Assembly (NCBI GenBank): GCA_002840245.1
Contig: PHAA01000011.1
Span: forward strand, 1 to 64,000
Direction of reading: 5' to 3'
From: Firmicutes bacterium HGW-Firmicutes-15
GTDB taxonomy: Bacteria; Bacillota; Syntrophomonadia; Syntrophomonadales; Syntrophomonadaceae
DNA length: 64,000 nucleotides
The position numbers were made by a program, and so were the translations under genes. The notes beneath the pieces were generated by a model. The model searched no databases, had not been told where the DNA came from, and saw only the letters and a list, made by a program, of their open reading frames with translations. How positions within the stretch are numbered: the stretch's first letter is position 1; the number at the start of each line of letters is the position of its first letter. Positions 1-64,000 of this stretch are shown one piece after another.

Positions 1-50
1 CAGCGCCGATGGTACTGCAGTTTACTGTGGGAGAGTAGGTCGTTGCCAGG
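1..50 (+). rRNA. rrf: 5S ribosomal RNA, 3' end (truncated by window start)
   Basis: Typical 5S 3' end: AGCGCCGATGGTACTGC...GTGGGAGAGTAGGTCGTTGCCAGG. Confidence 0.9.
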
Positions 51-71
51 AATTTATTTTGCAAAAAGACA

Positions 72-98
72 GCTTTGCTTAAGTGCAAGGCTTTTTTT
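72..98 (+). terminator. Intrinsic terminator after 5S rRNA
   Basis: gctttgc-ttaagt-gcaaggc stem followed by T run. Confidence 0.65.
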
Positions 99-568
99 AT
101 ATCTAACTCCCACAGCTGTGGTCGTCCAGACAGCCTTGCAGGCTTCTATTTGCCGACACTAGGCGCCAAACTGGCGCCGTCGGAGTAGGTCGCTCCCCTT
201 CGGGGACTAATTCCATCGGACTTTCACTTACTCGCTTAGCTCGTAATAAAGTCTCGATGTCATTGAGCCCTTCGGGTACCACCGATGTGCCGTAAACGGC
301 ACGAATAATGTTGTTGCCAGGAATTCATTATATTGGCTAGATGCCAGTAAGTATAAAAGCTCAAAGATGAAAATGGATATATTTGAAAGTTGTTAGGTAG
401 CTGCATGGACGGTTATTATAATTACATAATATTATCATTTTCACCCCAAATTTACCTGCTGTTTCTTCGCATTATTTAGTAAATATAGCGTGAGGAGGTA
501 AATTAGTGGGGGAAATAAGAATTATAATTATGGTTATGGAGTTATAATGAAGATAACTGTTAAGGGAT

Positions 569-964
569 TTGTATATGCTTAAGCAATATTTAACAGTTCA
601 TTACAATAAACCAGTTACCTGCCTAGAGGCAATTGTTATACTGCTAAACGCACAGGGATTGAATGAAGAGGTTAAGAATTATCAGTTATCAGAAGAACAA
701 CAGGTTTTGTTACAAAAGATACCTGATTGGGGGAGAAACCATATTGCGCTTGCTTTGGAGCGGGGAGTATTGCTGGAAAAAAACATGAAGATATTTAATC
801 CCCATCAGGGAGCGAAAAGATATGAAGTCTTTCAGTATATGACCAGATTACTTGAGGGACAAAGTGGTTCAGATGATGAAAAGCATAAAAGGTTACAAGT
901 GAAGAGGATCTACTTCCAGTCTGGGTTTTGGAACCTATTTGGCTTATGCAAACAGACAGAGTGA
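569..964 (+). CDS. Short SLH-like domain protein, possibly a truncated/degenerate S-layer homology protein
   Basis: ORF; segment IPDWGRNHIALALERGVLL...FNPHQGAKRYEVFQYMTRLL resembles SLH repeats. Confidence 0.5.
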   Translation: MYMLKQYLTVHYNKPVTCLEAIVILLNAQGLNEEVKNYQLSEEQQVLLQKIPDWGRNHIALALERGVLLEKNMKIFNPHQGAKRYEVFQYMTRLLEGQSGSDDEKHKRLQVKRIYFQSGFWNLFGLCKQTE

Positions 965-1143
965 TAAGTTGCTAGCCAGATGTTCTTATATCAGCCTATG
1001 GGAGAGGCAAAACGGATCGCGGTTGCAGTAATGTTGAACCAATTCTACGTAAACTGCATGCAAAGGTTTCCCGACCGAACTGTAGTTGGCGGAATAAAGG
1101 GCTGCCGATAGGCAGCTCTAAAGTAAGGGTAGGGGGATAGGGA

Positions 1144-1875
1144 ATGTCATCTCCCGGAGAAAAATTGCTTAATAGTAAAATAACCGAAGCATTGGAGAGA
1201 TATCAGGCCGGAGATGAACGGGCGCTTGAGGATATCTATGATGATCTATTGCCTTTTTGCCTGCGTGTGGCTTCAAAAACATGTAACAGGTATATCACTA
1301 TTCAAGATGAAGAATCCAGTATTGCTCAAATATCTATACTGGAAGCTTTCCAAAAATATCAACCTGACAGGGGTTCCTTTTATTCTTTTTTAGGGCAAGT
1401 AATTAGAAATCGCATTATCGATTTTAAACGCCGGGAAAATAAGTCTCAGAGTATTCCGTTTTCAGACCTGGGTGACAATAAAGATGCCTACAATGAACCG
1501 GTGGATGACGATTATTTTGAAAAAATATTAGATGATTTGGACCGACAGCAGGAAATAGAAAAATTCAAGAATATGCTGAGTGAATATCAAATAAGCTTTG
1601 AAGATTTGTACAAAGTATCGCCAAGGCATTCGGGTGCCAGGGAGAAGGCCATGAAAGTTGCCGGGTTAATTGCCCGAAGCAGTGAACTAAGCAAGCATTT
1701 ATTGGTGAAAAAATCACTCCCCGCCAGGGTTTTGGAGGAAAAGTTTGATATTAATCATAAGCTTTTGGATAGATACCGGAAATATATAATTGCAGGTGTA
1801 CTGATACTAAAATATGAGTTTTCATATCTTAAACCCTATGTTCTACCTTTGGTAAGGGGGAATGAAATTGAATAG
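1144..1875 (+). CDS. sigI: RNA polymerase sigma factor SigI family
   Basis: Sigma-70 region 2-like N-terminus, overlap with RsgI-like gene downstream. Confidence 0.8.
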   Translation: MSSPGEKLLNSKITEALERYQAGDERALEDIYDDLLPFCLRVASKTCNRYITIQDEESSIAQISILEAFQKYQPDRGSFYSFLGQVIRNRIIDFKRRENKSQSIPFSDLGDNKDAYNEPVDDDYFEKILDDLDRQQEIEKFKNMLSEYQISFEDLYKVSPRHSGAREKAMKVAGLIARSSELSKHLLVKKSLPARVLEEKFDINHKLLDRYRKYIIAGVLILKYEFSYLKPYVLPLVRGNEIE

Positions 1876-2800
1876 ATTAAAAGGTCTGGTTATTGAAGCA
1901 GGAGATAATTGGGCGCTTATCTTGAGTGAACAGGGACAGTATAAGAAAATAAAGACTAAGAATCTCTTACAGGTAGGTGAAATCTGGCAGGAGCCTACTG
2001 GCTATGCAATAAGATATGCGGTTGCCGCTGCTGTTTTGCTGGTATTTCTAGGAGCAGCGTTTAGCATTCTGCCCGTGGTAGCGTACGCTCAGGTTTCGTC
2101 AGGTGTTGAGTTGGGCTTAAACCGATGGGAGTGGGTCGTTTCAGCACGTCCCCTGAATGATGAAGGCAGAATGCTATTGCAGGAAGTAAATTTAAGGGGT
2201 AAGACATTGGATCAGGCAGTAGAATTGATAGTGGATAACACCTTAATAAATAGCAATCCAGAGAATAAGGAAATAGTTTTAAACGTCGTAACCACGAAGC
2301 CGGGGAATGAACAGAATAGACAGCGCATAATGGAAAAAATGGACACTAAAGTAAAACAGATATTGGATCAAGATAAACTGAAAGCAAATATGGATAAGAA
2401 AAAAGGTTATTCCAGCAGTGAAAATAAGAATTCAAATGATGAGGTAGAAACTAATAAAATAATTCCATCAAATAAAAATGACCGGTTTAGCGGCGACCAG
2501 TATGCCGATGAAACCAAAGGGATAAAGGCTCAGGAAAGGCAACAAAAGAGTATAAAAGAGAAGGACATTGATGAAGAAAAAAGTCCCAATATATATAACG
2601 AGCAAAATATTTATAAAAAGGATTCAACCCGGGAAATGAACACAGAGCAAAATCCTAGGGATATTCAAGGTGATGAGGATAAAACGAAAGATGAGGAGAG
2701 GAATAAGCCAGAAAAAGAGACAGGGAAATCATTAGAAAAAAATGTAAATGCTGAAGGATCAGCCGGACAATCCAACGGAAGGGATCGGGTCAAGCAGTAA
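1862..2800 (+). CDS. rsgI: Anti-sigma-I factor RsgI-like membrane protein
   Basis: N-terminal RsgI-like domain (GLVIEAGDNWALILSEQGQYKKIK), single TM, overlaps sigI; long charged C-terminal tail. Confidence 0.75.
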   Translation: MKLNRLKGLVIEAGDNWALILSEQGQYKKIKTKNLLQVGEIWQEPTGYAIRYAVAAAVLLVFLGAAFSILPVVAYAQVSSGVELGLNRWEWVVSARPLNDEGRMLLQEVNLRGKTLDQAVELIVDNTLINSNPENKEIVLNVVTTKPGNEQNRQRIMEKMDTKVKQILDQDKLKANMDKKKGYSSSENKNSNDEVETNKIIPSNKNDRFSGDQYADETKGIKAQERQQKSIKEKDIDEEKSPNIYNEQNIYKKDSTREMNTEQNPRDIQGDEDKTKDEERNKPEKETGKSLEKNVNAEGSAGQSNGRDRVKQ

Positions 2801-2820
2801 CGAGCAGTTTGGGGTATGGT

Positions 2821-2858
2821 AAGGGGTCAAACCTTTTGTTGGAGGTTTGACCCCTTGT
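2821..2858 (+). terminator. Hairpin between convergent genes
   Basis: aaggggtcaaacc...ggtttgacccctt inverted repeat. Confidence 0.6.
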
Positions 2859-2889
2859 TTAATACCATTAAAAACCTGGATATCCGACG

Positions 2890-3300
2890 TTAATATTTTT
2901 TAATATTTATAAAAAACATAAAAAAATATATTACTGACATGAAAATCAGGGTGTAAGTACCTACATGATTCAGTGACAGGGTTATTATGTTTGAAAATAT
3001 AGTTAATGCACCTATATACAAGAAGGTGAGCCAGAAGGCAGTTGCACCAGTTTTGTTTCTAATGAAGATACTTCTTTCGTCAGCTTCGCTTTCAATGTTG
3101 CGATACATAGCCGGTTTATTTCGGGCATAAAGCGTTATTAATAAACAGGCAAGACCTGTTGGTATGCAACCAATGGCGACACCACTCATGGCATGGGTTT
3201 CAAACTTTAATATATAACCAACAAAGAGTGCAACTAGGCCAATAAGCAGCATTGCAGAATATATTAGGGCCTGTCTTTTAATGTATTTATTAGCATTCAT
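2890..3300 (-). CDS. Small multi-TM membrane protein
   Basis: ORF, hydrophobic segments, operon-like with XRE regulator. Confidence 0.6.
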   Translation of the reverse strand: MNANKYIKRQALIYSAMLLIGLVALFVGYILKFETHAMSGVAIGCIPTGLACLLITLYARNKPAMYRNIESEADERSIFIRNKTGATAFWLTFLYIGALTIFSNIITLSLNHVGTYTLIFMSVIYFFMFFINIKKY

Positions 3301-3403
3301 ATTAAAACCTCACTTTCAATTGATTAAAATGGTAAAAATCGTTAGGTTTAAGAATTAAAGCCAAAAGGCTTCGTTTACCTTTAGTACCCGGGTGGCAAAG
3401 GGT

Positions 3404-3802
3404 TTACAACTTATAATTGAAATAATAATAGAAGCAGATATAGAGCAATACCAGGATACTCAAACATATACCTAAAAAATTATAAGGGTTTACCAGAATC
3501 TGTGGACCCCATATTGATCCTATCAGGACAGTAAAAGCACTACCCAGGGCAAAAGTTAAATAGGTAAAATAAGCAGCTCTACCAGCTATGAACCAGGCTC
3601 TTTCGTCATAGGGATTCATGCCGTGTGCCTCCATTTGTCTAATTTTCCTTTGTTTGAAGGTAATAGCGATGAAAACGAAGATGGCTGAGCCCATCAATCC
3701 ACTGCCAAAAGAGCTGTTGCCACTAAGGGTCTGCCACAGACCAATGCTAAATAGTAAAAATAACATTATATAACGTAGGAATTCACGGTTTTTCCTTTTC
3801 AT
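3404..3802 (-). CDS. Small multi-TM membrane protein
   Basis: ORF; shares an ERxxFI(R/A) motif region with the neighbouring membrane protein. Confidence 0.6.
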   Translation of the reverse strand: MKRKNREFLRYIMLFLLFSIGLWQTLSGNSSFGSGLMGSAIFVFIAITFKQRKIRQMEAHGMNPYDERAWFIAGRAAYFTYLTFALGSAFTVLIGSIWGPQILVNPYNFLGICLSILVLLYICFYYYFNYKL

Positions 3803-3807
3803 AATAA

Positions 3808-4020
3808 TTACTCCTCTCCCTCTTCAAAAATAAATATTTCTTCAATAGTCAAATGAAATACTTTTGCCAGGCTATAGGCGAGACCGATAGAGGGATTATA
3901 TTTACCCTTTTCCAAAGAAATAATAGTCTGGCGGGACACCTTTACCTGAGCTGCTAGGTCTTCTTGGGTAATCCCATTCTGCTCCCGTAATTCGCGCAGG
4001 CGGTTGTTCAAATAATTCAC
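3808..4020 (-). CDS. XRE-family HTH transcriptional regulator
   Basis: MNYLNNRLRELREQNGITQEDLAAQVKVSRQTIISLEKGKYNPSIGLA. Confidence 0.9.
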   Translation of the reverse strand: MNYLNNRLRELREQNGITQEDLAAQVKVSRQTIISLEKGKYNPSIGLAYSLAKVFHLTIEEIFIFEEGEE

Positions 4021-4186
4021 CTCCCATGTAAAGGTACCTTTACGTAGAGCTTATAGTATAAGAGCAACAATGTCAAGCGTGCTTTACAATAAAATGAGAG
4101 GAGATTTAGTTATTAACCTCTCATGGGCACTAGGCACAACCACCCATGAAAATGTTTTCTGGAGTATTTGGAGAAAAGAAGAAGGT

Positions 4187-4234
4187 AATAAGCAATAAGG
4201 GAGAAGGCATATGCCTTCTCCCTTATTGCTTATT
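4187..4234. repeat. 48-bp perfect palindrome with no spacer
   Basis: aataagcaataagggagaaggcat|atgccttctcccttattgcttatt, 24-bp perfect arms. Confidence 0.95.
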
Positions 4235-4428
4235 TAAAAGTCTATTGATTGTGATTCATTCACATCTTTTTGCTGATATGCTAACCTTCCGGTTTGTTTC
4301 AAAGCTTCTCGCAAAAGGTATTCTATATGGGCATTTACACTACGCAATTCGTCTTGTGACCATCTTTCCAAAGCTGCATAGATTTTCGGGTCTATACGGA
4401 GCGGAAAACTCTTTTTCTTATCTGCCAT
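4234..4428 (-). CDS. Arc-like ribbon-helix-helix protein
   Basis: [39 protein letters not shown]. Confidence 0.75.
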
Positions 4429-4444
4429 AAATCTTATCCACCGC

Positions 4445-5287
4445 TCAATAAATGCTGCCGGTATTTATTATTGGTTGGGCACCACGCTCCGAAATAATGG
4501 CCACTAAGAGGTTATTAATCATGGACACCTTACGCTCTTGATCCAGTTCCAGAATACCATCTTCTTCTAAACGAATCAGGGCCATCTGGACCATGCCTAC
4601 TGCCCCATCCACAATGATCTGTCGGGCGGCTAGAATAGCGGAAGCTTGTTGCCTCTGCAGCATAGCGCTGGCAATTTCTGTAGCATAAGCCAAATGAGTC
4701 AAACGCGCCTCCATTACTTCAACTCCAGCTAAGGCCAAGCGTTCTTGCAACTCGCGAGTCAACTCTGCAGCAACTTCTTCTGCGTTTCCTCGTAACGAAA
4801 AACCTTCTTCACCATAATTATCATATGGATATTTGGTTGCCACATGGCGAAGAGCGGTTTCACTTTGGATTTCGACAAATTGTTCGTAATTGGATACATC
4901 AAAAATGGCACTGGCTGAATCTACTACTCGGAATACAACAACGGCTGCGATTTCCACAGGGTTTCCTTCCACATCATTTACCTTTAGAGTTTTGCTATTA
5001 AAGTTACTTACCCGTAGGGATACCTTGCTGCGGACGGAGAAGGGAACTGTCATCCAGAGGCCATTCTCTCTCATGCTGCCCAAATAGCGCCCGAAAAAGG
5101 TGATTACCCGTGCCTGGTTGGGCTGAACTATCGTTATTGAGCTGAAGATAATTATTGCCAGTAATAGACTTAATATTGCCAGCGGGATATTGAGTTGAAA
5201 AATAAAATAAATCATAGCACCTGTGCTGAGAAGAGCTGCCAATAGCGCCAGAAAACCGTTGATTTTCCATACCTCTCGTTCTTTCAA
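4445..5287 (-). CDS. SPFH/Band 7 domain membrane protein
   Basis: [30 protein letters not shown]... stomatin-like. Confidence 0.85.
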
Positions 5288-5445
5288 TGTACTAACCTCC
5301 TCATTAATCCAAAACTATATTATAAATGATATAAACATGATATCACTAATATATCAAAAGTCAATATGGATTTACCTGGCAATACTAGCTCCGACCGCTA
5401 GCGAGCTTAATAGAGACCATCGTCCGACTTAGAATATCAAAGGGG

Positions 5446-6766
5446 TTATCGGTTGCCCAGCTGAGCGTGGTTCTCATGCTGCACGGCTTCCATAATCTCC
5501 TCTTTAGATTTACCATCCAGCTGCAAATCAAAGGTATAATCCAGTGTTTTGGAGAACGCTGGCCCCGGATGCATCCCCATTTGCACCAGGTCGCGTCCTT
5601 TTATGAGAGGCTCAATCTTTTCATCAAGTTTAAGTCCAAGGCTGGAGGCTTTTGCCAAAAACCATTTTCTTATCACGTCGAAGTCCCTTTCAAGAGCTCT
5701 ACCCTTGAAATCCGCTTCTGAGATTAAGAGCAATTCCTTTAAGTTAACCCGGTTTATTAATTTTCTTATAGCCTTATCGGAAACTCGCTCTCGATCCTTA
5801 TAAAGCAAAACTGGATGCATGTGTTCTCTGACCAGAACAGATACTGCATTTATTATGGTTCTGTTATTAGTTAACTCCTGCATGAAGGAAAGAGCTAGTT
5901 TTTCGCCCAGCACATCATGCCCATAGGCGGTAACCTTATCACCTTTTACTTTAGTTGTCTGGGGCTTGCCTATATCATGCACCAGGGAAGCAAACATCAG
6001 AGCTTCAGGGTTTAAAGATTTTGATTTTAAATTGGCAGCCTGATCTACTACCAGGAGGGTATGTTCCCAAACATCACCTTCAGGATGGTTAAGGGGCGAT
6101 TGTTCACAGGCTATTAGTTTATAAAGCAGGGGGTGCATTCGTTCCAATACGTTGGTTTTCTGCATGTAGCGCAATCCTATTGATGGTTGGGGTGATAGCA
6201 TTAGGAGTTTTCTTAACTCATCATATATTCTTGTCCAGGCAATATCTTTTAGATTGGTTTTCTTAATAAGTTCTATTGTTCCTGGGTTCAGGGAAAAGTC
6301 CAGTCGGGCAGCAAACCGAAAAGCCCGGTAAACTCTTAAGGGGTCCTCTTCAAATACCTTTTTGCTGGTATGCATTGATAATGCGACTTTCTAAATCTTT
6401 TCTTCCTCCATAAATATCGATTATATCTCTGCTCAAAATATCCATCATCATAGAGTTGATAGTAAAATCCCTTCTCCCGCAAGCTTCAGCAAAGGAGATG
6501 TCGGATTTAGCTGGCACGGTAAAATCCCATTCTGGATGACCGCTGATTTTTATTACCGGGAAGGATTTACCGACTAAGTGGATGGTTCCATAACAGGATA
6601 AAATGGATTGCAGTTGCTCGATATTGAGGAAATGGACCTCGATATCGATATCGATATCCTCTTCATTGGGAGTGCCTATTTCCACTAATTGATCCCGCAC
6701 ATATCCTCCTACATAAAAGGCTCTGCCTCCATGTGAAGCTATATCTTCAGCAATTCTTTGTATCAT
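5446..6766 (-). pseudogene. cca: CCA tRNA nucleotidyltransferase (N-terminal part 6350-6766, C-terminal HD part 5446-6375) split by a frameshift
   Basis: Two overlapping minus ORFs together give one polA-superfamily CCA-adding enzyme; the break lies in an A5 tract just before the VFEEDPLRVYRAFRFAARL motif. Confidence 0.8.
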
Positions 6767-6994
6767 TTAATCACCTCAATCTAATTAATTATAGGTTACC
6801 CTCAATAATGAATTCAATTTCGAAAAATCAAATATACTTGCCATTAATACACGAACCGGGAAGGGAAAAAGAGGAAATATAAGTAGTAACCACATGTTAA
6901 TAATTTTCATATGGTAGGATATATTAAGCCTTCCGTCTGGAAGTATTTCCGCAAGGTATGGAGGGAATAATAAAATAAAAAAGGAAGTTGGCCT

Positions 6995-7225
6995 ATGAAT
7001 ATGCGAAGAGCTTCTGTTCCGACGATAATACCTGAGGTAGCGAAGGCAATTATTTTGCCCCGCTGCCGAATTTGTAGTCAAGTTCCCAAGGAGGGCATAA
7101 GGGGTGGCATCAAGTTGAGAAAGGCCTTTATATGCACCCAGTGCGAGCAAGAAATAACGAATATCGATGTGGGGTCTGCAAATTATCAGATTCTATTAGA
7201 GAAAATAAAGAGAATTTTAAAATAA
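6995..7225 (+). CDS. csfB: Sigma-G inhibitor Gin (CsfB) family
   Basis: CRICSQVPKEGIRGGIKLRKAFICTQCEQEI zinc-ribbon; position upstream of yaaO-like/tmk. Confidence 0.8.
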   Translation: MNMRRASVPTIIPEVAKAIILPRCRICSQVPKEGIRGGIKLRKAFICTQCEQEITNIDVGSANYQILLEKIKRILK

Positions 7226-7227
7226 GC

Positions 7228-7247
7228 CCTAAGGGGCTTTTTTATTT
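7228..7247 (+). terminator. Intrinsic terminator
   Basis: agccctaaggggcttttttatttt. Confidence 0.6.
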
Positions 7248-7360
7248 TGGTAACTGGCAATTTTAATATACAATAATACAAAGACTTGTTAGATTATGGG
7301 GAGCGTTACAAGGGGAAGGGCCTCTTGTCATACTTGGTGCACGGAAAGGGATAAAATAAA

Positions 7361-8794
7361 TTGCCATACCAGACTCCAATATACACAGCACTAAAAAAGT
7401 ATATGAAAGAGAATAATCTGCGACTGCATGTACCGGGACATATCGGGGGAAAAGGTATGCCTGCGCCGGAACTGGAAGCCTTGGCTTGCATGGATATTAC
7501 TGAAATCCCAGGATTAGATGACTTACACCTGGCGCAAGGAATTATAGAAGAGGCACAGCAACTGCTAGCTAGAGCCTGCGGAGCAAGGGAGAGCTTGTTT
7601 CTGTTAAATGGTGCTACCTCAGGCGTGCATGCATTGTTTATGAGCATAGGTGATGGGGAGAGGGTAATGATACCTAGAAATGCCCATAGGTCATTTTATG
7701 GTGGGATGGTCTTGTCAGGTGCTATGCCTGTATATATACCCTGTGAGATAGAACCGGAGCTGGGAATTGCCCTAGCGGTAAAGGCTGCAGATGTAGAAGA
7801 TTTACTGCACCTAAACAATAATGTGGGAGCTGTTTTTGTTGCCAGTCCTAGCTATTACGGAACCTGTAGTGATATAGCCGGTATTGCGACCGTAGTTAGG
7901 CGCTGGGGAAAAATGCTCTTTGTGGATGAGGCACATGGAGCCCATTTTCCCTTTCACCCGATGTATCCCAACTGTGCATTAAAGGATGGAGCTAATGCAG
8001 TGGTAAACGGGCTGCATAAAACTTGGCCGGTTTTGACTCAGGGAGCCTGTCTTCATCTAGGAGAGGACTTTAACAATCATGCGCGTTTAATGGTGGCGTA
8101 TAGCCTCATTACAACTACCAGTCCTTCCTATCCCATTATGGCTTCTATTGATTTGGCCCGAGATTTTATGGAGAAGGAAGGGACAAGCTACCTGGAACGG
8201 TCGCTAGAACTATCCCGGGAGTTCAAATCCCGTATGGATAAAATTCAAGGGATTCGGTGTTACGGAGACGAATTGATGCAAATTAGCGGGGTAAAAGCGC
8301 TTGACCCATTAAAGGTTTTGATAGGGGTGCAGGGGCTGAGCCTAAATGGTTATCAGGTGGCCCGTGTGTTACGGGAAGAGCATCATATCCAGGTGGAAAT
8401 GGAAGATCAGAACCTTATCCTGGCTATGTTTTCCTTCTTGCATAAGCGTGAGGACTGGGAGCGATTTTATCTGACATTGAACGAATTAGCTCTCCGTTAT
8501 CCTTCTCAGGGCGTAGACAGAAGCCCGGGATACCAATTGCCTTTACCCCGGATTATATTGAGCCCCCGCCAAGCATTTTTTGCTGCCTCCAAAAGGGTCA
8601 AGCTGGCAGAGTGTCGGGGCCGGGTAGCCGGGGAGATGGTAGCGGCATATCCACCTGGTATACCCTGCCTAGCTCCGGGAGAACTTATTACGGAGGAAGT
8701 ATGGGATTACCTGAACTACTTGAAAATGAGTGAAGCAAGGATTCAAGGGCCAGAGGTACCAAACTTAGAGTATATTAACGTGATAGAAGAGTAA
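7361..8794 (+). CDS. Orn/Lys/Arg decarboxylase family PLP enzyme (YaaO-like)
   Basis: LHVPGHIGGKGMPAPELE..., FVDEAHGAHFPFHPMYP, GLHKTWPVLTQGA; TTG start. Confidence 0.9.
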   Translation: MPYQTPIYTALKKYMKENNLRLHVPGHIGGKGMPAPELEALACMDITEIPGLDDLHLAQGIIEEAQQLLARACGARESLFLLNGATSGVHALFMSIGDGERVMIPRNAHRSFYGGMVLSGAMPVYIPCEIEPELGIALAVKAADVEDLLHLNNNVGAVFVASPSYYGTCSDIAGIATVVRRWGKMLFVDEAHGAHFPFHPMYPNCALKDGANAVVNGLHKTWPVLTQGACLHLGEDFNNHARLMVAYSLITTTSPSYPIMASIDLARDFMEKEGTSYLERSLELSREFKSRMDKIQGIRCYGDELMQISGVKALDPLKVLIGVQGLSLNGYQVARVLREEHHIQVEMEDQNLILAMFSFLHKREDWERFYLTLNELALRYPSQGVDRSPGYQLPLPRIILSPRQAFFAASKRVKLAECRGRVAGEMVAAYPPGIPCLAPGELITEEVWDYLNYLKMSEARIQGPEVPNLEYINVIEE

Positions 8795-8806
8795 GGGAGA
8801 ATTGCC

Positions 8807-9427
8807 ATGCAGAAAAGAGGAACATTTATAAGCTTGGAGGGCATCGATGGTAGTGGAAAAACCACTTTGAAAGAGAATTTATTGGCTCTTATGGCTGGAA
8901 ACTACCATGTGATAGGGATTCGAGAGCCAGGAGGTACGGTCATTTCGGAAAAAATAAGGGACATGCTCCTGGATGTGCACAATGATGGTATAATAGGTAA
9001 AACGGAAGCTTTGCTCTATGCTGCGGCCCGCAGCCAGTTGGTGGAGGAGATAATACGCCCCGCTTTAATACAGGGCAAGATAATAATAGCAGACAGGTAC
9101 ATGGATTCCACCATTGCCTACCAGGGCTATGGTCGGGGATTGGATATAGAATTCCTGGAAGATCTAAATAGACTTTGTACTGGAGGCTTAAAACCCGACC
9201 TGACATTATTGCTGGATATTGACCCAGAGGCTGGACAGAGCAGAAGAAACCAGGATATTCCTGACCGACTGGAAAAGGAAGGCTTTGAATTTCAAGCTCG
9301 TATACGGGCCGGATATTTAAAGCTATGTGAAAAAGATCCCTCGAGAATCAAGGTGCTGGATGCTAGCCAAACAGCTGAGCAATTAATACGAGAAGCAATG
9401 GGAATGATTGAAGCGGCACTTTCCTGA
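8807..9427 (+). CDS. tmk: Thymidylate kinase
   Basis: FISLEGIDGSGKTT, DRYMDSTIAYQGYGRG. Confidence 0.95.
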   Translation: MQKRGTFISLEGIDGSGKTTLKENLLALMAGNYHVIGIREPGGTVISEKIRDMLLDVHNDGIIGKTEALLYAAARSQLVEEIIRPALIQGKIIIADRYMDSTIAYQGYGRGLDIEFLEDLNRLCTGGLKPDLTLLLDIDPEAGQSRRNQDIPDRLEKEGFEFQARIRAGYLKLCEKDPSRIKVLDASQTAEQLIREAMGMIEAALS

Positions 9428-9507
9428 TTTACTACTCACGGTTTTATGATATGCACCTATCGTTTTCAATTTTATAATTACAGGCTAAGCCTAAAAGTAG
9501 GGATATT

Positions 9508-9957
9508 GTGAAGATAGAACGTAATAAAAAAGAATTAAGTAAATATCCTTTCGTGAGCAAGATCGATATGCCAGAGGTAAAAAGAGTGACTGAGAGTGCT
9601 TTCGAGAATGAACTAGCCTATCGTCAAGAGGCAGCCATGCAGTTCAGAATTAAGGAAATACTGGGGCAAATAGAGCACCTCGGCGAGAGCCTGAGCAGAA
9701 ATATTAATATCAATGACTTGATGAGATATAAAAAGCTGGTTAGAGACTTTTTGAAAGAAGCTACCTCCGAGGCCTACCAATTAAGCAAAAAACGGGGGCG
9801 AAACCGGCGGGGCAGGACGCTTTTAATGACAGTAAATACCATTGATGCAGAAGTCGAGAAGCTAATCAATGATTTCCGAGGGAAAAAAAGCGAACCCATG
9901 GAAATACTGGAAACCTTGGACAAAATAAGAGGTATGCTGGTTGATCTTATGATATAA
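9508..9957 (+). CDS. yaaR: YaaR family protein (DUF327)
   Basis: Sequence character and synteny between tmk and holB. Confidence 0.8.
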   Translation: MKIERNKKELSKYPFVSKIDMPEVKRVTESAFENELAYRQEAAMQFRIKEILGQIEHLGESLSRNININDLMRYKKLVRDFLKEATSEAYQLSKKRGRNRRGRTLLMTVNTIDAEVEKLINDFRGKKSEPMEILETLDKIRGMLVDLMI

Positions 9958-9967
9958 GGATGATTAC

Positions 9968-10927
9968 ATGGATTACTTTAGCGAGATAATTGGACAGGAG
10001 CGAGCTCTATTGCCGCTTCAGAAGGCTTTGCAAACGGGAAGAATAAACCATGCTTACCTTTTTGTTGGTCCAGCCGGTGTAGGCAAATTAACCACCGCGG
10101 AGGCCTTCGCCAGAGCGATAATCATAGAAACCGACCCACAGGGTGTAGCTTATGTACAAGAAAGGGTACATCCAGATTTCATGGTTATAGAAAAAATGGA
10201 GAGCAAAACCTTGATTGGTATTGAGCAGATCAACCGGGAAATGGAACCCTGGTTAGCTTTAAAACCATACCGATCCTCCCGGCGGGTGGTCATAATTAAA
10301 GATGCCCATCTCTTAAGTATTCCCGCTGCCAATGCGCTTTTGAAGACTTTGGAAGAGCCGCCCGGTCATGCTGTAATTATCTTGGTATCGGATGAACAGA
10401 ACTTGCTGGATACGATTATATCGCGTTGCCAGGTGATAAGATTTTTTCCATTAACTGAGATGAATATTAGCGAATTTTTACTGGGGAGGGGGGTAGATCC
10501 AGACCGAGCTGCCAACCTGGCCCGGCTGGGGCAGGGAAGTATTGCTGCTGCGCTTATTATGGCGGAAGAAGCAGGGTTGGAAGAACTTTGGGATACGGCC
10601 CAGAACCTTATTAAAAGCCTTGCCAGTGGGCAGGAAATCGACGTATTAAAATGTGCTGAGCAAATGGAAAAAAAACCGGCTATGATAGCCAGTCTAATGA
10701 GTACCCTGTTGAGGGACATTTATATTTACCAGGTGACCGGTCAAAAACAGCTTCTGGTGATGCAGAGCAGTTTGAAGCTATGTGAAGATTTTAATAAACT
10801 TATTCCCGCTAGTGTTCAAACGGCATTAGTGAACATAGATAAACTTAGAAAACAATATCGCGGACCGGTAAGTTCCGTGTTAATAAGTATAAACATTTCC
10901 TATCAGCTCTGGGATGCATTACAATAA
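9968..10927 (+). CDS. holB: DNA polymerase III delta' subunit
   Basis: AYLFVGPAGVGKLTTAEAFARAI, ANALLKTLEEPP. Confidence 0.92.
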   Translation: MDYFSEIIGQERALLPLQKALQTGRINHAYLFVGPAGVGKLTTAEAFARAIIIETDPQGVAYVQERVHPDFMVIEKMESKTLIGIEQINREMEPWLALKPYRSSRRVVIIKDAHLLSIPAANALLKTLEEPPGHAVIILVSDEQNLLDTIISRCQVIRFFPLTEMNISEFLLGRGVDPDRAANLARLGQGSIAAALIMAEEAGLEELWDTAQNLIKSLASGQEIDVLKCAEQMEKKPAMIASLMSTLLRDIYIYQVTGQKQLLVMQSSLKLCEDFNKLIPASVQTALVNIDKLRKQYRGPVSSVLISINISYQLWDALQ

Positions 10928-10971
10928 GGAAGAAAATCAAAACTGCGCGCAGCGCATTAGGGGGCTATTTT

Positions 10972-11688
10972 TTGGCATTTGTAGTAGGAGTTAGATTTAA
11001 GTCTGCCGGTAAAATATACTATTTTGATAGTGGTGACCTTGAATTGCAGGCAGGAGAAGCGGTCATTGTTGAAACTGTTCGCGGAGTAGAATACGGTGAA
11101 GTAGCTTTAAAAAAGAAAGATGTAAGCGAGGATCAGTTAGTTCTGCCGTTGAAAAAGGTAATTCGTAAGGCGAATGAAGAAGACCGGACTACCTACCAAC
11201 GGAACAAGGAGAAGGAAGCAGAGGCTTTGGAATTATGTCGGGAGAAGGTTAAAGTACATAACCTTCCCATGCGGCTTATTGATGTAGAATATACGTTTGA
11301 TATGGGGAAAATCATTTTCTATTTTACCGCCGAAAGTAGGGTTGACTTTCGAGACCTAGTAAAAGACTTGGCTTCTATTTTTAAGACCCGTATTGAGTTG
11401 AGACAAATAGGGGTTAGGGATGAGGCTAAAATGTTGGGCGGTATCGGCACCTGTGGGAGGATTCTTTGCTGTAACAATTTTTTGGGGGAATTTGCGCCAG
11501 TATCTATCCGCATGGCCAAGGAGCAGCGGCTTTCCCTGAATCCTACTAAGATATCCGGCATTTGCGGGCGTTTAATGTGCTGTCTCAAATATGAGTCGGA
11601 AATGTATAGTTCCAAGAGGTCAGAGGGGGTTAAAAATGGAGAAAACGGTACAAGAACTGAAGTTGTTGATCCGGGAGCTGATTCTTGA
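10972..11688 (+). CDS. ricT: PSP1 domain protein YaaT/RicT
   Basis: GIGTCGRILCCNNFLGEFAPVSIRMAKEQRLSLNPTKISGICGRLMCCLKYE. Confidence 0.95.
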   Translation: MAFVVGVRFKSAGKIYYFDSGDLELQAGEAVIVETVRGVEYGEVALKKKDVSEDQLVLPLKKVIRKANEEDRTTYQRNKEKEAEALELCREKVKVHNLPMRLIDVEYTFDMGKIIFYFTAESRVDFRDLVKDLASIFKTRIELRQIGVRDEAKMLGGIGTCGRILCCNNFLGEFAPVSIRMAKEQRLSLNPTKISGICGRLMCCLKYESEMYSSKRSEGVKNGENGTRTEVVDPGADS

Positions 11689-11911
11689 GATAGGAGACCT
11701 CAAAGAACGGGTTGCCAGTTTGGAAAAAGAGGTTAAAGCAGAGCCGCAGTATGAGTCTCGATCGGAGGTGGAGCTGATCAAGCTACAGGGTGAAGGATAT
11801 GAGCAATTGGGGCACATTTATAAGGAAGGGTACCATGTCTGCCCGGTTGCTTATGGGCAGCGCAGAAGCGACGGGTGCTTGTTTTGCATAGCATTTATGG
11901 AGAAGGAGTAA
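11636..11911 (+). CDS. yabA: Replication initiation control protein YabA
   Basis: N-terminal coiled coil and C-terminal HVCPVAYGQRRSDGCLFCIAFM; internal ATG preferred. Confidence 0.85.
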   Translation: MEKTVQELKLLIRELILEIGDLKERVASLEKEVKAEPQYESRSEVELIKLQGEGYEQLGHIYKEGYHVCPVAYGQRRSDGCLFCIAFMEKE

Positions 11912-11918
11912 TTGCCTA

Positions 11919-12698
11919 GTGGCAGACAGTCAAGAAATATTTAGTGCAGAAGAAACTCTAGATGACCTGATATTAGGGAATATGAAGATTATTCAGGCGG
12001 CACACGGTTATCGCTTTTCCCTGGATGCGGTATTACTGGCGCATTTCCCGGAAATTACGGGGGTGAGGCGGGTCTTTGACCTAGGAACGGGAAGTGGGGT
12101 AATTCCTCTCCTGTTGGCAGTGCGTGCCCCCAACCTTCGAATAAGCGGGGTGGAGATTCAGCCTGCTATGGTGGATAGGGCCCGGCGCAGTGTTAGCCTT
12201 AATGGGTTAGCCAATAAAATCGAGATAATCCAGAATGACATAAAGGAACTTAAAAAATCTTTGCCGGGGGGATGTGCTGAGCTGGTCTTGAGCAATCCTC
12301 CTTTTTGGAGAAAAGGTGAAGGTCATATCAGTATCAATCAAGAGGAAGCGATTGCCCGACATGAGTTGAACCTAAATCTGGAAGAACTAGTAGAACAGGG
12401 GGTATACTTGTTGTGCCAAGGGGGCAAAATGGCAATTATTCAGCGCGCCGAACGATTGGCGGAGGTGATGGAGATTTTTCGTTGCCACAAACTATCAGTC
12501 AAACGATTGCGGATGGTGCATTCTTTTGTCGATCGGAATGCTGGCTTAGTGCTGCTGGAAGGTCAGAAAAACCGCCCCGGCAGTCTAACCATCCTCCCCC
12601 CGCTGGTAATCTACAACAAGCCGGGTGAGTACTGCGATGAAATTAAACATATTTATCAAACACCCCTAAGATCCCCTTCCTCTATAGGTGGGGGATAA
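11919..12698 (+). CDS. tRNA1(Val) (adenine-N6)-methyltransferase family (YabB)
   Basis: FDLGTGSGVIPLLLAVRAP, LVLSNPPFW; GTG start; synteny. Confidence 0.88.
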   Translation: MADSQEIFSAEETLDDLILGNMKIIQAAHGYRFSLDAVLLAHFPEITGVRRVFDLGTGSGVIPLLLAVRAPNLRISGVEIQPAMVDRARRSVSLNGLANKIEIIQNDIKELKKSLPGGCAELVLSNPPFWRKGEGHISINQEEAIARHELNLNLEELVEQGVYLLCQGGKMAIIQRAERLAEVMEIFRCHKLSVKRLRMVHSFVDRNAGLVLLEGQKNRPGSLTILPPLVIYNKPGEYCDEIKHIYQTPLRSPSSIGGG

Positions 12699-12753
12699 CC
12701 CGATTTTTCCCTCAGTGGTGGGGTGGGTCCCCGATTGAGGGGCGTTTGATAAA
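12652..12753. repeat. Inverted-repeat-bounded insertion-like segment covering the 3' end of the methyltransferase gene
   Basis: tttatcaaacacccct (12652-12667) versus aggggcgtttgataaa (12738-12753), 15/16 inverted match. Confidence 0.75.
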
Positions 12754-12774
12754 ACGCTCGCGGCGCGATGCACA

Positions 12775-12813
12775 CAAAATGCGCAATGTAGGCGCTAAAG
12801 CGCCCGCATTTTG
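12775..12813. repeat. GC-rich nested hairpin
   Basis: caaaatgcg...ggcgct-aa-agcgcc...cgcattttg. Confidence 0.8.
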
Positions 12814-12857
12814 GCGCACAATTCGCGCAAGCGCTCATTGAAAAGGAGACATAGAAA

Positions 12858-13682
12858 TTGGGAAAATTATATGTATGTGGGACGCCGATCGGTAACCTTG
12901 AAGATGTTAGTATCAGACTATTAAAGACCCTGCGAGGGGTCGATATGATTGCTTGTGAAGATACCCGCCATAGTATCAAACTCCTTAACCGCTATAAAAT
13001 AAAAAATAAGCTAATCAGTTATCACGAGCACAGTGGTCCAGACAAAGAGAGCTACATTTTGGAACAGCTAAGAATAGGAGGCAACATTGCGCTGATATCC
13101 GATGCCGGGATGCCTACTATTTCCGATCCTGGGGAGAGTCTGGTGCGCCATGCCATTGAAGCAGGAATAGAGGTGGAAGTCATTCCCGGCCCGTCAGCCT
13201 GCACGGCAGCTTTAGCCATTTCCGGGCTGGATAGCAGCAGCTTTATCTTTGTGGGATTCCTACCCCCTAGAGCGGGAAAAAGAAGGGACATGTTGGAAAG
13301 TTTAAAAGAGGAGAAGCGAACCGTGATATTATATGAAGCTCCTCACCGACTACTGAAGACCCTGGAGGATATGGAGGCTATTCTGGGAGCAGCACGATCA
13401 ATAACCGTAGCCCGCGAGCTTACCAAGATCCACCAGGAAGTCAGACAGGGCTCGGTGCGGGATATAAAATTCCATTATACGGAACATCCTCCCCGTGGGG
13501 AAATTTGCCTGTTAATTCCTGCGCTTGGGGAAGAGGCTAAAGCAGCTGATTTGGATCAGATTGTGCGGGAGACTATTGAACTGATAGAATCCGGTGCAGA
13601 TAAAAAAGAGGCCCTCAAGATGAAGGCCATTGAATATAAGGTCCAAAAATCGACAATTTATAAAATGCTAATTGATAAGTAA
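12858..13682 (+). CDS. rsmI: 16S rRNA (cytidine1402-2'-O)-methyltransferase RsmI
   Basis: LYVCGTPIGNLEDVSIRLLKTL, CEDTRHSIKLLNRY; TTG start. Confidence 0.95.
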   Translation: MGKLYVCGTPIGNLEDVSIRLLKTLRGVDMIACEDTRHSIKLLNRYKIKNKLISYHEHSGPDKESYILEQLRIGGNIALISDAGMPTISDPGESLVRHAIEAGIEVEVIPGPSACTAALAISGLDSSSFIFVGFLPPRAGKRRDMLESLKEEKRTVILYEAPHRLLKTLEDMEAILGAARSITVARELTKIHQEVRQGSVRDIKFHYTEHPPRGEICLLIPALGEEAKAADLDQIVRETIELIESGADKKEALKMKAIEYKVQKSTIYKMLIDK

Positions 13683-13699
13683 TTATGGCTTAATTTAAT

Positions 13700-13951
13700 C
13701 TAGCCGATGTGTTTCGCCAGTTCGGTTAAGCAACTCTTACATAGGTTTTTGCCCTTGTAATTTGCTACATCCTCGGCATTACCACAAAAGATGCAAGCAG
13801 GTTCATATTTTTTAAGGATTATCTTTTCAGCGTCAACATAGATTTCCAGCGCATCCTTTTCTTCGATTCCCATAGTGCGTCTTAGCTCAATGGGAATAAC
13901 AATACGACCCAGCTCGTCCACTCTTCTTACCACACCAGTTGATTTCATCAT
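13700..13951 (-). CDS. abrB: AbrB family transcriptional regulator
   Basis: MMKSTGVVRRVDELGRIVIPIELRRTMGIEEKDALEIYVD. Confidence 0.93.
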   Translation of the reverse strand: MMKSTGVVRRVDELGRIVIPIELRRTMGIEEKDALEIYVDAEKIILKKYEPACIFCGNAEDVANYKGKNLCKSCLTELAKHIG

Positions 13952-14326
13952 AGCATTTTCCCTCCTTTGTTACATCAGTATTTGATGTTTATCCACTGCA
14001 AACGATACCAGAATTGGTAGAAATAGTCAAGCTATTTTGTGACAAAAAAATACAAGAAATAAGGTAATAGAACACGAATATGGAAATTATCTATTATTAC
14101 CGGATTAAAAAGGGATATTTGGGCTGCGCAATGGTAGAAAAACCCAGGATTTTTCGCGATAGACAGGCATTTACTCTTTCACACTTCCAACCAAAAATAT
14201 TGGATTAACATGTATTTATATAGTTTAGATTATTCGTTGGTATGGGAGTAGGGGATAAGAATTGCGTTTTGTGGTAAAATACACAGAATATACCTTGTCT
14301 AATTGTTTATTAATGGAGGGACCAAC

Positions 14327-16285
14327 ATGCAGGAGAAGAAAAACTATTATATTACTACCCCAATTTATTACCCTAGCGACAATTTACATATTGGGCATGC
14401 CTATACGACAGTGGCAGCAGACTGTATGGCCCGGTTCAAGCGGATGCAGGGCTATGATGTGTTTTATCTGACGGGCACAGACGAGCACGGACAAAAAGTC
14501 GAACGAGCAGCTCGGGAGAAAGGCAAGGAACCTATTCAACATGTGGATGAAATAGTTGCCAATATTCGCAAACTGTGGGATTTAATGCTCATCTCCAACA
14601 CCGACTTTATTCGTACCACCGAGGAGCGACATGAAAAACTCGTCCAGAAGATTTTTCAGAAAGTCTATGATCAAGGAGATATATTTATATCGGATTATCA
14701 GGGCTGGTACTGTAATCCATGTGAAACCTATTTTACCGAGCGTCAGTTAGTAGATGGCAAGTGCCCGGACTGCGGACGGGAAGTTGAACTCTTAAAGGAA
14801 GAGAGTTACTTCTTTAATATGGCTAAATATGCTCCGCGTCTGTTGGAATACATTGAGGCTAACCCGGAGTTTATACAACCTGAATCAAGACGCAATGAAG
14901 TAGTTAGTTTTATCAAAGGCGGACTGGAAGATCTCTGTGTATCCAGAACCACCTTCAGTTGGGGAGTACCGGTACCATTTAATAAAAAACATGTTGTATA
15001 TGTGTGGTTTGATGCGCTGATTAACTACCTAACTGGAATTGGCTATCTGGAAGATGAAGAGCAATTCAACAAATACTGGCCGGCGGATGTACATCTAATG
15101 GCTAAAGATATTATCCGCTTTCATGCCATAATTTGGCCCATAATGTTAATGGCGCTGGACCTGCCCCTGCCAAAAAAGGTTTGTGCCCATGGCTGGATTA
15201 TGCTGGAAGGGGGGAAAATGTCGAAATCCAAAGGCAATGTCGTTGACCCCAACATCCTGGTACAGAAATACGGTGTCGATGCCGTACGCTATTACCTGCT
15301 CAAGGAATTGACTTTTGGTCAGGATGGCCTATATTCAGAAGAAATGCTGGCTACCCGTATTAATGCGGACTTGGCGAATGATCTGGGAAATCTAATCAGC
15401 CGCACGGTCGCTATGATTATTAAATATTTTGGAGGCGTTATACCCGAGACCCGCGAAGGTGCACCCCTAGACGAGGAAATGCAGGCTAGTGCAGGGCAGG
15501 CTTATGCCGAAGCGACAGAAAAGCTAGAAAAACTAGATTTTTCAGCCTATTTGATTGCGACCTCGCGTCTGGTATCGCGGGCTAATAAATATATTGATGA
15601 GACTGCCCCCTGGCTGTTAGCGAAAGATGATAGCCAGAAGGGACGGTTAGCAGCGGTTATGTATAATCTGCTCGAGTGTATCCGCATTGCCCTTATTCTG
15701 ACCGCACCAACCATGCCTACTCTTATGGAGAGGGCTAATAAGCAATTGGGATTATGGGCCCAACCAGAAGAAGTTGAATGGGAAGATGCGGGGATTTGGG
15801 GGATGACCAAAAACGGAACCCAGGTGGCTAAGGGCGAATCGCTCTTCCCGCGTATTGATCTAAAAGCCCTGAGGGAGGACGAGCCAATGAAAGAGATAAA
15901 AGAGGTTGAAATGCCGGCACCGGAAGATAAAAGTACGCCGGAAAAGCTTGTGGTAGAAGATGAGTATATAAGCATTGAGGATTTTGCCAAGATAGACCTC
16001 AGAGTCGCGGAAGTAATCTCCTGTGAGAAGATGGAGAAAGCGGATAAACTGCTGATTCTTAGGGTTAAGTTGGGCGATGAAGAGCGTACCGTGGTATCCG
16101 GAATTGCCAAACATTATGCACCGGAAGATCTGGTTGGTAAGAAAGTAGTTCTGGTCGCCAACTTAAAGCCCACCAAACTCAGGGGAGTTATGTCCCATGG
16201 TATGATTTTGGCGGCGTCAGACGATCAATATGTGGATGCCTTAACCGTTACAAAAGATATTGCCTCAGGCAATCGCGTAAAATAG
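14327..16285 (+). CDS. metG: Methionyl-tRNA synthetase
   Basis: TTPIYYPSDNLHIGHAYTTVAAD, KMSKSKGNVVDP, C-terminal tRNA-binding domain. Confidence 0.97.
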   Translation: MQEKKNYYITTPIYYPSDNLHIGHAYTTVAADCMARFKRMQGYDVFYLTGTDEHGQKVERAAREKGKEPIQHVDEIVANIRKLWDLMLISNTDFIRTTEERHEKLVQKIFQKVYDQGDIFISDYQGWYCNPCETYFTERQLVDGKCPDCGREVELLKEESYFFNMAKYAPRLLEYIEANPEFIQPESRRNEVVSFIKGGLEDLCVSRTTFSWGVPVPFNKKHVVYVWFDALINYLTGIGYLEDEEQFNKYWPADVHLMAKDIIRFHAIIWPIMLMALDLPLPKKVCAHGWIMLEGGKMSKSKGNVVDPNILVQKYGVDAVRYYLLKELTFGQDGLYSEEMLATRINADLANDLGNLISRTVAMIIKYFGGVIPETREGAPLDEEMQASAGQAYAEATEKLEKLDFSAYLIATSRLVSRANKYIDETAPWLLAKDDSQKGRLAAVMYNLLECIRIALILTAPTMPTLMERANKQLGLWAQPEEVEWEDAGIWGMTKNGTQVAKGESLFPRIDLKALREDEPMKEIKEVEMPAPEDKSTPEKLVVEDEYISIEDFAKIDLRVAEVISCEKMEKADKLLILRVKLGDEERTVVSGIAKHYAPEDLVGKKVVLVANLKPTKLRGVMSHGMILAASDDQYVDALTVTKDIASGNRVK

Positions 16286-16341
16286 CTGAGGGCCTTGGTG
16301 CAGTTGTTACGCGATAAGTCATGGAGGGGAGAGAGAACTTG

Positions 16342-17112
16342 ATGATAATTGATACCCATGCACATCTGCAGGACAAGAAGTTGAGGGAAAACCTGGAGAA
16401 TGTGCTCGGTCGCGCCAAAGAGGTAGGAGTGGAAAAGATAATCTGCGTTGGCTATGATTTGGCATCTTCCCAGGAAGCAGTCTTGCTGGCACGGAAGTAC
16501 AAGCAGATATATGCAGCGGTAGGGATACATCCCCATGATGCGCAAACGCTGACATCCGAGGTGTTGGGAAAAATCAGGAATTTGGCCAAAGACCCTAGAG
16601 TAGTAGCTATCGGAGAAATAGGTCTGGATTATTATCGCGACCTTTCCCCGCGGGATAAGCAGAAAGAGGCCTTTATAGAGCAGATAAAGCTAGCCCACGA
16701 GATAGGGAAACCCATTATAGTTCATGACCGAGATGCTAATCAAGATGTAATAGACATTGCAAAAAAACAAAGGGCTGGTAAAAATGGGGGGATAATGCAT
16801 TGTTTCTCCGGTAACCTGCCCTTGGCAATGGAGGCGATTAAGGAAGGTTTTTATATATCCTTTGCGGGTCCCTTGACTTACAAAAATGCTAAGAAGGCTC
16901 AAGAGGTAGCAACCAAAATACCTCAGAATCGGCTCTTGGTTGAAACAGACTGCCCCTACTTGACCCCGGAACCATTGCGAGGCAAACTGAATGAGCCGGC
17001 TCATGTTCGCTTTGTAGTACAGAAAATGGCTGAGCTTCGCAATCAGCACCCGGATGAAATTGCGTACCTAACTGGTCGTAATGCCAGGGAAGTATATCGT
17101 ATAAAAGACTAG
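16342..17112 (+). CDS. tatD: TatD family hydrolase
   Basis: IDTHAHLQDKKL, GEIGLDYYRDLSP, VETDCPYLTPEPLRGK. Confidence 0.95.
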   Translation: MIIDTHAHLQDKKLRENLENVLGRAKEVGVEKIICVGYDLASSQEAVLLARKYKQIYAAVGIHPHDAQTLTSEVLGKIRNLAKDPRVVAIGEIGLDYYRDLSPRDKQKEAFIEQIKLAHEIGKPIIVHDRDANQDVIDIAKKQRAGKNGGIMHCFSGNLPLAMEAIKEGFYISFAGPLTYKNAKKAQEVATKIPQNRLLVETDCPYLTPEPLRGKLNEPAHVRFVVQKMAELRNQHPDEIAYLTGRNAREVYRIKD

Positions 17113-17142
17113 AAAAATGTCTTCAAATGAATAAATTTGCAT

Positions 17143-17174
17143 GATTAGGGCGGAATAAGCCCTAATCTTTTTTT
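17143..17174 (+). terminator. Intrinsic terminator after tatD
   Basis: gattagggcggaataagccctaatcttttttt. Confidence 0.85.
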
Positions 17175-17309
17175 GGAAATATATTTCTTTCTACAAACAA
17201 TTTGTATTTTTAGGAATAAAATTTAAATCAAAGGATAATAATATTAAAAGCTATGTCTACAAAAGCTCGTGGGAAAATAATGAATGTAAGACAAAAAGTA
17301 CCAATGATT

Positions 17310-17339
17310 TTGACATTTTTGTACTATTAAGCATAGAAT
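17310..17339 (+). promoter_or_regulatory. Sigma-A-like promoter
   Basis: TTGACA - 18 nt - TAGAAT upstream of the G5/3D gene. Confidence 0.6.
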
Positions 17340-17393
17340 AGAAGTAGTTCAATATTTTCCTTATGGGTGATATTGAGTTAAAGGAGGAATTGC

Positions 17394-18365
17394 ATGAGTA
17401 TTGTCTGGTCTAAGAAAGGGATTATCCTGATCGCCAGCATACTAACTCTGGGCTTGCTTCTGGGTAGTTTGGTTTATGCCATGCAAAAGCCAGTTGCAAT
17501 TGAGGTTGATGGAAAGTTGATAAAGAGCAGAGTGTTATTTGCGGGAACCGTGGGTAGCATTCTAGACAAGAACGAAATAAAGCTAGAAGGGAAAGATATA
17601 GTAGAGCCATCCCGTGACAGTGCTGTCAAAAAAAATATGGTGATCACGGTTACCAGAGCATTCAATGTAAAGGTGCTGGCAGATGGAATAAGTAAGGAAA
17701 TCTACACTACCCCTATTACCATCAAAGAGGCGATTGCCTTAGCAGGGTTTAATTTAGGGGATAAAGACATCGTGAAAACCCTGCCGGTTACGACGGTGGT
17801 TCCCCAACAGGAAATTGAAGTAATTAGGGTAACTGAAAAAGAAATCAACGAAGATAAAGAAATGCCCTATCAGGTGGAAAGAACCACTGATGCAACCTTA
17901 GAGATGGGTTTAAGCAGAACTTTACAAGCAGGGAAGAACGGCATTGCCCGTAACACATTACGGGTAACCTATTACAACGGCCAGGAGGCTAAACGTACTC
18001 TGGTCAAGATGGAAACTCTGGTTCAGCCTGAGAAAAAGGTTGTGGCTATGGGCAATATTACCTCCGTATCTCGTGGCGGAGAGCGCCTGGATTTTCGGGA
18101 GGCCCGCTACATGCAGGCTACAGCCTATACTTATACTGGTTATCGCACCGCGACTGGTCAGGACCCAGCTGTGGGAATGGTAGCGGTCGATCCGCAGGTG
18201 ATTCCTCTGGGCAGCAAGTTGTATATTGAAGGTTATGGATACGCTATGGCCGCCGATACCGGCGGTGCAGTCAAGGGCAATGTTATAGACCTCTTCATGG
18301 AAGAGTATTCCCAGTGTGTGAATTGGGGACGTCGGAATAATGTGAAGGTCTACATTTTGCCTTAG
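17394..18365 (+). CDS. DUF348/G5/3D domain protein (YabE/Rpf-like cell-wall hydrolase)
   Basis: Signal anchor, repeated DUF348-like region, C-terminal 3D: ATAYTYTGYRTATGQDPAVGMVAVDPQVIPLGSKLYIEGYGYAMAADTGGAVKGNVIDLFM. Confidence 0.92.
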   Translation: MSIVWSKKGIILIASILTLGLLLGSLVYAMQKPVAIEVDGKLIKSRVLFAGTVGSILDKNEIKLEGKDIVEPSRDSAVKKNMVITVTRAFNVKVLADGISKEIYTTPITIKEAIALAGFNLGDKDIVKTLPVTTVVPQQEIEVIRVTEKEINEDKEMPYQVERTTDATLEMGLSRTLQAGKNGIARNTLRVTYYNGQEAKRTLVKMETLVQPEKKVVAMGNITSVSRGGERLDFREARYMQATAYTYTGYRTATGQDPAVGMVAVDPQVIPLGSKLYIEGYGYAMAADTGGAVKGNVIDLFMEEYSQCVNWGRRNNVKVYILP

Positions 18366-18404
18366 TAAAATACTTCATGAGTTAATTGCAAAATTACTAA
18401 ATTG

Positions 18405-18447
18405 AAAGTAGGGATACATTCTCATATATGTATCCCTACTTTTGTTA
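18405..18447 (+). terminator. Intrinsic terminator
   Basis: aaagtagggatacat...atgtatccctacttttgtt. Confidence 0.75.
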
Positions 18448-18529
18448 TTATTTCCACTTATTACTTGGGTTGAAATACCGTTATTCATTAAAGACTATAG
18501 TCAGGAGATAATATGGAGGTGAAGTTAAT

Positions 18530-19096
18530 TTGAAAAAAGTATTGGTATTTTTATTGTGTGTTTTATTGTGTGCGAGCCTTTTGGTGAGCGGTTGTGCAAA
18601 GACGGCCAAGAAACCGGTAGTACCTGAAAACATACCTGATACCCAGATGAATACTCCTCAGCAGACCAATGATGCTGGTAACAGGGTCATGGCCAACCGC
18701 TTTTCCAATCTAGCTATGGGAGTAAATGGGGTTACAAAGGCCACAGTGGTTGTTTCTGCCGTTTCGGAAGTGTCAGGAAAGACAATTACTCCCAGTCCTA
18801 CTACTAGCACAGATGTAACCGTTCTTAATACAATGGCTGATAAACTAGTGGTTATGGTAGGCTTAAATATTGATCCAAAAATGATGCAAGATAAAACGAA
18901 GGAAATGACCATCAAAGATGAAGTGAAATCTAAAATAATGGCGGATAATCAAATGGTAAATGAGGTCTTGGTTACCACCAATCCAGACATGATTAAGAAA
19001 TTACAGGATGTAGCCGCAGGTATCATCCAAGGCAAACCAATACAGAGCTATGCGCAGGATATTGAGGAGCTAGACAAAAACATACGGTCGCAATAA
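18530..19096 (+). CDS. YhcN/YlaJ family sporulation lipoprotein
   Basis: Lipobox LLVSGCAK; ANRFSNLAMGVNGVTKATVVVSAVSEVSG. Confidence 0.8.
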   Translation: MKKVLVFLLCVLLCASLLVSGCAKTAKKPVVPENIPDTQMNTPQQTNDAGNRVMANRFSNLAMGVNGVTKATVVVSAVSEVSGKTITPSPTTSTDVTVLNTMADKLVVMVGLNIDPKMMQDKTKEMTIKDEVKSKIMADNQMVNEVLVTTNPDMIKKLQDVAAGIIQGKPIQSYAQDIEELDKNIRSQ

Positions 19097-19117
19097 GTAC
19101 AGATTAATGAATGGTCC

Positions 19118-19150
19118 AAAACCCGGGCGTTTATACCCCGGGTTTTTCTG
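19118..19150 (+). terminator. Intrinsic terminator
   Basis: aaacccgggcgtttataccccgggtttttct. Confidence 0.75.
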
Positions 19151-19199
19151 TGGTTGTTTGTAGTATAATGAATTGATTAATTTAAGTGAGGTAAAGTAG

Positions 19200-20063
19200 A
19201 TGCTAGATAGAGCTTCCCCGTCTGTAACTAAAAACATAATGAAGAAATATGGACTGTTCCCTAAAAAGAGACTGGGGCAGAATTTTCTATTGGACCGGAA
19301 TGTACTGTCCAAGATTGCTGATTCCTGTGCTATTACGCCAGAACAATACCTAGTCGAAATTGGACCGGGTCTGGGGGGCTTAACCCAGGAGCTGGCGGCT
19401 CGCAGTCGTGGAGTCTTAGCTATAGAGATAGATACTAGCCTGGAACCGGCACTAAAGGAACTGGCGAGCGAAAATAGCAACGTCAAGTTCCTATTCCGGG
19501 ACGTCCTCAAGATAGACATCGAAGCTGAAATTAAAAATGCTTTTGAACTGGACGAAATGGTTTCCTACCAGGTTTGTGCTAATATTCCCTACAATATTAC
19601 TACCCCTATTCTTTTTCAACTGTTGGAGAATTGCCCCAATATGAAAGATGCCACTCTCCTAATGCAAAAAGAAGTAGGCGAACGGCTTCTGGCCGTACCT
19701 GGAAACAAGACATATGGAAGGCTTACCTTGACCACTGCTTACTATGCGGATGTACAGCATGTTATGAATGTATCCCGCAATTGTTTCTTTCCCCAGCCAG
19801 AGGTAGATTCCTCAGTTTTAAAGATAATTCCGCAAAGAGCGAAAAGGGTTTTAGTGAACCATGAAGAGGTCTTTAGAGACCTGCTCCGAATCGCTTTTCA
19901 AAAAAGAAGAAAAACCATCCTTAATATCGCTAGTAGCTTTTTTAAACTAGATAAGGGAGTAACTGAAAGTATATTACAGGAACTAGGGCTGGCAACAAAT
20001 CTCCGGCCGGAAAATCTGAGCATAGAGGATGTTGCTCGCCTGGTCAATGCCTTTGCCCCCTAA
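19200..20063 (+). CDS. rsmA: 16S rRNA dimethyladenosine transferase
   Basis: KKRLGQNFLLDRNVLSKIAD, EIGPGLGGLTQELA, CANIPYNITTPI. Confidence 0.96.
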   Translation: MLDRASPSVTKNIMKKYGLFPKKRLGQNFLLDRNVLSKIADSCAITPEQYLVEIGPGLGGLTQELAARSRGVLAIEIDTSLEPALKELASENSNVKFLFRDVLKIDIEAEIKNAFELDEMVSYQVCANIPYNITTPILFQLLENCPNMKDATLLMQKEVGERLLAVPGNKTYGRLTLTTAYYADVQHVMNVSRNCFFPQPEVDSSVLKIIPQRAKRVLVNHEEVFRDLLRIAFQKRRKTILNIASSFFKLDKGVTESILQELGLATNLRPENLSIEDVARLVNAFAP

Positions 20064-20109
20064 TATACATGGCAAGTCTTGATAAAAATAAAAATGCTTT
20101 ATTATTTTA

Positions 20110-20138
20110 TTGACACTATCATTGTTTTTTTATATACT
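20110..20138 (+). promoter_or_regulatory. Sigma-A-like promoter, distal of a tandem pair
   Basis: TTGACA - 17 nt - TATACT. Confidence 0.65.
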
Positions 20139-20151
20139 ATTTGTTTTGATG

Positions 20152-20180
20152 TTGACATGGTAGTCTGAATGGTGTATCAT
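20152..20180 (+). promoter_or_regulatory. Sigma-A-like promoter, proximal of a tandem pair
   Basis: TTGACA - 17 nt - TATCAT upstream of veg. Confidence 0.65.
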
Positions 20181-20181
20181 A

Positions 20182-20490
20182 ATGAACATATTGAATAAAG
20201 AGGGTGGTAGTGTGAATTCTCCTAGAGCGATCTCGGAAATAAAAAAAGATCTGGAATTTTTCGTAGGGAGCAAAGTCAGACTGAAAGCCAACCGGGGAAG
20301 AAACCGCATAATAGAGAGGGAAGGGGTATTAGATTCCTTATACCCTAACATATTCGTCGTAAGGTTAAGTGAACGCAAAGTAGTAAGGAAGGTTTCCTAT
20401 AGTTACGCGGATGTACTTACTGAGACCGTTGAATTATTCGTATATGACAAACAAGACTCGGAAATTAGAATAGCCTCGGCAAACGCATAA
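20182..20490 (+). CDS. veg: Veg family protein
   Basis: Synteny after ksgA; I..IKKDLE.FVGSKVRLKANRGR...ER.GVLDSLYPNIFVVRL. Confidence 0.92.
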   Translation: MNILNKEGGSVNSPRAISEIKKDLEFFVGSKVRLKANRGRNRIIEREGVLDSLYPNIFVVRLSERKVVRKVSYSYADVLTETVELFVYDKQDSEIRIASANA

Positions 20491-20502
20491 ACGATAAATA
20501 AT

Positions 20503-20535
20503 CAGGGCTGCATCTCAGATGCAGCCTCTTTTTTT
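20503..20535 (+). terminator. Intrinsic terminator after veg
   Basis: ggctgcatctcagatgcagcctcttttttt. Confidence 0.85.
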
Positions 20536-20645
20536 GTGTTAAGGGACTAGTAAAAAGCTCTAAGTATCATACTTACCAATTACGAGCCATATAAATTTAA
20601 TACTAAATTAATATTTAATATTTAATCTAAGTAAGAGGTGATAGG

Positions 20646-21455
20646 GTGACACAGGACATTAGTTTGTGGTCTCCGGTAATCGTTGCTAGCTTGGTTGCTC
20701 CTTGCATCTGTCAGCGAGAGAGCCGGCTTGGAACTGATCAAATATATAAACGAATGGAAGACATAAAGGTAAAAATAAAGAATCCCCGGATAGAGTGGCA
20801 GGGTAATATCTTGGAAGCCCGGATGAACTTGGAAATAATTGCACTTCTGGAAGATCAAACGGGGCATACCCAGCTAATCAGCCGTCAGGAGATAATAAAA
20901 GATCGCGTAGCCCTCAGGGAGTTTGACCGATCACTCGAAAAGGAAAAGGATGCGGGTTTTATTATCCAAATACAAGATTTGAAGTGGGATGGAGAAATGC
21001 AGGGAAATGAACTGATAATCAGCTATTCTCTAAGCTACATGATTTTCGCTGTCCGGGAACAGGTAGTAAAGCTATATGCGGATGAAGAGATGGAAATCAG
21101 TAACGAGGAGCCGGAAAATGATTTACAGGGTATGGAAATGGAAATTAACCGGGTACGTAATGACAACGAAAAGCTGAACCGCAAGCTATTTCTTTATGAG
21201 AGAGACCTAATGAGTCTGCAGCGGGGAATAAAGAAGGCTGAAAACCGAAATGTTGCTCTAAGCTCGGAGCTAAGCAGATCTCTAGAATTGGTGGAAAAAT
21301 TGCGGGATGCCATCACCCGTAAAGACTTGCTCATCTGTACCTATGAAAAACCTCAGAATGAGAACCGCAAAAAAACATTGCCACCGCTTGCCATGGGCGG
21401 CGAGGAATTCAAGCTGGGTCAGAGGATTAAGCGGATGCTTATGAACAGCCTGTAA
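20646..21455 (+). CDS. SPOCS/DUF3794-like protein with C-terminal coiled coil
   Basis: Beta-rich SPOCS-like first half and heptad-rich C-terminus; GTG start. Confidence 0.55.
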   Translation: MTQDISLWSPVIVASLVAPCICQRESRLGTDQIYKRMEDIKVKIKNPRIEWQGNILEARMNLEIIALLEDQTGHTQLISRQEIIKDRVALREFDRSLEKEKDAGFIIQIQDLKWDGEMQGNELIISYSLSYMIFAVREQVVKLYADEEMEISNEEPENDLQGMEMEINRVRNDNEKLNRKLFLYERDLMSLQRGIKKAENRNVALSSELSRSLELVEKLRDAITRKDLLICTYEKPQNENRKKTLPPLAMGGEEFKLGQRIKRMLMNSL

Positions 21456-21661
21456 ACCCTCTGAGATAGGCTTAAACCTAATCAGGATGCCATTCAGTGA
21501 CAAGTCCTGGAAGCCAGGAAAAAATATGATATTTATTATCCGGGTAATCACACAATGTAACCTTCTTTCATACTATATCTTAGAAATTTAAAGAACAAAT
21601 TTCTGCACTGTTTGCGGTGACGCGACAGAAGATATTAGAGAAAAAAGGAGGGGAAAGTAAC

Positions 21662-22258
21662 ATGCTGAAATGTGAATACCCGGAGGGTTGTAGGCTGGAT
21701 TTGTGGGCGAAGGTGATTAAGGCCAAGTACATCGAAAAAGGAGCCAAGGTTCTGGAAATGACCCAATGTATACCCAGTGCTGCTGTTGGAGGCTATGTTA
21801 GCGTAGTAGATGATTTCAAGATTAAGGTGAATAGCGCTACTGAAATCCTTAACTTCAACAAGGTGAAAATCACAATTGACTTTGATTTGATCCTGGTTCT
21901 TATTGTTGGAACCGCACCCGATACTGAATATCAAGTTTATACGATACCCGACAACATTTATGAGGAAACCATTGAGCTAAGCGAGTTTGACCCGCCCCTG
22001 ACTCCCGAAGAATTTAGAAGTGAGATCGATTCATCCGAGGTTATCCTGTGTAACTGGGACTTTGACTACGATATTAGGGGCAACTGTGAAGATCATCACA
22101 GCCCGTGTCATCATCATTATCGTGAAGATGACGAGGATGGTCTGAGGCAACCCGGAACCTGTCTGGAATTACTAGTCTATGTTGATATCATTGACAAACT
22201 GGGCAAGTGGCATGACGTTATTGTCTATGGAGAACTGGATCCCGAAGTAGACTGCTAG
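21662..22258 (+). CDS. Hypothetical SPOCS/DUF3794-like protein with His/Asp-rich insert
   Basis: ATG at 21662 with upstream ggaggggaaag; ARVIKAKYIEKGAKVLEM-like pattern; insert CEDHHSPCHHHYREDDEDG. Confidence 0.5.
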   Translation: MLKCEYPEGCRLDLWAKVIKAKYIEKGAKVLEMTQCIPSAAVGGYVSVVDDFKIKVNSATEILNFNKVKITIDFDLILVLIVGTAPDTEYQVYTIPDNIYEETIELSEFDPPLTPEEFRSEIDSSEVILCNWDFDYDIRGNCEDHHSPCHHHYREDDEDGLRQPGTCLELLVYVDIIDKLGKWHDVIVYGELDPEVDC

Positions 22259-22261
22259 AGA

Positions 22262-22552
22262 GTGATTCCCCTAACAATGCTCGGCTATTTAGGCCGGGCA
22301 TTGCTATTAAAGGAACAAATGGAGGTGTTATCCATTATTCAATCGCCTATAAGCCGTTCGGATAAAAATCGTATGCGCAAAAACTTGGAGGAAATTCTGG
22401 TGCAACAAAAAGAACTGGAGAAACGAATTGCTAATTTCCAGAAGGAGGAGAAGGTAGAAGATTATAGGGTTTTCTGGCAGGAGTTGAAAGGCCAGTACAA
22501 CCAGAACACCCAGACAGTTTCAAACTATATGGTTAGAAAGTGCAACCGCTGA
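22262..22552 (+). CDS. Small hypothetical protein
   Basis: ORF immediately downstream of the previous CDS, GTG start. Confidence 0.5.
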   Translation: MIPLTMLGYLGRALLLKEQMEVLSIIQSPISRSDKNRMRKNLEEILVQQKELEKRIANFQKEEKVEDYRVFWQELKGQYNQNTQTVSNYMVRKCNR

Positions 22553-22625
22553 ATTTAGATTTTGCCGGGCGGGTCTCCGGCAAGCTTTGAAGTAAAAATG
22601 GGAATTCATAAAGAGGTGAAAATCC

Positions 22626-23486
22626 ATGAAAAGCCTAGGATTAGCCCTCGGGGGTGGGGGGTTAAAAGGACTGGCCCATATAGGAGTCCTGCAAGTTCTC
22701 AGCGATAACGGCATCAAACCTGATTTTATATCTGGGACCAGCGCGGGAAGCATCATTGCTGCCTTTTATGCCAGTGGGCTATCGCCTTATCAAATAGAGG
22801 AAGTAGTGACCAAGCTGACGCCCAGGGATTACTTGGATTATAACATCATGGGTGTGTTAAAGTATTTCTTGAATCTCCTAATTCCTGGATATAAATACAG
22901 TCTAGATGGAATCGTTATGGGGGATAAGATTGAGAAACTGGTTTACCATCTTACCTGCGGGAAAAGCCTCATGGACATTGAGCTGCCGCTAGCCATAGTT
23001 TCGTGTGATATAGATAGCGGTCGCAAGATTATATTTACCAACCAGCAGATGGACATCGAAGATGAAGACATTATTATTATCCGGGATGCCCTCTTGAGCG
23101 AAGCGGTGCGATCCAGTGTTTCCATTCCAGTTACCTTTCAACCTAAACCCTTCCAAGGGATGCAGATGGTGGACGGAGGGCTGAAAGATATCGTCCCGGT
23201 TAATGTCAACAAATGGATGGGTGCAGATTATGCCCTGGCAATAAACCTGGGTAAAGAGACTTACCAGACCAAAGTGAACGGCATACCACAAATCATTTCT
23301 CGCACCTTGAGTATTATGACCTTCGAAACATCGGATGCAGAGGAAAAGTTTTTTGCGGATATGCTTTTATATCCGGGAGTAGCAGACATCAGTCTGACCG
23401 ATATGAAAGATGCGCCTCTGATTATAAGAGCCGGGCGCCGGGTAATGAGGGAGAATATCGCTGAACTTAAAAGAGGATTACTGTAA
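22626..23486 (+). CDS. Patatin-like phospholipase family protein
   Basis: GLALGGGGLKGLAHIGVLQVL, SGTSAGSIIAAFYASG, DGGLKDIVPVN. Confidence 0.95.
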   Translation: MKSLGLALGGGGLKGLAHIGVLQVLSDNGIKPDFISGTSAGSIIAAFYASGLSPYQIEEVVTKLTPRDYLDYNIMGVLKYFLNLLIPGYKYSLDGIVMGDKIEKLVYHLTCGKSLMDIELPLAIVSCDIDSGRKIIFTNQQMDIEDEDIIIIRDALLSEAVRSSVSIPVTFQPKPFQGMQMVDGGLKDIVPVNVNKWMGADYALAINLGKETYQTKVNGIPQIISRTLSIMTFETSDAEEKFFADMLLYPGVADISLTDMKDAPLIIRAGRRVMRENIAELKRGLL

Positions 23487-23577
23487 GGCTGTAACAAAAT
23501 CTCCCCGACCAACATATACTAGGCATAAAATACATCCAATTAGCATAGTAAAAAATCCTGGCAGGGGAGGGATTTAA

Positions 23578-23736
23578 TTGGCAACAGATCAATTCGAACA
23601 TGCAACGTTCTATCTGACGAAAATACAAGTTGATGAAATAAAAGAATTGGCCAAGAAAAACCAAATATCGCGCAGTGCACTGGTCAGAATGATAATAAGA
23701 GAATACCTGGCCAAGCAGGATAATGATAAAGGCTAG
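23578..23736 (+). CDS. Small CopG-like ribbon-helix-helix protein (not in ORF track)
   Basis: TTG start after gcaggggaggg; translates (M)ATDQFEHATFYLTKIQVDEIKELAKKNQISRSALVRMIIREYLAKQDNDKG*. Confidence 0.75.
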   Translation: MATDQFEHATFYLTKIQVDEIKELAKKNQISRSALVRMIIREYLAKQDNDKG

Positions 23737-23765
23737 CGCAATATACTATTATGCAATGAGCATAA

Positions 23766-23810
23766 TAAGGGCTCCCCTGGATAAGAATTAAAAAGGGGGG
23801 CCCTGCTGTG
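23766..23810. terminator. Hairpin, possibly bidirectional
   Basis: agggctcccct...aggggggccct. Confidence 0.6.
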
Positions 23811-23823
23811 TTTTGTGCTCTTC

Positions 23824-23931
23824 CTAAAGTACCAACAATACCCCTAGCATTGATAGGTAGCCAATAATAATCATAGCTATCGCGCCTACCGCAGTGTGGA
23901 TAAATTCCTTTTTACTAAAATCTGCAAACAT
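23824..23931 (-). CDS. 35-aa single-TM microprotein candidate (not in ORF track)
   Basis: MFADFSKKEFIHTAVGAIAMIIIGYLSMLGVLLVL*, upstream AAGGGG. Confidence 0.5.
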   Translation of the reverse strand: MFADFSKKEFIHTAVGAIAMIIIGYLSMLGVLLVL

Positions 23932-24071
23932 AACAGCACGCCCCTTTATTGATGAAATAAGAACATAAGTTCTGTAAAGCTATTTTAAAACCAAACAGAT
24001 GTTCTGTCAACAGCAAATAGAAAAAATGTCCATATTCTAAACTTAAAGGATCGTAACAATAATCACGGGGT

Positions 24072-24827
24072 TTATAATAAGAATTCGCTAATTAGTCGGT
24101 TTACCTCCTCCGGTTTTTCTAACATGACGAAATGGCCAGCATCCGCAATAATCTCCAAGGTGCAATTGCTGATATTGCTGCATAAGTACTGGGATAGTTT
24201 AAGTGGGGTGAGTTTATCATCTGCTCCAACTATGACCAGAGCGGGTAAGCTGATTTTATCCAGTTCGTGGCTTACGTCTAATTCATTGCAGGCATTAAAA
24301 TCTGTATATAGGATAGATGGTGCCACTGCAGCAAAAGTCTTTACCATCTCTTCTACGGTCGTAGACGAAGTTTGAGGAGAAAAAGCCATGCGGATGAAGC
24401 CGGGGTCATTTTTGCCCTGGCTCAGAGCATCTAATAGAGCTGGCATTACCTTCATGCGCTGTCCAGCTCCAATTAGTATGATGCCATCCAGTCCTTCGGG
24501 ATAATTAAGAGCACAGGTCATGGCTATGGCGGCTCCCATTGAGTGACCTACTAGGTATAAAGGACGGGGGAGTTGGAGCGCTGATAGGAAATCTGCCACG
24601 CTGGCAGCACATTCGGCAATACTTTCTCCAGGCTTGCCTCCCGACTGGCCGTGTCCGGGCAAGTCTATCGCAATGCTATTAATTCCTAGATTCATCTGAA
24701 GGGACCACACTTCGTGACTACCTCCAACGCCATGAATAAATAGCAAGCTGCCCGGCAGCTTATCTCCAGAATGGTGATGGTAATATAGATCCGATCCCTT
24801 GATATTAATAACCCCCATGTCTTTCAA
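24072..24827 (-). CDS. Alpha/beta hydrolase
   Basis: FIHGVGGSHEVW, DLPGHGQSGG, VGHSMGAAIAM, DAGHFVMLEKPEEVN. Confidence 0.93.
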   Translation of the reverse strand: MKDMGVINIKGSDLYYHHHSGDKLPGSLLFIHGVGGSHEVWSLQMNLGINSIAIDLPGHGQSGGKPGESIAECAASVADFLSALQLPRPLYLVGHSMGAAIAMTCALNYPEGLDGIILIGAGQRMKVMPALLDALSQGKNDPGFIRMAFSPQTSSTTVEEMVKTFAAVAPSILYTDFNACNELDVSHELDKISLPALVIVGADDKLTPLKLSQYLCSNISNCTLEIIADAGHFVMLEKPEEVNRLISEFLL

Positions 24828-25002
24828 CTCCTTTTCAATTTACCTATTTCTTATATATCTATCTTATATCAAATAATTACTTTGCGAACCAAATATTTTT
24901 GGTCGGTATTAATTGTTTTATAGCTAATCCGCTCTATATATCAGCTGACCCTTGTTAAAAACTTGTATTTTGGTTAACATAGTAATATAGAGTTAAATAA
25001 TG

Positions 25003-25127
25003 GTCTCCGAGTTCATATTGCTAATGTCTGCACGGCAATGAGATATGAACCAATAGGGTGTGGCTGGAAACGGTAACGCCTCCCAATGAGGAAAGGAGAG
25101 ATGCCATAGAGAAATCCAATGGGTCTT
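25003..25127 (+). ncRNA. Moco/Tuco (molybdenum/tungsten cofactor) riboswitch candidate
   Basis: gttcatat...atatgaac stem, ccaatagggtgtggctggaaacggtaacgcctccc...gaggaaaggagagatgcc core, directly upstream of tungstate transporter. Confidence 0.75.
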
Positions 25128-25240
25128 CATTGCCTTTGCAGTTGTGGGCCTGTTTATTTTGGGCCAATCAATCTGCTAAGGAAAATAGTATTGTTTGTAG
25201 TAATTGAATTTCTAGAAATTATCAAGGAGGATTGGATCAA

Positions 25241-26092
25241 ATGAAAAAGAAAAGCTTAGCTCTAATACTCATGCTATTATTCGCGTTTGTTAGTTTGGCA
25301 GGTTGTGCTTCTAAACAAGCCGCCAAAGCTCCGGAGCCCGCTCCCGAAAAAATATTGAAGATGGCTACCACTACCAGTACCCAGGATTCCGGACTGTTAG
25401 ATGTCCTAGTTCCCCAGTTTAAAACGGATACCGGCTACACGCTTAATGTTATTGCTGTTGGCTCCGGACAAGCTATGGAAATGGGTGCCAAAGGCGATGT
25501 TGATGTACTATTAGTTCACTCCCGGGCAGCGGAGGACAAGTTCGTGACCGATGGATTCGGTGTTAATCGCAAGGATGTAATGCATAACGACTTTATTATT
25601 ATTGGGCCAGCCAATGACCCTGCAAAAATCAAGGGTGAGACCGATTCGGCTAAAGCATTAACTAAAATATCTCAGGCCAAAGCAACCTTCCTTTCCCGCG
25701 GTGATAAGTCGGGAACCAATACCAAGGAATTGGATCTGTGGAAAAAAGCAGGGATTACACCAGCGGGCGACTGGTATAAAAACGTAGGCAAAGGCATGGG
25801 AGATACCTTCCGCATGGCTGATGAAATGAAGGGCTATACTCTGATTGACCGTGCAACCTACCTGGCCCTGAAGGATAAATATAAGATGGAGATTATGGTA
25901 GAGAAGGACAAACCATTACTCAATCCTTATGGAGTTATCGCAGTCAACAAGGCTAAGTTTGCTAATGTAGATTATGATGGCGCTATGAAGTTCGTTGATT
26001 GGATTACCTCCGAAAAGATACAGAAAATGATCGCTGATTTTGGCAAGGATAAATACGGACAGTCCTTGTTTATACCAGATGCTATAAAATAA
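25241..26092 (+). CDS. tupA: Tungstate ABC transporter substrate-binding lipoprotein
   Basis: Lipobox LAGCAS; MATTTSTQDSGLLDVLVPQF. Confidence 0.9.
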   Translation: MKKKSLALILMLLFAFVSLAGCASKQAAKAPEPAPEKILKMATTTSTQDSGLLDVLVPQFKTDTGYTLNVIAVGSGQAMEMGAKGDVDVLLVHSRAAEDKFVTDGFGVNRKDVMHNDFIIIGPANDPAKIKGETDSAKALTKISQAKATFLSRGDKSGTNTKELDLWKKAGITPAGDWYKNVGKGMGDTFRMADEMKGYTLIDRATYLALKDKYKMEIMVEKDKPLLNPYGVIAVNKAKFANVDYDGAMKFVDWITSEKIQKMIADFGKDKYGQSLFIPDAIK

Positions 26093-26103
26093 TATTTTGG
26101 AAA

Positions 26104-26158
26104 ACAGCCGGTGAAAAGTCCAGCTGCAACTAGCGGACTTTTTCACTGGCTTTTATTT
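26104..26158 (+). terminator. Hairpin between tupA and tupB
   Basis: agccggtgaaaagtcc...ggactttttcactggctttta. Confidence 0.6.
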
Positions 26159-26186
26159 TACTTTTAGTCTAGTCCTGGTAGGGAGG

Positions 26187-26912
26187 ATGCTCATGGACAT
26201 TATAATTCAAGGTTTAAAAGAAGGTTTAATGCTGGTATGGTCTATGGATCCGAAGATCATCCAGATTACCCTGGTATCACTGCAGGTATCTTTAAGTGCT
26301 CTGCTCATTGCTGCCTGCCTGGGGATACCCCTCGGAGCTGCGTTAGCCTTGAAGGAGGTACCAGGCCGAAGACTGTTTTTAAATATCACCTACACCTTTA
26401 TGGGACTACCACCGGTTTTGGCGGGTCTCATCGTCTATTTAGTTTTGACTACCCGTGGACCCTTGGGGCAGTTTCAATTGTTGTTTACTCCTACTGCCAT
26501 GATATGTGCTCAGATATTGCTGGCATTTCCAATAATCTGCGGCCTGACCGCGCGGACAGTTATGGCACAACGACAAGAGGTTTATGATACCGCGGTAACC
26601 CTGGGAGCCTCGCGACGTCAGGCGGCCTGGGCCATTATCCGGGAATCACGCATGGGCATTATTGCAGCCCTTACCACCGCCCTAGGTCGGTTGGTGGCGG
26701 AGGTAGGAGCAGTTATGTTGGTGGGTGGTAATATTGAAGGCAGTACTAGGGTATTAACCACTTCAATTGTTTTAGAAACCAGGATGGGGGAGGACAGTCG
26801 GGCTATTGGCATCGGTATTATATTGTTGGTAATTTCCTTTTCCATTATTGTGTTAATTAATCTCTTGGAAAAGAGGTCTTTTAAGAATGACGCCGGTATT
26901 CAAATTACATAA
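26187..26912 (+). CDS. tupB: Tungstate ABC transporter permease
   Basis: ABC permease motif region TAVTLGASRRQAAWAIIRESRMGIIAALTTALGRLVAEVGAVMLVGGNI. Confidence 0.9.
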   Translation: MLMDIIIQGLKEGLMLVWSMDPKIIQITLVSLQVSLSALLIAACLGIPLGAALALKEVPGRRLFLNITYTFMGLPPVLAGLIVYLVLTTRGPLGQFQLLFTPTAMICAQILLAFPIICGLTARTVMAQRQEVYDTAVTLGASRRQAAWAIIRESRMGIIAALTTALGRLVAEVGAVMLVGGNIEGSTRVLTTSIVLETRMGEDSRAIGIGIILLVISFSIIVLINLLEKRSFKNDAGIQIT

Positions 26913-27621
26913 AATTATAAAACGATACGGTCAGCGTGAAGTTTTGCATATAGAAGAAATTAATATTCATGGGCAAAAGATTTGCGCCATACTGGGACCT
27001 AACGGATCGGGAAAAACCACTCTGATGCGAATTATGGGTCTGCTTACCAGGAATGATACGGGAACTGTTAATATTCTAGGTGAAGATATTCATTGGGGTA
27101 AAGAGCAGTTGCTTAAATTACGGAGGCAGATGACCATGGTTACCCAGACCTCCTTCATGTTTGAGGGGAATGTTTATGACAATGTTGCTTACGGCTTAAA
27201 AATAAGAAGAATGCCTGAGCGAGGAATCCGCGCTGCAGTTGAAAAAAGCCTGGAATTACTGGGTATGTCTGCTTTCATTGCGGCGGATGCTCGCAACCTG
27301 TCCGGAGGAGAACGGCAAAAGGTAGCCATCGCTCGTGCCCTGGCGGTGGAACCCAGGGTGTTATTTCTAGACGAACCTACTGCTAATATTGATCCGCAGA
27401 GTGCGGTAGAAATAGAACGCCACGTACGGTTCATCAACCGGGAGTTGGGGACTACCATTATCCTGGTAACCCACAATCTGTTTCAAGCACGCAGGCTAGC
27501 GGACGAGGTCTTTTTTATGTGGGATGGAAAAATGGTTGAGCGAGGCAGCGCTAAGGATATCTTCGAGCAGCCTCAGGATGAAAGAACCAGATCCTTTCTA
27601 AGCGGCGAAACTGTATTTTAG
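26887..27621 (+). CDS. tupC: Tungstate ABC transporter ATP-binding protein
   Basis: GPNGSGKTTLMRIM, LSGGERQKVAIARALAVEPRVLFLDEPTANID. Confidence 0.9.
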   Translation: MTPVFKLHKIIKRYGQREVLHIEEINIHGQKICAILGPNGSGKTTLMRIMGLLTRNDTGTVNILGEDIHWGKEQLLKLRRQMTMVTQTSFMFEGNVYDNVAYGLKIRRMPERGIRAAVEKSLELLGMSAFIAADARNLSGGERQKVAIARALAVEPRVLFLDEPTANIDPQSAVEIERHVRFINRELGTTIILVTHNLFQARRLADEVFFMWDGKMVERGSAKDIFEQPQDERTRSFLSGETVF

Positions 27622-27647
27622 GTATTTTTGCAACAGGTTTAAAATGA

Positions 27648-27692
27648 ATCCTTCCCGGTAATAATGAAAAGTACAGGGAGGGATTTTTATTA
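27648..27692 (+). terminator. Intrinsic terminator after tupC
   Basis: aatccttccc...gggagggatttttatt. Confidence 0.6.
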
Positions 27693-28258
27693 TGTATAAA
27701 AGGATATTAGGAATTATTATAATTATAGCGGGCGTTTTTTCAGTAGGAATGGTAGTGGCTAATCAGGGCGAGCCTCTTGCACAGAGTGTACTTCGCCTGC
27801 ATGTAATAGCCAATAGTGACGACCCTGCGGATCAAGCCCTCAAAATCGCTGTTAAAGACGATATTGTTGCCATGATGAAGCAAGAATTTACGGGTGTTGA
27901 GGATGCAGATGAAGCAAGGAAAATGGCGCAGCAAGACATTCCCCGTATTAAAGCGGCAGCCGAAGCGAAAATACATGCCAACGGTTATGATTATCCCGTA
28001 GAAGTAAATGTGGGTGAATATGATTTCCCCACCAAATCTTATGGAAACATGGTATTCCCTTCGGGAAGATACCAAGCGGTAAGAGTTGTAATCGGAGAAG
28101 GTCAAGGCAAGAATTGGTGGTGCGTTTTATTCCCGCCGCTTTGCCTGGTATCATCGTCAGATCAAGGACTAAGCTTGAGCACTCCCCAGCAAGCCCAGGT
28201 CACCTTTAAATGCCTGGAACTGCTAAACAAAGGGGTAAAGGTAGGCCAAGAACAATAA
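27692..28258 (+). CDS. spoIIR: Stage II sporulation protein R
   Basis: VLRLHVIANSDDPADQALKIAVKDDI, YPVEVNVGEYDFPTKSYGNMVFPSGRYQAVRVVIGEGQGKNWWCVLFPPLCLV. Confidence 0.95.
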   Translation: MYKRILGIIIIIAGVFSVGMVVANQGEPLAQSVLRLHVIANSDDPADQALKIAVKDDIVAMMKQEFTGVEDADEARKMAQQDIPRIKAAAEAKIHANGYDYPVEVNVGEYDFPTKSYGNMVFPSGRYQAVRVVIGEGQGKNWWCVLFPPLCLVSSSDQGLSLSTPQQAQVTFKCLELLNKGVKVGQEQ

Positions 28259-28280
28259 TATTAATGGTGCATTATTCAAA

Positions 28281-29177
28281 GATACTGCGCAGCAAGCTGG
28301 TGAAGCACTGAGAGATAAGGATACCAGGTGTTAGATGTTGACTGTTATCTGGGGCTAACAGATTCAGTAATTCTGCTTGCTCCCATCAGCTACGGTGTGG
28401 GGACACACCTCTAGGGAGGAATGTCCCCGTATGTGCTCGTTCTACCAGCTGCTTGCCGGGAGAGCTCCAGGGGCACCCTGTCAAATCTCCCATCCTTGGT
28501 CGATGACAGGCTCACCCTGCGGGTACTCCCAATGCTCCCTTTGGTCGCGGAGTAAGGTTGCGCGACGTCCTGTCGCTCGTCCCCTTACGCTATCCCGTCT
28601 TCGCAGGGTAGAACGGCCTCCTCCGCTAGGTCGCCAGCATAATTACTAAATCTGTCGCGCTATAAAATCTACAAAAATCTTGCTGGAAAGGGACGGAGAT
28701 GCTGGTGTTCCCACTTACCCTGTTTTATAATAGTGCCTTAAAAGAAAACTATATTAGCAAAGAAGTTCAGATGCACAGGACAAATTTAGCAATTGTGCAG
28801 GCGACGTTGCGCAGGAGGCCGTGCTGTCCTGTGAAGACAGATGAGTGGAGGAGGGCGAGGAACAGGACGTTCCGCAACCTTAATTCGCGACCAAAGGGAG
28901 CATTGGGAGTACCCGTAGGGTGAGCCGGGCACCGCCCATGGATGGGCGGTTGGCCGGGTACCCTCAGGAACTCATTTGGCAAGCAGTTGACAGCCTGAGC
29001 ACATACGGGGACATTCCTCGTTGGAGGTGTGTCCCCACACCTTAGCTGCCTGGAGCTGGCAGAATTGCTGAATTTGTCTACCCAGCTTCGGTCAACAGCA
29101 CAAACCCGTTCTCCCGTTTATCGTTGTAGGGGAATGTCATCAGATTATTTGCTGCTGCGCATTATCAGTCAACTGCG
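28281..29177. mobile_element. Large inverted-repeat element (two ~274-bp arms, ~166-bp centre), apparently non-coding
   Basis: Arms 28361-28634 and 28801-29074; 28388-28438 vs 28997-29047 and 28509-28573 vs 28862-28926 match about 92%; ends shared with 57857-57980. Confidence 0.75.
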
Positions 29178-29256
29178 AAGTTGAGTTGTTTACATCCGTT
29201 CCTTTTTAATCGAGCTCAGGATATAATTAGAAAAAAATGGTGAGGAGCTCAATTGG

Positions 29257-30123
29257 ATGAAGAGACAGTTGGAGATAGAAGCCCCGGCCAAAGTAAACCT
29301 GACCCTGAAGGTCCTAGGGAAAAGGGAAGATGGATATCATGAATTGGAGTCCGTAATGCAGCAGATTAGCCTTCGGGATAAAATTTATCTGCAGGTTGGA
29401 GGGCAAGGTATAAGGGCAGAAAGTAACAGCCAGCTGATCCCAGATAATGAAGAAAACTTGGCTTTTCAGGCTGCTCAGCTGCTATATACAAAATTTTCCA
29501 TAAAAGAAGGACTACAAATATTTATAGAGAAGAATATACCAGTAGGTGCCGGTTTGGCAGGCGGAAGCACTGATGCAGCAGCGGTGATGATTGGCATTAA
29601 CGAATTATTTAATCTGGGATTGGAAAAGGAAGAACTTATGAAATTGGGCCTTGCCATTGGTTCGGATGTTCCTTTTTGTCTGCTGGGGGGAACCGCTCTG
29701 GCTCGGGGGCGGGGTGAGATACTGACAGATCTGGGGAAAGGTCCTCAGCTAGCAATGCTGCTAGTAAAACCTGATTATCAACTTTCCACCGGAGCAGTGT
29801 ATCGGGATTTTAGAGTGGAAAAGGTAAAGAATTCACCTGACAATACGGCTTTTCTTGAAGCTTGGCATAAATATGATATGATAGGAATAGTAGGGCAGAT
29901 GATAAATGTTCTGGAAACAGTCAGCCTGGATATGTGTCCTGAGATTGAGATTATAAAAACTAAGCTGGATACACTAGGGGCAACTAAAACGCTGATGTCC
30001 GGAAGCGGCCCGAGTGTCATAGGAGTTTTTGCCAGTCAGGAACGGGCCCAGCAAGCCTGGGACCTCATAAAAGACCAGTATAGAGAAGCCTATCTGGTCT
30101 CATCATATAATAGAGGTGATTAA
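29257..30123 (+). CDS. ispE: 4-diphosphocytidyl-2-C-methyl-D-erythritol kinase
   Basis: EAPAKVNLTLKVLGKREDGYHEL, IPVGAGLAGGSTDAAAV. Confidence 0.96.
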   Translation: MKRQLEIEAPAKVNLTLKVLGKREDGYHELESVMQQISLRDKIYLQVGGQGIRAESNSQLIPDNEENLAFQAAQLLYTKFSIKEGLQIFIEKNIPVGAGLAGGSTDAAAVMIGINELFNLGLEKEELMKLGLAIGSDVPFCLLGGTALARGRGEILTDLGKGPQLAMLLVKPDYQLSTGAVYRDFRVEKVKNSPDNTAFLEAWHKYDMIGIVGQMINVLETVSLDMCPEIEIIKTKLDTLGATKTLMSGSGPSVIGVFASQERAQQAWDLIKDQYREAYLVSSYNRGD

Positions 30124-30124
30124 A

Positions 30125-30820
30125 ATGCAGGAGAAACGTCTTAGCCCAGTAAATCTCGATTCTTACAAGCCCTTGCGCGAACTAGTTCTGGATGCCATCA
30201 GGAGTGCCATTATGAGCGGCATTTTGCAGCCCCGGGAGAGGCTGATGGAGATACAGATGGCAGAGGAATTAGGGGTATCGCGCACGCCTATTCGTGAGGC
30301 TCTGCGCAAGCTGGAACTGGAAGGCTTTATTGTAATGGTGCCTCGCAAAGGAGCATATGTTTCTGATCTTTCCTTCAAAGATATCGCCGATGTCTTTGAA
30401 ATTAGAGCTGCTCTGGAAGGCCTGGCAGCTGGGCTGGCAGCGGATAGAATCACAGAGGAAGAGCTGGAGGATATGGAAAGACTGCTGGTCGAGAAGAGGG
30501 AGGCTATTACCCAAAATGATATTGGCAAGCTGGTAGAGGTTGATACTAAGTTTCATGAATTGATGTACAAAGCCAGCCGCAATGAGAGGCTTAGTTCTAT
30601 CATTAGCAATCTTCGTGAACAGATTCAGAGGTTTAGGCTAACCTCGCTGTCCTTTCCGGGCAGGAATAAAGAATCCCTGGATGAACATAAGAAAATAGTT
30701 GAGGCTATCCAGTCCCGGGACATTCAAATAGCTCGGCACGTGGCGCAGGAACACATTGAAAATGCCGAAAATGTTCTCATAGAATGTTTGAAAAAGGAAG
30801 GTCTTTCTATAAGAGAATAA
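30125..30820 (+). CDS. GntR family regulator with FCD domain
   Basis: MAEELGVSRTPIREALRKLELEGFI; all-alpha C-terminal domain. Confidence 0.93.
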   Translation: MQEKRLSPVNLDSYKPLRELVLDAIRSAIMSGILQPRERLMEIQMAEELGVSRTPIREALRKLELEGFIVMVPRKGAYVSDLSFKDIADVFEIRAALEGLAAGLAADRITEEELEDMERLLVEKREAITQNDIGKLVEVDTKFHELMYKASRNERLSSIISNLREQIQRFRLTSLSFPGRNKESLDEHKKIVEAIQSRDIQIARHVAQEHIENAENVLIECLKKEGLSIRE

Positions 30821-30833
30821 TGGAGGTAGAAAG

Positions 30834-31616
30834 ATGCAATACGATGCTGTCATACTCGCTGGTGGCGAAAACAGCAGTGAACTAAAAAAGATTGCCCCCT
30901 ATGATAATGAAGCCCTGATAATTATCGGCAACTATCCCATGATATATTACGTTTACAGTGCTTTACGCGCTACGCCAGCCATCAGCAATATAATAGTTAG
31001 CGGACCGGTGGAGGCTCTGCGCAATATATTACCCCGTGAAGACAAACTCTTTTTTGTAGAGGGAGGCGAAAACGCCATTGACAGCTTTGCCCATGCGGTG
31101 AAAATCCTGGAGGGCAAGGGATTAAGTGACAAAGTCTTGGTTGTACCCACCGATGTTCCTTTTATTACTTCTGAAGCCATAGAGGACTTCCTGACTTGTT
31201 GCGAAGCGAGTAAGGCCGATTTCTATTACCCGCTAACCTGCAAGGAGGTCAATGAGCGCAAATATCCAGGTGTGGTACGCACCTATGTGCGACTAAAAGA
31301 AGGAGTCTTCACTGGAGGAAACCTATTTTTAGTTCGTTCCGAACTGATCTCAGCCTGCTTGGAAATGGGAGTGAAATTGTTCTATAGAAGAAAAAACCCA
31401 CTGGCTATGGCGAGGTTATTTGGAGTAAGCCTAGTATGGAAATATTTACTTGGGCGGCTCAGCATTCAAATGGCGGAAAAAAGATTTTATGAAGTAGTAG
31501 GTATACGGGGCAAGGGAATCATATCGTCTTATGCTGAAGTAGGTGTGGACGTCGATAAACCCTGTGACCTTCAGTTGGCACAAGAATACCTGGGCGGTAT
31601 TAATTTCAGCCGCTAA
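30834..31616 (+). CDS. Nucleotidyltransferase (MobA-like NTP transferase) family protein
   Basis: MQYDAVILAGGEN...PTDVPFITSEAIEDFL. Confidence 0.85.
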   Translation: MQYDAVILAGGENSSELKKIAPYDNEALIIIGNYPMIYYVYSALRATPAISNIIVSGPVEALRNILPREDKLFFVEGGENAIDSFAHAVKILEGKGLSDKVLVVPTDVPFITSEAIEDFLTCCEASKADFYYPLTCKEVNERKYPGVVRTYVRLKEGVFTGGNLFLVRSELISACLEMGVKLFYRRKNPLAMARLFGVSLVWKYLLGRLSIQMAEKRFYEVVGIRGKGIISSYAEVGVDVDKPCDLQLAQEYLGGINFSR

Positions 31617-31724
31617 GGTTTTTATTTTTACAGCCACTATGATAAAAGGGTATAATACAGTAGGACAAAATCCGGCAGAGATGCTCGGAAATAATTAGGC
31701 ATAATAAGGAGAGGTATAATAAAA

Positions 31725-33092
31725 GTGAAATTTACTGCGGTAATACTGGCTGCTGGAAAAGGGGTACGCATGCGTTCCCAGCTTCCCAAGGTGGTTCACC
31801 GGGTGGCCGGAAAGCCTATGGTGGTTCATGTAACAGATGCAGCGAGACAAGTGGGAGTTGAAAGGATTGTCCTGGTAGTGGGGCACGGGCGTCAAGCCGT
31901 AGAAGATTTATTTGCCCCCGGGGTGGTAGAGTTTGCAGTTCAGGAAGAACAACTGGGAACAGGACATGCCTTAATGCAGGCTCAAGAAAAGGTCGGCCAG
32001 GATGAGACTATCCTAGTATTGGCCGGAGACACTCCCCTACTGCAGGCGGCGACCTTACAGGGACTTATTGATTACCACAGGGAAAGCGGGGCTGTGGCCA
32101 CAGTTCTTTCTACCGAGGTGGAGGATCCTTATGGTTACGGTCGGATAATAAGAGATGCCAGTGGATCTTTTAAGGCAATAGTTGAGGAAAAAGATGCTAG
32201 CGAAGCAGATAAGATAATCCGCGAGATTAATTCGGGTATGTATTGTTTACAGGTGCAGGATGCCTTTTCCGCCCTAGCTGGTATCAGCGCCAGTAACGCT
32301 CAGGGCGAGTATTACGTGACTGATATTCTGCAAATCCTTAAGGATGAAGGTAAAAAGGTAGAGATATTCCGGATGGATGCCCGGGAGGACATATATGGCG
32401 TCAACGACCGAGTTCAAATGGCTCAGGCAGAAGAGATACTAAGGCGGCGCAAAAATGAAGCATTGATGAGAAACGGGGTAAGCATTATAGACCCCCGCTC
32501 TACTTTCATCGATAGCGAGGTTGAAATTGCTATTGACACCATCATTTATCCTGGTACTATAATTGAAGGCCGCACCGTGATTGGAAGCGGCTGTGAGATT
32601 GGACCCGGAACCCGCATAACATCTTCCATCATTGGTAATAATGTCCTCATCGAAAATTCCCGTATTAAAGAGGCCCAGGTAGGTGATGAATGTACTATCG
32701 GCCCCTTTGCCTATTTACGACCACAGGCGATACTGCATCGAGGTGTAAAGGTCGGGGATTTTGTAGAAATAAAAAAGTCAACCATGGGAGAAGGAAGCAA
32801 AGCTCCGCATTTAAGCTATATAGGAGATGCCATAGTGGGTAAGGGAGTCAACATTGGGGCTGGCACCATTACCTGCAACTATGATGGCATAAATAAATGG
32901 GAAACCGTCTTGGAAGACGGAGTCTTTATAGGCAGCAATACCAACCTGGTAGCCCCGGTTAAGATAGGAACAAATTCCGTTACCGGAGCAGGATCTACCA
33001 TTACCCGTGACGTTCCAGCCAACACCCTGGCAGTGGAACGGGCCGAACAAAAGAACCTGAAAAAGAGGAGTAAGGGTGCAGCGAAAAAGTAA
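31725..33092 (+). CDS. glmU: Bifunctional GlmU
   Basis: VILAAGKGVRMRSQLPKVVHRVAGKPMV, left-handed beta-helix C-terminus. Confidence 0.97.
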   Translation: MKFTAVILAAGKGVRMRSQLPKVVHRVAGKPMVVHVTDAARQVGVERIVLVVGHGRQAVEDLFAPGVVEFAVQEEQLGTGHALMQAQEKVGQDETILVLAGDTPLLQAATLQGLIDYHRESGAVATVLSTEVEDPYGYGRIIRDASGSFKAIVEEKDASEADKIIREINSGMYCLQVQDAFSALAGISASNAQGEYYVTDILQILKDEGKKVEIFRMDAREDIYGVNDRVQMAQAEEILRRRKNEALMRNGVSIIDPRSTFIDSEVEIAIDTIIYPGTIIEGRTVIGSGCEIGPGTRITSSIIGNNVLIENSRIKEAQVGDECTIGPFAYLRPQAILHRGVKVGDFVEIKKSTMGEGSKAPHLSYIGDAIVGKGVNIGAGTITCNYDGINKWETVLEDGVFIGSNTNLVAPVKIGTNSVTGAGSTITRDVPANTLAVERAEQKNLKKRSKGAAKK

Positions 33093-33125
33093 GAACTCTT
33101 ATATCTAAATGGAGGGATAGGTAGT

Positions 33126-34073
33126 ATGAAGGCATCCAGGATGAAACTGTTTACAGGGAATGCTAACCCTTATCTGGCTAAGGAAATAGGAGATTACTTG
33201 GGGATGTCGCTGGCTAAGGGCACTGTATCACATTTCTCTGATGGTGAAGTTAGTGTGGCGATTCACGAGAGTGTACGTGGTGTGGATGTATTTACTATCC
33301 AGCCCACCTGCTCACCCGGCAATGAAAACCTGATGGAGTTGCTCATTATGATTGATGCTTTGAGAAGGGCATCAGCAGGACGCATCAATGCGGTTATCCC
33401 CTATTTTGGATATGGCAGGCAGGATCGCAAGAGTCGGGCCCGGGATCCAATAACTGCCAAGCTGGTTTCTAATCTTATCGTGCAGGCAGGAGCTGACCGA
33501 GTTGTAACCGTGGATCTTCATGCTACACAGATACAGGGCTTTTTTGACATACCTGTGGACCATCTGCCCGGAGTAGCAACCCTAGCCGAACATATTAAAG
33601 GAAAAAAATTGGGTGATAGGGCGGTAGTGGTATCACCGGATGTGGGAGGAGTTACCCGGGCACGCGACCTGGCAGCAAGGCTGGGTGCACCGCTGGCGAT
33701 CATTGACAAAAGACGACCGGCCCCTAATGTGTCGGAGGTTATGAATGTAATTGGTGAAGTCGAGGGTAAATCCGTAATCATCATTGACGATATTATTGAT
33801 ACTGCTGGCACGGTCTGTACCGCAGCCGAAGTAATGATGCAAAAAGGTGCTGTTGAGGTATATGTTTGCTGTACCCATCCTGTTTTCTCCGGACCGGCAA
33901 TTGAAAGAATGGCCCAGGCACCTTTTAAGGAAATCATAGTAACCAATACCATACCGGTATTGGGAGAAAAGATGCTGCCTAACCTGACAGTGCTGTCAAT
34001 TGCTCCACTTATAGGGGAAGCCTTATTAAGAATTCACGAAGACCTGTCAGTCAGCAAATTATTTGAGGAGTAA
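33126..34073 (+). CDS. prs: Ribose-phosphate pyrophosphokinase
   Basis: KLFTGNANPYLAKEI, PYFGYGRQDRKSRARDPITAKLV, SVIIIDDIIDTAGT. Confidence 0.97.
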   Translation: MKASRMKLFTGNANPYLAKEIGDYLGMSLAKGTVSHFSDGEVSVAIHESVRGVDVFTIQPTCSPGNENLMELLIMIDALRRASAGRINAVIPYFGYGRQDRKSRARDPITAKLVSNLIVQAGADRVVTVDLHATQIQGFFDIPVDHLPGVATLAEHIKGKKLGDRAVVVSPDVGGVTRARDLAARLGAPLAIIDKRRPAPNVSEVMNVIGEVEGKSVIIIDDIIDTAGTVCTAAEVMMQKGAVEVYVCCTHPVFSGPAIERMAQAPFKEIIVTNTIPVLGEKMLPNLTVLSIAPLIGEALLRIHEDLSVSKLFEE

Positions 34074-34176
34074 GAAGAGGCTATAATAAATCGTTATTAA
34101 ATAGGGTTGTTTTAAAACGTGTTGAAGCTCTAAGGGGCGAGTACGTTTTTGTAATAGAAAGGGAAAAGGTGATATA

Positions 34177-34785
34177 ATGGCATTGACACAGGTATTGAAG
34201 TGTAAAAAAAGAGAGATAAAGACTACGGGGTATCTCAACCAATTGAAACGAGATGAATTGGTGCCGGCAGTAATCTATGGTAAAGGGAAAGAAAACCTGA
34301 CTATCGTACTGGCCAACAAAGAGTTAAGCAGAGTATTTACCCATATTGGAACCCGAGGAATATTCTCGCTGGAGATAGAAGGGGAAAAACAAGTAGTTAT
34401 GGCTCAGGTGAAAGAGATACAGAAGAACCGAATCAGCGGAGTAATAACCCATGTGGATTTCTTAACCGTAAAAATGGATGAGAAAATTAACAGTATGATA
34501 AGAATTCACCTCGTGGGGGAAGAAGAAATAATCAAAAAAGGCGGAGCCCTACAGCTAATAGTTCGAGAAATACCTGTATCCTGTTTGCCGGGAGATTTGA
34601 TCGAAGTGGTAAACCTTGATATATCAGGCATGGAAATAGGCAGTAAAGTCCTTCTAGGTGACCTGGCCCTTCCAGCTACCGTGGAAGCATTGGAAGACGC
34701 GGATACTGTTGTTGCTAACATTCTAGCTTCATCCGTAGAAGAGCCCGAAGTCAAGGAAGAAAAACCAGCACAACCAAGTGCTTAG
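34177..34785 (+). CDS. ctc: 50S ribosomal protein L25/Ctc
   Basis: ELVPAVIYGKGKENLTI; synteny prs-ctc-pth. Confidence 0.92.
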   Translation: MALTQVLKCKKREIKTTGYLNQLKRDELVPAVIYGKGKENLTIVLANKELSRVFTHIGTRGIFSLEIEGEKQVVMAQVKEIQKNRISGVITHVDFLTVKMDEKINSMIRIHLVGEEEIIKKGGALQLIVREIPVSCLPGDLIEVVNLDISGMEIGSKVLLGDLALPATVEALEDADTVVANILASSVEEPEVKEEKPAQPSA

Positions 34786-34793
34786 ACCATATA

Positions 34794-34820
34794 AACCCGG
34801 TATTTACCGGGTTTTTTTGT
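34794..34820 (+). terminator. Intrinsic terminator after ctc
   Basis: aaacccggtatttaccgggtttttttg. Confidence 0.85.
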
Positions 34821-34866
34821 TAGAACTGTCCCCCTGCACAGAAAATTCAGTAATTAGAGGTTTGCA

Positions 34867-35421
34867 ATGAAGATAATCGTGGGTCTGGGTAACCCCGGAA
34901 AAGAATATAAAAACACCCGCCATAATGTAGGCTATATGGTTTTAGAAGAACTGGCATCCCGCTATCCGCTGGAAAAACAGGAGAGCAAGTTTGACGCCAT
35001 TATTGGTCAGATAAGGATAAAAGGCGAAAAGGTATTGCTGGTAAAACCGCTGACGTTTATGAACCTAAGCGGCAAATCGGTACAACCCTTGGTGTACTGG
35101 CACAAACTGGAACTGCTTGACTTGATGGTGGTTTACGATGATATGGATCTCCCGCTGGGAACCCTTCGGATAAGGGCTGGAGGCGGCAGCGGCGGGCATA
35201 ACGGCATGAAATCCATTGCCGAAAGACTGGCTACCCAGGAGTTCGCCCGGGTTCGCATTGGGATTGGCCGGCCTGAGGAGCGCGAGGCCGTAGACTGGGT
35301 CTTGGGCAGATTTGCAGCCGGGGAAAAAGAACTGGCGGAGCAAGCGATAAAACATGCTGCGGATGCTTTGGAAAAATGGATAACGACAGGTATAGCAGAG
35401 GTCATGAACGCGTACAATTAG
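34867..35421 (+). CDS. pth: Peptidyl-tRNA hydrolase
   Basis: MKIIVGLGNPGKEYKNTRHNVGYMVLEEL. Confidence 0.97.
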   Translation: MKIIVGLGNPGKEYKNTRHNVGYMVLEELASRYPLEKQESKFDAIIGQIRIKGEKVLLVKPLTFMNLSGKSVQPLVYWHKLELLDLMVVYDDMDLPLGTLRIRAGGGSGGHNGMKSIAERLATQEFARVRIGIGRPEEREAVDWVLGRFAAGEKELAEQAIKHAADALEKWITTGIAEVMNAYN

Positions 35422-35495
35422 GAATGGCAAAATAATAACCGCTAAAAACGGTTCCTTAAGAAACAGGTATATTTGTCACCCTTGTATGGAAAGAT

Positions 35496-35687
35496 ATGAG
35501 AAAAACCATAGAAGGGGCGGGCATTTTGAAGATCTATTATATTTGTGAGTACTGTGAACGAGTGTTTAGTTTGGTTGAGGTGGAAGGCGAAGAAGGCGAG
35601 GTACAAGTTCAGGGCATGTGCGATGAATGTGCCCTAGAGATGGGCCTTGCCAATCCCACATCATTAAACCAACACTTTTACAGTTAG
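35496..35687 (+). CDS. fin: Anti-sigma-F factor Fin (YabK); true start may be TTG 35526
   Basis: YYICEYCERVFSLVEV...CDECALEMG; position pth-fin-mfd. Confidence 0.8.
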   Translation: MRKTIEGAGILKIYYICEYCERVFSLVEVEGEEGEVQVQGMCDECALEMGLANPTSLNQHFYS

Positions 35688-35794
35688 TACCAGAATAAAC
35701 CGAATACTATCTATCGTGGAGGCCGATTTATTTGGTGTCCACCTTTAAGGGCTTGTCATGAAATAACTGTATCAAGCGTGCCGGCAGATTTTCC

Positions 35795-38700
35795 GTGACA
35801 AGCCTAGTTTGTGGGGAGGAAGAAGAGATTTTGAAAATAGAGTTGTTGGACTCGATAAATCATTGTTTGGACAGTGAAAAAGACTTAATGTTAAGCGGTT
35901 TGTCGGGGGCAGCCCGAACATTTCTTCTTCATGAACTATACCGGGGCAGCCAAGGCAAACTGCTCTGTATCGTACCTGGAGAAGAGCAGGCATATGATTT
36001 GGCCAGCGAGCTTAAGGGTCTGCTGGGCAGCAATAAAGTGTCCCTGTTTCTAGCCCGCGATTTTGTGTTTATGAAAGAAAATTCTTCCCAGACGGAGGTG
36101 GAACGCATATCCACCTTGCAGGATTTGCTTTTTCACCCCCGCCGTCAGGCTCTTATTATAACCACTCCTGGAGGACTGCTCTATCAAATTATTTCTCCTG
36201 TAAAAATGAGAAAGGCTATGTTGGCGCTGAAAGTGGGTCAGGAAATATCAGTATATGATTTATTAAAGAGACTTCTAGAAGCAGGTTATGAGCGGGCAGA
36301 CACTGTTACTCGCCCTGGTCAACTGGCGGTTCGAGGAGGTCTGGTGGACATTTTTCCGACTGGTGACCCTGAGCCCTGCCGTATAGAGTTCTTTGGAGAT
36401 GTGTTGGATTCTATACGACGCTTTGATCTAAACACCCAGCGTTCAGGAAAAAAAGAAGAGCAGGTACTAATTAGTCCAGCTGATGAACTAGTTGGTGATG
36501 AACCTCAGAGTACAGTCCTGGACTATTTACCTGCCAGAAGCCGGATATTTTTTGATGAAGCGCGCGAAGTTTACCAGAGCTTAGACAAGCAGAGCCGTAA
36601 ATATCGCGAATTTATAAAGGAAGCGCGTAAGGAGGATTCGGGCAGGAAGGAATTAGCATTGCTAAGTCGCGAACAGCTGGTTGGTGACTTGGATAAACAT
36701 AGCGTAGTATACCATTCCTTTTTCCCGGCCAACATTCCGCAGGCCAGCGTAGCACTCTATGAACATATATCGCAAAAGGAAATGGAACCTTTCTACAATC
36801 GTTACGAAAGTCTTTTTACCCGCTTGGGGGAATGGCTGATTCATAAATACACAGTCAGGCTGGCTATCAGGAATGAAGCCTTGCGGGAGGAACTGAGACA
36901 GGAGTTGAGCGACCGGCACCTGACTGGGGTAGAATTCATTTCCGATAAGTATACCCGCGGATTTGAAAGCCAAACCCTAAATTTAGTCATAGTTACCGAA
37001 CACGACGTTTGGGGCAAGAAAAGCACCCGGGCTGCCCGCTCCAAGCCGCGGGCGGAGCAGAGAATTCTGGCAGAAGACTTGCAACGAGGAGATTATATCG
37101 TTCATGAACAATATGGTATAGGTGTTTACCGGGGGGTAACCCAGGTGGAGACCGATGGGGTAACCCGCGAATATATACTCCTGCAATATGCCGGCACCGA
37201 TAAACTTTACGTGCCGGTGGATAAGCTGGATTTGCTGCATAAATATTCCAGTTCGGAGGATAAAGAACCTCGTTTAAGCAAACTGGGGGGGCCAGAATGG
37301 GAGAAGACCCGCCAAAAAGTAACCCAGTCCATACAGGAAATGGCCCAGGAACTACTTCTGCTGTATGCCACTCGGGCCACGGTAGAGGGACACGCTTTTC
37401 CTCCAGATACTCCATGGCAGGCCCAGTTCGAGGATGATTTTCCTTACCAGGAGACCCCAGATCAGTTGAAAGCCATAATAGATGTGAAAAGAGATATGGA
37501 AAATCCTAAACCCATGGATCGGCTAGTTTGCGGAGATGTAGGTTATGGCAAAACCGAGGTAGCTCTGAGGGCGGCTTTTAAAGCTGTCATGGACGGCAAA
37601 CAAGTAGCTATCCTGGTTCCTACCACTGTTTTGGCTGAACAGCATTGTGCGACCTTTAAAAAGCGTTTTGAGAATTTTCCCACCAATGTCGACGTTTTGA
37701 GCCGTTTTAAATCTGCCAGCCAGCAGAAAAAAATAGTAGCCGACCTGGAAAAGGGTGCAGTAGACGTTGTAATTGCCACCCACCGCCTCCTGTCCAAAGA
37801 CATAAAATTTCATAACCTGGGATTATTGGTGGTAGATGAAGAACACCGCTTCGGAGTGGCTCAGAAAGAAAAAATCAAGGCATTGAAAGAACAGGTAGAT
37901 GTATTAAGCCTTTCCGCCACTCCCATACCCAGGAGTCTGCATATGGGGCTGACCGGGCTTAGAGATTTGAGTGTTATTGAAACCCCTCCTCCGGAGCGGT
38001 ATCCCATTACCACTTATGTGATGGAATACAACGAAGAAATCGTGCGGGAGGCAGTTTTAGCCGAAGTGAACCGGGGAGGTCAGGTATTTGTGGTTCATAA
38101 CCGGATACAGGATATTTTCCGGGTAAAAGAAGACTTAAGCCAAATACTGCCGGGGATTAGGATCGGCGTGGGGCACGGGAGAATGCAAGAGGAAGAACTG
38201 GCCCAAACTATGCTGGATTTTGTACAAGGGAAATATGATTTATTTTTATGTACCACGATTATAGAATCAGGGCTGGATATGCCCAATGTCAATACAATTA
38301 TCATCGATATGGCTGATCATATGGGATTAGCCCAGCTCTATCAACTACGGGGACGTGTGGGTCGTTCCAACCGAGTGGCTTACGCATATCTAACCTACCG
38401 CCCGGACAAAGTGATTACAGAGGCATCCCAAAAAAGACTAAATGCCATCCGGGAGTTTAACGAACTGGGGGCGGGAATAAGGATAGCCTTGCGTGACCTG
38501 GAAATTAGAGGAGCTGGGAATATACTGGGTGCCGAGCAGCATGGCTATATACACGCGGTAGGTTTTGATATGTATTGTCGGCTCCTGGAACAGGAAACCT
38601 CCCAGCTCAAGGGAACGATAACCAAAGAGCCCTTGAAGCCCCAGCTGGATATCGATGTGGATTACTATATCCCGGATAGTTATATTCCCGATCCAGGTAC

Positions 38701-39040
38701 TAAAATGAGGATTTACCGACGCCTGTTGCTGGCTGCCGAACCGGTTGAAGTTGAGGAAATAAAGGCGGAGATAAAAGATCGTTTTGGCAAGCTTCCTATT
38801 CCGGTGGAAAATTTCCTGCAGGTAGCATCTCTGCGACTTAAGGCGCGGGATAAACAGATCAAAGGACTACGTCACAAGGGAAAAGATCTTGAAATCCATC
38901 TATCCCATCCCCTGCCCGGTAACTTTGTTGCCCCCGGCGGCTTAAAGTTTAAAAAACTGAGCTCCCATAGCCTGGTAATACGCCTGGATAGCTCTTCTTC
39001 ACTTAAGGGACTGCATGATGTACTGGACATGATTCAGTAA
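35795..39040 (+). CDS. mfd: Transcription-repair coupling factor
   Basis: GDYIVHEQYGIGVYRG, DRLVCGDVGYGKTEVALRAAFKA, QLRGRVGRSNRVAYAYL. Confidence 0.97.
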   Translation: MTSLVCGEEEEILKIELLDSINHCLDSEKDLMLSGLSGAARTFLLHELYRGSQGKLLCIVPGEEQAYDLASELKGLLGSNKVSLFLARDFVFMKENSSQTEVERISTLQDLLFHPRRQALIITTPGGLLYQIISPVKMRKAMLALKVGQEISVYDLLKRLLEAGYERADTVTRPGQLAVRGGLVDIFPTGDPEPCRIEFFGDVLDSIRRFDLNTQRSGKKEEQVLISPADELVGDEPQSTVLDYLPARSRIFFDEAREVYQSLDKQSRKYREFIKEARKEDSGRKELALLSREQLVGDLDKHSVVYHSFFPANIPQASVALYEHISQKEMEPFYNRYESLFTRLGEWLIHKYTVRLAIRNEALREELRQELSDRHLTGVEFISDKYTRGFESQTLNLVIVTEHDVWGKKSTRAARSKPRAEQRILAEDLQRGDYIVHEQYGIGVYRGVTQVETDGVTREYILLQYAGTDKLYVPVDKLDLLHKYSSSEDKEPRLSKLGGPEWEKTRQKVTQSIQEMAQELLLLYATRATVEGHAFPPDTPWQAQFEDDFPYQETPDQLKAIIDVKRDMENPKPMDRLVCGDVGYGKTEVALRAAFKAVMDGKQVAILVPTTVLAEQHCATFKKRFENFPTNVDVLSRFKSASQQKKIVADLEKGAVDVVIATHRLLSKDIKFHNLGLLVVDEEHRFGVAQKEKIKALKEQVDVLSLSATPIPRSLHMGLTGLRDLSVIETPPPERYPITTYVMEYNEEIVREAVLAEVNRGGQVFVVHNRIQDIFRVKEDLSQILPGIRIGVGHGRMQEEELAQTMLDFVQGKYDLFLCTTIIESGLDMPNVNTIIIDMADHMGLAQLYQLRGRVGRSNRVAYAYLTYRPDKVITEASQKRLNAIREFNELGAGIRIALRDLEIRGAGNILGAEQHGYIHAVGFDMYCRLLEQETSQLKGTITKEPLKPQLDIDVDYYIPDSYIPDPGTKMRIYRRLLLAAEPVEVEEIKAEIKDRFGKLPIPVENFLQVASLRLKARDKQIKGLRHKGKDLEIHLSHPLPGNFVAPGGLKFKKLSSHSLVIRLDSSSSLKGLHDVLDMIQ

Positions 39041-39061
39041 GGAGCACTGTCAAGGATCGGT

Positions 39062-39092
39062 GTAAATGACTAGTTTATTTCTGGACAGTCCC
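39062..39092. repeat. Dispersed repeat copy 1, possible IS-end remnant
   Basis: gtaaatgactagtttatttctggacagtccc; 21-nt identity with 49743-49763 followed by agtccc at the same spacing. Confidence 0.75.
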
Positions 39093-40181
39093 CAAACTAT
39101 TTATGGCCTGAGCTACTGTTTTCTGACGTAATTTTGTTGCTATTAGTATAATGGTCGGGTAAAGAATATGTACCGGCAAGCTGAAGAAGGGGATATATCT
39201 GATTCCGGTGGCCAGATATTCAATATCGGAAGGGAACATATATATATTAAAGACGACTATACATATCCCCACGGGCAGGATTAAAACCTTATAATCCTTA
39301 AGAATCAACATTTCCTTTAAACCCAACAGTAGTCCTTGATAATAGATAAGGATAACCATAAATCCGATAATAAACCACAGTATAAAGAAAAATAGCTCCA
39401 CCCGCTGAAAATCAGCAATAGTAATAAAACGGAAGACTTCAAAGAGGGGAAATCTTAGTATGGATGCTTTATACATTCCAAGTATGGATAAAATCTGAGC
39501 GTTTTTAAGTACCAGCAAGACTACTCCCATAAAATACCACCAGTATATCTGTTTTTGTTTTTCCTTAAGATCATTTACCATAGGGAGAAAAAAAGCGAAA
39601 ATGATAAGCTCGGTAGCAGGCCAGTCGGCTCCGTAATATGTTCCTGCAATTAGTGACTTCCAGTTAGCTAAAACTGGGGTGAGATTGCTAGAATTCATCA
39701 GCGGCATGGCCAGCAAAAAGCCGAGTATGGTAAAAAAAAGAGTAATCCAGATGAAAAGTTCACCTAGCCTGCCTATAGTATTCACTCCCTTATAGAGGCA
39801 GTAAGCTGCGGCAAGAATGATAATTGAAACCAAAAAGACACTCGATAAAGCTGAGTAGGTTATCTGTAGGAAAACAACCAGATCGAAAACAAAGGTAAGC
39901 AAGACTATAAAAATGGCCCAGAACAACAATAGATTAAGAATAGTCCCCGCTATTTTACCCAGGCTCAGTTCACTAAGCTTTACTATGCTGATCCCTGGAA
40001 ACTTGTTCTGAAGGGATATAATCGCATATAGAATATACCATCCTGATAATGAAGCTAGGATAGTTGCTAGCCAGGCATCCCTTCCGGCATAAGTTTCAGG
40101 AATAAAAATAAGAGCGCTGCCGAGCAGGAATATTAAAAGCAAAAAAGCAATCTGTTGGCTGGAAAGTGTATTTTGATTCAT
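39075..40181 (-). CDS. GerAB/ArcD/ProY family spore germination permease
   Basis: Multi-TM; germination cluster; LSSQQIAFLLLIFLLGSALIFIPETYAGRDAWLATILASLSGW. Confidence 0.9.
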   Translation of the reverse strand: MNQNTLSSQQIAFLLLIFLLGSALIFIPETYAGRDAWLATILASLSGWYILYAIISLQNKFPGISIVKLSELSLGKIAGTILNLLLFWAIFIVLLTFVFDLVVFLQITYSALSSVFLVSIIILAAAYCLYKGVNTIGRLGELFIWITLFFTILGFLLAMPLMNSSNLTPVLANWKSLIAGTYYGADWPATELIIFAFFLPMVNDLKEKQKQIYWWYFMGVVLLVLKNAQILSILGMYKASILRFPLFEVFRFITIADFQRVELFFFILWFIIGFMVILIYYQGLLLGLKEMLILKDYKVLILPVGICIVVFNIYMFPSDIEYLATGIRYIPFFSLPVHILYPTIILIATKLRQKTVAQAINSLGTVQK

Positions 40182-40198
40182 TTACACAACCCCTCTTA

Positions 40199-40435
40199 TC
40201 AATTTTGGAGCAGGAAGTAAGCATCAAAGGCGTCGGCCACAGGTTTTAATTTATTAAACAGAATAGTAGGATTAGGAATTTGATTCCATTCCATGGTATA
40301 GTCCAGTCCATAGCTAATAGCGATCAAGAGCAGACCAGCAGTTATCACCAGTTCCTTCCACTCCCGGTTTCTAATTAAGGAGCGCCCTTCCATCATTATA
40401 AAGACAATAGTAAACATTGCGATTGCATAAAGCAT
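40199..40435 (-). CDS. Small two-TM protein in germination operon (possible D-subunit)
   Basis: 78-aa ORF between gerAB- and gerAC-like genes; resembles 41614-41841. Confidence 0.6.
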   Translation of the reverse strand: MLYAIAMFTIVFIMMEGRSLIRNREWKELVITAGLLLIAISYGLDYTMEWNQIPNPTILFNKLKPVADAFDAYFLLQN

Positions 40436-40450
40436 GAGGCACCACCTTAC

Positions 40451-41602
40451 TCACTTAAATTCAAATGATTTAATACTAAGATTAGCCCGTATAATTTTGG
40501 TTTTAACCCTAATCTCACTCTCCACCCCGGGGAAAATACTGGGCCATTCTGATCCCAGCCATTTCCACTCCTCGGGCTGGTAACGATTTACGCTTCTACC
40601 CCAGCCCAGAATATCGCTTTGCAGGCTTTGTGACTTTATTATGCAAGCGGAAATCTCCTTTTCAATCTCCTGTCTGGCTAATTCCTCCATTAGCTTGCTC
40701 ATTTCCAGATTAAGCAGTTCACCGGTTCCATTTTGTTCATAGAAGACGAGTTCAGTTTCTACATCAATTTCCATTTTAAGTTTACCCTGGTTCAACTGGG
40801 GCCGGGTCTTATGTTGAAATTGGTTTATTTCCAGAGTAATAGTATCTTCGTTATTTATTGGAGAACGGATAATAATAATACCTCCATGATTAACGGTGGA
40901 ATTCAACCAACGATAACCCCGGCTTTCCATTTCATTGAGAGAACCTACCATTTGCGGGCCTTTAAAAACTGCCATACCTTGCAGGATTAGTTTCTCTTTT
41001 TTTTCTTCCTTCACGATTGCGACCTGGGGAACAGCCGGTTCAACTCCCGGGATAGACAGCTTAGAGATAAAGTCATTCAATGTTACAGGAACGTAAATTC
41101 CTAATTGTGTTTCTTGAATTTTTAGAAGATTACCAAAATTCTTTCCTGAGAATCTTCTTAAAGGAAGAGGAATTTTCAGTACCTCCCCAGGAGTTGTTTG
41201 CAAGGCAACCAACATAATAACCTCTGGTCTGACATTACGATTTCTGGACAGAAAGTCAGTCATTAGGCTCACATCCTTGCGGGCCATTTTTTCTCCTATA
41301 ATAAAGGCGTTGGAATGACTCCATAAGGGCATTTGGGGCAGAAAAAGCAAGGTTTTTCGAGCTGCTTCCGTAATGGTTGTACCGCTGGCAGTAAATACCT
41401 TGCTCTGGGAATTATCCGTGCCGGATTCTCCGGGGGCCGTTGGTTGGGCTAATTGAACCGAGAAAGAGATTTGCTCTTGAGCGTTTAAATCTGCTCCGAA
41501 GCCGGTCGTTACTGCTGTATCATTTATCTCTCGCTTCTCCCAGCATCCACTGATAAATATTAATGGTATTATGAAGATAATTAGTAGTAAAGATTTGCGC
41601 AT
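40451..41602 (-). CDS. Ger(x)C family germination lipoprotein
   Basis: Lipobox LIFISGCWEKREINDTAVTTGFGADLN. Confidence 0.92.
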   Translation of the reverse strand: MRKSLLLIIFIIPLIFISGCWEKREINDTAVTTGFGADLNAQEQISFSVQLAQPTAPGESGTDNSQSKVFTASGTTITEAARKTLLFLPQMPLWSHSNAFIIGEKMARKDVSLMTDFLSRNRNVRPEVIMLVALQTTPGEVLKIPLPLRRFSGKNFGNLLKIQETQLGIYVPVTLNDFISKLSIPGVEPAVPQVAIVKEEKKEKLILQGMAVFKGPQMVGSLNEMESRGYRWLNSTVNHGGIIIIRSPINNEDTITLEINQFQHKTRPQLNQGKLKMEIDVETELVFYEQNGTGELLNLEMSKLMEELARQEIEKEISACIIKSQSLQSDILGWGRSVNRYQPEEWKWLGSEWPSIFPGVESEIRVKTKIIRANLSIKSFEFK

Positions 41603-41613
41603 GTTATTTCTCC

Positions 41614-41841
41614 TTAGTTGAAATGAATCAACCCGCTAGAACCAACTTTTGCCAGCATGTGTATCCAGGGTCCAAAAGGGTTAGGAAGTGGCCATTCATA
41701 TAATTGAGCCAGGGTCATATATACACCCATAATAAAAAGCACGCCAAATACCGCTATCTCTTTGTGCATGTGATTTTTCACCAGAGATGGTACTTCCAGG
41801 TAAATTATAGTTAAATAAAGAGTTATTAAAATCCATAACAT
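41614..41841 (-). CDS. Small two-TM protein in germination operon (possible D-subunit)
   Basis: 75-aa ORF, similar layout to 40199-40435. Confidence 0.6.
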   Translation of the reverse strand: MLWILITLYLTIIYLEVPSLVKNHMHKEIAVFGVLFIMGVYMTLAQLYEWPLPNPFGPWIHMLAKVGSSGLIHFN

Positions 41842-41859
41842 AAACCAGATCCTCCTTGA

Positions 41860-43023
41860 CTATTCCCGAAAAACAAAGGATTTATCAGTAAGATAAGTTC
41901 TGCGTAGTTCAAACTGTACTTTAACATCATATTCCATGCCGGCGAAAATCTGAGGCCAGTCCTTTTCGATATCTTTCCAAAGCTTTGGATCCTTAGAGTC
42001 TACCATCCGTCCCCAACCCAAAATATCACTTTTCAAATACTGGGCCTTAGTGATACACGCCGATATTTGCCGGGCTATTTCCTGATCTGCCAGGGCCTCT
42101 ATTTTAGGGACGTTTTCCAGAGTTAGAATTTCTCCGGTGGAGTTTTGTTCATAAAAGTTGCCCTCAGCTTTTATTGCTATCTTCATCTTTATAGTATTAT
42201 TCTTTATTTCTGGTGTAATTGTGGCCTTAGAGCGAGTTAACTCCAGGGTAATCAACTTCGTGTTGTCTAAAGGGGAGGGTATGATTATAATACCTCCCGC
42301 GATCATCCCTCTTTGCATCCAGCGGAAACCGCGGCTTTCCATTTCATCCAGAGAGCCTACCAATTTTGTATCCTTGAAGACGGCTGTGCCATCCAGCTTT
42401 ATAAGACTGTTCCCCCCTTGTTTATCAATAATTACCTGCGGCAAAACTGCTTCGACCCCTGGAGTTGCTAGTTTCTCCAAAAAATCAGAGAACTTGACGG
42501 GTACATATATGCCTAACTGCTTCTCCTGGACTTGGAGTATTCCCTTAATACCATGAGCAGAATGAGGATCCAGAGGCGTTTTTACTTCATATACATCAAA
42601 GGGATTGGCACCACGGGTAATTAGTATAGGGCTATTTTTCCGCACGAAACGATTGCGGGCAAAAAAATCGGCAAATAGAGCCACATCCTTTTGGGCCAAA
42701 TTTTCTCCCAATAATATAAGATCTGAATGGGACCAAAGTGGAAACATGGGCATGGATAGGGTAATATTTCGGGCGGCTTCAGTTATAGTTTTCCCAGTTC
42801 CGGATAGGACAATAAACTGGTCTTGTGCAGATGAACCACTTTGCCCCAGCGGAATTGGTTTAGCCATTTCAGCAGTGACGGTGTAGGAACCTTCCTGCCA
42901 ATCTATTCCCAGGCCCAGCGGAATGGAAGTATCATTTATTTCCTGCTTATTGCAGCCGGGATTACACAATAAAGCTATTATTAAGAAAAATATTAATAGA
43001 AATTTTTGCATATTATTTTTCAT
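41860..43023 (-). CDS. Ger(x)C family germination lipoprotein
   Basis: ALLCNPGCNKQEINDTSIPLGLGIDWQ; paralogue of 40451-41602. Confidence 0.92.
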   Translation of the reverse strand: MKNNMQKFLLIFFLIIALLCNPGCNKQEINDTSIPLGLGIDWQEGSYTVTAEMAKPIPLGQSGSSAQDQFIVLSGTGKTITEAARNITLSMPMFPLWSHSDLILLGENLAQKDVALFADFFARNRFVRKNSPILITRGANPFDVYEVKTPLDPHSAHGIKGILQVQEKQLGIYVPVKFSDFLEKLATPGVEAVLPQVIIDKQGGNSLIKLDGTAVFKDTKLVGSLDEMESRGFRWMQRGMIAGGIIIIPSPLDNTKLITLELTRSKATITPEIKNNTIKMKIAIKAEGNFYEQNSTGEILTLENVPKIEALADQEIARQISACITKAQYLKSDILGWGRMVDSKDPKLWKDIEKDWPQIFAGMEYDVKVQFELRRTYLTDKSFVFRE

Positions 43024-44581
43024 GGTTGTCGCCTTGTCTTACTTGGTTTTGCATACCTTCTAAATAAGGACGTTCTTGATCATTAAACCAGGGACGTCGA
43101 ACCAGGACATCAGTTATTTGTTTCAGGTTGAAGGGGGCCAGGGGCGACAGATAGGGTAACCCAAACGAGGACAGAGAAGCCATTCTGGTTATCATTAAGA
43201 CCAGACCTACCATAATACCTAGAAAACCTAAAACACCAGCAATAATTAAGAAGCCAAAACGGGCTATACGAATAATAATAGCGGCATTATAAGACGGCGA
43301 TACGAATGAGGCGATTCCTGTGAAGGCTATTATAACTACCATGGGGGTAGACACCAGTCCAGCTTTCACAGCTGCATCACCGATAATTAAGGCCCCTACG
43401 ATACTAACGGCGGGTCCAACAGCCCTGGGTAGGCGTAAACCTGCTTCGCGCAGCAGCTCGAAGGTTACATCCATCACCAGGGCTTCAATAAAGGCTGGAA
43501 AAGGTACCCCCTGCCGAGTGGCGGCAATGGTTAACAAGAGAGGTGTGGGAATCATTTCATGATGATAGGTGATAATTGCTACATATATAGACGGCAGCAA
43601 GAGAGCCACCCAGAAGGCCATGAATCGCAGAATTCTAAACAGCGAAGCTGGAACATAATGAACTGAATAGTCTTCAGACGAGGTCCAGTACTGGGGAAAG
43701 CTTATGGGCAGAATAAGGGCCATAGGTGAGCCATCAACCATTATGCATAGTCTGCCTTCCAAAAGGTTGCCACAGACCCGGTCGGGTTTTTCAGTGTGCA
43801 TAGCCTGGGTAAACATAGTGTTCCTATCATCAGCAATAAATTCTATCAGGTAGCTGGTATCTAAGACCCCATCTATGTCTATTTTCTCAAGACGCGCTTT
43901 GACCTCCTTAATGAGCTCCGGGGGGGCTAACTGATCTATGTAGCATAAGACTACATCCGTCTTGGTTATCCTGCCAATGACCATGCTTTCTATCTTAAAA
44001 TTGGTAGATTTAATTCTTCTTCTCAGCAGAGCAGTATTAAAACGCAGGGTTTCACAAAAGCCTTCCTTGGGGCCAAATATGACCACTTCATTTTCTGGGG
44101 TTTGTATGGGCCGGCCCTGCCAGGAACGGGTACTTGCTACCAGGCCTAGTGCATAGCCGTCAACCAGTAAAACGGTATCCCCGGAACTGATATGGTGGCA
44201 TAGCTCCTGTAGATTATCCAGGGTTTTTAATTCAGCGATGGAAAGAATTTTTTCCTGTAAGGTGGCTATAATATCGCGTTCTTTAAAATCAATCTGCTGG
44301 TTTGACATATCCATTTCCAGCATTAACGGTTTTAGGAGATTAAGTTCAATTATGCTTTTATCCACCAACCCATCAAAATAAACAATTATTCCCCGGACGG
44401 TAGGGTTATGACCAAATTTAAAATCTTTGATAACAACATCTGAACAGCCTTGAACAAGAAATTTTAGCTTATCCAGATTTTCCTGCAGGTTGGTAGACAA
44501 AACCTGCTGCACTATTTCACTCGGCTTAAGATCTTCTGGCTTAGATTTCTTGCTGTTAATAAATCGCATTATATCCCCCAT
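43013..44581 (-). CDS. GerA family spore germination protein (GerAA-like)
   Basis: GRITKTDVVLCYIDQLAPPELI, PFPAFIEALVMDVTFELLREAGLRLPRAVGPAVSIVGALIIGDAAVKAGLVS. Confidence 0.95.
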   Translation of the reverse strand: MGDIMRFINSKKSKPEDLKPSEIVQQVLSTNLQENLDKLKFLVQGCSDVVIKDFKFGHNPTVRGIIVYFDGLVDKSIIELNLLKPLMLEMDMSNQQIDFKERDIIATLQEKILSIAELKTLDNLQELCHHISSGDTVLLVDGYALGLVASTRSWQGRPIQTPENEVVIFGPKEGFCETLRFNTALLRRRIKSTNFKIESMVIGRITKTDVVLCYIDQLAPPELIKEVKARLEKIDIDGVLDTSYLIEFIADDRNTMFTQAMHTEKPDRVCGNLLEGRLCIMVDGSPMALILPISFPQYWTSSEDYSVHYVPASLFRILRFMAFWVALLLPSIYVAIITYHHEMIPTPLLLTIAATRQGVPFPAFIEALVMDVTFELLREAGLRLPRAVGPAVSIVGALIIGDAAVKAGLVSTPMVVIIAFTGIASFVSPSYNAAIIIRIARFGFLIIAGVLGFLGIMVGLVLMITRMASLSSFGLPYLSPLAPFNLKQITDVLVRRPWFNDQERPYLEGMQNQVRQGDNHEK

Positions 44582-44709
44582 AACTTAATTACTAGATTTT
44601 TGCAGTTGACCTATGATGCGAAGTCATAAGTTCTCCTCTTCTTGGTTTCACATCAGCCATTCTTTGTGCAATATAGGTGCGTTTTATTAATGCCCTTGAA
44701 AAAGGTTGT

Positions 44710-45825
44710 TTATACAGTAGTTGATACGGGCTTGCTGATATTATGGTCTTCGGGGTAAGGCTTAAACAAGGTAATAATGAAAATAACCATGGGTATAAGA
44801 ATGAGGAAGATGGAATATATAATCGGTATAATGATATCCCCCATAATCTGCACTTCTAAGATATTACGACTCAGAACTAAAGAGCTGATGCCAATAATTA
44901 GAGTGCTGGGTGCAGCTAAAAACCGGTAGTCCCTGAGCTTCAGTACCTGCTGAGCAGTAAAGCAAGCCATAAACCAGGCAATAGTTACTGTAGCAAAGAC
45001 GCCCAGTATCCATATACCAATAAATATAATATCAATATTCTGCACCCACTGGCCGAAGCGTAAGGCTCTTACCATGGAAAAAGTAGGGAAAGTGGAATAG
45101 CTGGTAGGTAGTCCTTCCAAGGTTAGAGTAGTGGCCAAAGTGGTTAACCCAATTAATAGAGCGTAAGTAAAAACAACCTGGTAAACAGTAAGACCCAGGC
45201 CTTTTCTATTGTTGGAAAAGAAAGCCAGGGTTAATATCGGCATTAATTTTCCCAGGGCAAATGAAGCGTAGGCTAAGCCGAGGCCAAACGATCCATAACT
45301 CATATCTGCAAAGGGTAAAAGACTTTCGATATTATGATGCTCTCCCAGGGCCAGTAAAGTTATTAAGAATGAAAAAGGCAGGCCAATGAGAATAAATAAT
45401 TCACTAACCCGGGCAATATTTTCCAGACCGGTTTTAATTGCATAGAAGCCTACCAGGAGCAATACTCCGATGAAAACACTAATAGGGGTACCGGGTAGGA
45501 CGTTGCTAAGAATAAAATCGGTAAAGAGACGTAAGGAATAGATAGTTATAAGAAGGAAGAAGAAAACATATATAAATCCTAGTATTTTGCCTATTACCAG
45601 TCCCAAATGTTCTTCCAATAAAAGTGGAAAGGGTGAGGTGCTTTTGTTGATAATATATAGAAACATAGCAGCCATTAAGAGACCTGGGATTATAGCTCCA
45701 AAGGCTGCCAACCAAGCGTTATTAAAAAGACATGTAGATATTCTTTTGGGTGTATCCAAGTAAGCCAAGGGGGCCACTAAGATTATTAGCATACAATATA
45801 TTTGGAAGTTAGATATTTTGAACAT
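44710..45825 (-). CDS. GerAB family spore germination permease
   Basis: Multi-TM; paralogue of 39075-40181. Confidence 0.9.
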   Translation of the reverse strand: MFKISNFQIYCMLIILVAPLAYLDTPKRISTCLFNNAWLAAFGAIIPGLLMAAMFLYIINKSTSPFPLLLEEHLGLVIGKILGFIYVFFFLLITIYSLRLFTDFILSNVLPGTPISVFIGVLLLVGFYAIKTGLENIARVSELFILIGLPFSFLITLLALGEHHNIESLLPFADMSYGSFGLGLAYASFALGKLMPILTLAFFSNNRKGLGLTVYQVVFTYALLIGLTTLATTLTLEGLPTSYSTFPTFSMVRALRFGQWVQNIDIIFIGIWILGVFATVTIAWFMACFTAQQVLKLRDYRFLAAPSTLIIGISSLVLSRNILEVQIMGDIIIPIIYSIFLILIPMVIFIITLFKPYPEDHNISKPVSTTV

Positions 45826-46107
45826 AGCTGAAACCGCCTTAAGTTAATCTTCAAGCTTATTGTGGCCAAAACTGATCTAAATATGACAGCCATGGAAACT
45901 ATATAAATTCGTAAAATCTAAGAGGCATAAGATGTTAGATTTGAAATGCAGGGATATTGCCATTTAAGGGTATGTACCCGTAACATAAATTATTTTTTTT
46001 GTTTGGGATGGTAAAAAGTGAATAAAAGGGTATTTTGAGTTATATACTATCACTGAGAAAGAAAACAACATTTTCAATATATTGAAAAAAGGAGGGACAG
46101 ATGTAAA

Positions 46108-46668
46108 ATGAAAGCAACAGGAATTGTTCGCCGTATTGACGATTTGGGACGCGTAGTTATCCCCAAGGAAATCAGAAGAACGCTGCGCATCCGCGAGGGA
46201 GACCCTCTGGAGATTTTTGTGGATCGTGAAGGTGAAGTTATTTTAAAGAAATATTCTCCTATTGCGGAATTAGGAGATTTTGCTAAAGAATACGCAGAAT
46301 CCCTGCACGAGACGATCGGCCATATTTGCATGATTGCTGACCGGGATGTAATAATTGCGGTAGCGGGCGGTAACAAAAAAGAATTCTTAAGCAAAGCCGT
46401 AGGGAAACTGATGGAAAAATCTCTGGATGACCGTAGTACTATTATTATGAATGATATTGAACATCCGGAGGATGAGACTATGCACGTCATCAAAACTGAT
46501 GATCGTGAATATGCCATAAAGTCTCAGGTGGTGGCCCCGATCATTACCCAGGGAGACCCAATTGGAGCAGTTATCATCGTTAGCAAGGAAGGAGCTAAGC
46601 TAGGAGAAATGGAGATTAAACTGGCCGAAACCGCAGCAGGATTCTTGGCCAAACAGATGGAACAGTAG
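46108..46668 (+). CDS. spoVT: Stage V sporulation protein T
   Basis: MKATGIVRRIDDLGRVVIPKEIRRTLRIREGDPLEIFVDREGEVILKKYSPI. Confidence 0.97.
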   Translation: MKATGIVRRIDDLGRVVIPKEIRRTLRIREGDPLEIFVDREGEVILKKYSPIAELGDFAKEYAESLHETIGHICMIADRDVIIAVAGGNKKEFLSKAVGKLMEKSLDDRSTIIMNDIEHPEDETMHVIKTDDREYAIKSQVVAPIITQGDPIGAVIIVSKEGAKLGEMEIKLAETAAGFLAKQMEQ

Positions 46669-46681
46669 TTATTGCATTCAA

Positions 46682-46722
46682 AAAGGCGGTCTTATATTAT
46701 AATAAGATCGCCTTTTTTATTG
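46682..46722 (+). terminator. Intrinsic terminator after spoVT
   Basis: aaaggcggtcttatattataataagatcgccttttttatt. Confidence 0.85.
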
Positions 46723-46797
46723 AAGTAATAATTGGCAGCCAAGATTTACCACGGGCAGTATGTTATAATAGACCTCGTAAAAATGGGGAGGATGAAC

Positions 46798-48345
46798 ATG
46801 GAGAAGAAAGGTAACTTTCTCAGAGGAGCCCTGGTTCTAAGCATAGCCGGTGCCCTGAGCAAAATACTGGGAGCCATTTACCGTATACCCCTGGCCCGGT
46901 TGCTGGGGGGAGAAGGAATGGGTCTCTACCAGATGGCCTATCCTATATATACAACTATTCTGGCTTTGGCTACGGCAGGTGTACCGGTAGCTATAAGCGT
47001 TCTGGTATCCAGAAAAGAAACTCAAGGATACACTGGAGACAGCAAGAAAATATTCAGAATATCGCTCATAATCCTTTTTATATTCGGGATTTTATTGACC
47101 ATCTTGGTAATGCTGGGAGCTCATTTCCTGGCCAATACGGTTTTGCACGAACCCCGCGCTTATTATCCTATACTGGCAGTGGCTCCAGCCATATTCTTTG
47201 CCGGGTTAATGTCCGTTTTCCGAGGTTATTTTCAGGGGCACCAATGGATGATACCTACAGCCGTGTCGCAGGTATTAGAGCAACTCTTCCGAGTGGCCGC
47301 CGTAATTATCCTAGCTTTTATTCTCTTTCCCCGAGGACTGGAATACGCCGCAGCTGGAGCAACCTTTGGCGCAGTAGTAGGCGGGGCTGTAGGTCTTATC
47401 GTCTTGATTATATTCTATTTAAGATACAAGCAATTGGAGGTCGATAAACCCAGGCAACTGGTTTACAGTGGCGATAAAACATCAACTTTGGCCAGAGACC
47501 TAGTTAAACTAGCGATTCCGGTGTCTTTTGGAGCAGTGGTATTGCCGCTGGTGCAGGTTTTAGACGCGATAATTGTCCCTGGTCGATTGATGGCTATTCA
47601 GTACACCACTTCGCAAGCTACTGAGCTATACGGCCAGTTGTCAGGCATGGCCGCAATATTAATTGGCTTGCCTACTATATTTACTATCAGCATTGCTACC
47701 AGCCTGGTGCCTGCCATAAGCGAGGCATTGGCACAACGCGACAACAAACTATTAAACAACCGAATGAACTATGGATTGCGAGCCGGAATGATTATTTCTT
47801 TTCCCTGTGCTGCGGGATTGTATGTTCTGGCCTTTCAAATATGTGATCTGCTGTATGCCACGCCTGAGGCCGGAATACCACTAGAAGTTTTGGCTTTTTC
47901 GACCGTTGCTTTGGCTGCATTTCAGCTAACCAGTGCAGGGCTGCAGGGTATAGGCAGGCCCGAAATAGCAATGCGCAATCTGGTGGTGACCGGAATATTG
48001 AAAACTATTTTCAATTACAGCCTAACCAGTATTCCTATGTTAAACATAAAGGGCGCTGCCATAGGAACCTTGCTGGCCTTTACTATCGGCTCAGCTTTGA
48101 ACCTGTATTACCTGAAAAGGATGACCGGAATGCATTACGAAATGGGCCGATTGATAAAACTACTCCTGATAACTATCTCAATGGGAATAGCGGTGAAGCT
48201 ATCCTACAGTTTCCTGGTAGCTTCCGGACTAATTTCCAGCCTGTCTACCTTGGCGGCAATCACTATAGGAATGGCCATATACGGGGTATTGCTATTTTTG
48301 TTTAAGGAATTTGATCTGGATATGGTACGGAAGATTGTTAAATAG
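46798..48345 (+). CDS. SpoVB/MurJ-like polysaccharide biosynthesis (MOP flippase) protein (YabM-like)
   Basis: FLRGALVLSIAGALSKILGAIYRIPLARLLGGEGMGLYQMAYPIY. Confidence 0.92.
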   Translation: MEKKGNFLRGALVLSIAGALSKILGAIYRIPLARLLGGEGMGLYQMAYPIYTTILALATAGVPVAISVLVSRKETQGYTGDSKKIFRISLIILFIFGILLTILVMLGAHFLANTVLHEPRAYYPILAVAPAIFFAGLMSVFRGYFQGHQWMIPTAVSQVLEQLFRVAAVIILAFILFPRGLEYAAAGATFGAVVGGAVGLIVLIIFYLRYKQLEVDKPRQLVYSGDKTSTLARDLVKLAIPVSFGAVVLPLVQVLDAIIVPGRLMAIQYTTSQATELYGQLSGMAAILIGLPTIFTISIATSLVPAISEALAQRDNKLLNNRMNYGLRAGMIISFPCAAGLYVLAFQICDLLYATPEAGIPLEVLAFSTVALAAFQLTSAGLQGIGRPEIAMRNLVVTGILKTIFNYSLTSIPMLNIKGAAIGTLLAFTIGSALNLYYLKRMTGMHYEMGRLIKLLLITISMGIAVKLSYSFLVASGLISSLSTLAAITIGMAIYGVLLFLFKEFDLDMVRKIVK

Positions 48346-48371
48346 GTAGAGGATAGGAAGGGAGCCTTGGA

Positions 48372-49139
48372 ATGAGTAGAAAAGCTGAAGCGTTGGATGA
48401 GTTAATGGGGATAATGAATGTGCTATTAGCCCCGGGAGGTTGTCCCTGGGATAGGGAGCAGACCCATGAGTCACTGGTTAGATATCTCATTGAAGAGACC
48501 TATGAGGTTATAGAGGCCATAAACGAGGGAGAAATGCATAAACTGTGTGAAGAACTGGGAGACTTACTACTACAGGTAGTTTTTCATGCAGCCTTGGCAG
48601 AACAGGCAGGGCAGTTTGATTTTGCTGATCTTGCCCGTACAGTTAGCAAGAAGATGGTGGATAGGCATCCACATGTTTTTGGGTCCATGAATTTGCAGAC
48701 CAGCGAGGATGTCCTGGAAATTTGGGAAGATTTTAAGAGAAAGGAGGGAAAAAACAGTCTCCTGGAAGGCATACCGAGGGGTTTGCCCGCCCTAATGCGG
48801 GCGGAGAAAATCCAGGAAAAAGTCAGCCGGGTAGGGTTTGATTGGCCTAGTATTCAAGGTGCTTTGGACAAGTTAAAAGAAGAACTTGATGAGTTGGGAG
48901 AGGCCCAAACTGATGAGGAAATAGTGGAAGAGATGGGAGATGTTTTGTTTGCGCTGGTAAACGTAGCCAGGTTTAAAAAGGTTGAGCCTGAGCAGGCTCT
49001 TCAACAGGCTAACGACAAGGTTACTCGCCGTTTCAACTACATAGAGCAAAAGGTAAAGGAGTCCGGCCGTACATTTTCCGAATTAAGCCTGGCAGAAATG
49101 GATCAAATATGGGATGAGGCCAAAGCTATAGGACTATAA
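48372..49139 (+). CDS. mazG: Nucleoside triphosphate pyrophosphohydrolase MazG (YabN-like)
   Basis: GGCPWDREQTHESLVRYLIEETYEVIEAI, EELGDLLLQVVFHAALAEQ. Confidence 0.95.
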   Translation: MSRKAEALDELMGIMNVLLAPGGCPWDREQTHESLVRYLIEETYEVIEAINEGEMHKLCEELGDLLLQVVFHAALAEQAGQFDFADLARTVSKKMVDRHPHVFGSMNLQTSEDVLEIWEDFKRKEGKNSLLEGIPRGLPALMRAEKIQEKVSRVGFDWPSIQGALDKLKEELDELGEAQTDEEIVEEMGDVLFALVNVARFKKVEPEQALQQANDKVTRRFNYIEQKVKESGRTFSELSLAEMDQIWDEAKAIGL

Positions 49140-49229
49140 TACGTAAGTTTTTTTCACCAAAAAAAGGATTAATTAAAAACAGGGCGAATATCCAATATAT
49201 ACCGTGAGGATAAGAGGAGGAGGGATATC

Positions 49230-49502
49230 TTGAACAAGACTGAATTGGTAAGTGAAGTGGCTGGCGCAGCCGGGATGACCAAAAAGGATGCCGAGAAAGT
49301 TATTAATGCTTTTTTTACTACGGTAGAAGGCGCTCTAAAATCCGGAGACAAGATACAGCTCATCGGCTTTGGAACCTTTGAAGTGAGGGACAGGCAGGCT
49401 CGTAAGGGCAGGAATCCTCAAACCGGTGCGGAAATAGACATTCCGGCAGCCAAGGTTCCAGCTTTCAAGCCTGGAAAAGCATTAAAAGACGCATTAGATT
49501 AA
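49230..49502 (+). CDS. hup: HU family DNA-binding protein
   Basis: [29 protein letters not shown]...[24 protein letters not shown] start. Confidence 0.97.
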
Positions 49503-49503
49503 G

Positions 49504-49746
49504 ATGCGACTGGACAAGTACCTGAAGGTATCCAGAATTATTAAGCGGCGTACTGTCGCCAAGGACTTTGCAGAGCACGAAAGGGTTATGGTGAACGATA
49601 GGGTCGCCAAACCAAGCTCGGAGGTTAAGGTAGGGGACATAATTAGCTTGCGGGTAGGAGCCAAAGAGACATCCTATGAAATTCTGGACATTGTGGACAA
49701 TGTGAAAGCCAACGAAGCTAAAACCCTGTATAGAGTTATTGAGTAA
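49504..49746 (+). CDS. rqcP: RqcP (YabO) S4-domain RNA-binding protein
   Basis: MRLDKYLKVSRIIKRRTVAKDFAEHERVMVNDRVAKPSSEVKVGDIISL. Confidence 0.95.
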   Translation: MRLDKYLKVSRIIKRRTVAKDFAEHERVMVNDRVAKPSSEVKVGDIISLRVGAKETSYEILDIVDNVKANEAKTLYRVIE

Positions 49747-49773
49747 ATGACTAGTTTATTTCTTAAAAGTCCC
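49743..49773. repeat. Dispersed repeat copy 2, overlapping the rqcP stop codon
   Basis: gtaaatgactagtttatttcttaaaagtccc. Confidence 0.75.
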
Positions 49774-49775
49774 TG

Positions 49776-49821
49776 AAAACCGCCATGGGTAAAGGCAATT
49801 TTACCCATGGCGGTTTTTTGC
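49776..49821 (+). terminator. Intrinsic terminator after rqcP
   Basis: aaaccgccatgggtaaaggcaattttacccatggcggttttttg. Confidence 0.85.
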
Positions 49822-50097
49822 TATCTGGGGTCTCGCTTTTTGCGTTGAGGAATGACGATATAATAGCTTATCGGTTTTTCGGATATTTTTTCGCAATAAT
49901 GCTTGTCGTCAAAAGGAATACACCGAGGATTCCTCATGCTTCCGCCTTGTCTTACGGTATAATCCCTCGCTTAAAAATCGTAATTTATTATTTCGCCGTT
50001 CCGTAAGCTCTCACTTAAAAATCATTGTCATAAATATACTTCCCAATAGCATAGTCTATAAAGAAAAAATATAGCTCATTTGTAAGGAGGCGATTTT

Positions 50098-50367
50098 ATG
50101 GCGGAACATTCCCTGAGCCTGGCCAACCGCCAGCGCATGGAATTAACTGGAGTAAACAACGTAATTACCTTTGATGAACAAGAAATAATTCTCTCTACCG
50201 CCCTGGGTTTTCTGGCTGTTACAGGGGAAGAACTGCATATCAATGCGCTGAACCTGGATGATGGCAAGGTGGCAATCCAGGGAAATGTAAACAATATTGG
50301 CTACAAGCCGCAGGGAACAGATCTCAAAGCCAAAGGAAAAAACATGTTGGGACGTCTGTTTAAATAA
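50098..50367 (+). CDS. yabP: Sporulation protein YabP
   Basis: EHSLSLANRQRMELTGVNNVITFDEQEIILSTALGFLAVTGEELHINALNLDDGKVAIQGNV. Confidence 0.95.
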   Translation: MAEHSLSLANRQRMELTGVNNVITFDEQEIILSTALGFLAVTGEELHINALNLDDGKVAIQGNVNNIGYKPQGTDLKAKGKNMLGRLFK

Positions 50368-50380
50368 GGAGGGTTGCCAG

Positions 50381-50803
50381 GTGGGGCTATTTGCCCAGAT
50401 AGAAGCATTCTTGCTGACTTTTCTCTTGGGAATGATAGCGGGTCTGATATTTCATTACTACCAGTCAACCATTCATAAACTGCGTATCGGCAGATATGTA
50501 CTTTACCTGATGGACTTTATCCTGTGGATGATAATGATAATTGTAATTGCTGCAGCCTTGTTTTTGATCAATCAGGGTGAAATTAGGGTATATGTTTTTA
50601 TTGCTCTGGTTGCTGGTGGAGCTGTTTACTATAAATGCCTGGCCCAATATATGCAACAGCCCATCCTTTTTCTAGGTAAAGCCACTGCATCTGTGTTTCA
50701 GGCTATTTTTTCTGGCTTAGCAAAGCCCCTAGTTTTAGCTAACTCTTGGCTCCGAGATCAATGTAAAAAATGGAAGAGACCTCCCCCCGTAGATGATGAT
50801 TAA
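50381..50803 (+). CDS. yabQ: Spore cortex biosynthesis protein YabQ
   Basis: GTG start after ggaggg; multi-TM; immediately follows yabP. Confidence 0.88.
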   Translation: MGLFAQIEAFLLTFLLGMIAGLIFHYYQSTIHKLRIGRYVLYLMDFILWMIMIIVIAAALFLINQGEIRVYVFIALVAGGAVYYKCLAQYMQQPILFLGKATASVFQAIFSGLAKPLVLANSWLRDQCKKWKRPPPVDDD

Positions 50804-50865
50804 AATTTATTTTTGAAATAAGCAGGAATTTGTGATATGCTACCCGAAAGTAAGATATAGAAAAT

Positions 50866-50897
50866 TTGTCCACAATCTGTGGATAATCTGTGGATAG
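50866..50897. promoter_or_regulatory. DnaA-box cluster (three boxes)
   Basis: TTGTCCACA (50866-50874), TGTGGATAA (50878-50886, perfect), TGTGGATAG (50889-50897). Confidence 0.7.
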
Positions 50898-50909
50898 CGT
50901 GTATATAAA

Positions 50910-51152
50910 ATGCGTATCGAAATTAGGGGAGCAGAAAAATTAAGTTTCAGGGAGAGACAAGTGGTGATACTTAAGGAGATGGGGAAAAGCACCGAAGAGA
51001 TAACCCGCACCCTTAAAGTAACCGCCAGTACAGTCGCCACCCTGTATCATCGTGCCCGTACCAAGGGCTACGAAGTAGTAATCGTGCTTCCCGGGAATGT
51101 CATGGGTATATTAGGAGGGGAGGACGATAATGACCAAGACGAATCAGAATAA
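50910..51152 (+). CDS. Small HTH (sigma region 4/LuxR-like) protein
   Basis: LSFRERQVVILKEMGKSTEEITRTLKVTASTVATLYHRARTKGYEVV. Confidence 0.7.
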   Translation: MRIEIRGAEKLSFRERQVVILKEMGKSTEEITRTLKVTASTVATLYHRARTKGYEVVIVLPGNVMGILGGEDDNDQDESE

Positions 51153-51420
51153 AAAACCACTTCGACTTATATTAACAAGTTTACTGTGTTGCCTTTTGTT
51201 ATTTACCATCGTTCCCCGGGCCAAAATAATATACGAATTATCAGCCCGAGAGAAGGAACTGCAAAAGGAGAAGGTGCGGCTTACCCAAATTAATGAAGAA
51301 CGTCAGCTCACCTTGGAAAGCTTAGATTCCCCCCAAACCATGGAACGCATTGCTCGGGAACAGCTGGGCATGGTAAAAAAAGGTGAAAGAACAATAATAA
51401 AGGTAATTCACGAGAAGTAA
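51130..51420 (+). CDS. divIC: Septum formation initiator family protein (DivIC/FtsB-like)
   Basis: One TM, coiled coil, ERIAREQLGMVKKGE; position between yabQ and yabR. Confidence 0.88.
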   Translation: MTKTNQNKKPLRLILTSLLCCLLLFTIVPRAKIIYELSAREKELQKEKVRLTQINEERQLTLESLDSPQTMERIAREQLGMVKKGERTIIKVIHEK

Positions 51421-51500
51421 TTTGCGTTTGCTGGTTGACTACTGCCTGTGCATTTACTAAAATAAACATAGCACAATTTTTGAGGGGGATCTTAACGTCT

Positions 51501-51959
51501 ATGCCAATTGAACAAACTAATACTGTTATTGTACCCGGTGATCTATTAGATGGTAAGGTACAAGGAATCACCACTTTCGGAGCCTTTATTGAACTCCCAG
51601 GTGGACTGGTGGGGCTGGTACACATATCAGAAATAGCCGACACCTATGTGAAGGATGTCAAGGATTTTATCAAAGAGGGAGATAGCGTTAAAGTCAAGGT
51701 ACTTAATGTTGCCGGGAAGAAAATTGGTTTGTCTATTAAACAGACCCTTCCTCCAAAGATTATTCCCCCTAGGGTGAATCGGCCTGAAAGCAGACCTGCT
51801 CCAAATCGGCGGGATGCTAGAGGTTTTAGCCAGAAGAGAGTTGAGACTCCGGTTAGTCTAGATGACAAGATCGCTCGTTTCCTGAAAGAAAGTGATGAGA
51901 GGATGCAACCTCTCAAAAACAAGGTGGAGACTAGGAAACGCAGCAAAACCAATCAATAA
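51501..51959 (+). CDS. yabR: S1 RNA-binding domain protein (YabR-like)
   Basis: GDLLDGKVQGITTFGAFIELPGGLVGLVHISEIADTYVKDVKDFIKEGDSVKVKVL. Confidence 0.93.
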   Translation: MPIEQTNTVIVPGDLLDGKVQGITTFGAFIELPGGLVGLVHISEIADTYVKDVKDFIKEGDSVKVKVLNVAGKKIGLSIKQTLPPKIIPPRVNRPESRPAPNRRDARGFSQKRVETPVSLDDKIARFLKESDERMQPLKNKVETRKRSKTNQ

Positions 51960-52089
51960 TGTTTCACAGGCACTTCTGCGGAAGTGCTTTTCTGTTTGAT
52001 AAGAGTCTCTTAGGAACGGCGAAAAAATATTCGCTTAAAAGCAATAAGTTATTATTTTAATGTTTCTTAAACAAGAAAGGAAGAACGGT

Positions 52090-52959
52090 ATGCGATATGG
52101 AGCTGTGGATATAGGAACCAATTCCTGCCGTCTGCTCATAGCCGAGGCAGATGCTGAGAAAGGTTTGAATCCTCTACATAAGGAACTGGATACAACCCGT
52201 ATAGGGGAGGGAGTCAACCACTCGGGCTTAATTAGTGCAGACGCCATGGAGAGGACGATTGTTACTCTAAGGCGGTTCCAGGAAAAGATGCAGGAATATG
52301 GTGTGGAAAAACACCGGGCCATTGCTACCAGTGCTGTTAGAGAAGCTCGCAATGGAGATGACTTTGTGCGCCGGGCCTGGGAAGAGAGCAGGATGAAAGT
52401 AGATATAGTAAAAGGTGAAGAAGAGGCTGGTCTCAGTTATCTGGGGGTTAAACAGGGTTTAAAACTAGAACGGTCTCCTCTGGTGGTTGATTTAGGTGGT
52501 GGCAGCACCGAGTTTATCTGCCCGGAAGAAAAGCTCCTATTATCTCTTCCTATGGGAGCGGTTAGAGCTACGGAGGCTGATATGTATGCGGCGCAAATCG
52601 GCGAGCTGCTGGCCCCTCTAGGGAAGATCAAGGATCAACTTCTAAACCGACCCCTAGTTTTAGTGGGTGGGACAGCTAGCACTCTAGCAGCGGTAAAGCT
52701 AGGCATGGAAGAATATAATGCGGAACTGGTGCACGGCGCAGTATTAAGCCGGGCTGAAATCGGCGACCTATATAATCTGTTGGAAAGGATGCCTATTTCT
52801 CTACGTCGCAGGTTGCCCGGACTCCAACCTGAACGCGCAGATATTATAAACAAGGGAACCCTAATCGTACTAGTGATCATGGAAGTTCTAGGCGAAAAAG
52901 AGATTATTGTCAGCGAAAGCGACCTCCTGCAGGGAATAATTTACCTGCTTATGGGTTAA
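52090..52959 (+). CDS. Ppx/GppA phosphatase family protein
   Basis: MRYGAVDIGTNSCRLLIAEA, VVDLGGGSTEFI, VGGTASTLAAV. Confidence 0.95.
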   Translation: MRYGAVDIGTNSCRLLIAEADAEKGLNPLHKELDTTRIGEGVNHSGLISADAMERTIVTLRRFQEKMQEYGVEKHRAIATSAVREARNGDDFVRRAWEESRMKVDIVKGEEEAGLSYLGVKQGLKLERSPLVVDLGGGSTEFICPEEKLLLSLPMGAVRATEADMYAAQIGELLAPLGKIKDQLLNRPLVLVGGTASTLAAVKLGMEEYNAELVHGAVLSRAEIGDLYNLLERMPISLRRRLPGLQPERADIINKGTLIVLVIMEVLGEKEIIVSESDLLQGIIYLLMG

Positions 52960-52964
52960 TTGGA

Positions 52965-53007
52965 GAGGAGACACAAGGGAAATGGTTCTCCTGTGTCTCC
53001 TCCGCGG
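52965..53007. terminator. Hairpin between convergent genes
   Basis: gaggagacacaaggg...cctgtgtctcctc. Confidence 0.6.
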
Positions 53008-53024
53008 GTGTCTCTGTCGTTTGC

Positions 53025-53720
53025 TTATTTCGGTAATCTTTTAGCTTTTGCGGCGAATCCGCCTATTTTATCCTGCCTCTTAATAGCTTCAACATCTTTC
53101 TCGCCATTGACGTTCACGGTATAAACTTTTCCGTAACCTTCTCCGTAAACATTGTGCAAATCGACTAGTACCCCAATAATCTGCAAGGTCTGCTTCTCCA
53201 CCAGGGGAGCAATATCAGGATGGGCCAAGAGCTGGTCAATCTGGATATCGACATTAATTTCCGATAGTTGTGCTTGAGTCAGTGATGCGGCGGCCAAATC
53301 CACCTTTATGCCAGCGCAGGCCTGATAAAGGGAGTTTTTCACGGTGGTCAGTTCATTTACCAAGGCTGAGGGCTCAGCGGAAAAATCAGACGTGGCAGCC
53401 TTTATGGCTCCACACTCACTATGACCGGCTACGATCATAAGTGGGGTATGCAGATGTAAGAGACCGTATAAAACCGAGCCTTCGCTATTTTTTACTTGAT
53501 TACCGATATTCTCTACGCAAAAAACCCGATTGAAAGTATCTCCTAGCATGCTAGGAGGCACCCGAGAATCACAGCAGGTTAAGAGCGTGACAAAAGGGTG
53601 TTGCTGGTAATGTCCTTTGGCGAAATCATCCAGCGAAAAGGTGTTCTCGAAATTTGCAAGGCTTTCGTCCAGATTATGGAGCAGGTTGACAAGGTCAAAT
53701 TTGACCACTTCATGGGACAT
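53025..53720 (-). CDS. Beta-class carbonic anhydrase
   Basis: TLLTCCDSRVPPSML, IVAGHSECGAIKAA. Confidence 0.92.
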   Translation of the reverse strand: MSHEVVKFDLVNLLHNLDESLANFENTFSLDDFAKGHYQQHPFVTLLTCCDSRVPPSMLGDTFNRVFCVENIGNQVKNSEGSVLYGLLHLHTPLMIVAGHSECGAIKAATSDFSAEPSALVNELTTVKNSLYQACAGIKVDLAAASLTQAQLSEINVDIQIDQLLAHPDIAPLVEKQTLQIIGVLVDLHNVYGEGYGKVYTVNVNGEKDVEAIKRQDKIGGFAAKAKRLPK

Positions 53721-54136
53721 AATACTACCTCCTAAAATAAAATATTGTTATATTAAACATTCCTAAAAATTATAATGCTCAACGCACGCAGGTATTTTGC
53801 GATTAATGTAGAAATAGTCACTGGATAAGTATTAATATCGAAGCCTTACAAATCATAGCAATTAGTATATTGTAATAATTCTAACATTGGGGTCAATTAT
53901 GCACAATATAAATGTTTAGATTTGGAAATAGCTAGTACGGCGGTTGTTTCAATATATAAGGTATAGCTCAAGCGTGATGCAAAGAGCAGAGAAAAATTTG
54001 GGTTTGATTGGGTAGAGAACCATATTAATAAGGGGCTTGACCGATGTAAGAGCCTTATTTTGTCAGGAGAGGGGGGTAAAAAACCAACCAATCTACTATT
54101 TAAAATTATATTATTAAAAGGAGAGTGGAAAACAAT

Positions 54137-54982
54137 ATGAATTTTTTAACCCCTGCAGAAATTGCTGTAGCCGCTGCTAATGCGGGTAAGGCAAAATCAG
54201 AGTTGCCAATTTGGAAGATGTTTATTCTGGGGATACTGGCAGGTGCTTACATTGGCTTTGGAGCTAACCTGGCAACCAAGATAGGGTCAACTCCAGACGC
54301 TGGTGGGGCCGGCGGAACTTTCTTATTTGGTGCTGTCTTCTCCGTAGGCCTGATGCTGGTAGTTCTTGCCGGCTCTGAACTGTTTACAGGTAATGCTATG
54401 GCATGCTTTATTTCCGCTTGCAATGGTCAAGCAAGCTGGGGTGGACTGTTTACAAACTGGGTAGTTGTTTATATTGCCAACTTTGCAGGTTCAGTTCTTT
54501 TAGTTTATATCATCTACTATGGTGGTTACTGGGCCGATCCTGCCGCTGCAACCGGAATTAGTGCTATGGGAATTAAAGCACTTGCCATAGCTAAGGGCAA
54601 ACTGGGTCTGACCTTCACCCAAGCATTCATGCGCGCCATTTGCTGTAACTGGCTGGTTTGTTTGGCTGTATGGCTTGCTTTTGCTGCCAAAGATGTTGTA
54701 GGCAAAATCTTCGGTATATTCTTCCCCATCATGGCTTTCGTATCCAGCGGATTCGAGCATTGTGTTGCTAACATGTTCTTTGTTCCTATGGGTATAGTTA
54801 TTTCCAATGGCGCTGCAGAAGGAGCAGCTACGGCTCTCAAGATGACTCCCGAAGCCCTGGCTGCCAAGTTCACCTACGGAACCTTCATCACTGCTAACCT
54901 GGTGCCAGTTACTCTGGGCAACATTGTTGGCGGATCAATCTTCGTAGGCCTCGTTTACTGGATGCTTTACCTGAAAAAATAG
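54137..54982 (+). CDS. Formate/nitrite transporter (FNT) family protein
   Basis: FLTPAEIAVAAANAGKAKSELPIWKMFILGILAGAYIGFGANLA; FEHCVANMFFVPMGI. Confidence 0.95.
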   Translation: MNFLTPAEIAVAAANAGKAKSELPIWKMFILGILAGAYIGFGANLATKIGSTPDAGGAGGTFLFGAVFSVGLMLVVLAGSELFTGNAMACFISACNGQASWGGLFTNWVVVYIANFAGSVLLVYIIYYGGYWADPAAATGISAMGIKALAIAKGKLGLTFTQAFMRAICCNWLVCLAVWLAFAAKDVVGKIFGIFFPIMAFVSSGFEHCVANMFFVPMGIVISNGAAEGAATALKMTPEALAAKFTYGTFITANLVPVTLGNIVGGSIFVGLVYWMLYLKK

Positions 54983-55007
54983 TTCGGGTAATTGGGAACT
55001 TCAGCAT

Positions 55008-55047
55008 AAAAAAGGACTTCTTTTCATCGAGAGAAGTCCTTTTTTTA
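55008..55047 (+). terminator. Intrinsic terminator after FNT gene
   Basis: aaaaaaggacttcttttcatcgagagaagtcctttttttatg. Confidence 0.85.
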
Positions 55048-55254
55048 TGCCTTCATATTCCCAGTCAGAGAGATAAGTTGTTGAAATAGAGCAAAAATTG
55101 GTCTTATCAGGGACTAAAAATGAGATTATGTAGGAATGAAAAAATGGCTCTCCCCTGCGCATGACAATATTTGCCAATAAGTCCTGCTATAATGATGAGA
55201 CTTAGGGGCTATCAGGAAATAAATAAGGCAGAATTTTGATAGTCCCTCATTATT

Positions 55255-57738
55255 ATGATGAGGGGGAAAAAGCTGTTGGAACGACTGGAGATATACCCTT
55301 TTCAAAGGGTGCTTGAACATAACCCCCATAAAGGGAAAAAAAGGAAAAGGGTAAGCCGATTCAAAATGCCCCAAATCAAATGGGCGAGTCTTCAAAATAC
55401 CGGACTCAGGAATGGGCTGGCCCAATTGGTGAAACCCGAAAGCTTTCTCTTAGCAGTAGGATCGCTAATAATGTCCAGAGCCTTTATCCTTGGAGAATTA
55501 TTACCATTTATATACGCCTTTCTGGCGGCTTTTGCATGGAAAAATCGGGGGTGGAGTACTGTGGTGGCGGTATTTTCACTCTTGGGTTTTCTTACTGTTT
55601 TGGATGGAACAGCTCTGTGGTTCAATCTGATAAGCATTCTAGTTCTGACTGTGGTTATGACTTATGTTAAGGTACCCACAGAAAAGGCTTGGTGGGGATT
55701 ACCGATTTTGACCATGGCGGTGATATTCCTTAGTAAGACTGTTCTGCTCCTGCTCACCCATTTTAATTTTTATCAGGGAATGGTTATTGTATTTGAAGCC
55801 ATGTTGGCTGGAGTCTTAACCTTTGTTTTTATGGTAAGCAGCGAGGTTTTAAGAAGTCGCAAAGCGTTAATCCAATTCAACTTTGAAGAAATGGCGGCCT
55901 TTGTCATCCTGGGTATCGGGTTGGTTATGGGTTTAAATGATGTTCATGTTGCTGGGTTAGGGGTAAGCAGTATATTATGCCGTCTGGGTATTTTGATAGC
56001 CGCATTTCTTTGGGGAAGCGGCGGAGGTACCATGGTTGGTGTTATGTCAGGAATTATTCCTTCCATATCTTCCAGCATTTTTGCACAGAGTCTCGGAATG
56101 TATGCTTTTTCTGGATTACTGGCCGGAGTTTTTAGAAATTTCGGGCGACTAGGCGTTATTATAGGATTTATGTTAGGTAATCTGGCCTTATCTATGTTTA
56201 TAGCGGAAAACCAGGTTGCCCTTATGGGAGTTTGGGAAACTGGTATAGCCAGCCTAATCTTTTTCCTCTTGCCGGAGTCTTTGAAAGAAAAGATCCCCGT
56301 AGAGTCATTAGGTACGATGAAGCAGATGGAGGCCAACCAAATGCAAAGCGTGGATAGTCGTATAAAAGCTAGCGTAGGAAATCGAATTCAGAACTTGGCG
56401 GTGGTATTTGACGAACTTAGCTCCACCTTCACTGCTCCTTCTTGCCAGAGTCCGAAAACGCAATCGACAGCCTACCTGAATTATCTCTACGATGAACTTT
56501 CGCACGGGTTTTGCGAAGGCTGTACCCGTTATAATAGCTGCTGGGATCGCGATTGCTATAACACCTCTCAGTTTTTGCTGGATATCTTCACCCTGGCTGA
56601 AGGGGAAGGGCAAGTTAGCTATGATGATTGTCCTGCGGAGTTCAAACGCAAATGCGTACACGGTCGGGAATTAGTGAGCACTGTAAACTATTTGTTTGAC
56701 AACCTGCGCATGAACGAATACTGGTCAGGAAAAATAGATGAGTCGCGCGAACTAGTAGCCAGGCAGTTGAAAGGGGTAAGCCAGGTGGTTAAGAATCTAG
56801 CCGAGGAAGTCGAAGTGGAAACGATGGTGGATTTTGAACTTCGCAATGCACTTTTGAAGGCTTGTTCGCGCCAGGGAATTAACCTCAAAGATATTACCCC
56901 TATTCGTACTAGCGGCGAGCAACTGTTGCTGGAGGTGATAGCGGGATCGTGTGTAGATGGAACCGGCTGTGACCTCAGTATTGCACCTGCTCTTTCCTCA
57001 CTTATGGGCGAGAAAATGGAAGTATGCTCTAAAAAATGCCCTCGCTTCAAAGGACAGGGCGCCTGTGAATTCACCCTTACCCGTGCCTTTGCATATAATG
57101 TGCAAAGCGCCGTTGCTCAGGTGGCTCGTGAAGATGTTTCCGGGGACAGCTATGCCATAAGTACTTTAAAGGAAGGCAAGGAACTGCTTGTTTTAAGCGA
57201 CGGAATGGGAGTAGGAGAATCGGCCTCTAAGCAAAGCCAGACCGCCGTCAATCTGCTTGAGAACCTCCTTAACAGCGGTTTTAATAAGGAAGTAGCTCTG
57301 AAAACAATTAACTCGGTACTTTTGCTTCGTTCCACTACTGAAACCTTTACTACCTTGGATATGGTAATGGTAGACCTATACACTGCTGAGGTTGATTTTA
57401 TTAAGACTGCCAGTGCTCCCTCTTTTGTCAAGCGTGGCAAACAGGTTGCTATGATTAGTTCCAGCTCTTTGCCAATAGGCATTTTAAATGAAGTAGAACT
57501 GGTGAGCGAAAAGAAAAACCTTCTTCCTCGGGATATGATATTGATGGTAAGCGATGGGGTAATGGAAGCATCTCGATCTGTAAACGGGGAGGAATGGATA
57601 AGCCAGCTTTTCTCTGATCTTAATGAGAGCGACCCGCAGGTGGTGGCAGAAATAGTTATCAACCAAGCCTTAAGCCTCGCCCAGGGTAAACCCCATGATG
57701 ATATGACGGTAATCTGTATGAACATAGAACTGCGATAG
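55255..57738 (+). CDS. spoIIE: Stage II sporulation protein E (PP2C-type phosphatase)
   Basis: N-terminal multi-TM; LLVLSDGMGVGESASKQSQTAVNLLENLL; ILMVSDGVMEA; PHDDMTVI. Confidence 0.96.
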   Translation: MMRGKKLLERLEIYPFQRVLEHNPHKGKKRKRVSRFKMPQIKWASLQNTGLRNGLAQLVKPESFLLAVGSLIMSRAFILGELLPFIYAFLAAFAWKNRGWSTVVAVFSLLGFLTVLDGTALWFNLISILVLTVVMTYVKVPTEKAWWGLPILTMAVIFLSKTVLLLLTHFNFYQGMVIVFEAMLAGVLTFVFMVSSEVLRSRKALIQFNFEEMAAFVILGIGLVMGLNDVHVAGLGVSSILCRLGILIAAFLWGSGGGTMVGVMSGIIPSISSSIFAQSLGMYAFSGLLAGVFRNFGRLGVIIGFMLGNLALSMFIAENQVALMGVWETGIASLIFFLLPESLKEKIPVESLGTMKQMEANQMQSVDSRIKASVGNRIQNLAVVFDELSSTFTAPSCQSPKTQSTAYLNYLYDELSHGFCEGCTRYNSCWDRDCYNTSQFLLDIFTLAEGEGQVSYDDCPAEFKRKCVHGRELVSTVNYLFDNLRMNEYWSGKIDESRELVARQLKGVSQVVKNLAEEVEVETMVDFELRNALLKACSRQGINLKDITPIRTSGEQLLLEVIAGSCVDGTGCDLSIAPALSSLMGEKMEVCSKKCPRFKGQGACEFTLTRAFAYNVQSAVAQVAREDVSGDSYAISTLKEGKELLVLSDGMGVGESASKQSQTAVNLLENLLNSGFNKEVALKTINSVLLLRSTTETFTTLDMVMVDLYTAEVDFIKTASAPSFVKRGKQVAMISSSSLPIGILNEVELVSEKKNLLPRDMILMVSDGVMEASRSVNGEEWISQLFSDLNESDPQVVAEIVINQALSLAQGKPHDDMTVICMNIELR

Positions 57739-57768
57739 AATAGGAATGGTCCCCGTATCGGACGGCAA

Positions 57769-57802
57769 TAATAAACCCCGAGTGTAAGCCCGGGGTTTAC
57801 TA
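57769..57802. terminator. Hairpin after spoIIE
   Basis: taaaccccgagtgtaagcccggggttta. Confidence 0.6.
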
Positions 57803-57856
57803 TTGCCCAAAACTTGGGTAGCATAATAATAAGAAATTCAAGTTTCGCAGTTTAGG

Positions 57857-57980
57857 GATACTGCGACATAAGAGTTGTCATTCTGAACGAAGTGAAGAAT
57901 CTTCCCCACGCTTAGGGGAAAGATCCTTCGCTGATCCTCAGGATGACATAAAACTTACTGCGCATAATCAGTCAACTGCG
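57857..57980. repeat. MITE-like palindromic element
   Basis: tgtcattctgaacgaagtgaagaatctt...aagatccttcgctgatcctcaggatgaca (57876-57948) inside ends gatactgcg / ctgcgcataatcagtcaactgcg. Confidence 0.8.
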
Positions 57981-58003
57981 TAATTTAAATATGGAGAAGA
58001 AAA

Positions 58004-59422
58004 ATGCTTAATAAAAAGCTGGAAAAATATATAGAAGCAAACAACTTGATTGGGCCTGGCGAGTTAGTAATCGTTGGGGTATCCGGTGGCCCGGATTCTA
58101 TGGCATTACTACACCTGTTAAAAGAATTGGCTCCATCGATGCAATTTGAGGTTTTAGCAGCCCATTTAAACCATGGCCTGAGGGCAGAAGCTGAAGCGGA
58201 AGAATTATTTGTGAAAGAAAAATGTAAGGCCTGGGGGATTGACTGCTATTCTCGCAGCGTGTCGATAGCGGACCTGGCCCGGGTCCAAAAAACCACTCTG
58301 GAAGATACGGGCCGTAATGCTCGCTACCAGTATTTCAACGAATTGAGGGAGCTAACCGGAGCTCAGCTTATCGCGACCGCTCATCACTATGATGACGTGG
58401 CTGAAACCGTACTCCTGCACCTCCTGAGAGGCTCAGGAATTAAAGGGCTGCGGGGAATACTACCCCGGAGTGGAAATCTGATTAGACCGCTCATAATGGC
58501 CAGCAAGGAAGAACTTTTGAATTATCTGGAAGCCAGAGGAATAGACTATTGTTTGGATCAGAGTAATGATGATTCCGTATACCTGCGCAACCGTATTCGT
58601 CACGGTCTGATTCCTTACATGCAAAAGGAATTTAACCCCCGCATCGTGGGCAAGCTAAACCAGTTGGCTCTCATTGCCCGGGATGAAAATGAGGCATTGG
58701 AGGAGGAAAGCAGAAACCTCTGGGCCGGCGTGTTGCTAAAGGAGGAAGAAGAATCATTGGTTTTAGATAACCAGGCTATGAGACTTCTTCCTCGAGCCTA
58801 TCAGAGGAGGATCGTTATGCGAGCTTTTGCAAAGTTGACCAGTGAATCCGAATGGAACCTGGAAGATGTTCAGAAGGTCTTGGAACTAAGCGACAAAAAA
58901 GGTTCTTCTCTCACTCTGCAATTGAAAAAGAAAGTTCGGGTTAACAAATCTTATGATAGAATGATATTTACCACGCAAAGCATGGAGTCCATTGGCTTTC
59001 TGTATGAAGTTCCGGTGCCAGGTAAGATAGAGATAACAGAGACTGGGGAAATCTATAAGTTTACTTTGGTCAAACGGGAAGATTATTGCCCCGAGAGCGA
59101 GGATATTTACCTGGATTACGAGATGTTGCCGGAAACTATTTACCTGCGTTCCCGCCGTGCGGGAGATATTTTCCGTCCCCAAGGTATGACCGGAAGCAAG
59201 AAACTAAAAAAATATTTTATCGACCTTAAAGTACCTTATTACGAGAGAGACCGAGTTGCTCTGCTGGCTGCCGAAGATCGCGAAATATTCGCGGTTTTGG
59301 GTATGGGTATCTCCCGGATGGCAGCTATGAGCACTAATACGCGCACAGTTTTACTGATTAAAAAGTCAAGAGCCGGGGAAAATAGAGGCAGTGATGATAC
59401 TTGTGATTTATACATGGAATGA
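58004..59422 (+). CDS. tilS: tRNA(Ile)-lysidine synthetase
   Basis: VIVGVSGGPDSMALLHLL, AHLNHGLRAEAEAEE. Confidence 0.96.
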   Translation: MLNKKLEKYIEANNLIGPGELVIVGVSGGPDSMALLHLLKELAPSMQFEVLAAHLNHGLRAEAEAEELFVKEKCKAWGIDCYSRSVSIADLARVQKTTLEDTGRNARYQYFNELRELTGAQLIATAHHYDDVAETVLLHLLRGSGIKGLRGILPRSGNLIRPLIMASKEELLNYLEARGIDYCLDQSNDDSVYLRNRIRHGLIPYMQKEFNPRIVGKLNQLALIARDENEALEEESRNLWAGVLLKEEEESLVLDNQAMRLLPRAYQRRIVMRAFAKLTSESEWNLEDVQKVLELSDKKGSSLTLQLKKKVRVNKSYDRMIFTTQSMESIGFLYEVPVPGKIEITETGEIYKFTLVKREDYCPESEDIYLDYEMLPETIYLRSRRAGDIFRPQGMTGSKKLKKYFIDLKVPYYERDRVALLAAEDREIFAVLGMGISRMAAMSTNTRTVLLIKKSRAGENRGSDDTCDLYME

Positions 59423-59429
59423 ACAATAA

Positions 59430-59458
59430 TTGAAAATAAACCGTCTTTGTGCTACAAT
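59430..59458 (+). promoter_or_regulatory. Sigma-A-like promoter upstream of ftsH
   Basis: TTGAAA - 17 nt - TACAAT. Confidence 0.65.
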
Positions 59459-59525
59459 ATACCAGAATTTCTCGCTATTATAGGCGGTTTTCATAAGCCT
59501 TATGGATGACAGAGGAGGAAGTTAA

Positions 59526-61385
59526 TTGGATAAGACTCTAAAAAATATTGCTATATATGTTCTCATTGTACTGCTGGCCTTGTTTGCGGTAAAATTGACA
59601 TCCGCGCCGCCAACCAAGACCCAGGAGCTTTCTACTTCACAATTTTTGGTCGAGGTGCAGCAGGATCAGGTTCAAACGGTGAATGTGGTAGTTGACGATC
59701 TGGTCTATAAGATTTCCGCCCAATTAAAAAACGGGGCTATGATTAACACTACGGCTCCTAAAGAGAGCGATATTATCAAAGTCATGGGAGACAAGAATGT
59801 GCCGTTCGATGTCAAGCCTGTACCCCCACCAAAATGGTGGATTGGACTATTATCCACCCTCTTCCCTATTCTCATACTTATTGTGGTATTGATATTTATT
59901 ATGAACCAGACTCAGGGCGGGGGCAATAAGGTTATGCAGTTTGGTAAGAGTAAGGCCCGGCTCGCGACCGGGGAAGATGTCAAGACTACCTTTGCGGATG
60001 TGGCCGGGGCTGAAGAGGCCAAAGAGGAAATGACCGAAGTAGTAGAGTTTCTTAAAACCCCACAAAAATTTGTTAAAATCGGGGCTAAGATTCCCCGTGG
60101 AGTATTGCTTTATGGTGCACCAGGCACAGGTAAAACCTTAATGGCCAAAGCGGTGGCCGGTGAGGCTGGAGTACCGTTTTTCTCCATCAGCGGATCTGAC
60201 TTTGTGGAGATGTTTGTAGGAGTTGGAGCTGCCCGGGTTCGGGATCTTTTCGAAAATGCTAAGAAAAATGCTCCCTGTATCGTGTTTATTGATGAAATTG
60301 ATGCTGTAGGCCGTCATCGTGGGGCAGGTCTAGGGGGTGGCCATGATGAAAGGGAGCAGACCTTGAATCAACTCCTGGTGGAGATGGATGGATTCAGCGC
60401 CAATGAAGGCATTATTGTTATGGCATCCACTAATCGGCCTGACATTTTGGATCCGGCGCTCTTAAGACCGGGACGTTTTGACCGTCATATCCTTATCGAT
60501 CGCCCGGATGTAAAAGGCCGTGAAGCGATACTGAAAGTGCATATCAAGGAAAAACCTATGGGTGACGATGTTAACTTGGAGATACTTGCCAAACGTACTC
60601 CTGGTTTTACAGGTGCCGATCTGGCCAACATGGTCAACGAAGCCGCCCTATTATCAGCGAGAAGGGACAAATTAACGGTAGGTATGGGAGAAATGGAAGA
60701 ATCCATAGAACGGGTAATTGCCGGGCCTGAGAAAAAAAGCAGAGTAATTTCTGAAAAAGAAAAGAAGCTGGTAGCCTACCACGAGGCAGGTCATGCTATC
60801 GTTGCTTATAACCTTCCCAATACGGACAAACTTCATAAAATATCTATTATCCCCAGGGGTAGAGCTGGAGGATACACCTTGCTCCTACCTGAAGAGGATC
60901 GCAACTATATAACCCGTTCCTATATGCTGGACGAAGTAACCACCTTGTTAGGCGGACGTGTAGCCGAAGCCATGGTCTTGAAGGATATAAGCACCGGCGC
61001 CCAGAACGACCTGGAAAGAGCCAGCAGCATTCTTAGAAAGATGATAACTGAGTATGGTATGAGCGAAGAATTAGGACCACTCACCTACGGACACAAGAGC
61101 GAAGAAGTATTCTTGGGCCGGGACCTTAACCGCGATAAAAATTATTCCGATGCCATTGCATATGCAATTGACAAGGAAGCCAGCCAATACATGGAAACCA
61201 GTTACCGGAAGGCTGAGACCATTTTGGAGGAAAACATGGATTACTTGCATCAGGTGGCGGCCAAGCTCATGGAACAGGAAACCATTGCGGCGGACGAATT
61301 TGCAGTAATTATGACTGGTAAGGTAGGGGAAGCAGGCCAGGGCGAAAAGGGAAAGCTTGACGAAAAAAGTGACATAGAAGTCTAA
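59526..61385 (+). CDS. ftsH: ATP-dependent zinc metalloprotease FtsH
   Basis: [36 protein letters not shown] start. Confidence 0.97.
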
Positions 61386-61443
61386 TGTTTTGTATGTATG
61401 CCTCATATAAATAAGCTAGGAATACTTCGCGGAGGGGAAGCAT

Positions 61444-61968
61444 TTGAAAAGAGTAGAATTGCTGTTAAAAGATGCTCTTTACAATGAGTATATTAGATGC
61501 AACACCGATGGAGAAAGTGGGCTAAAATACTGTCGGCACGGCCTATCGCATCATATTGATGTGGCTCGTATCGCCTATATCTTAGTCCTGGAACATAATG
61601 ACCTGAACTATTTTGTTAAAGAAAATGGGCTGAGTGGAAAACTGGCAGGTAAAGAGACCATCTACGCCGCCGGGCTTCTTCATGACATTGCCAAATGGAA
61701 GGAGATTCAGGAGGGAGTTGACCATGCGGCCTATGGAGCGAGGCTGGCTCATGAGCTGTTACCCCGTGCTTTTTTCAATACGAATGAGATAGATATGATC
61801 TGTCGAGCCATCTTTGAACATCGCAATATCAGCAAAGATATGAGCTTTCTGGGAGAAAGAATACACCGGGCAGACAATTTATCTAGGGTTTGCAGCCAAT
61901 GTGAAGAACGCGTAAATTGTCCCAAACGGGGAACCAAGGAAATGAGTGTTACGACTTTTGAATATTAA
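61444..61968 (+). CDS. HD domain protein
   Basis: HIDVARIAYILVLEHN...LLHDIAKWKE. Confidence 0.85.
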   Translation: MKRVELLLKDALYNEYIRCNTDGESGLKYCRHGLSHHIDVARIAYILVLEHNDLNYFVKENGLSGKLAGKETIYAAGLLHDIAKWKEIQEGVDHAAYGARLAHELLPRAFFNTNEIDMICRAIFEHRNISKDMSFLGERIHRADNLSRVCSQCEERVNCPKRGTKEMSVTTFEY

Positions 61969-62809
61969 AGATCGAGTCCAAGATATACAGCTGGCTCATG
62001 GCCGTAGTTTACAATTGGGGAAAAAGACCTTAATAATGGGAATACTAAACGTCACTCCTGACTCATTTTCGGATGGAGGGCGTTTTTTTGACCCTAATTA
62101 TGCGGTGGAGCATGCAATGCAGATGGTGGAGGATGGTGCGGATATCATCGATATTGGAGGCGCATCATCACGGCCAAATTCCATTATGGTGGACGAAAAC
62201 GAGGAATTACGTCGTATACTGCCGGTAGTCAAGCGGCTGGCGGAAAAAAATGTACTCCTTTCGGTGGATACCTTTCGGGCTCGGGTAGCGGAAGAGGCCT
62301 TGGCCCAAGGGGCACATTTAATTAATGATATTGGCAGCTTTGAAATGGATCCGGAACTATTGAATGTTCTTTGCAGATGGCAGGCTCCAGTGGTTTTAAT
62401 GCATAACCGTATGCAAGTAAAACCGGGTGAAGTTTATGGCGATCTGGTAGGTGATATTATTCGGGATTTGGAGCAGTCCATAGCCAGGGCGGTTGCAGCA
62501 GGGCTTAGAGAAGAACTAATCATTATCGATCCAGGCTTAGGGTTCGGTAAGACCCCGGGAGAAAATAGATTGCTGCTGAAGCGATTACAGGATTTCAGGA
62601 GCATGGGTAGGCCTATTCTAATAGGTGCTTCACGGAAAACCTTTATTGGCAAAACCCTGAACCTGGAAATAGATGAGCGATTGGAAGGCAGTCTGGCTGC
62701 AGTGGCCATAGCTATCATGAATGGTGCGGACATTGTCCGGGTGCACGATGTGAAGGAGAGTGCCCGGGTGGCTCTGATGACTGATGCAGTGAGGTTAGAA
62801 AATGGATAG
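61946..62809 (+). CDS. folP: Dihydropteroate synthase
   Basis: LIMGILNVTPDSFSDGGRF, DIIDIGGASSRP; overlaps the HD gene. Confidence 0.96.
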   Translation: MLRLLNIKDRVQDIQLAHGRSLQLGKKTLIMGILNVTPDSFSDGGRFFDPNYAVEHAMQMVEDGADIIDIGGASSRPNSIMVDENEELRRILPVVKRLAEKNVLLSVDTFRARVAEEALAQGAHLINDIGSFEMDPELLNVLCRWQAPVVLMHNRMQVKPGEVYGDLVGDIIRDLEQSIARAVAAGLREELIIIDPGLGFGKTPGENRLLLKRLQDFRSMGRPILIGASRKTFIGKTLNLEIDERLEGSLAAVAIAIMNGADIVRVHDVKESARVALMTDAVRLENG

Positions 62810-63164
62810 TATCATCGCCCGGGGCATGACTTTTCAGGGCTGTCATGGGGTAATGGTGCAGGAAAAAAACACCCCCCAGACATTTCGGGTGGATCTGGAA
62901 ATGTTTCTGGACTTGCAGTCCGCCGGTAAGAATGATGACCTGCAAAGTACCATTAATTATGACCAGGTATTTCATCTGGTGGAGAAAATCGTGGCGGAGG
63001 AAAGCTATGCTTTGATAGAAGCCCTGGCAGAGAAAATGGCTCAGGCTTTGTTATTCGCTTTTCCGCTAATAGATAGCCTGGAAGTGACAGTTTACAAACC
63101 GGAAGCCCCTGTTCAGGGTGAGTTTGAATATTTTGCGGTAAAAATTAGGCGTTTCCAAAAATAA
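62802..63164 (+). CDS. folB: Dihydroneopterin aldolase
   Basis: FQGCHGVMVQEKNTPQTFRVDLEMFLDLQSAGKNDDLQSTINYDQVF. Confidence 0.94.
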   Translation: MDSIIARGMTFQGCHGVMVQEKNTPQTFRVDLEMFLDLQSAGKNDDLQSTINYDQVFHLVEKIVAEESYALIEALAEKMAQALLFAFPLIDSLEVTVYKPEAPVQGEFEYFAVKIRRFQK

Positions 63165-63213
63165 ATGCTTGCTCTTGAAAAAGCTTTATGCTAGTTTAGA
63201 GGGTGAAAACAGT

Positions 63214-63705
63214 TTGAATAAAAAAGTATACATTGGTTTAGGTTCAAATTTGGGAAATAAATCTAAAAACATTCAAAACGCACTTGATTTCATAGCAAAT
63301 ATCGAGGGCGTAAGTGTTAAAAAATTATCATCCCTGTATTTAACTGCGCCGTGGGGCAAAACTGATCAGGATGATTTTATAAATCAGGTCATTGAAATAG
63401 AGACAGACTTATCAGCTTTAAGTTTACTGTATCGGTTACAAGATATTGAAATTAAATTGGGGCGCCAGAGAGACGTAAAATGGGGTCCCCGGATAATAGA
63501 TCTGGATGTTCTCCTGTACGGAGAGGAGACAATTCACCTGGAGGAACTGGAGGTTCCCCACCCATACTTGTTGGAGCGGTTGTTTGTACTGATTCCGTTG
63601 GCGGAAATTGACTCGGAACTGGAGTTTCCTGACGGGACAAAAATCAGGGAGGTGTTGAGTAGAGCAAGAGCCCGTTTAGAGGGTAACGACATAATAAAAT
63701 TATGA
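63214..63705 (+). CDS. folK: 2-amino-4-hydroxy-6-hydroxymethyldihydropteridine pyrophosphokinase
   Basis: KKVYIGLGSNLGNKSKNIQNAL, WGPRIIDLDVLLYG; TTG start. Confidence 0.94.
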   Translation: MNKKVYIGLGSNLGNKSKNIQNALDFIANIEGVSVKKLSSLYLTAPWGKTDQDDFINQVIEIETDLSALSLLYRLQDIEIKLGRQRDVKWGPRIIDLDVLLYGEETIHLEELEVPHPYLLERLFVLIPLAEIDSELEFPDGTKIREVLSRARARLEGNDIIKL

Positions 63706-63830
63706 TTGCAAGAGTCCTCCCACCGGTACTCCTGAGGAAAGAGCCCGCTTGTATCTCTTAGGGAACAAGACGGTAGTTTGTAGACAGGGTCAAGGTCGTT
63801 TTTTTGACTCGTTTTTTAAGGAGGGTTATC

Positions 63831-64000
63831 ATGAGCAAGAAGATGGGTATTATCGGGGCGGGAGTAGTAGGAACGGCAATTGGGGTAGTTCTAAATGCTA
63901 AAGGCTATGAGATTACGGGTGTATATGATATTAAATCCGAATCTACACGGCAGCTGGTGGAACGGATTGGATGTACACCATATTTAGACCCCGAGGACGT
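63831..64000 (+). CDS. Rossmann-fold (NAD(P)-binding, DUF2520-type) protein, truncated by window end
   Basis: MSKKMGIIGAGVVGTAIGVVLNAKGYEITGVYDIKSESTRQLVERIGCTPYLDPEDV; RBS aaggaggg. Confidence 0.75.
   Translation, partial: MSKKMGIIGAGVVGTAIGVVLNAKGYEITGVYDIKSESTRQLVERIGCTPYLDPED

Follow-up and report, generated by a model that had tools for sequence, protein, structure and literature searches.

A nested palindrome with IS4-type ends between spoIIR and ispE in a Syntrophomonadaceae genome: a probable MITE-like, oversize transposable element

Introduction

Insertion sequences of the ISPepr1 subgroup of the IS4 family have the end consensus YT-AA-YTT---A and generate direct repeats of 7-8 bp, with an A+T-rich preference (PMC2266710). 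Prokaryotic MITEs, QMITE2 of Coxiella and Chunjie of Geobacter among them, are non-coding, multi-copy, intergenic elements of variable size that are bounded by terminal inverted repeats (TIRs), flanked by target site duplications (TSDs) and have strong hairpin potential; they are A+T-rich and typically shorter than 500 bp (PMC10969869). Two further systems bear on what follows: REP and REPIN hairpins with their RAYT (Y1) transposases (PMC3116915), and the correction of quasipalindromes by template switching (PMC7202029).

Here we discuss an element between spoIIR and ispE of Firmicutes bacterium HGW-Firmicutes-15. It lies within a 64,000-nucleotide stretch of contig PHAA01000011.1, which we call the window, and occupies positions 28275..29185 (911 bp, no strand assigned; limits from copy alignment and TIR positions). 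The listed features of MITEs recur in it, the TSDs being seen in its relatives. It departs from them in that almost all of it is palindromic, with further palindromes nested inside, and in that its G+C content exceeds that of its flanks (53% vs 45%). It also exceeds the usual MITE size, as do its full-length sister copies (738-811 bp), and is for that reason called MITE-like and oversize rather than a standard MITE. No published description of it was found in the open-access literature. As we argue below, it is very probably an old, non-autonomous transposable element with IS4-family ends near the ISPepr1 subgroup.

Geometry and Limits of the Palindrome

The inverted pairing of the arms is genuine and greatly exceeds what chance would give. 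The left arm (28358..28656, forward strand, left-type sequence) and the right arm (28779..29077, reverse strand, right-type sequence), both delimited by inverted match and arm alignment, agree at 235 of 299 positions without a gap; the same geometry tried at 1223 other places in the window gave 102/299 at best. A preliminary description, made from the sequence of the stretch, had recognized the inverted pairing correctly but had given the arms only 274 bp, over which a recount finds 214/274 identities. Its two most similar blocks were reproduced as given (28388-28438 against 28997-29047, 47/51; 28509-28573 against 28862-28926, 60/65). The limits it proposed, 28281 and 29177, have been moved outward to about 28275 and 29185, since the common ends of the aligned copies run beyond them. 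It had seen no recognizable protein inside, and the open reading frames tested within the element likewise matched no Pfam family. As RNA, a 942-nt segment folds at -551 kcal/mol against -321 +/- 10 for shuffled sequences (z = -22.7), a stability that any long palindrome yields by itself.

Copies and Empty Sites

Sequence searches of the host genome and its relatives, from which all copies discussed here derive, gave two further host copies of full length, on C49 (L031, 747 bp) and C72 (L032, 811 bp), and two shorter ones, on C49 (L033, about 320 bp) and C26 (L034, about 437 bp). The congeners G006 and G001 hold further relatives. Other copies, which the preliminary description had proposed to look for, thus exist in the host and in two congeners, at unrelated loci. 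The empty orthologous spacers that it had also suggested seeking were found: in three congeners (G001, G002, and G005) the spoIIR-ispE spacer is clean and lacks the element. In G006 this spacer holds other repeat sequence and a run of about 100 N, so that absence there is not complete proof. A search with joined flanks showed that the L034 site is empty in G001; this search was informative at few sites, owing to the divergence of the congeners and to the other repeats present in their corresponding spacers. What we describe is mobile DNA rather than a family of RNAs.

Terminal Inverted Repeats and Target Duplication

The family TIR is CTCAACTTTCGCAGTTGAC, followed within the genus by TGATTATGCGCAGCA. 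In the window copy both TIRs are altered. Comparison with the intact TIRs of sister copies shows that the left TIR (28275..28294, forward strand) is truncated: it retains TTCAA, has lost about 14-16 bp, and continues with the inner part GATACTGCGCAGCA. The right TIR (29153..29185, reverse strand), read inward, is CTCAACTTCGCAGTTGACTGATAATGCGCAGCA and lacks one T by comparison of the copies. Elements bounded by the CTCAACTTTCGCAGTTGAC TIR, both in the host and in other Syntrophomonadaceae, range from 67 to 811 bp and differ greatly in their interiors; a GTDB scan found the exact 19-mer in 26 stretches, mostly from this bacterial family. Many TIRs in the relatives have no clear partner.

Target duplication was assessed by comparing the flanks of 24 TIR pairs with 5000 permutations of partners. 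Selection of the pairs was automatic, and a small number of them may be spurious; this would weaken the signal but not create it. At a length of 7 bp, mean flank identity is 0.60 against 0.43 after permutation, a value reached in 0/5000 permutations (P < 1/5000), and five pairs have exact 7-bp matches where 0.29 are expected. Among these 24 pairs the excess is weak at length 6 and absent at lengths 4, 5, 8, 9, and 10. One of the five exact cases is a 751-bp palindromic sister in G006 (L083), with a 7/7 duplication, ACAGTTA. A 5-bp TSD read by eye was dropped in favor of 7 bp after the length scan and once the true end was seen to be CTCAAC, not ACTCAAC.

TIRs and target duplication hold for the family and are decayed in the window copy, at which no clear TSD is seen (4/7 by eye). 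With most of the left TIR gone (about 14-16 bp) and the TSD unrecognizable, the window copy is probably old and now immobile.

Other elements with this TIR were also observed. A second one in the window (57837-57989, 153 bp) has decayed copies of the CTCAACTTTCGCAGTTGAC TIR, 15/19 at both ends, and its interior is a GTCATTCTGAACG...GGATGACA palindrome. Several genomes (L150-L175; STD2_213, STCSWMC_114, and others) contain many CTCAACTTTCGCAGTTGAC-bounded elements; inside, these consist of a mosaic of GTCATTGCGAGCGCAGCG-type repeats, some arranged as nested palindromes.

IS4-Type Ends and a Candidate Transposase

The family TIR agrees with the ISPepr1 end consensus, to which the terminal CTCAACTTTCGCA of the element can be fitted, and the 7-bp A+T-rich duplication of the family falls within the published 7-8 bp (PMC2266710). 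Unlike an IS4 element, the one described here carries no transposase gene and has an unrelated interior; its likeness to ISPepr1 is set by ends and duplication. The absence of IS4 similarity from the interior speaks against an IS4 origin, and common descent would have to be read from the ends.

A search for the partner transposase through PF01609 returned mostly insertion sequences with other ends. It also led to a degraded IS4 gene beside a TIR in G079, and from there to genes matching NCBIfam NF049925 (IS4 family). One of these lies in the host itself (C11:192-1586): an open frame of 465 aa with an NF049925 score of 547 bits and the right end ACTCAAACTTCGCAG. A DDE transposase of the partner family is therefore present in the same genome as the element. 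It is the sole open IS4 gene of the host, and its ends are similar, not identical, to those of the element, which also counts against the IS4 reading. NF049925 genes in G025 and G036 have the ends ACTCAACTTTCGTAG.

G018 contains many IS4 pieces, with left ends CTCAAGTTTCGCA and right ends CTCAAATTTCGCAG. Two 283-bp internal-deletion derivatives there keep a remnant of the transposase and have exact 7-bp TSDs, TTATTTA and TTTATTA; they tie this type of TIR to the 7-bp duplication through IS4 sequence itself. In a derivative in G011, the 5' part of an IS4 adjoins such an end. Altogether 21 IS4 transposase pieces were seen in G018 (L241-L269), several of them at contig ends. As far as can be read from the sequences, the IS4 family of G018 is caught forming MITEs.

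Arms and Nested Palindromes

In L031, L032, L082, and L083 the entire element is palindromic, and each half holds a further palindrome of about 210-230 bp. Among the aligned copies, left arms are 82-92% identical to one another and right arms 77-92%, whereas left and right arms share 63-72%. Divergence between the arms therefore predates the spread of the family, and the element travelled as one unit. Origin of the arms by tandem duplication of one palindrome was rejected, direct left-right similarity being lower than inverted similarity in the copies examined.

Each arm has an internal hairpin, defined by arm alignment: CCTGTCA...TGACAGG on the left (28477..28511, forward strand) and CCGG..CCGCCCAT..ATGGGCGG..CCGG on the right (28924..28960, reverse strand). 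This division holds throughout the family, each version keeping to its own side, with the apparently converted right arm of L032 as the exception. The two versions differ by two compensatory pair types, in which both sides have changed. The earlier suggestion of conserved structure under drifting sequence thus holds only to a limited degree, through these pairs, and the change is not arbitrary drift; it separates a left-type from a right-type version. The two pairs are a weak indication of kept structure, equally expected of extruding DNA and of RNA.

The short host copies bear on the later history of the palindrome. L033 resembles a window-type element that has lost the DNA between its two REP-like hairpins, and L034 resembles one with a deletion across its center. 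Deletions across the center are typical of palindromes.

Mirror-Symmetric Modules and Their Copying

Two modules, located by copy alignment, occupy mirror positions in the arms of the window copy. Module 1, a REP-like GGGGACA...TGTCCCC hairpin of 40 bp, lies at 28395..28434 (forward strand) and 29001..29040 (reverse strand), with 37/40 identical positions. Module 2, a dispersed repeat of 48 bp, lies at 28513..28560 (forward strand) and 28875..28922 (reverse strand), with 45/48. Both modules are in both arms of the window copy and in 0/4 of the other aligned full-length copies. Left-right identity is 92.5% and 93.8% in the modules against 65.5% in the backbone (Fisher P = 5e-8). The simplest reading of modules that are about 93% alike in a backbone 66% alike, mirror-placed and confined to the window copy, would be copying from arm to arm, through template switching or gene conversion. 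The process would resemble quasipalindrome correction, in which the arms of an imperfect palindrome are made similar (PMC7202029); that work concerns mutations in short quasipalindromes, whereas the tracts suggested here are modules of 40-48 bp and a run of about 23 alignment columns, in arms of about 300 bp.

The two arms of an IS4-type element might instead have received the modules in separate insertion events at an identical target, which we consider somewhat unlikely. Dispersed copies of module 2, and of relatives of module 1, exist in the genome, so that repeated insertion of each is conceivable, and both arms offer the same target, CTCCGGAG, in sister copies. Yet both modules are doubled, in mirror positions and mirror orientation and with the same asymmetric details, and among the loci fetched no outside copy is as close to them as they are to each other (at most 35/40 for module 1 and 42/48 for module 2). 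The right arm of L032, moreover, independently carries a left-type tract, a run of five arm-diagnostic positions over about 23 alignment columns. Arm-to-arm copying could be given a wider sense, in which the element stands for a class of self-correcting palindromes that copy modules gained in one arm to the other and so grow symmetrically. This generalization is distinctly unlikely on present indications; the extruded hairpin or cruciform may also serve the spread of such an element.

Elsewhere, a different composite repeat (L047, L048, and L049; G000:C64 and C43) combines modules 1 and 2 at a distance of about 110-150 bp, arranged otherwise than in the window element. A tandem array of at least five GGGGACA hairpins with a period of about 39 bp is found at L095 622-819 (G030:C1).

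Repeat-Array and RNA Readings of the Whole Element

The preliminary description had offered, as candidates for the whole, a non-autonomous element, for example of the REP/Y1-transposase kind or otherwise derived from an insertion sequence, and a large structured RNA or DNA element. The general form of the first agrees with the dispersed copies, the TIRs, the 7-bp duplications of relatives, the empty sites and the lack of protein. Its REP form, an array of REPs or BIMEs (REPINs) moved by a Y1 (RAYT) transposase with the hairpins paired inverted, is very improbable, even though the GGGGACA hairpins are similar to REPs and are also found singly at other places, RAYT genes are present in the genome and unpartnered TIRs are common in the relatives. 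Module 1 is REP-like in the sense of PMC3116915, but the ends and target duplication of the element are IS4-like. The hairpin is absent from 4/5 full-length copies, and the two inspected RAYT loci, L051 and L052, have another inverted repeat at their borders, one with a GGGACG core; on this ground a RAYT origin of the whole element was rejected. A 7-bp target duplication is, in addition, not expected of Y1 transposition. The GGGGACA hairpin is a REP-like passenger module. More improbable still is a large structured or regulatory RNA or DNA element kept for a function between spoIIR and ispE. Its very stable fold and the two compensatory pair types of the internal hairpin would suit such a role; against it stand the three congeners with the same spacer and no element, and the copies at unrelated loci. 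The compensatory changes follow the split between left and right arms and represent one old event each, and covariation beyond the palindrome itself is slight. An Rfam covariance-model search gave nothing significant (a single chance match of 26 bits, the gathering score being 139.7), and neither promoter nor terminator in the element exceeds chance.

The two RAYT (Y1_Tnp) genes lie at L051 1391-2269 and L052 1015-1949 (G000:C11 and C65), each with the GGGACG-core inverted repeat. No such repeat pair was seen around a third Y1 match, a fragment at a contig end. Orthologous spacers of G001 contain gene-less elements of about 260 bp with similar GGGGACGGTTCTTTTGCC ends.

A Model for the Element and Its Significance

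For an IS4-derived element, the following course can be proposed. A candidate IS4-type transposase of the C11:192-1586 kind would act in trans, bind the CTCAACTTTCGCAG ends, mobilize the element and insert it into A+T-rich intergenic DNA, where 7 bp of the target would be duplicated. Inside, the element is a palindrome, and each of its ancestral halves would have enclosed another one of about 210-230 bp; the element would have spread through the genus with left and right arms already distinct. It may then have grown by gaining REP-like hairpin modules that were afterwards copied between the inverted arms, probably by template switching or gene conversion, while other copies (L033 and L034) would have shrunk through deletions across the center.

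The analysis adds to the mobile elements of Syntrophomonadaceae an undescribed family with IS4-type ends. It also shows in what way the spacers of these bacteria fill up with nested palindromes. The diagnostic left- and right-arm positions form a natural record in which sequence seems to have been copied from one inverted arm to the other, across tens of bp in arms of about 300 bp; such copying has otherwise been studied mostly in short quasipalindromes.
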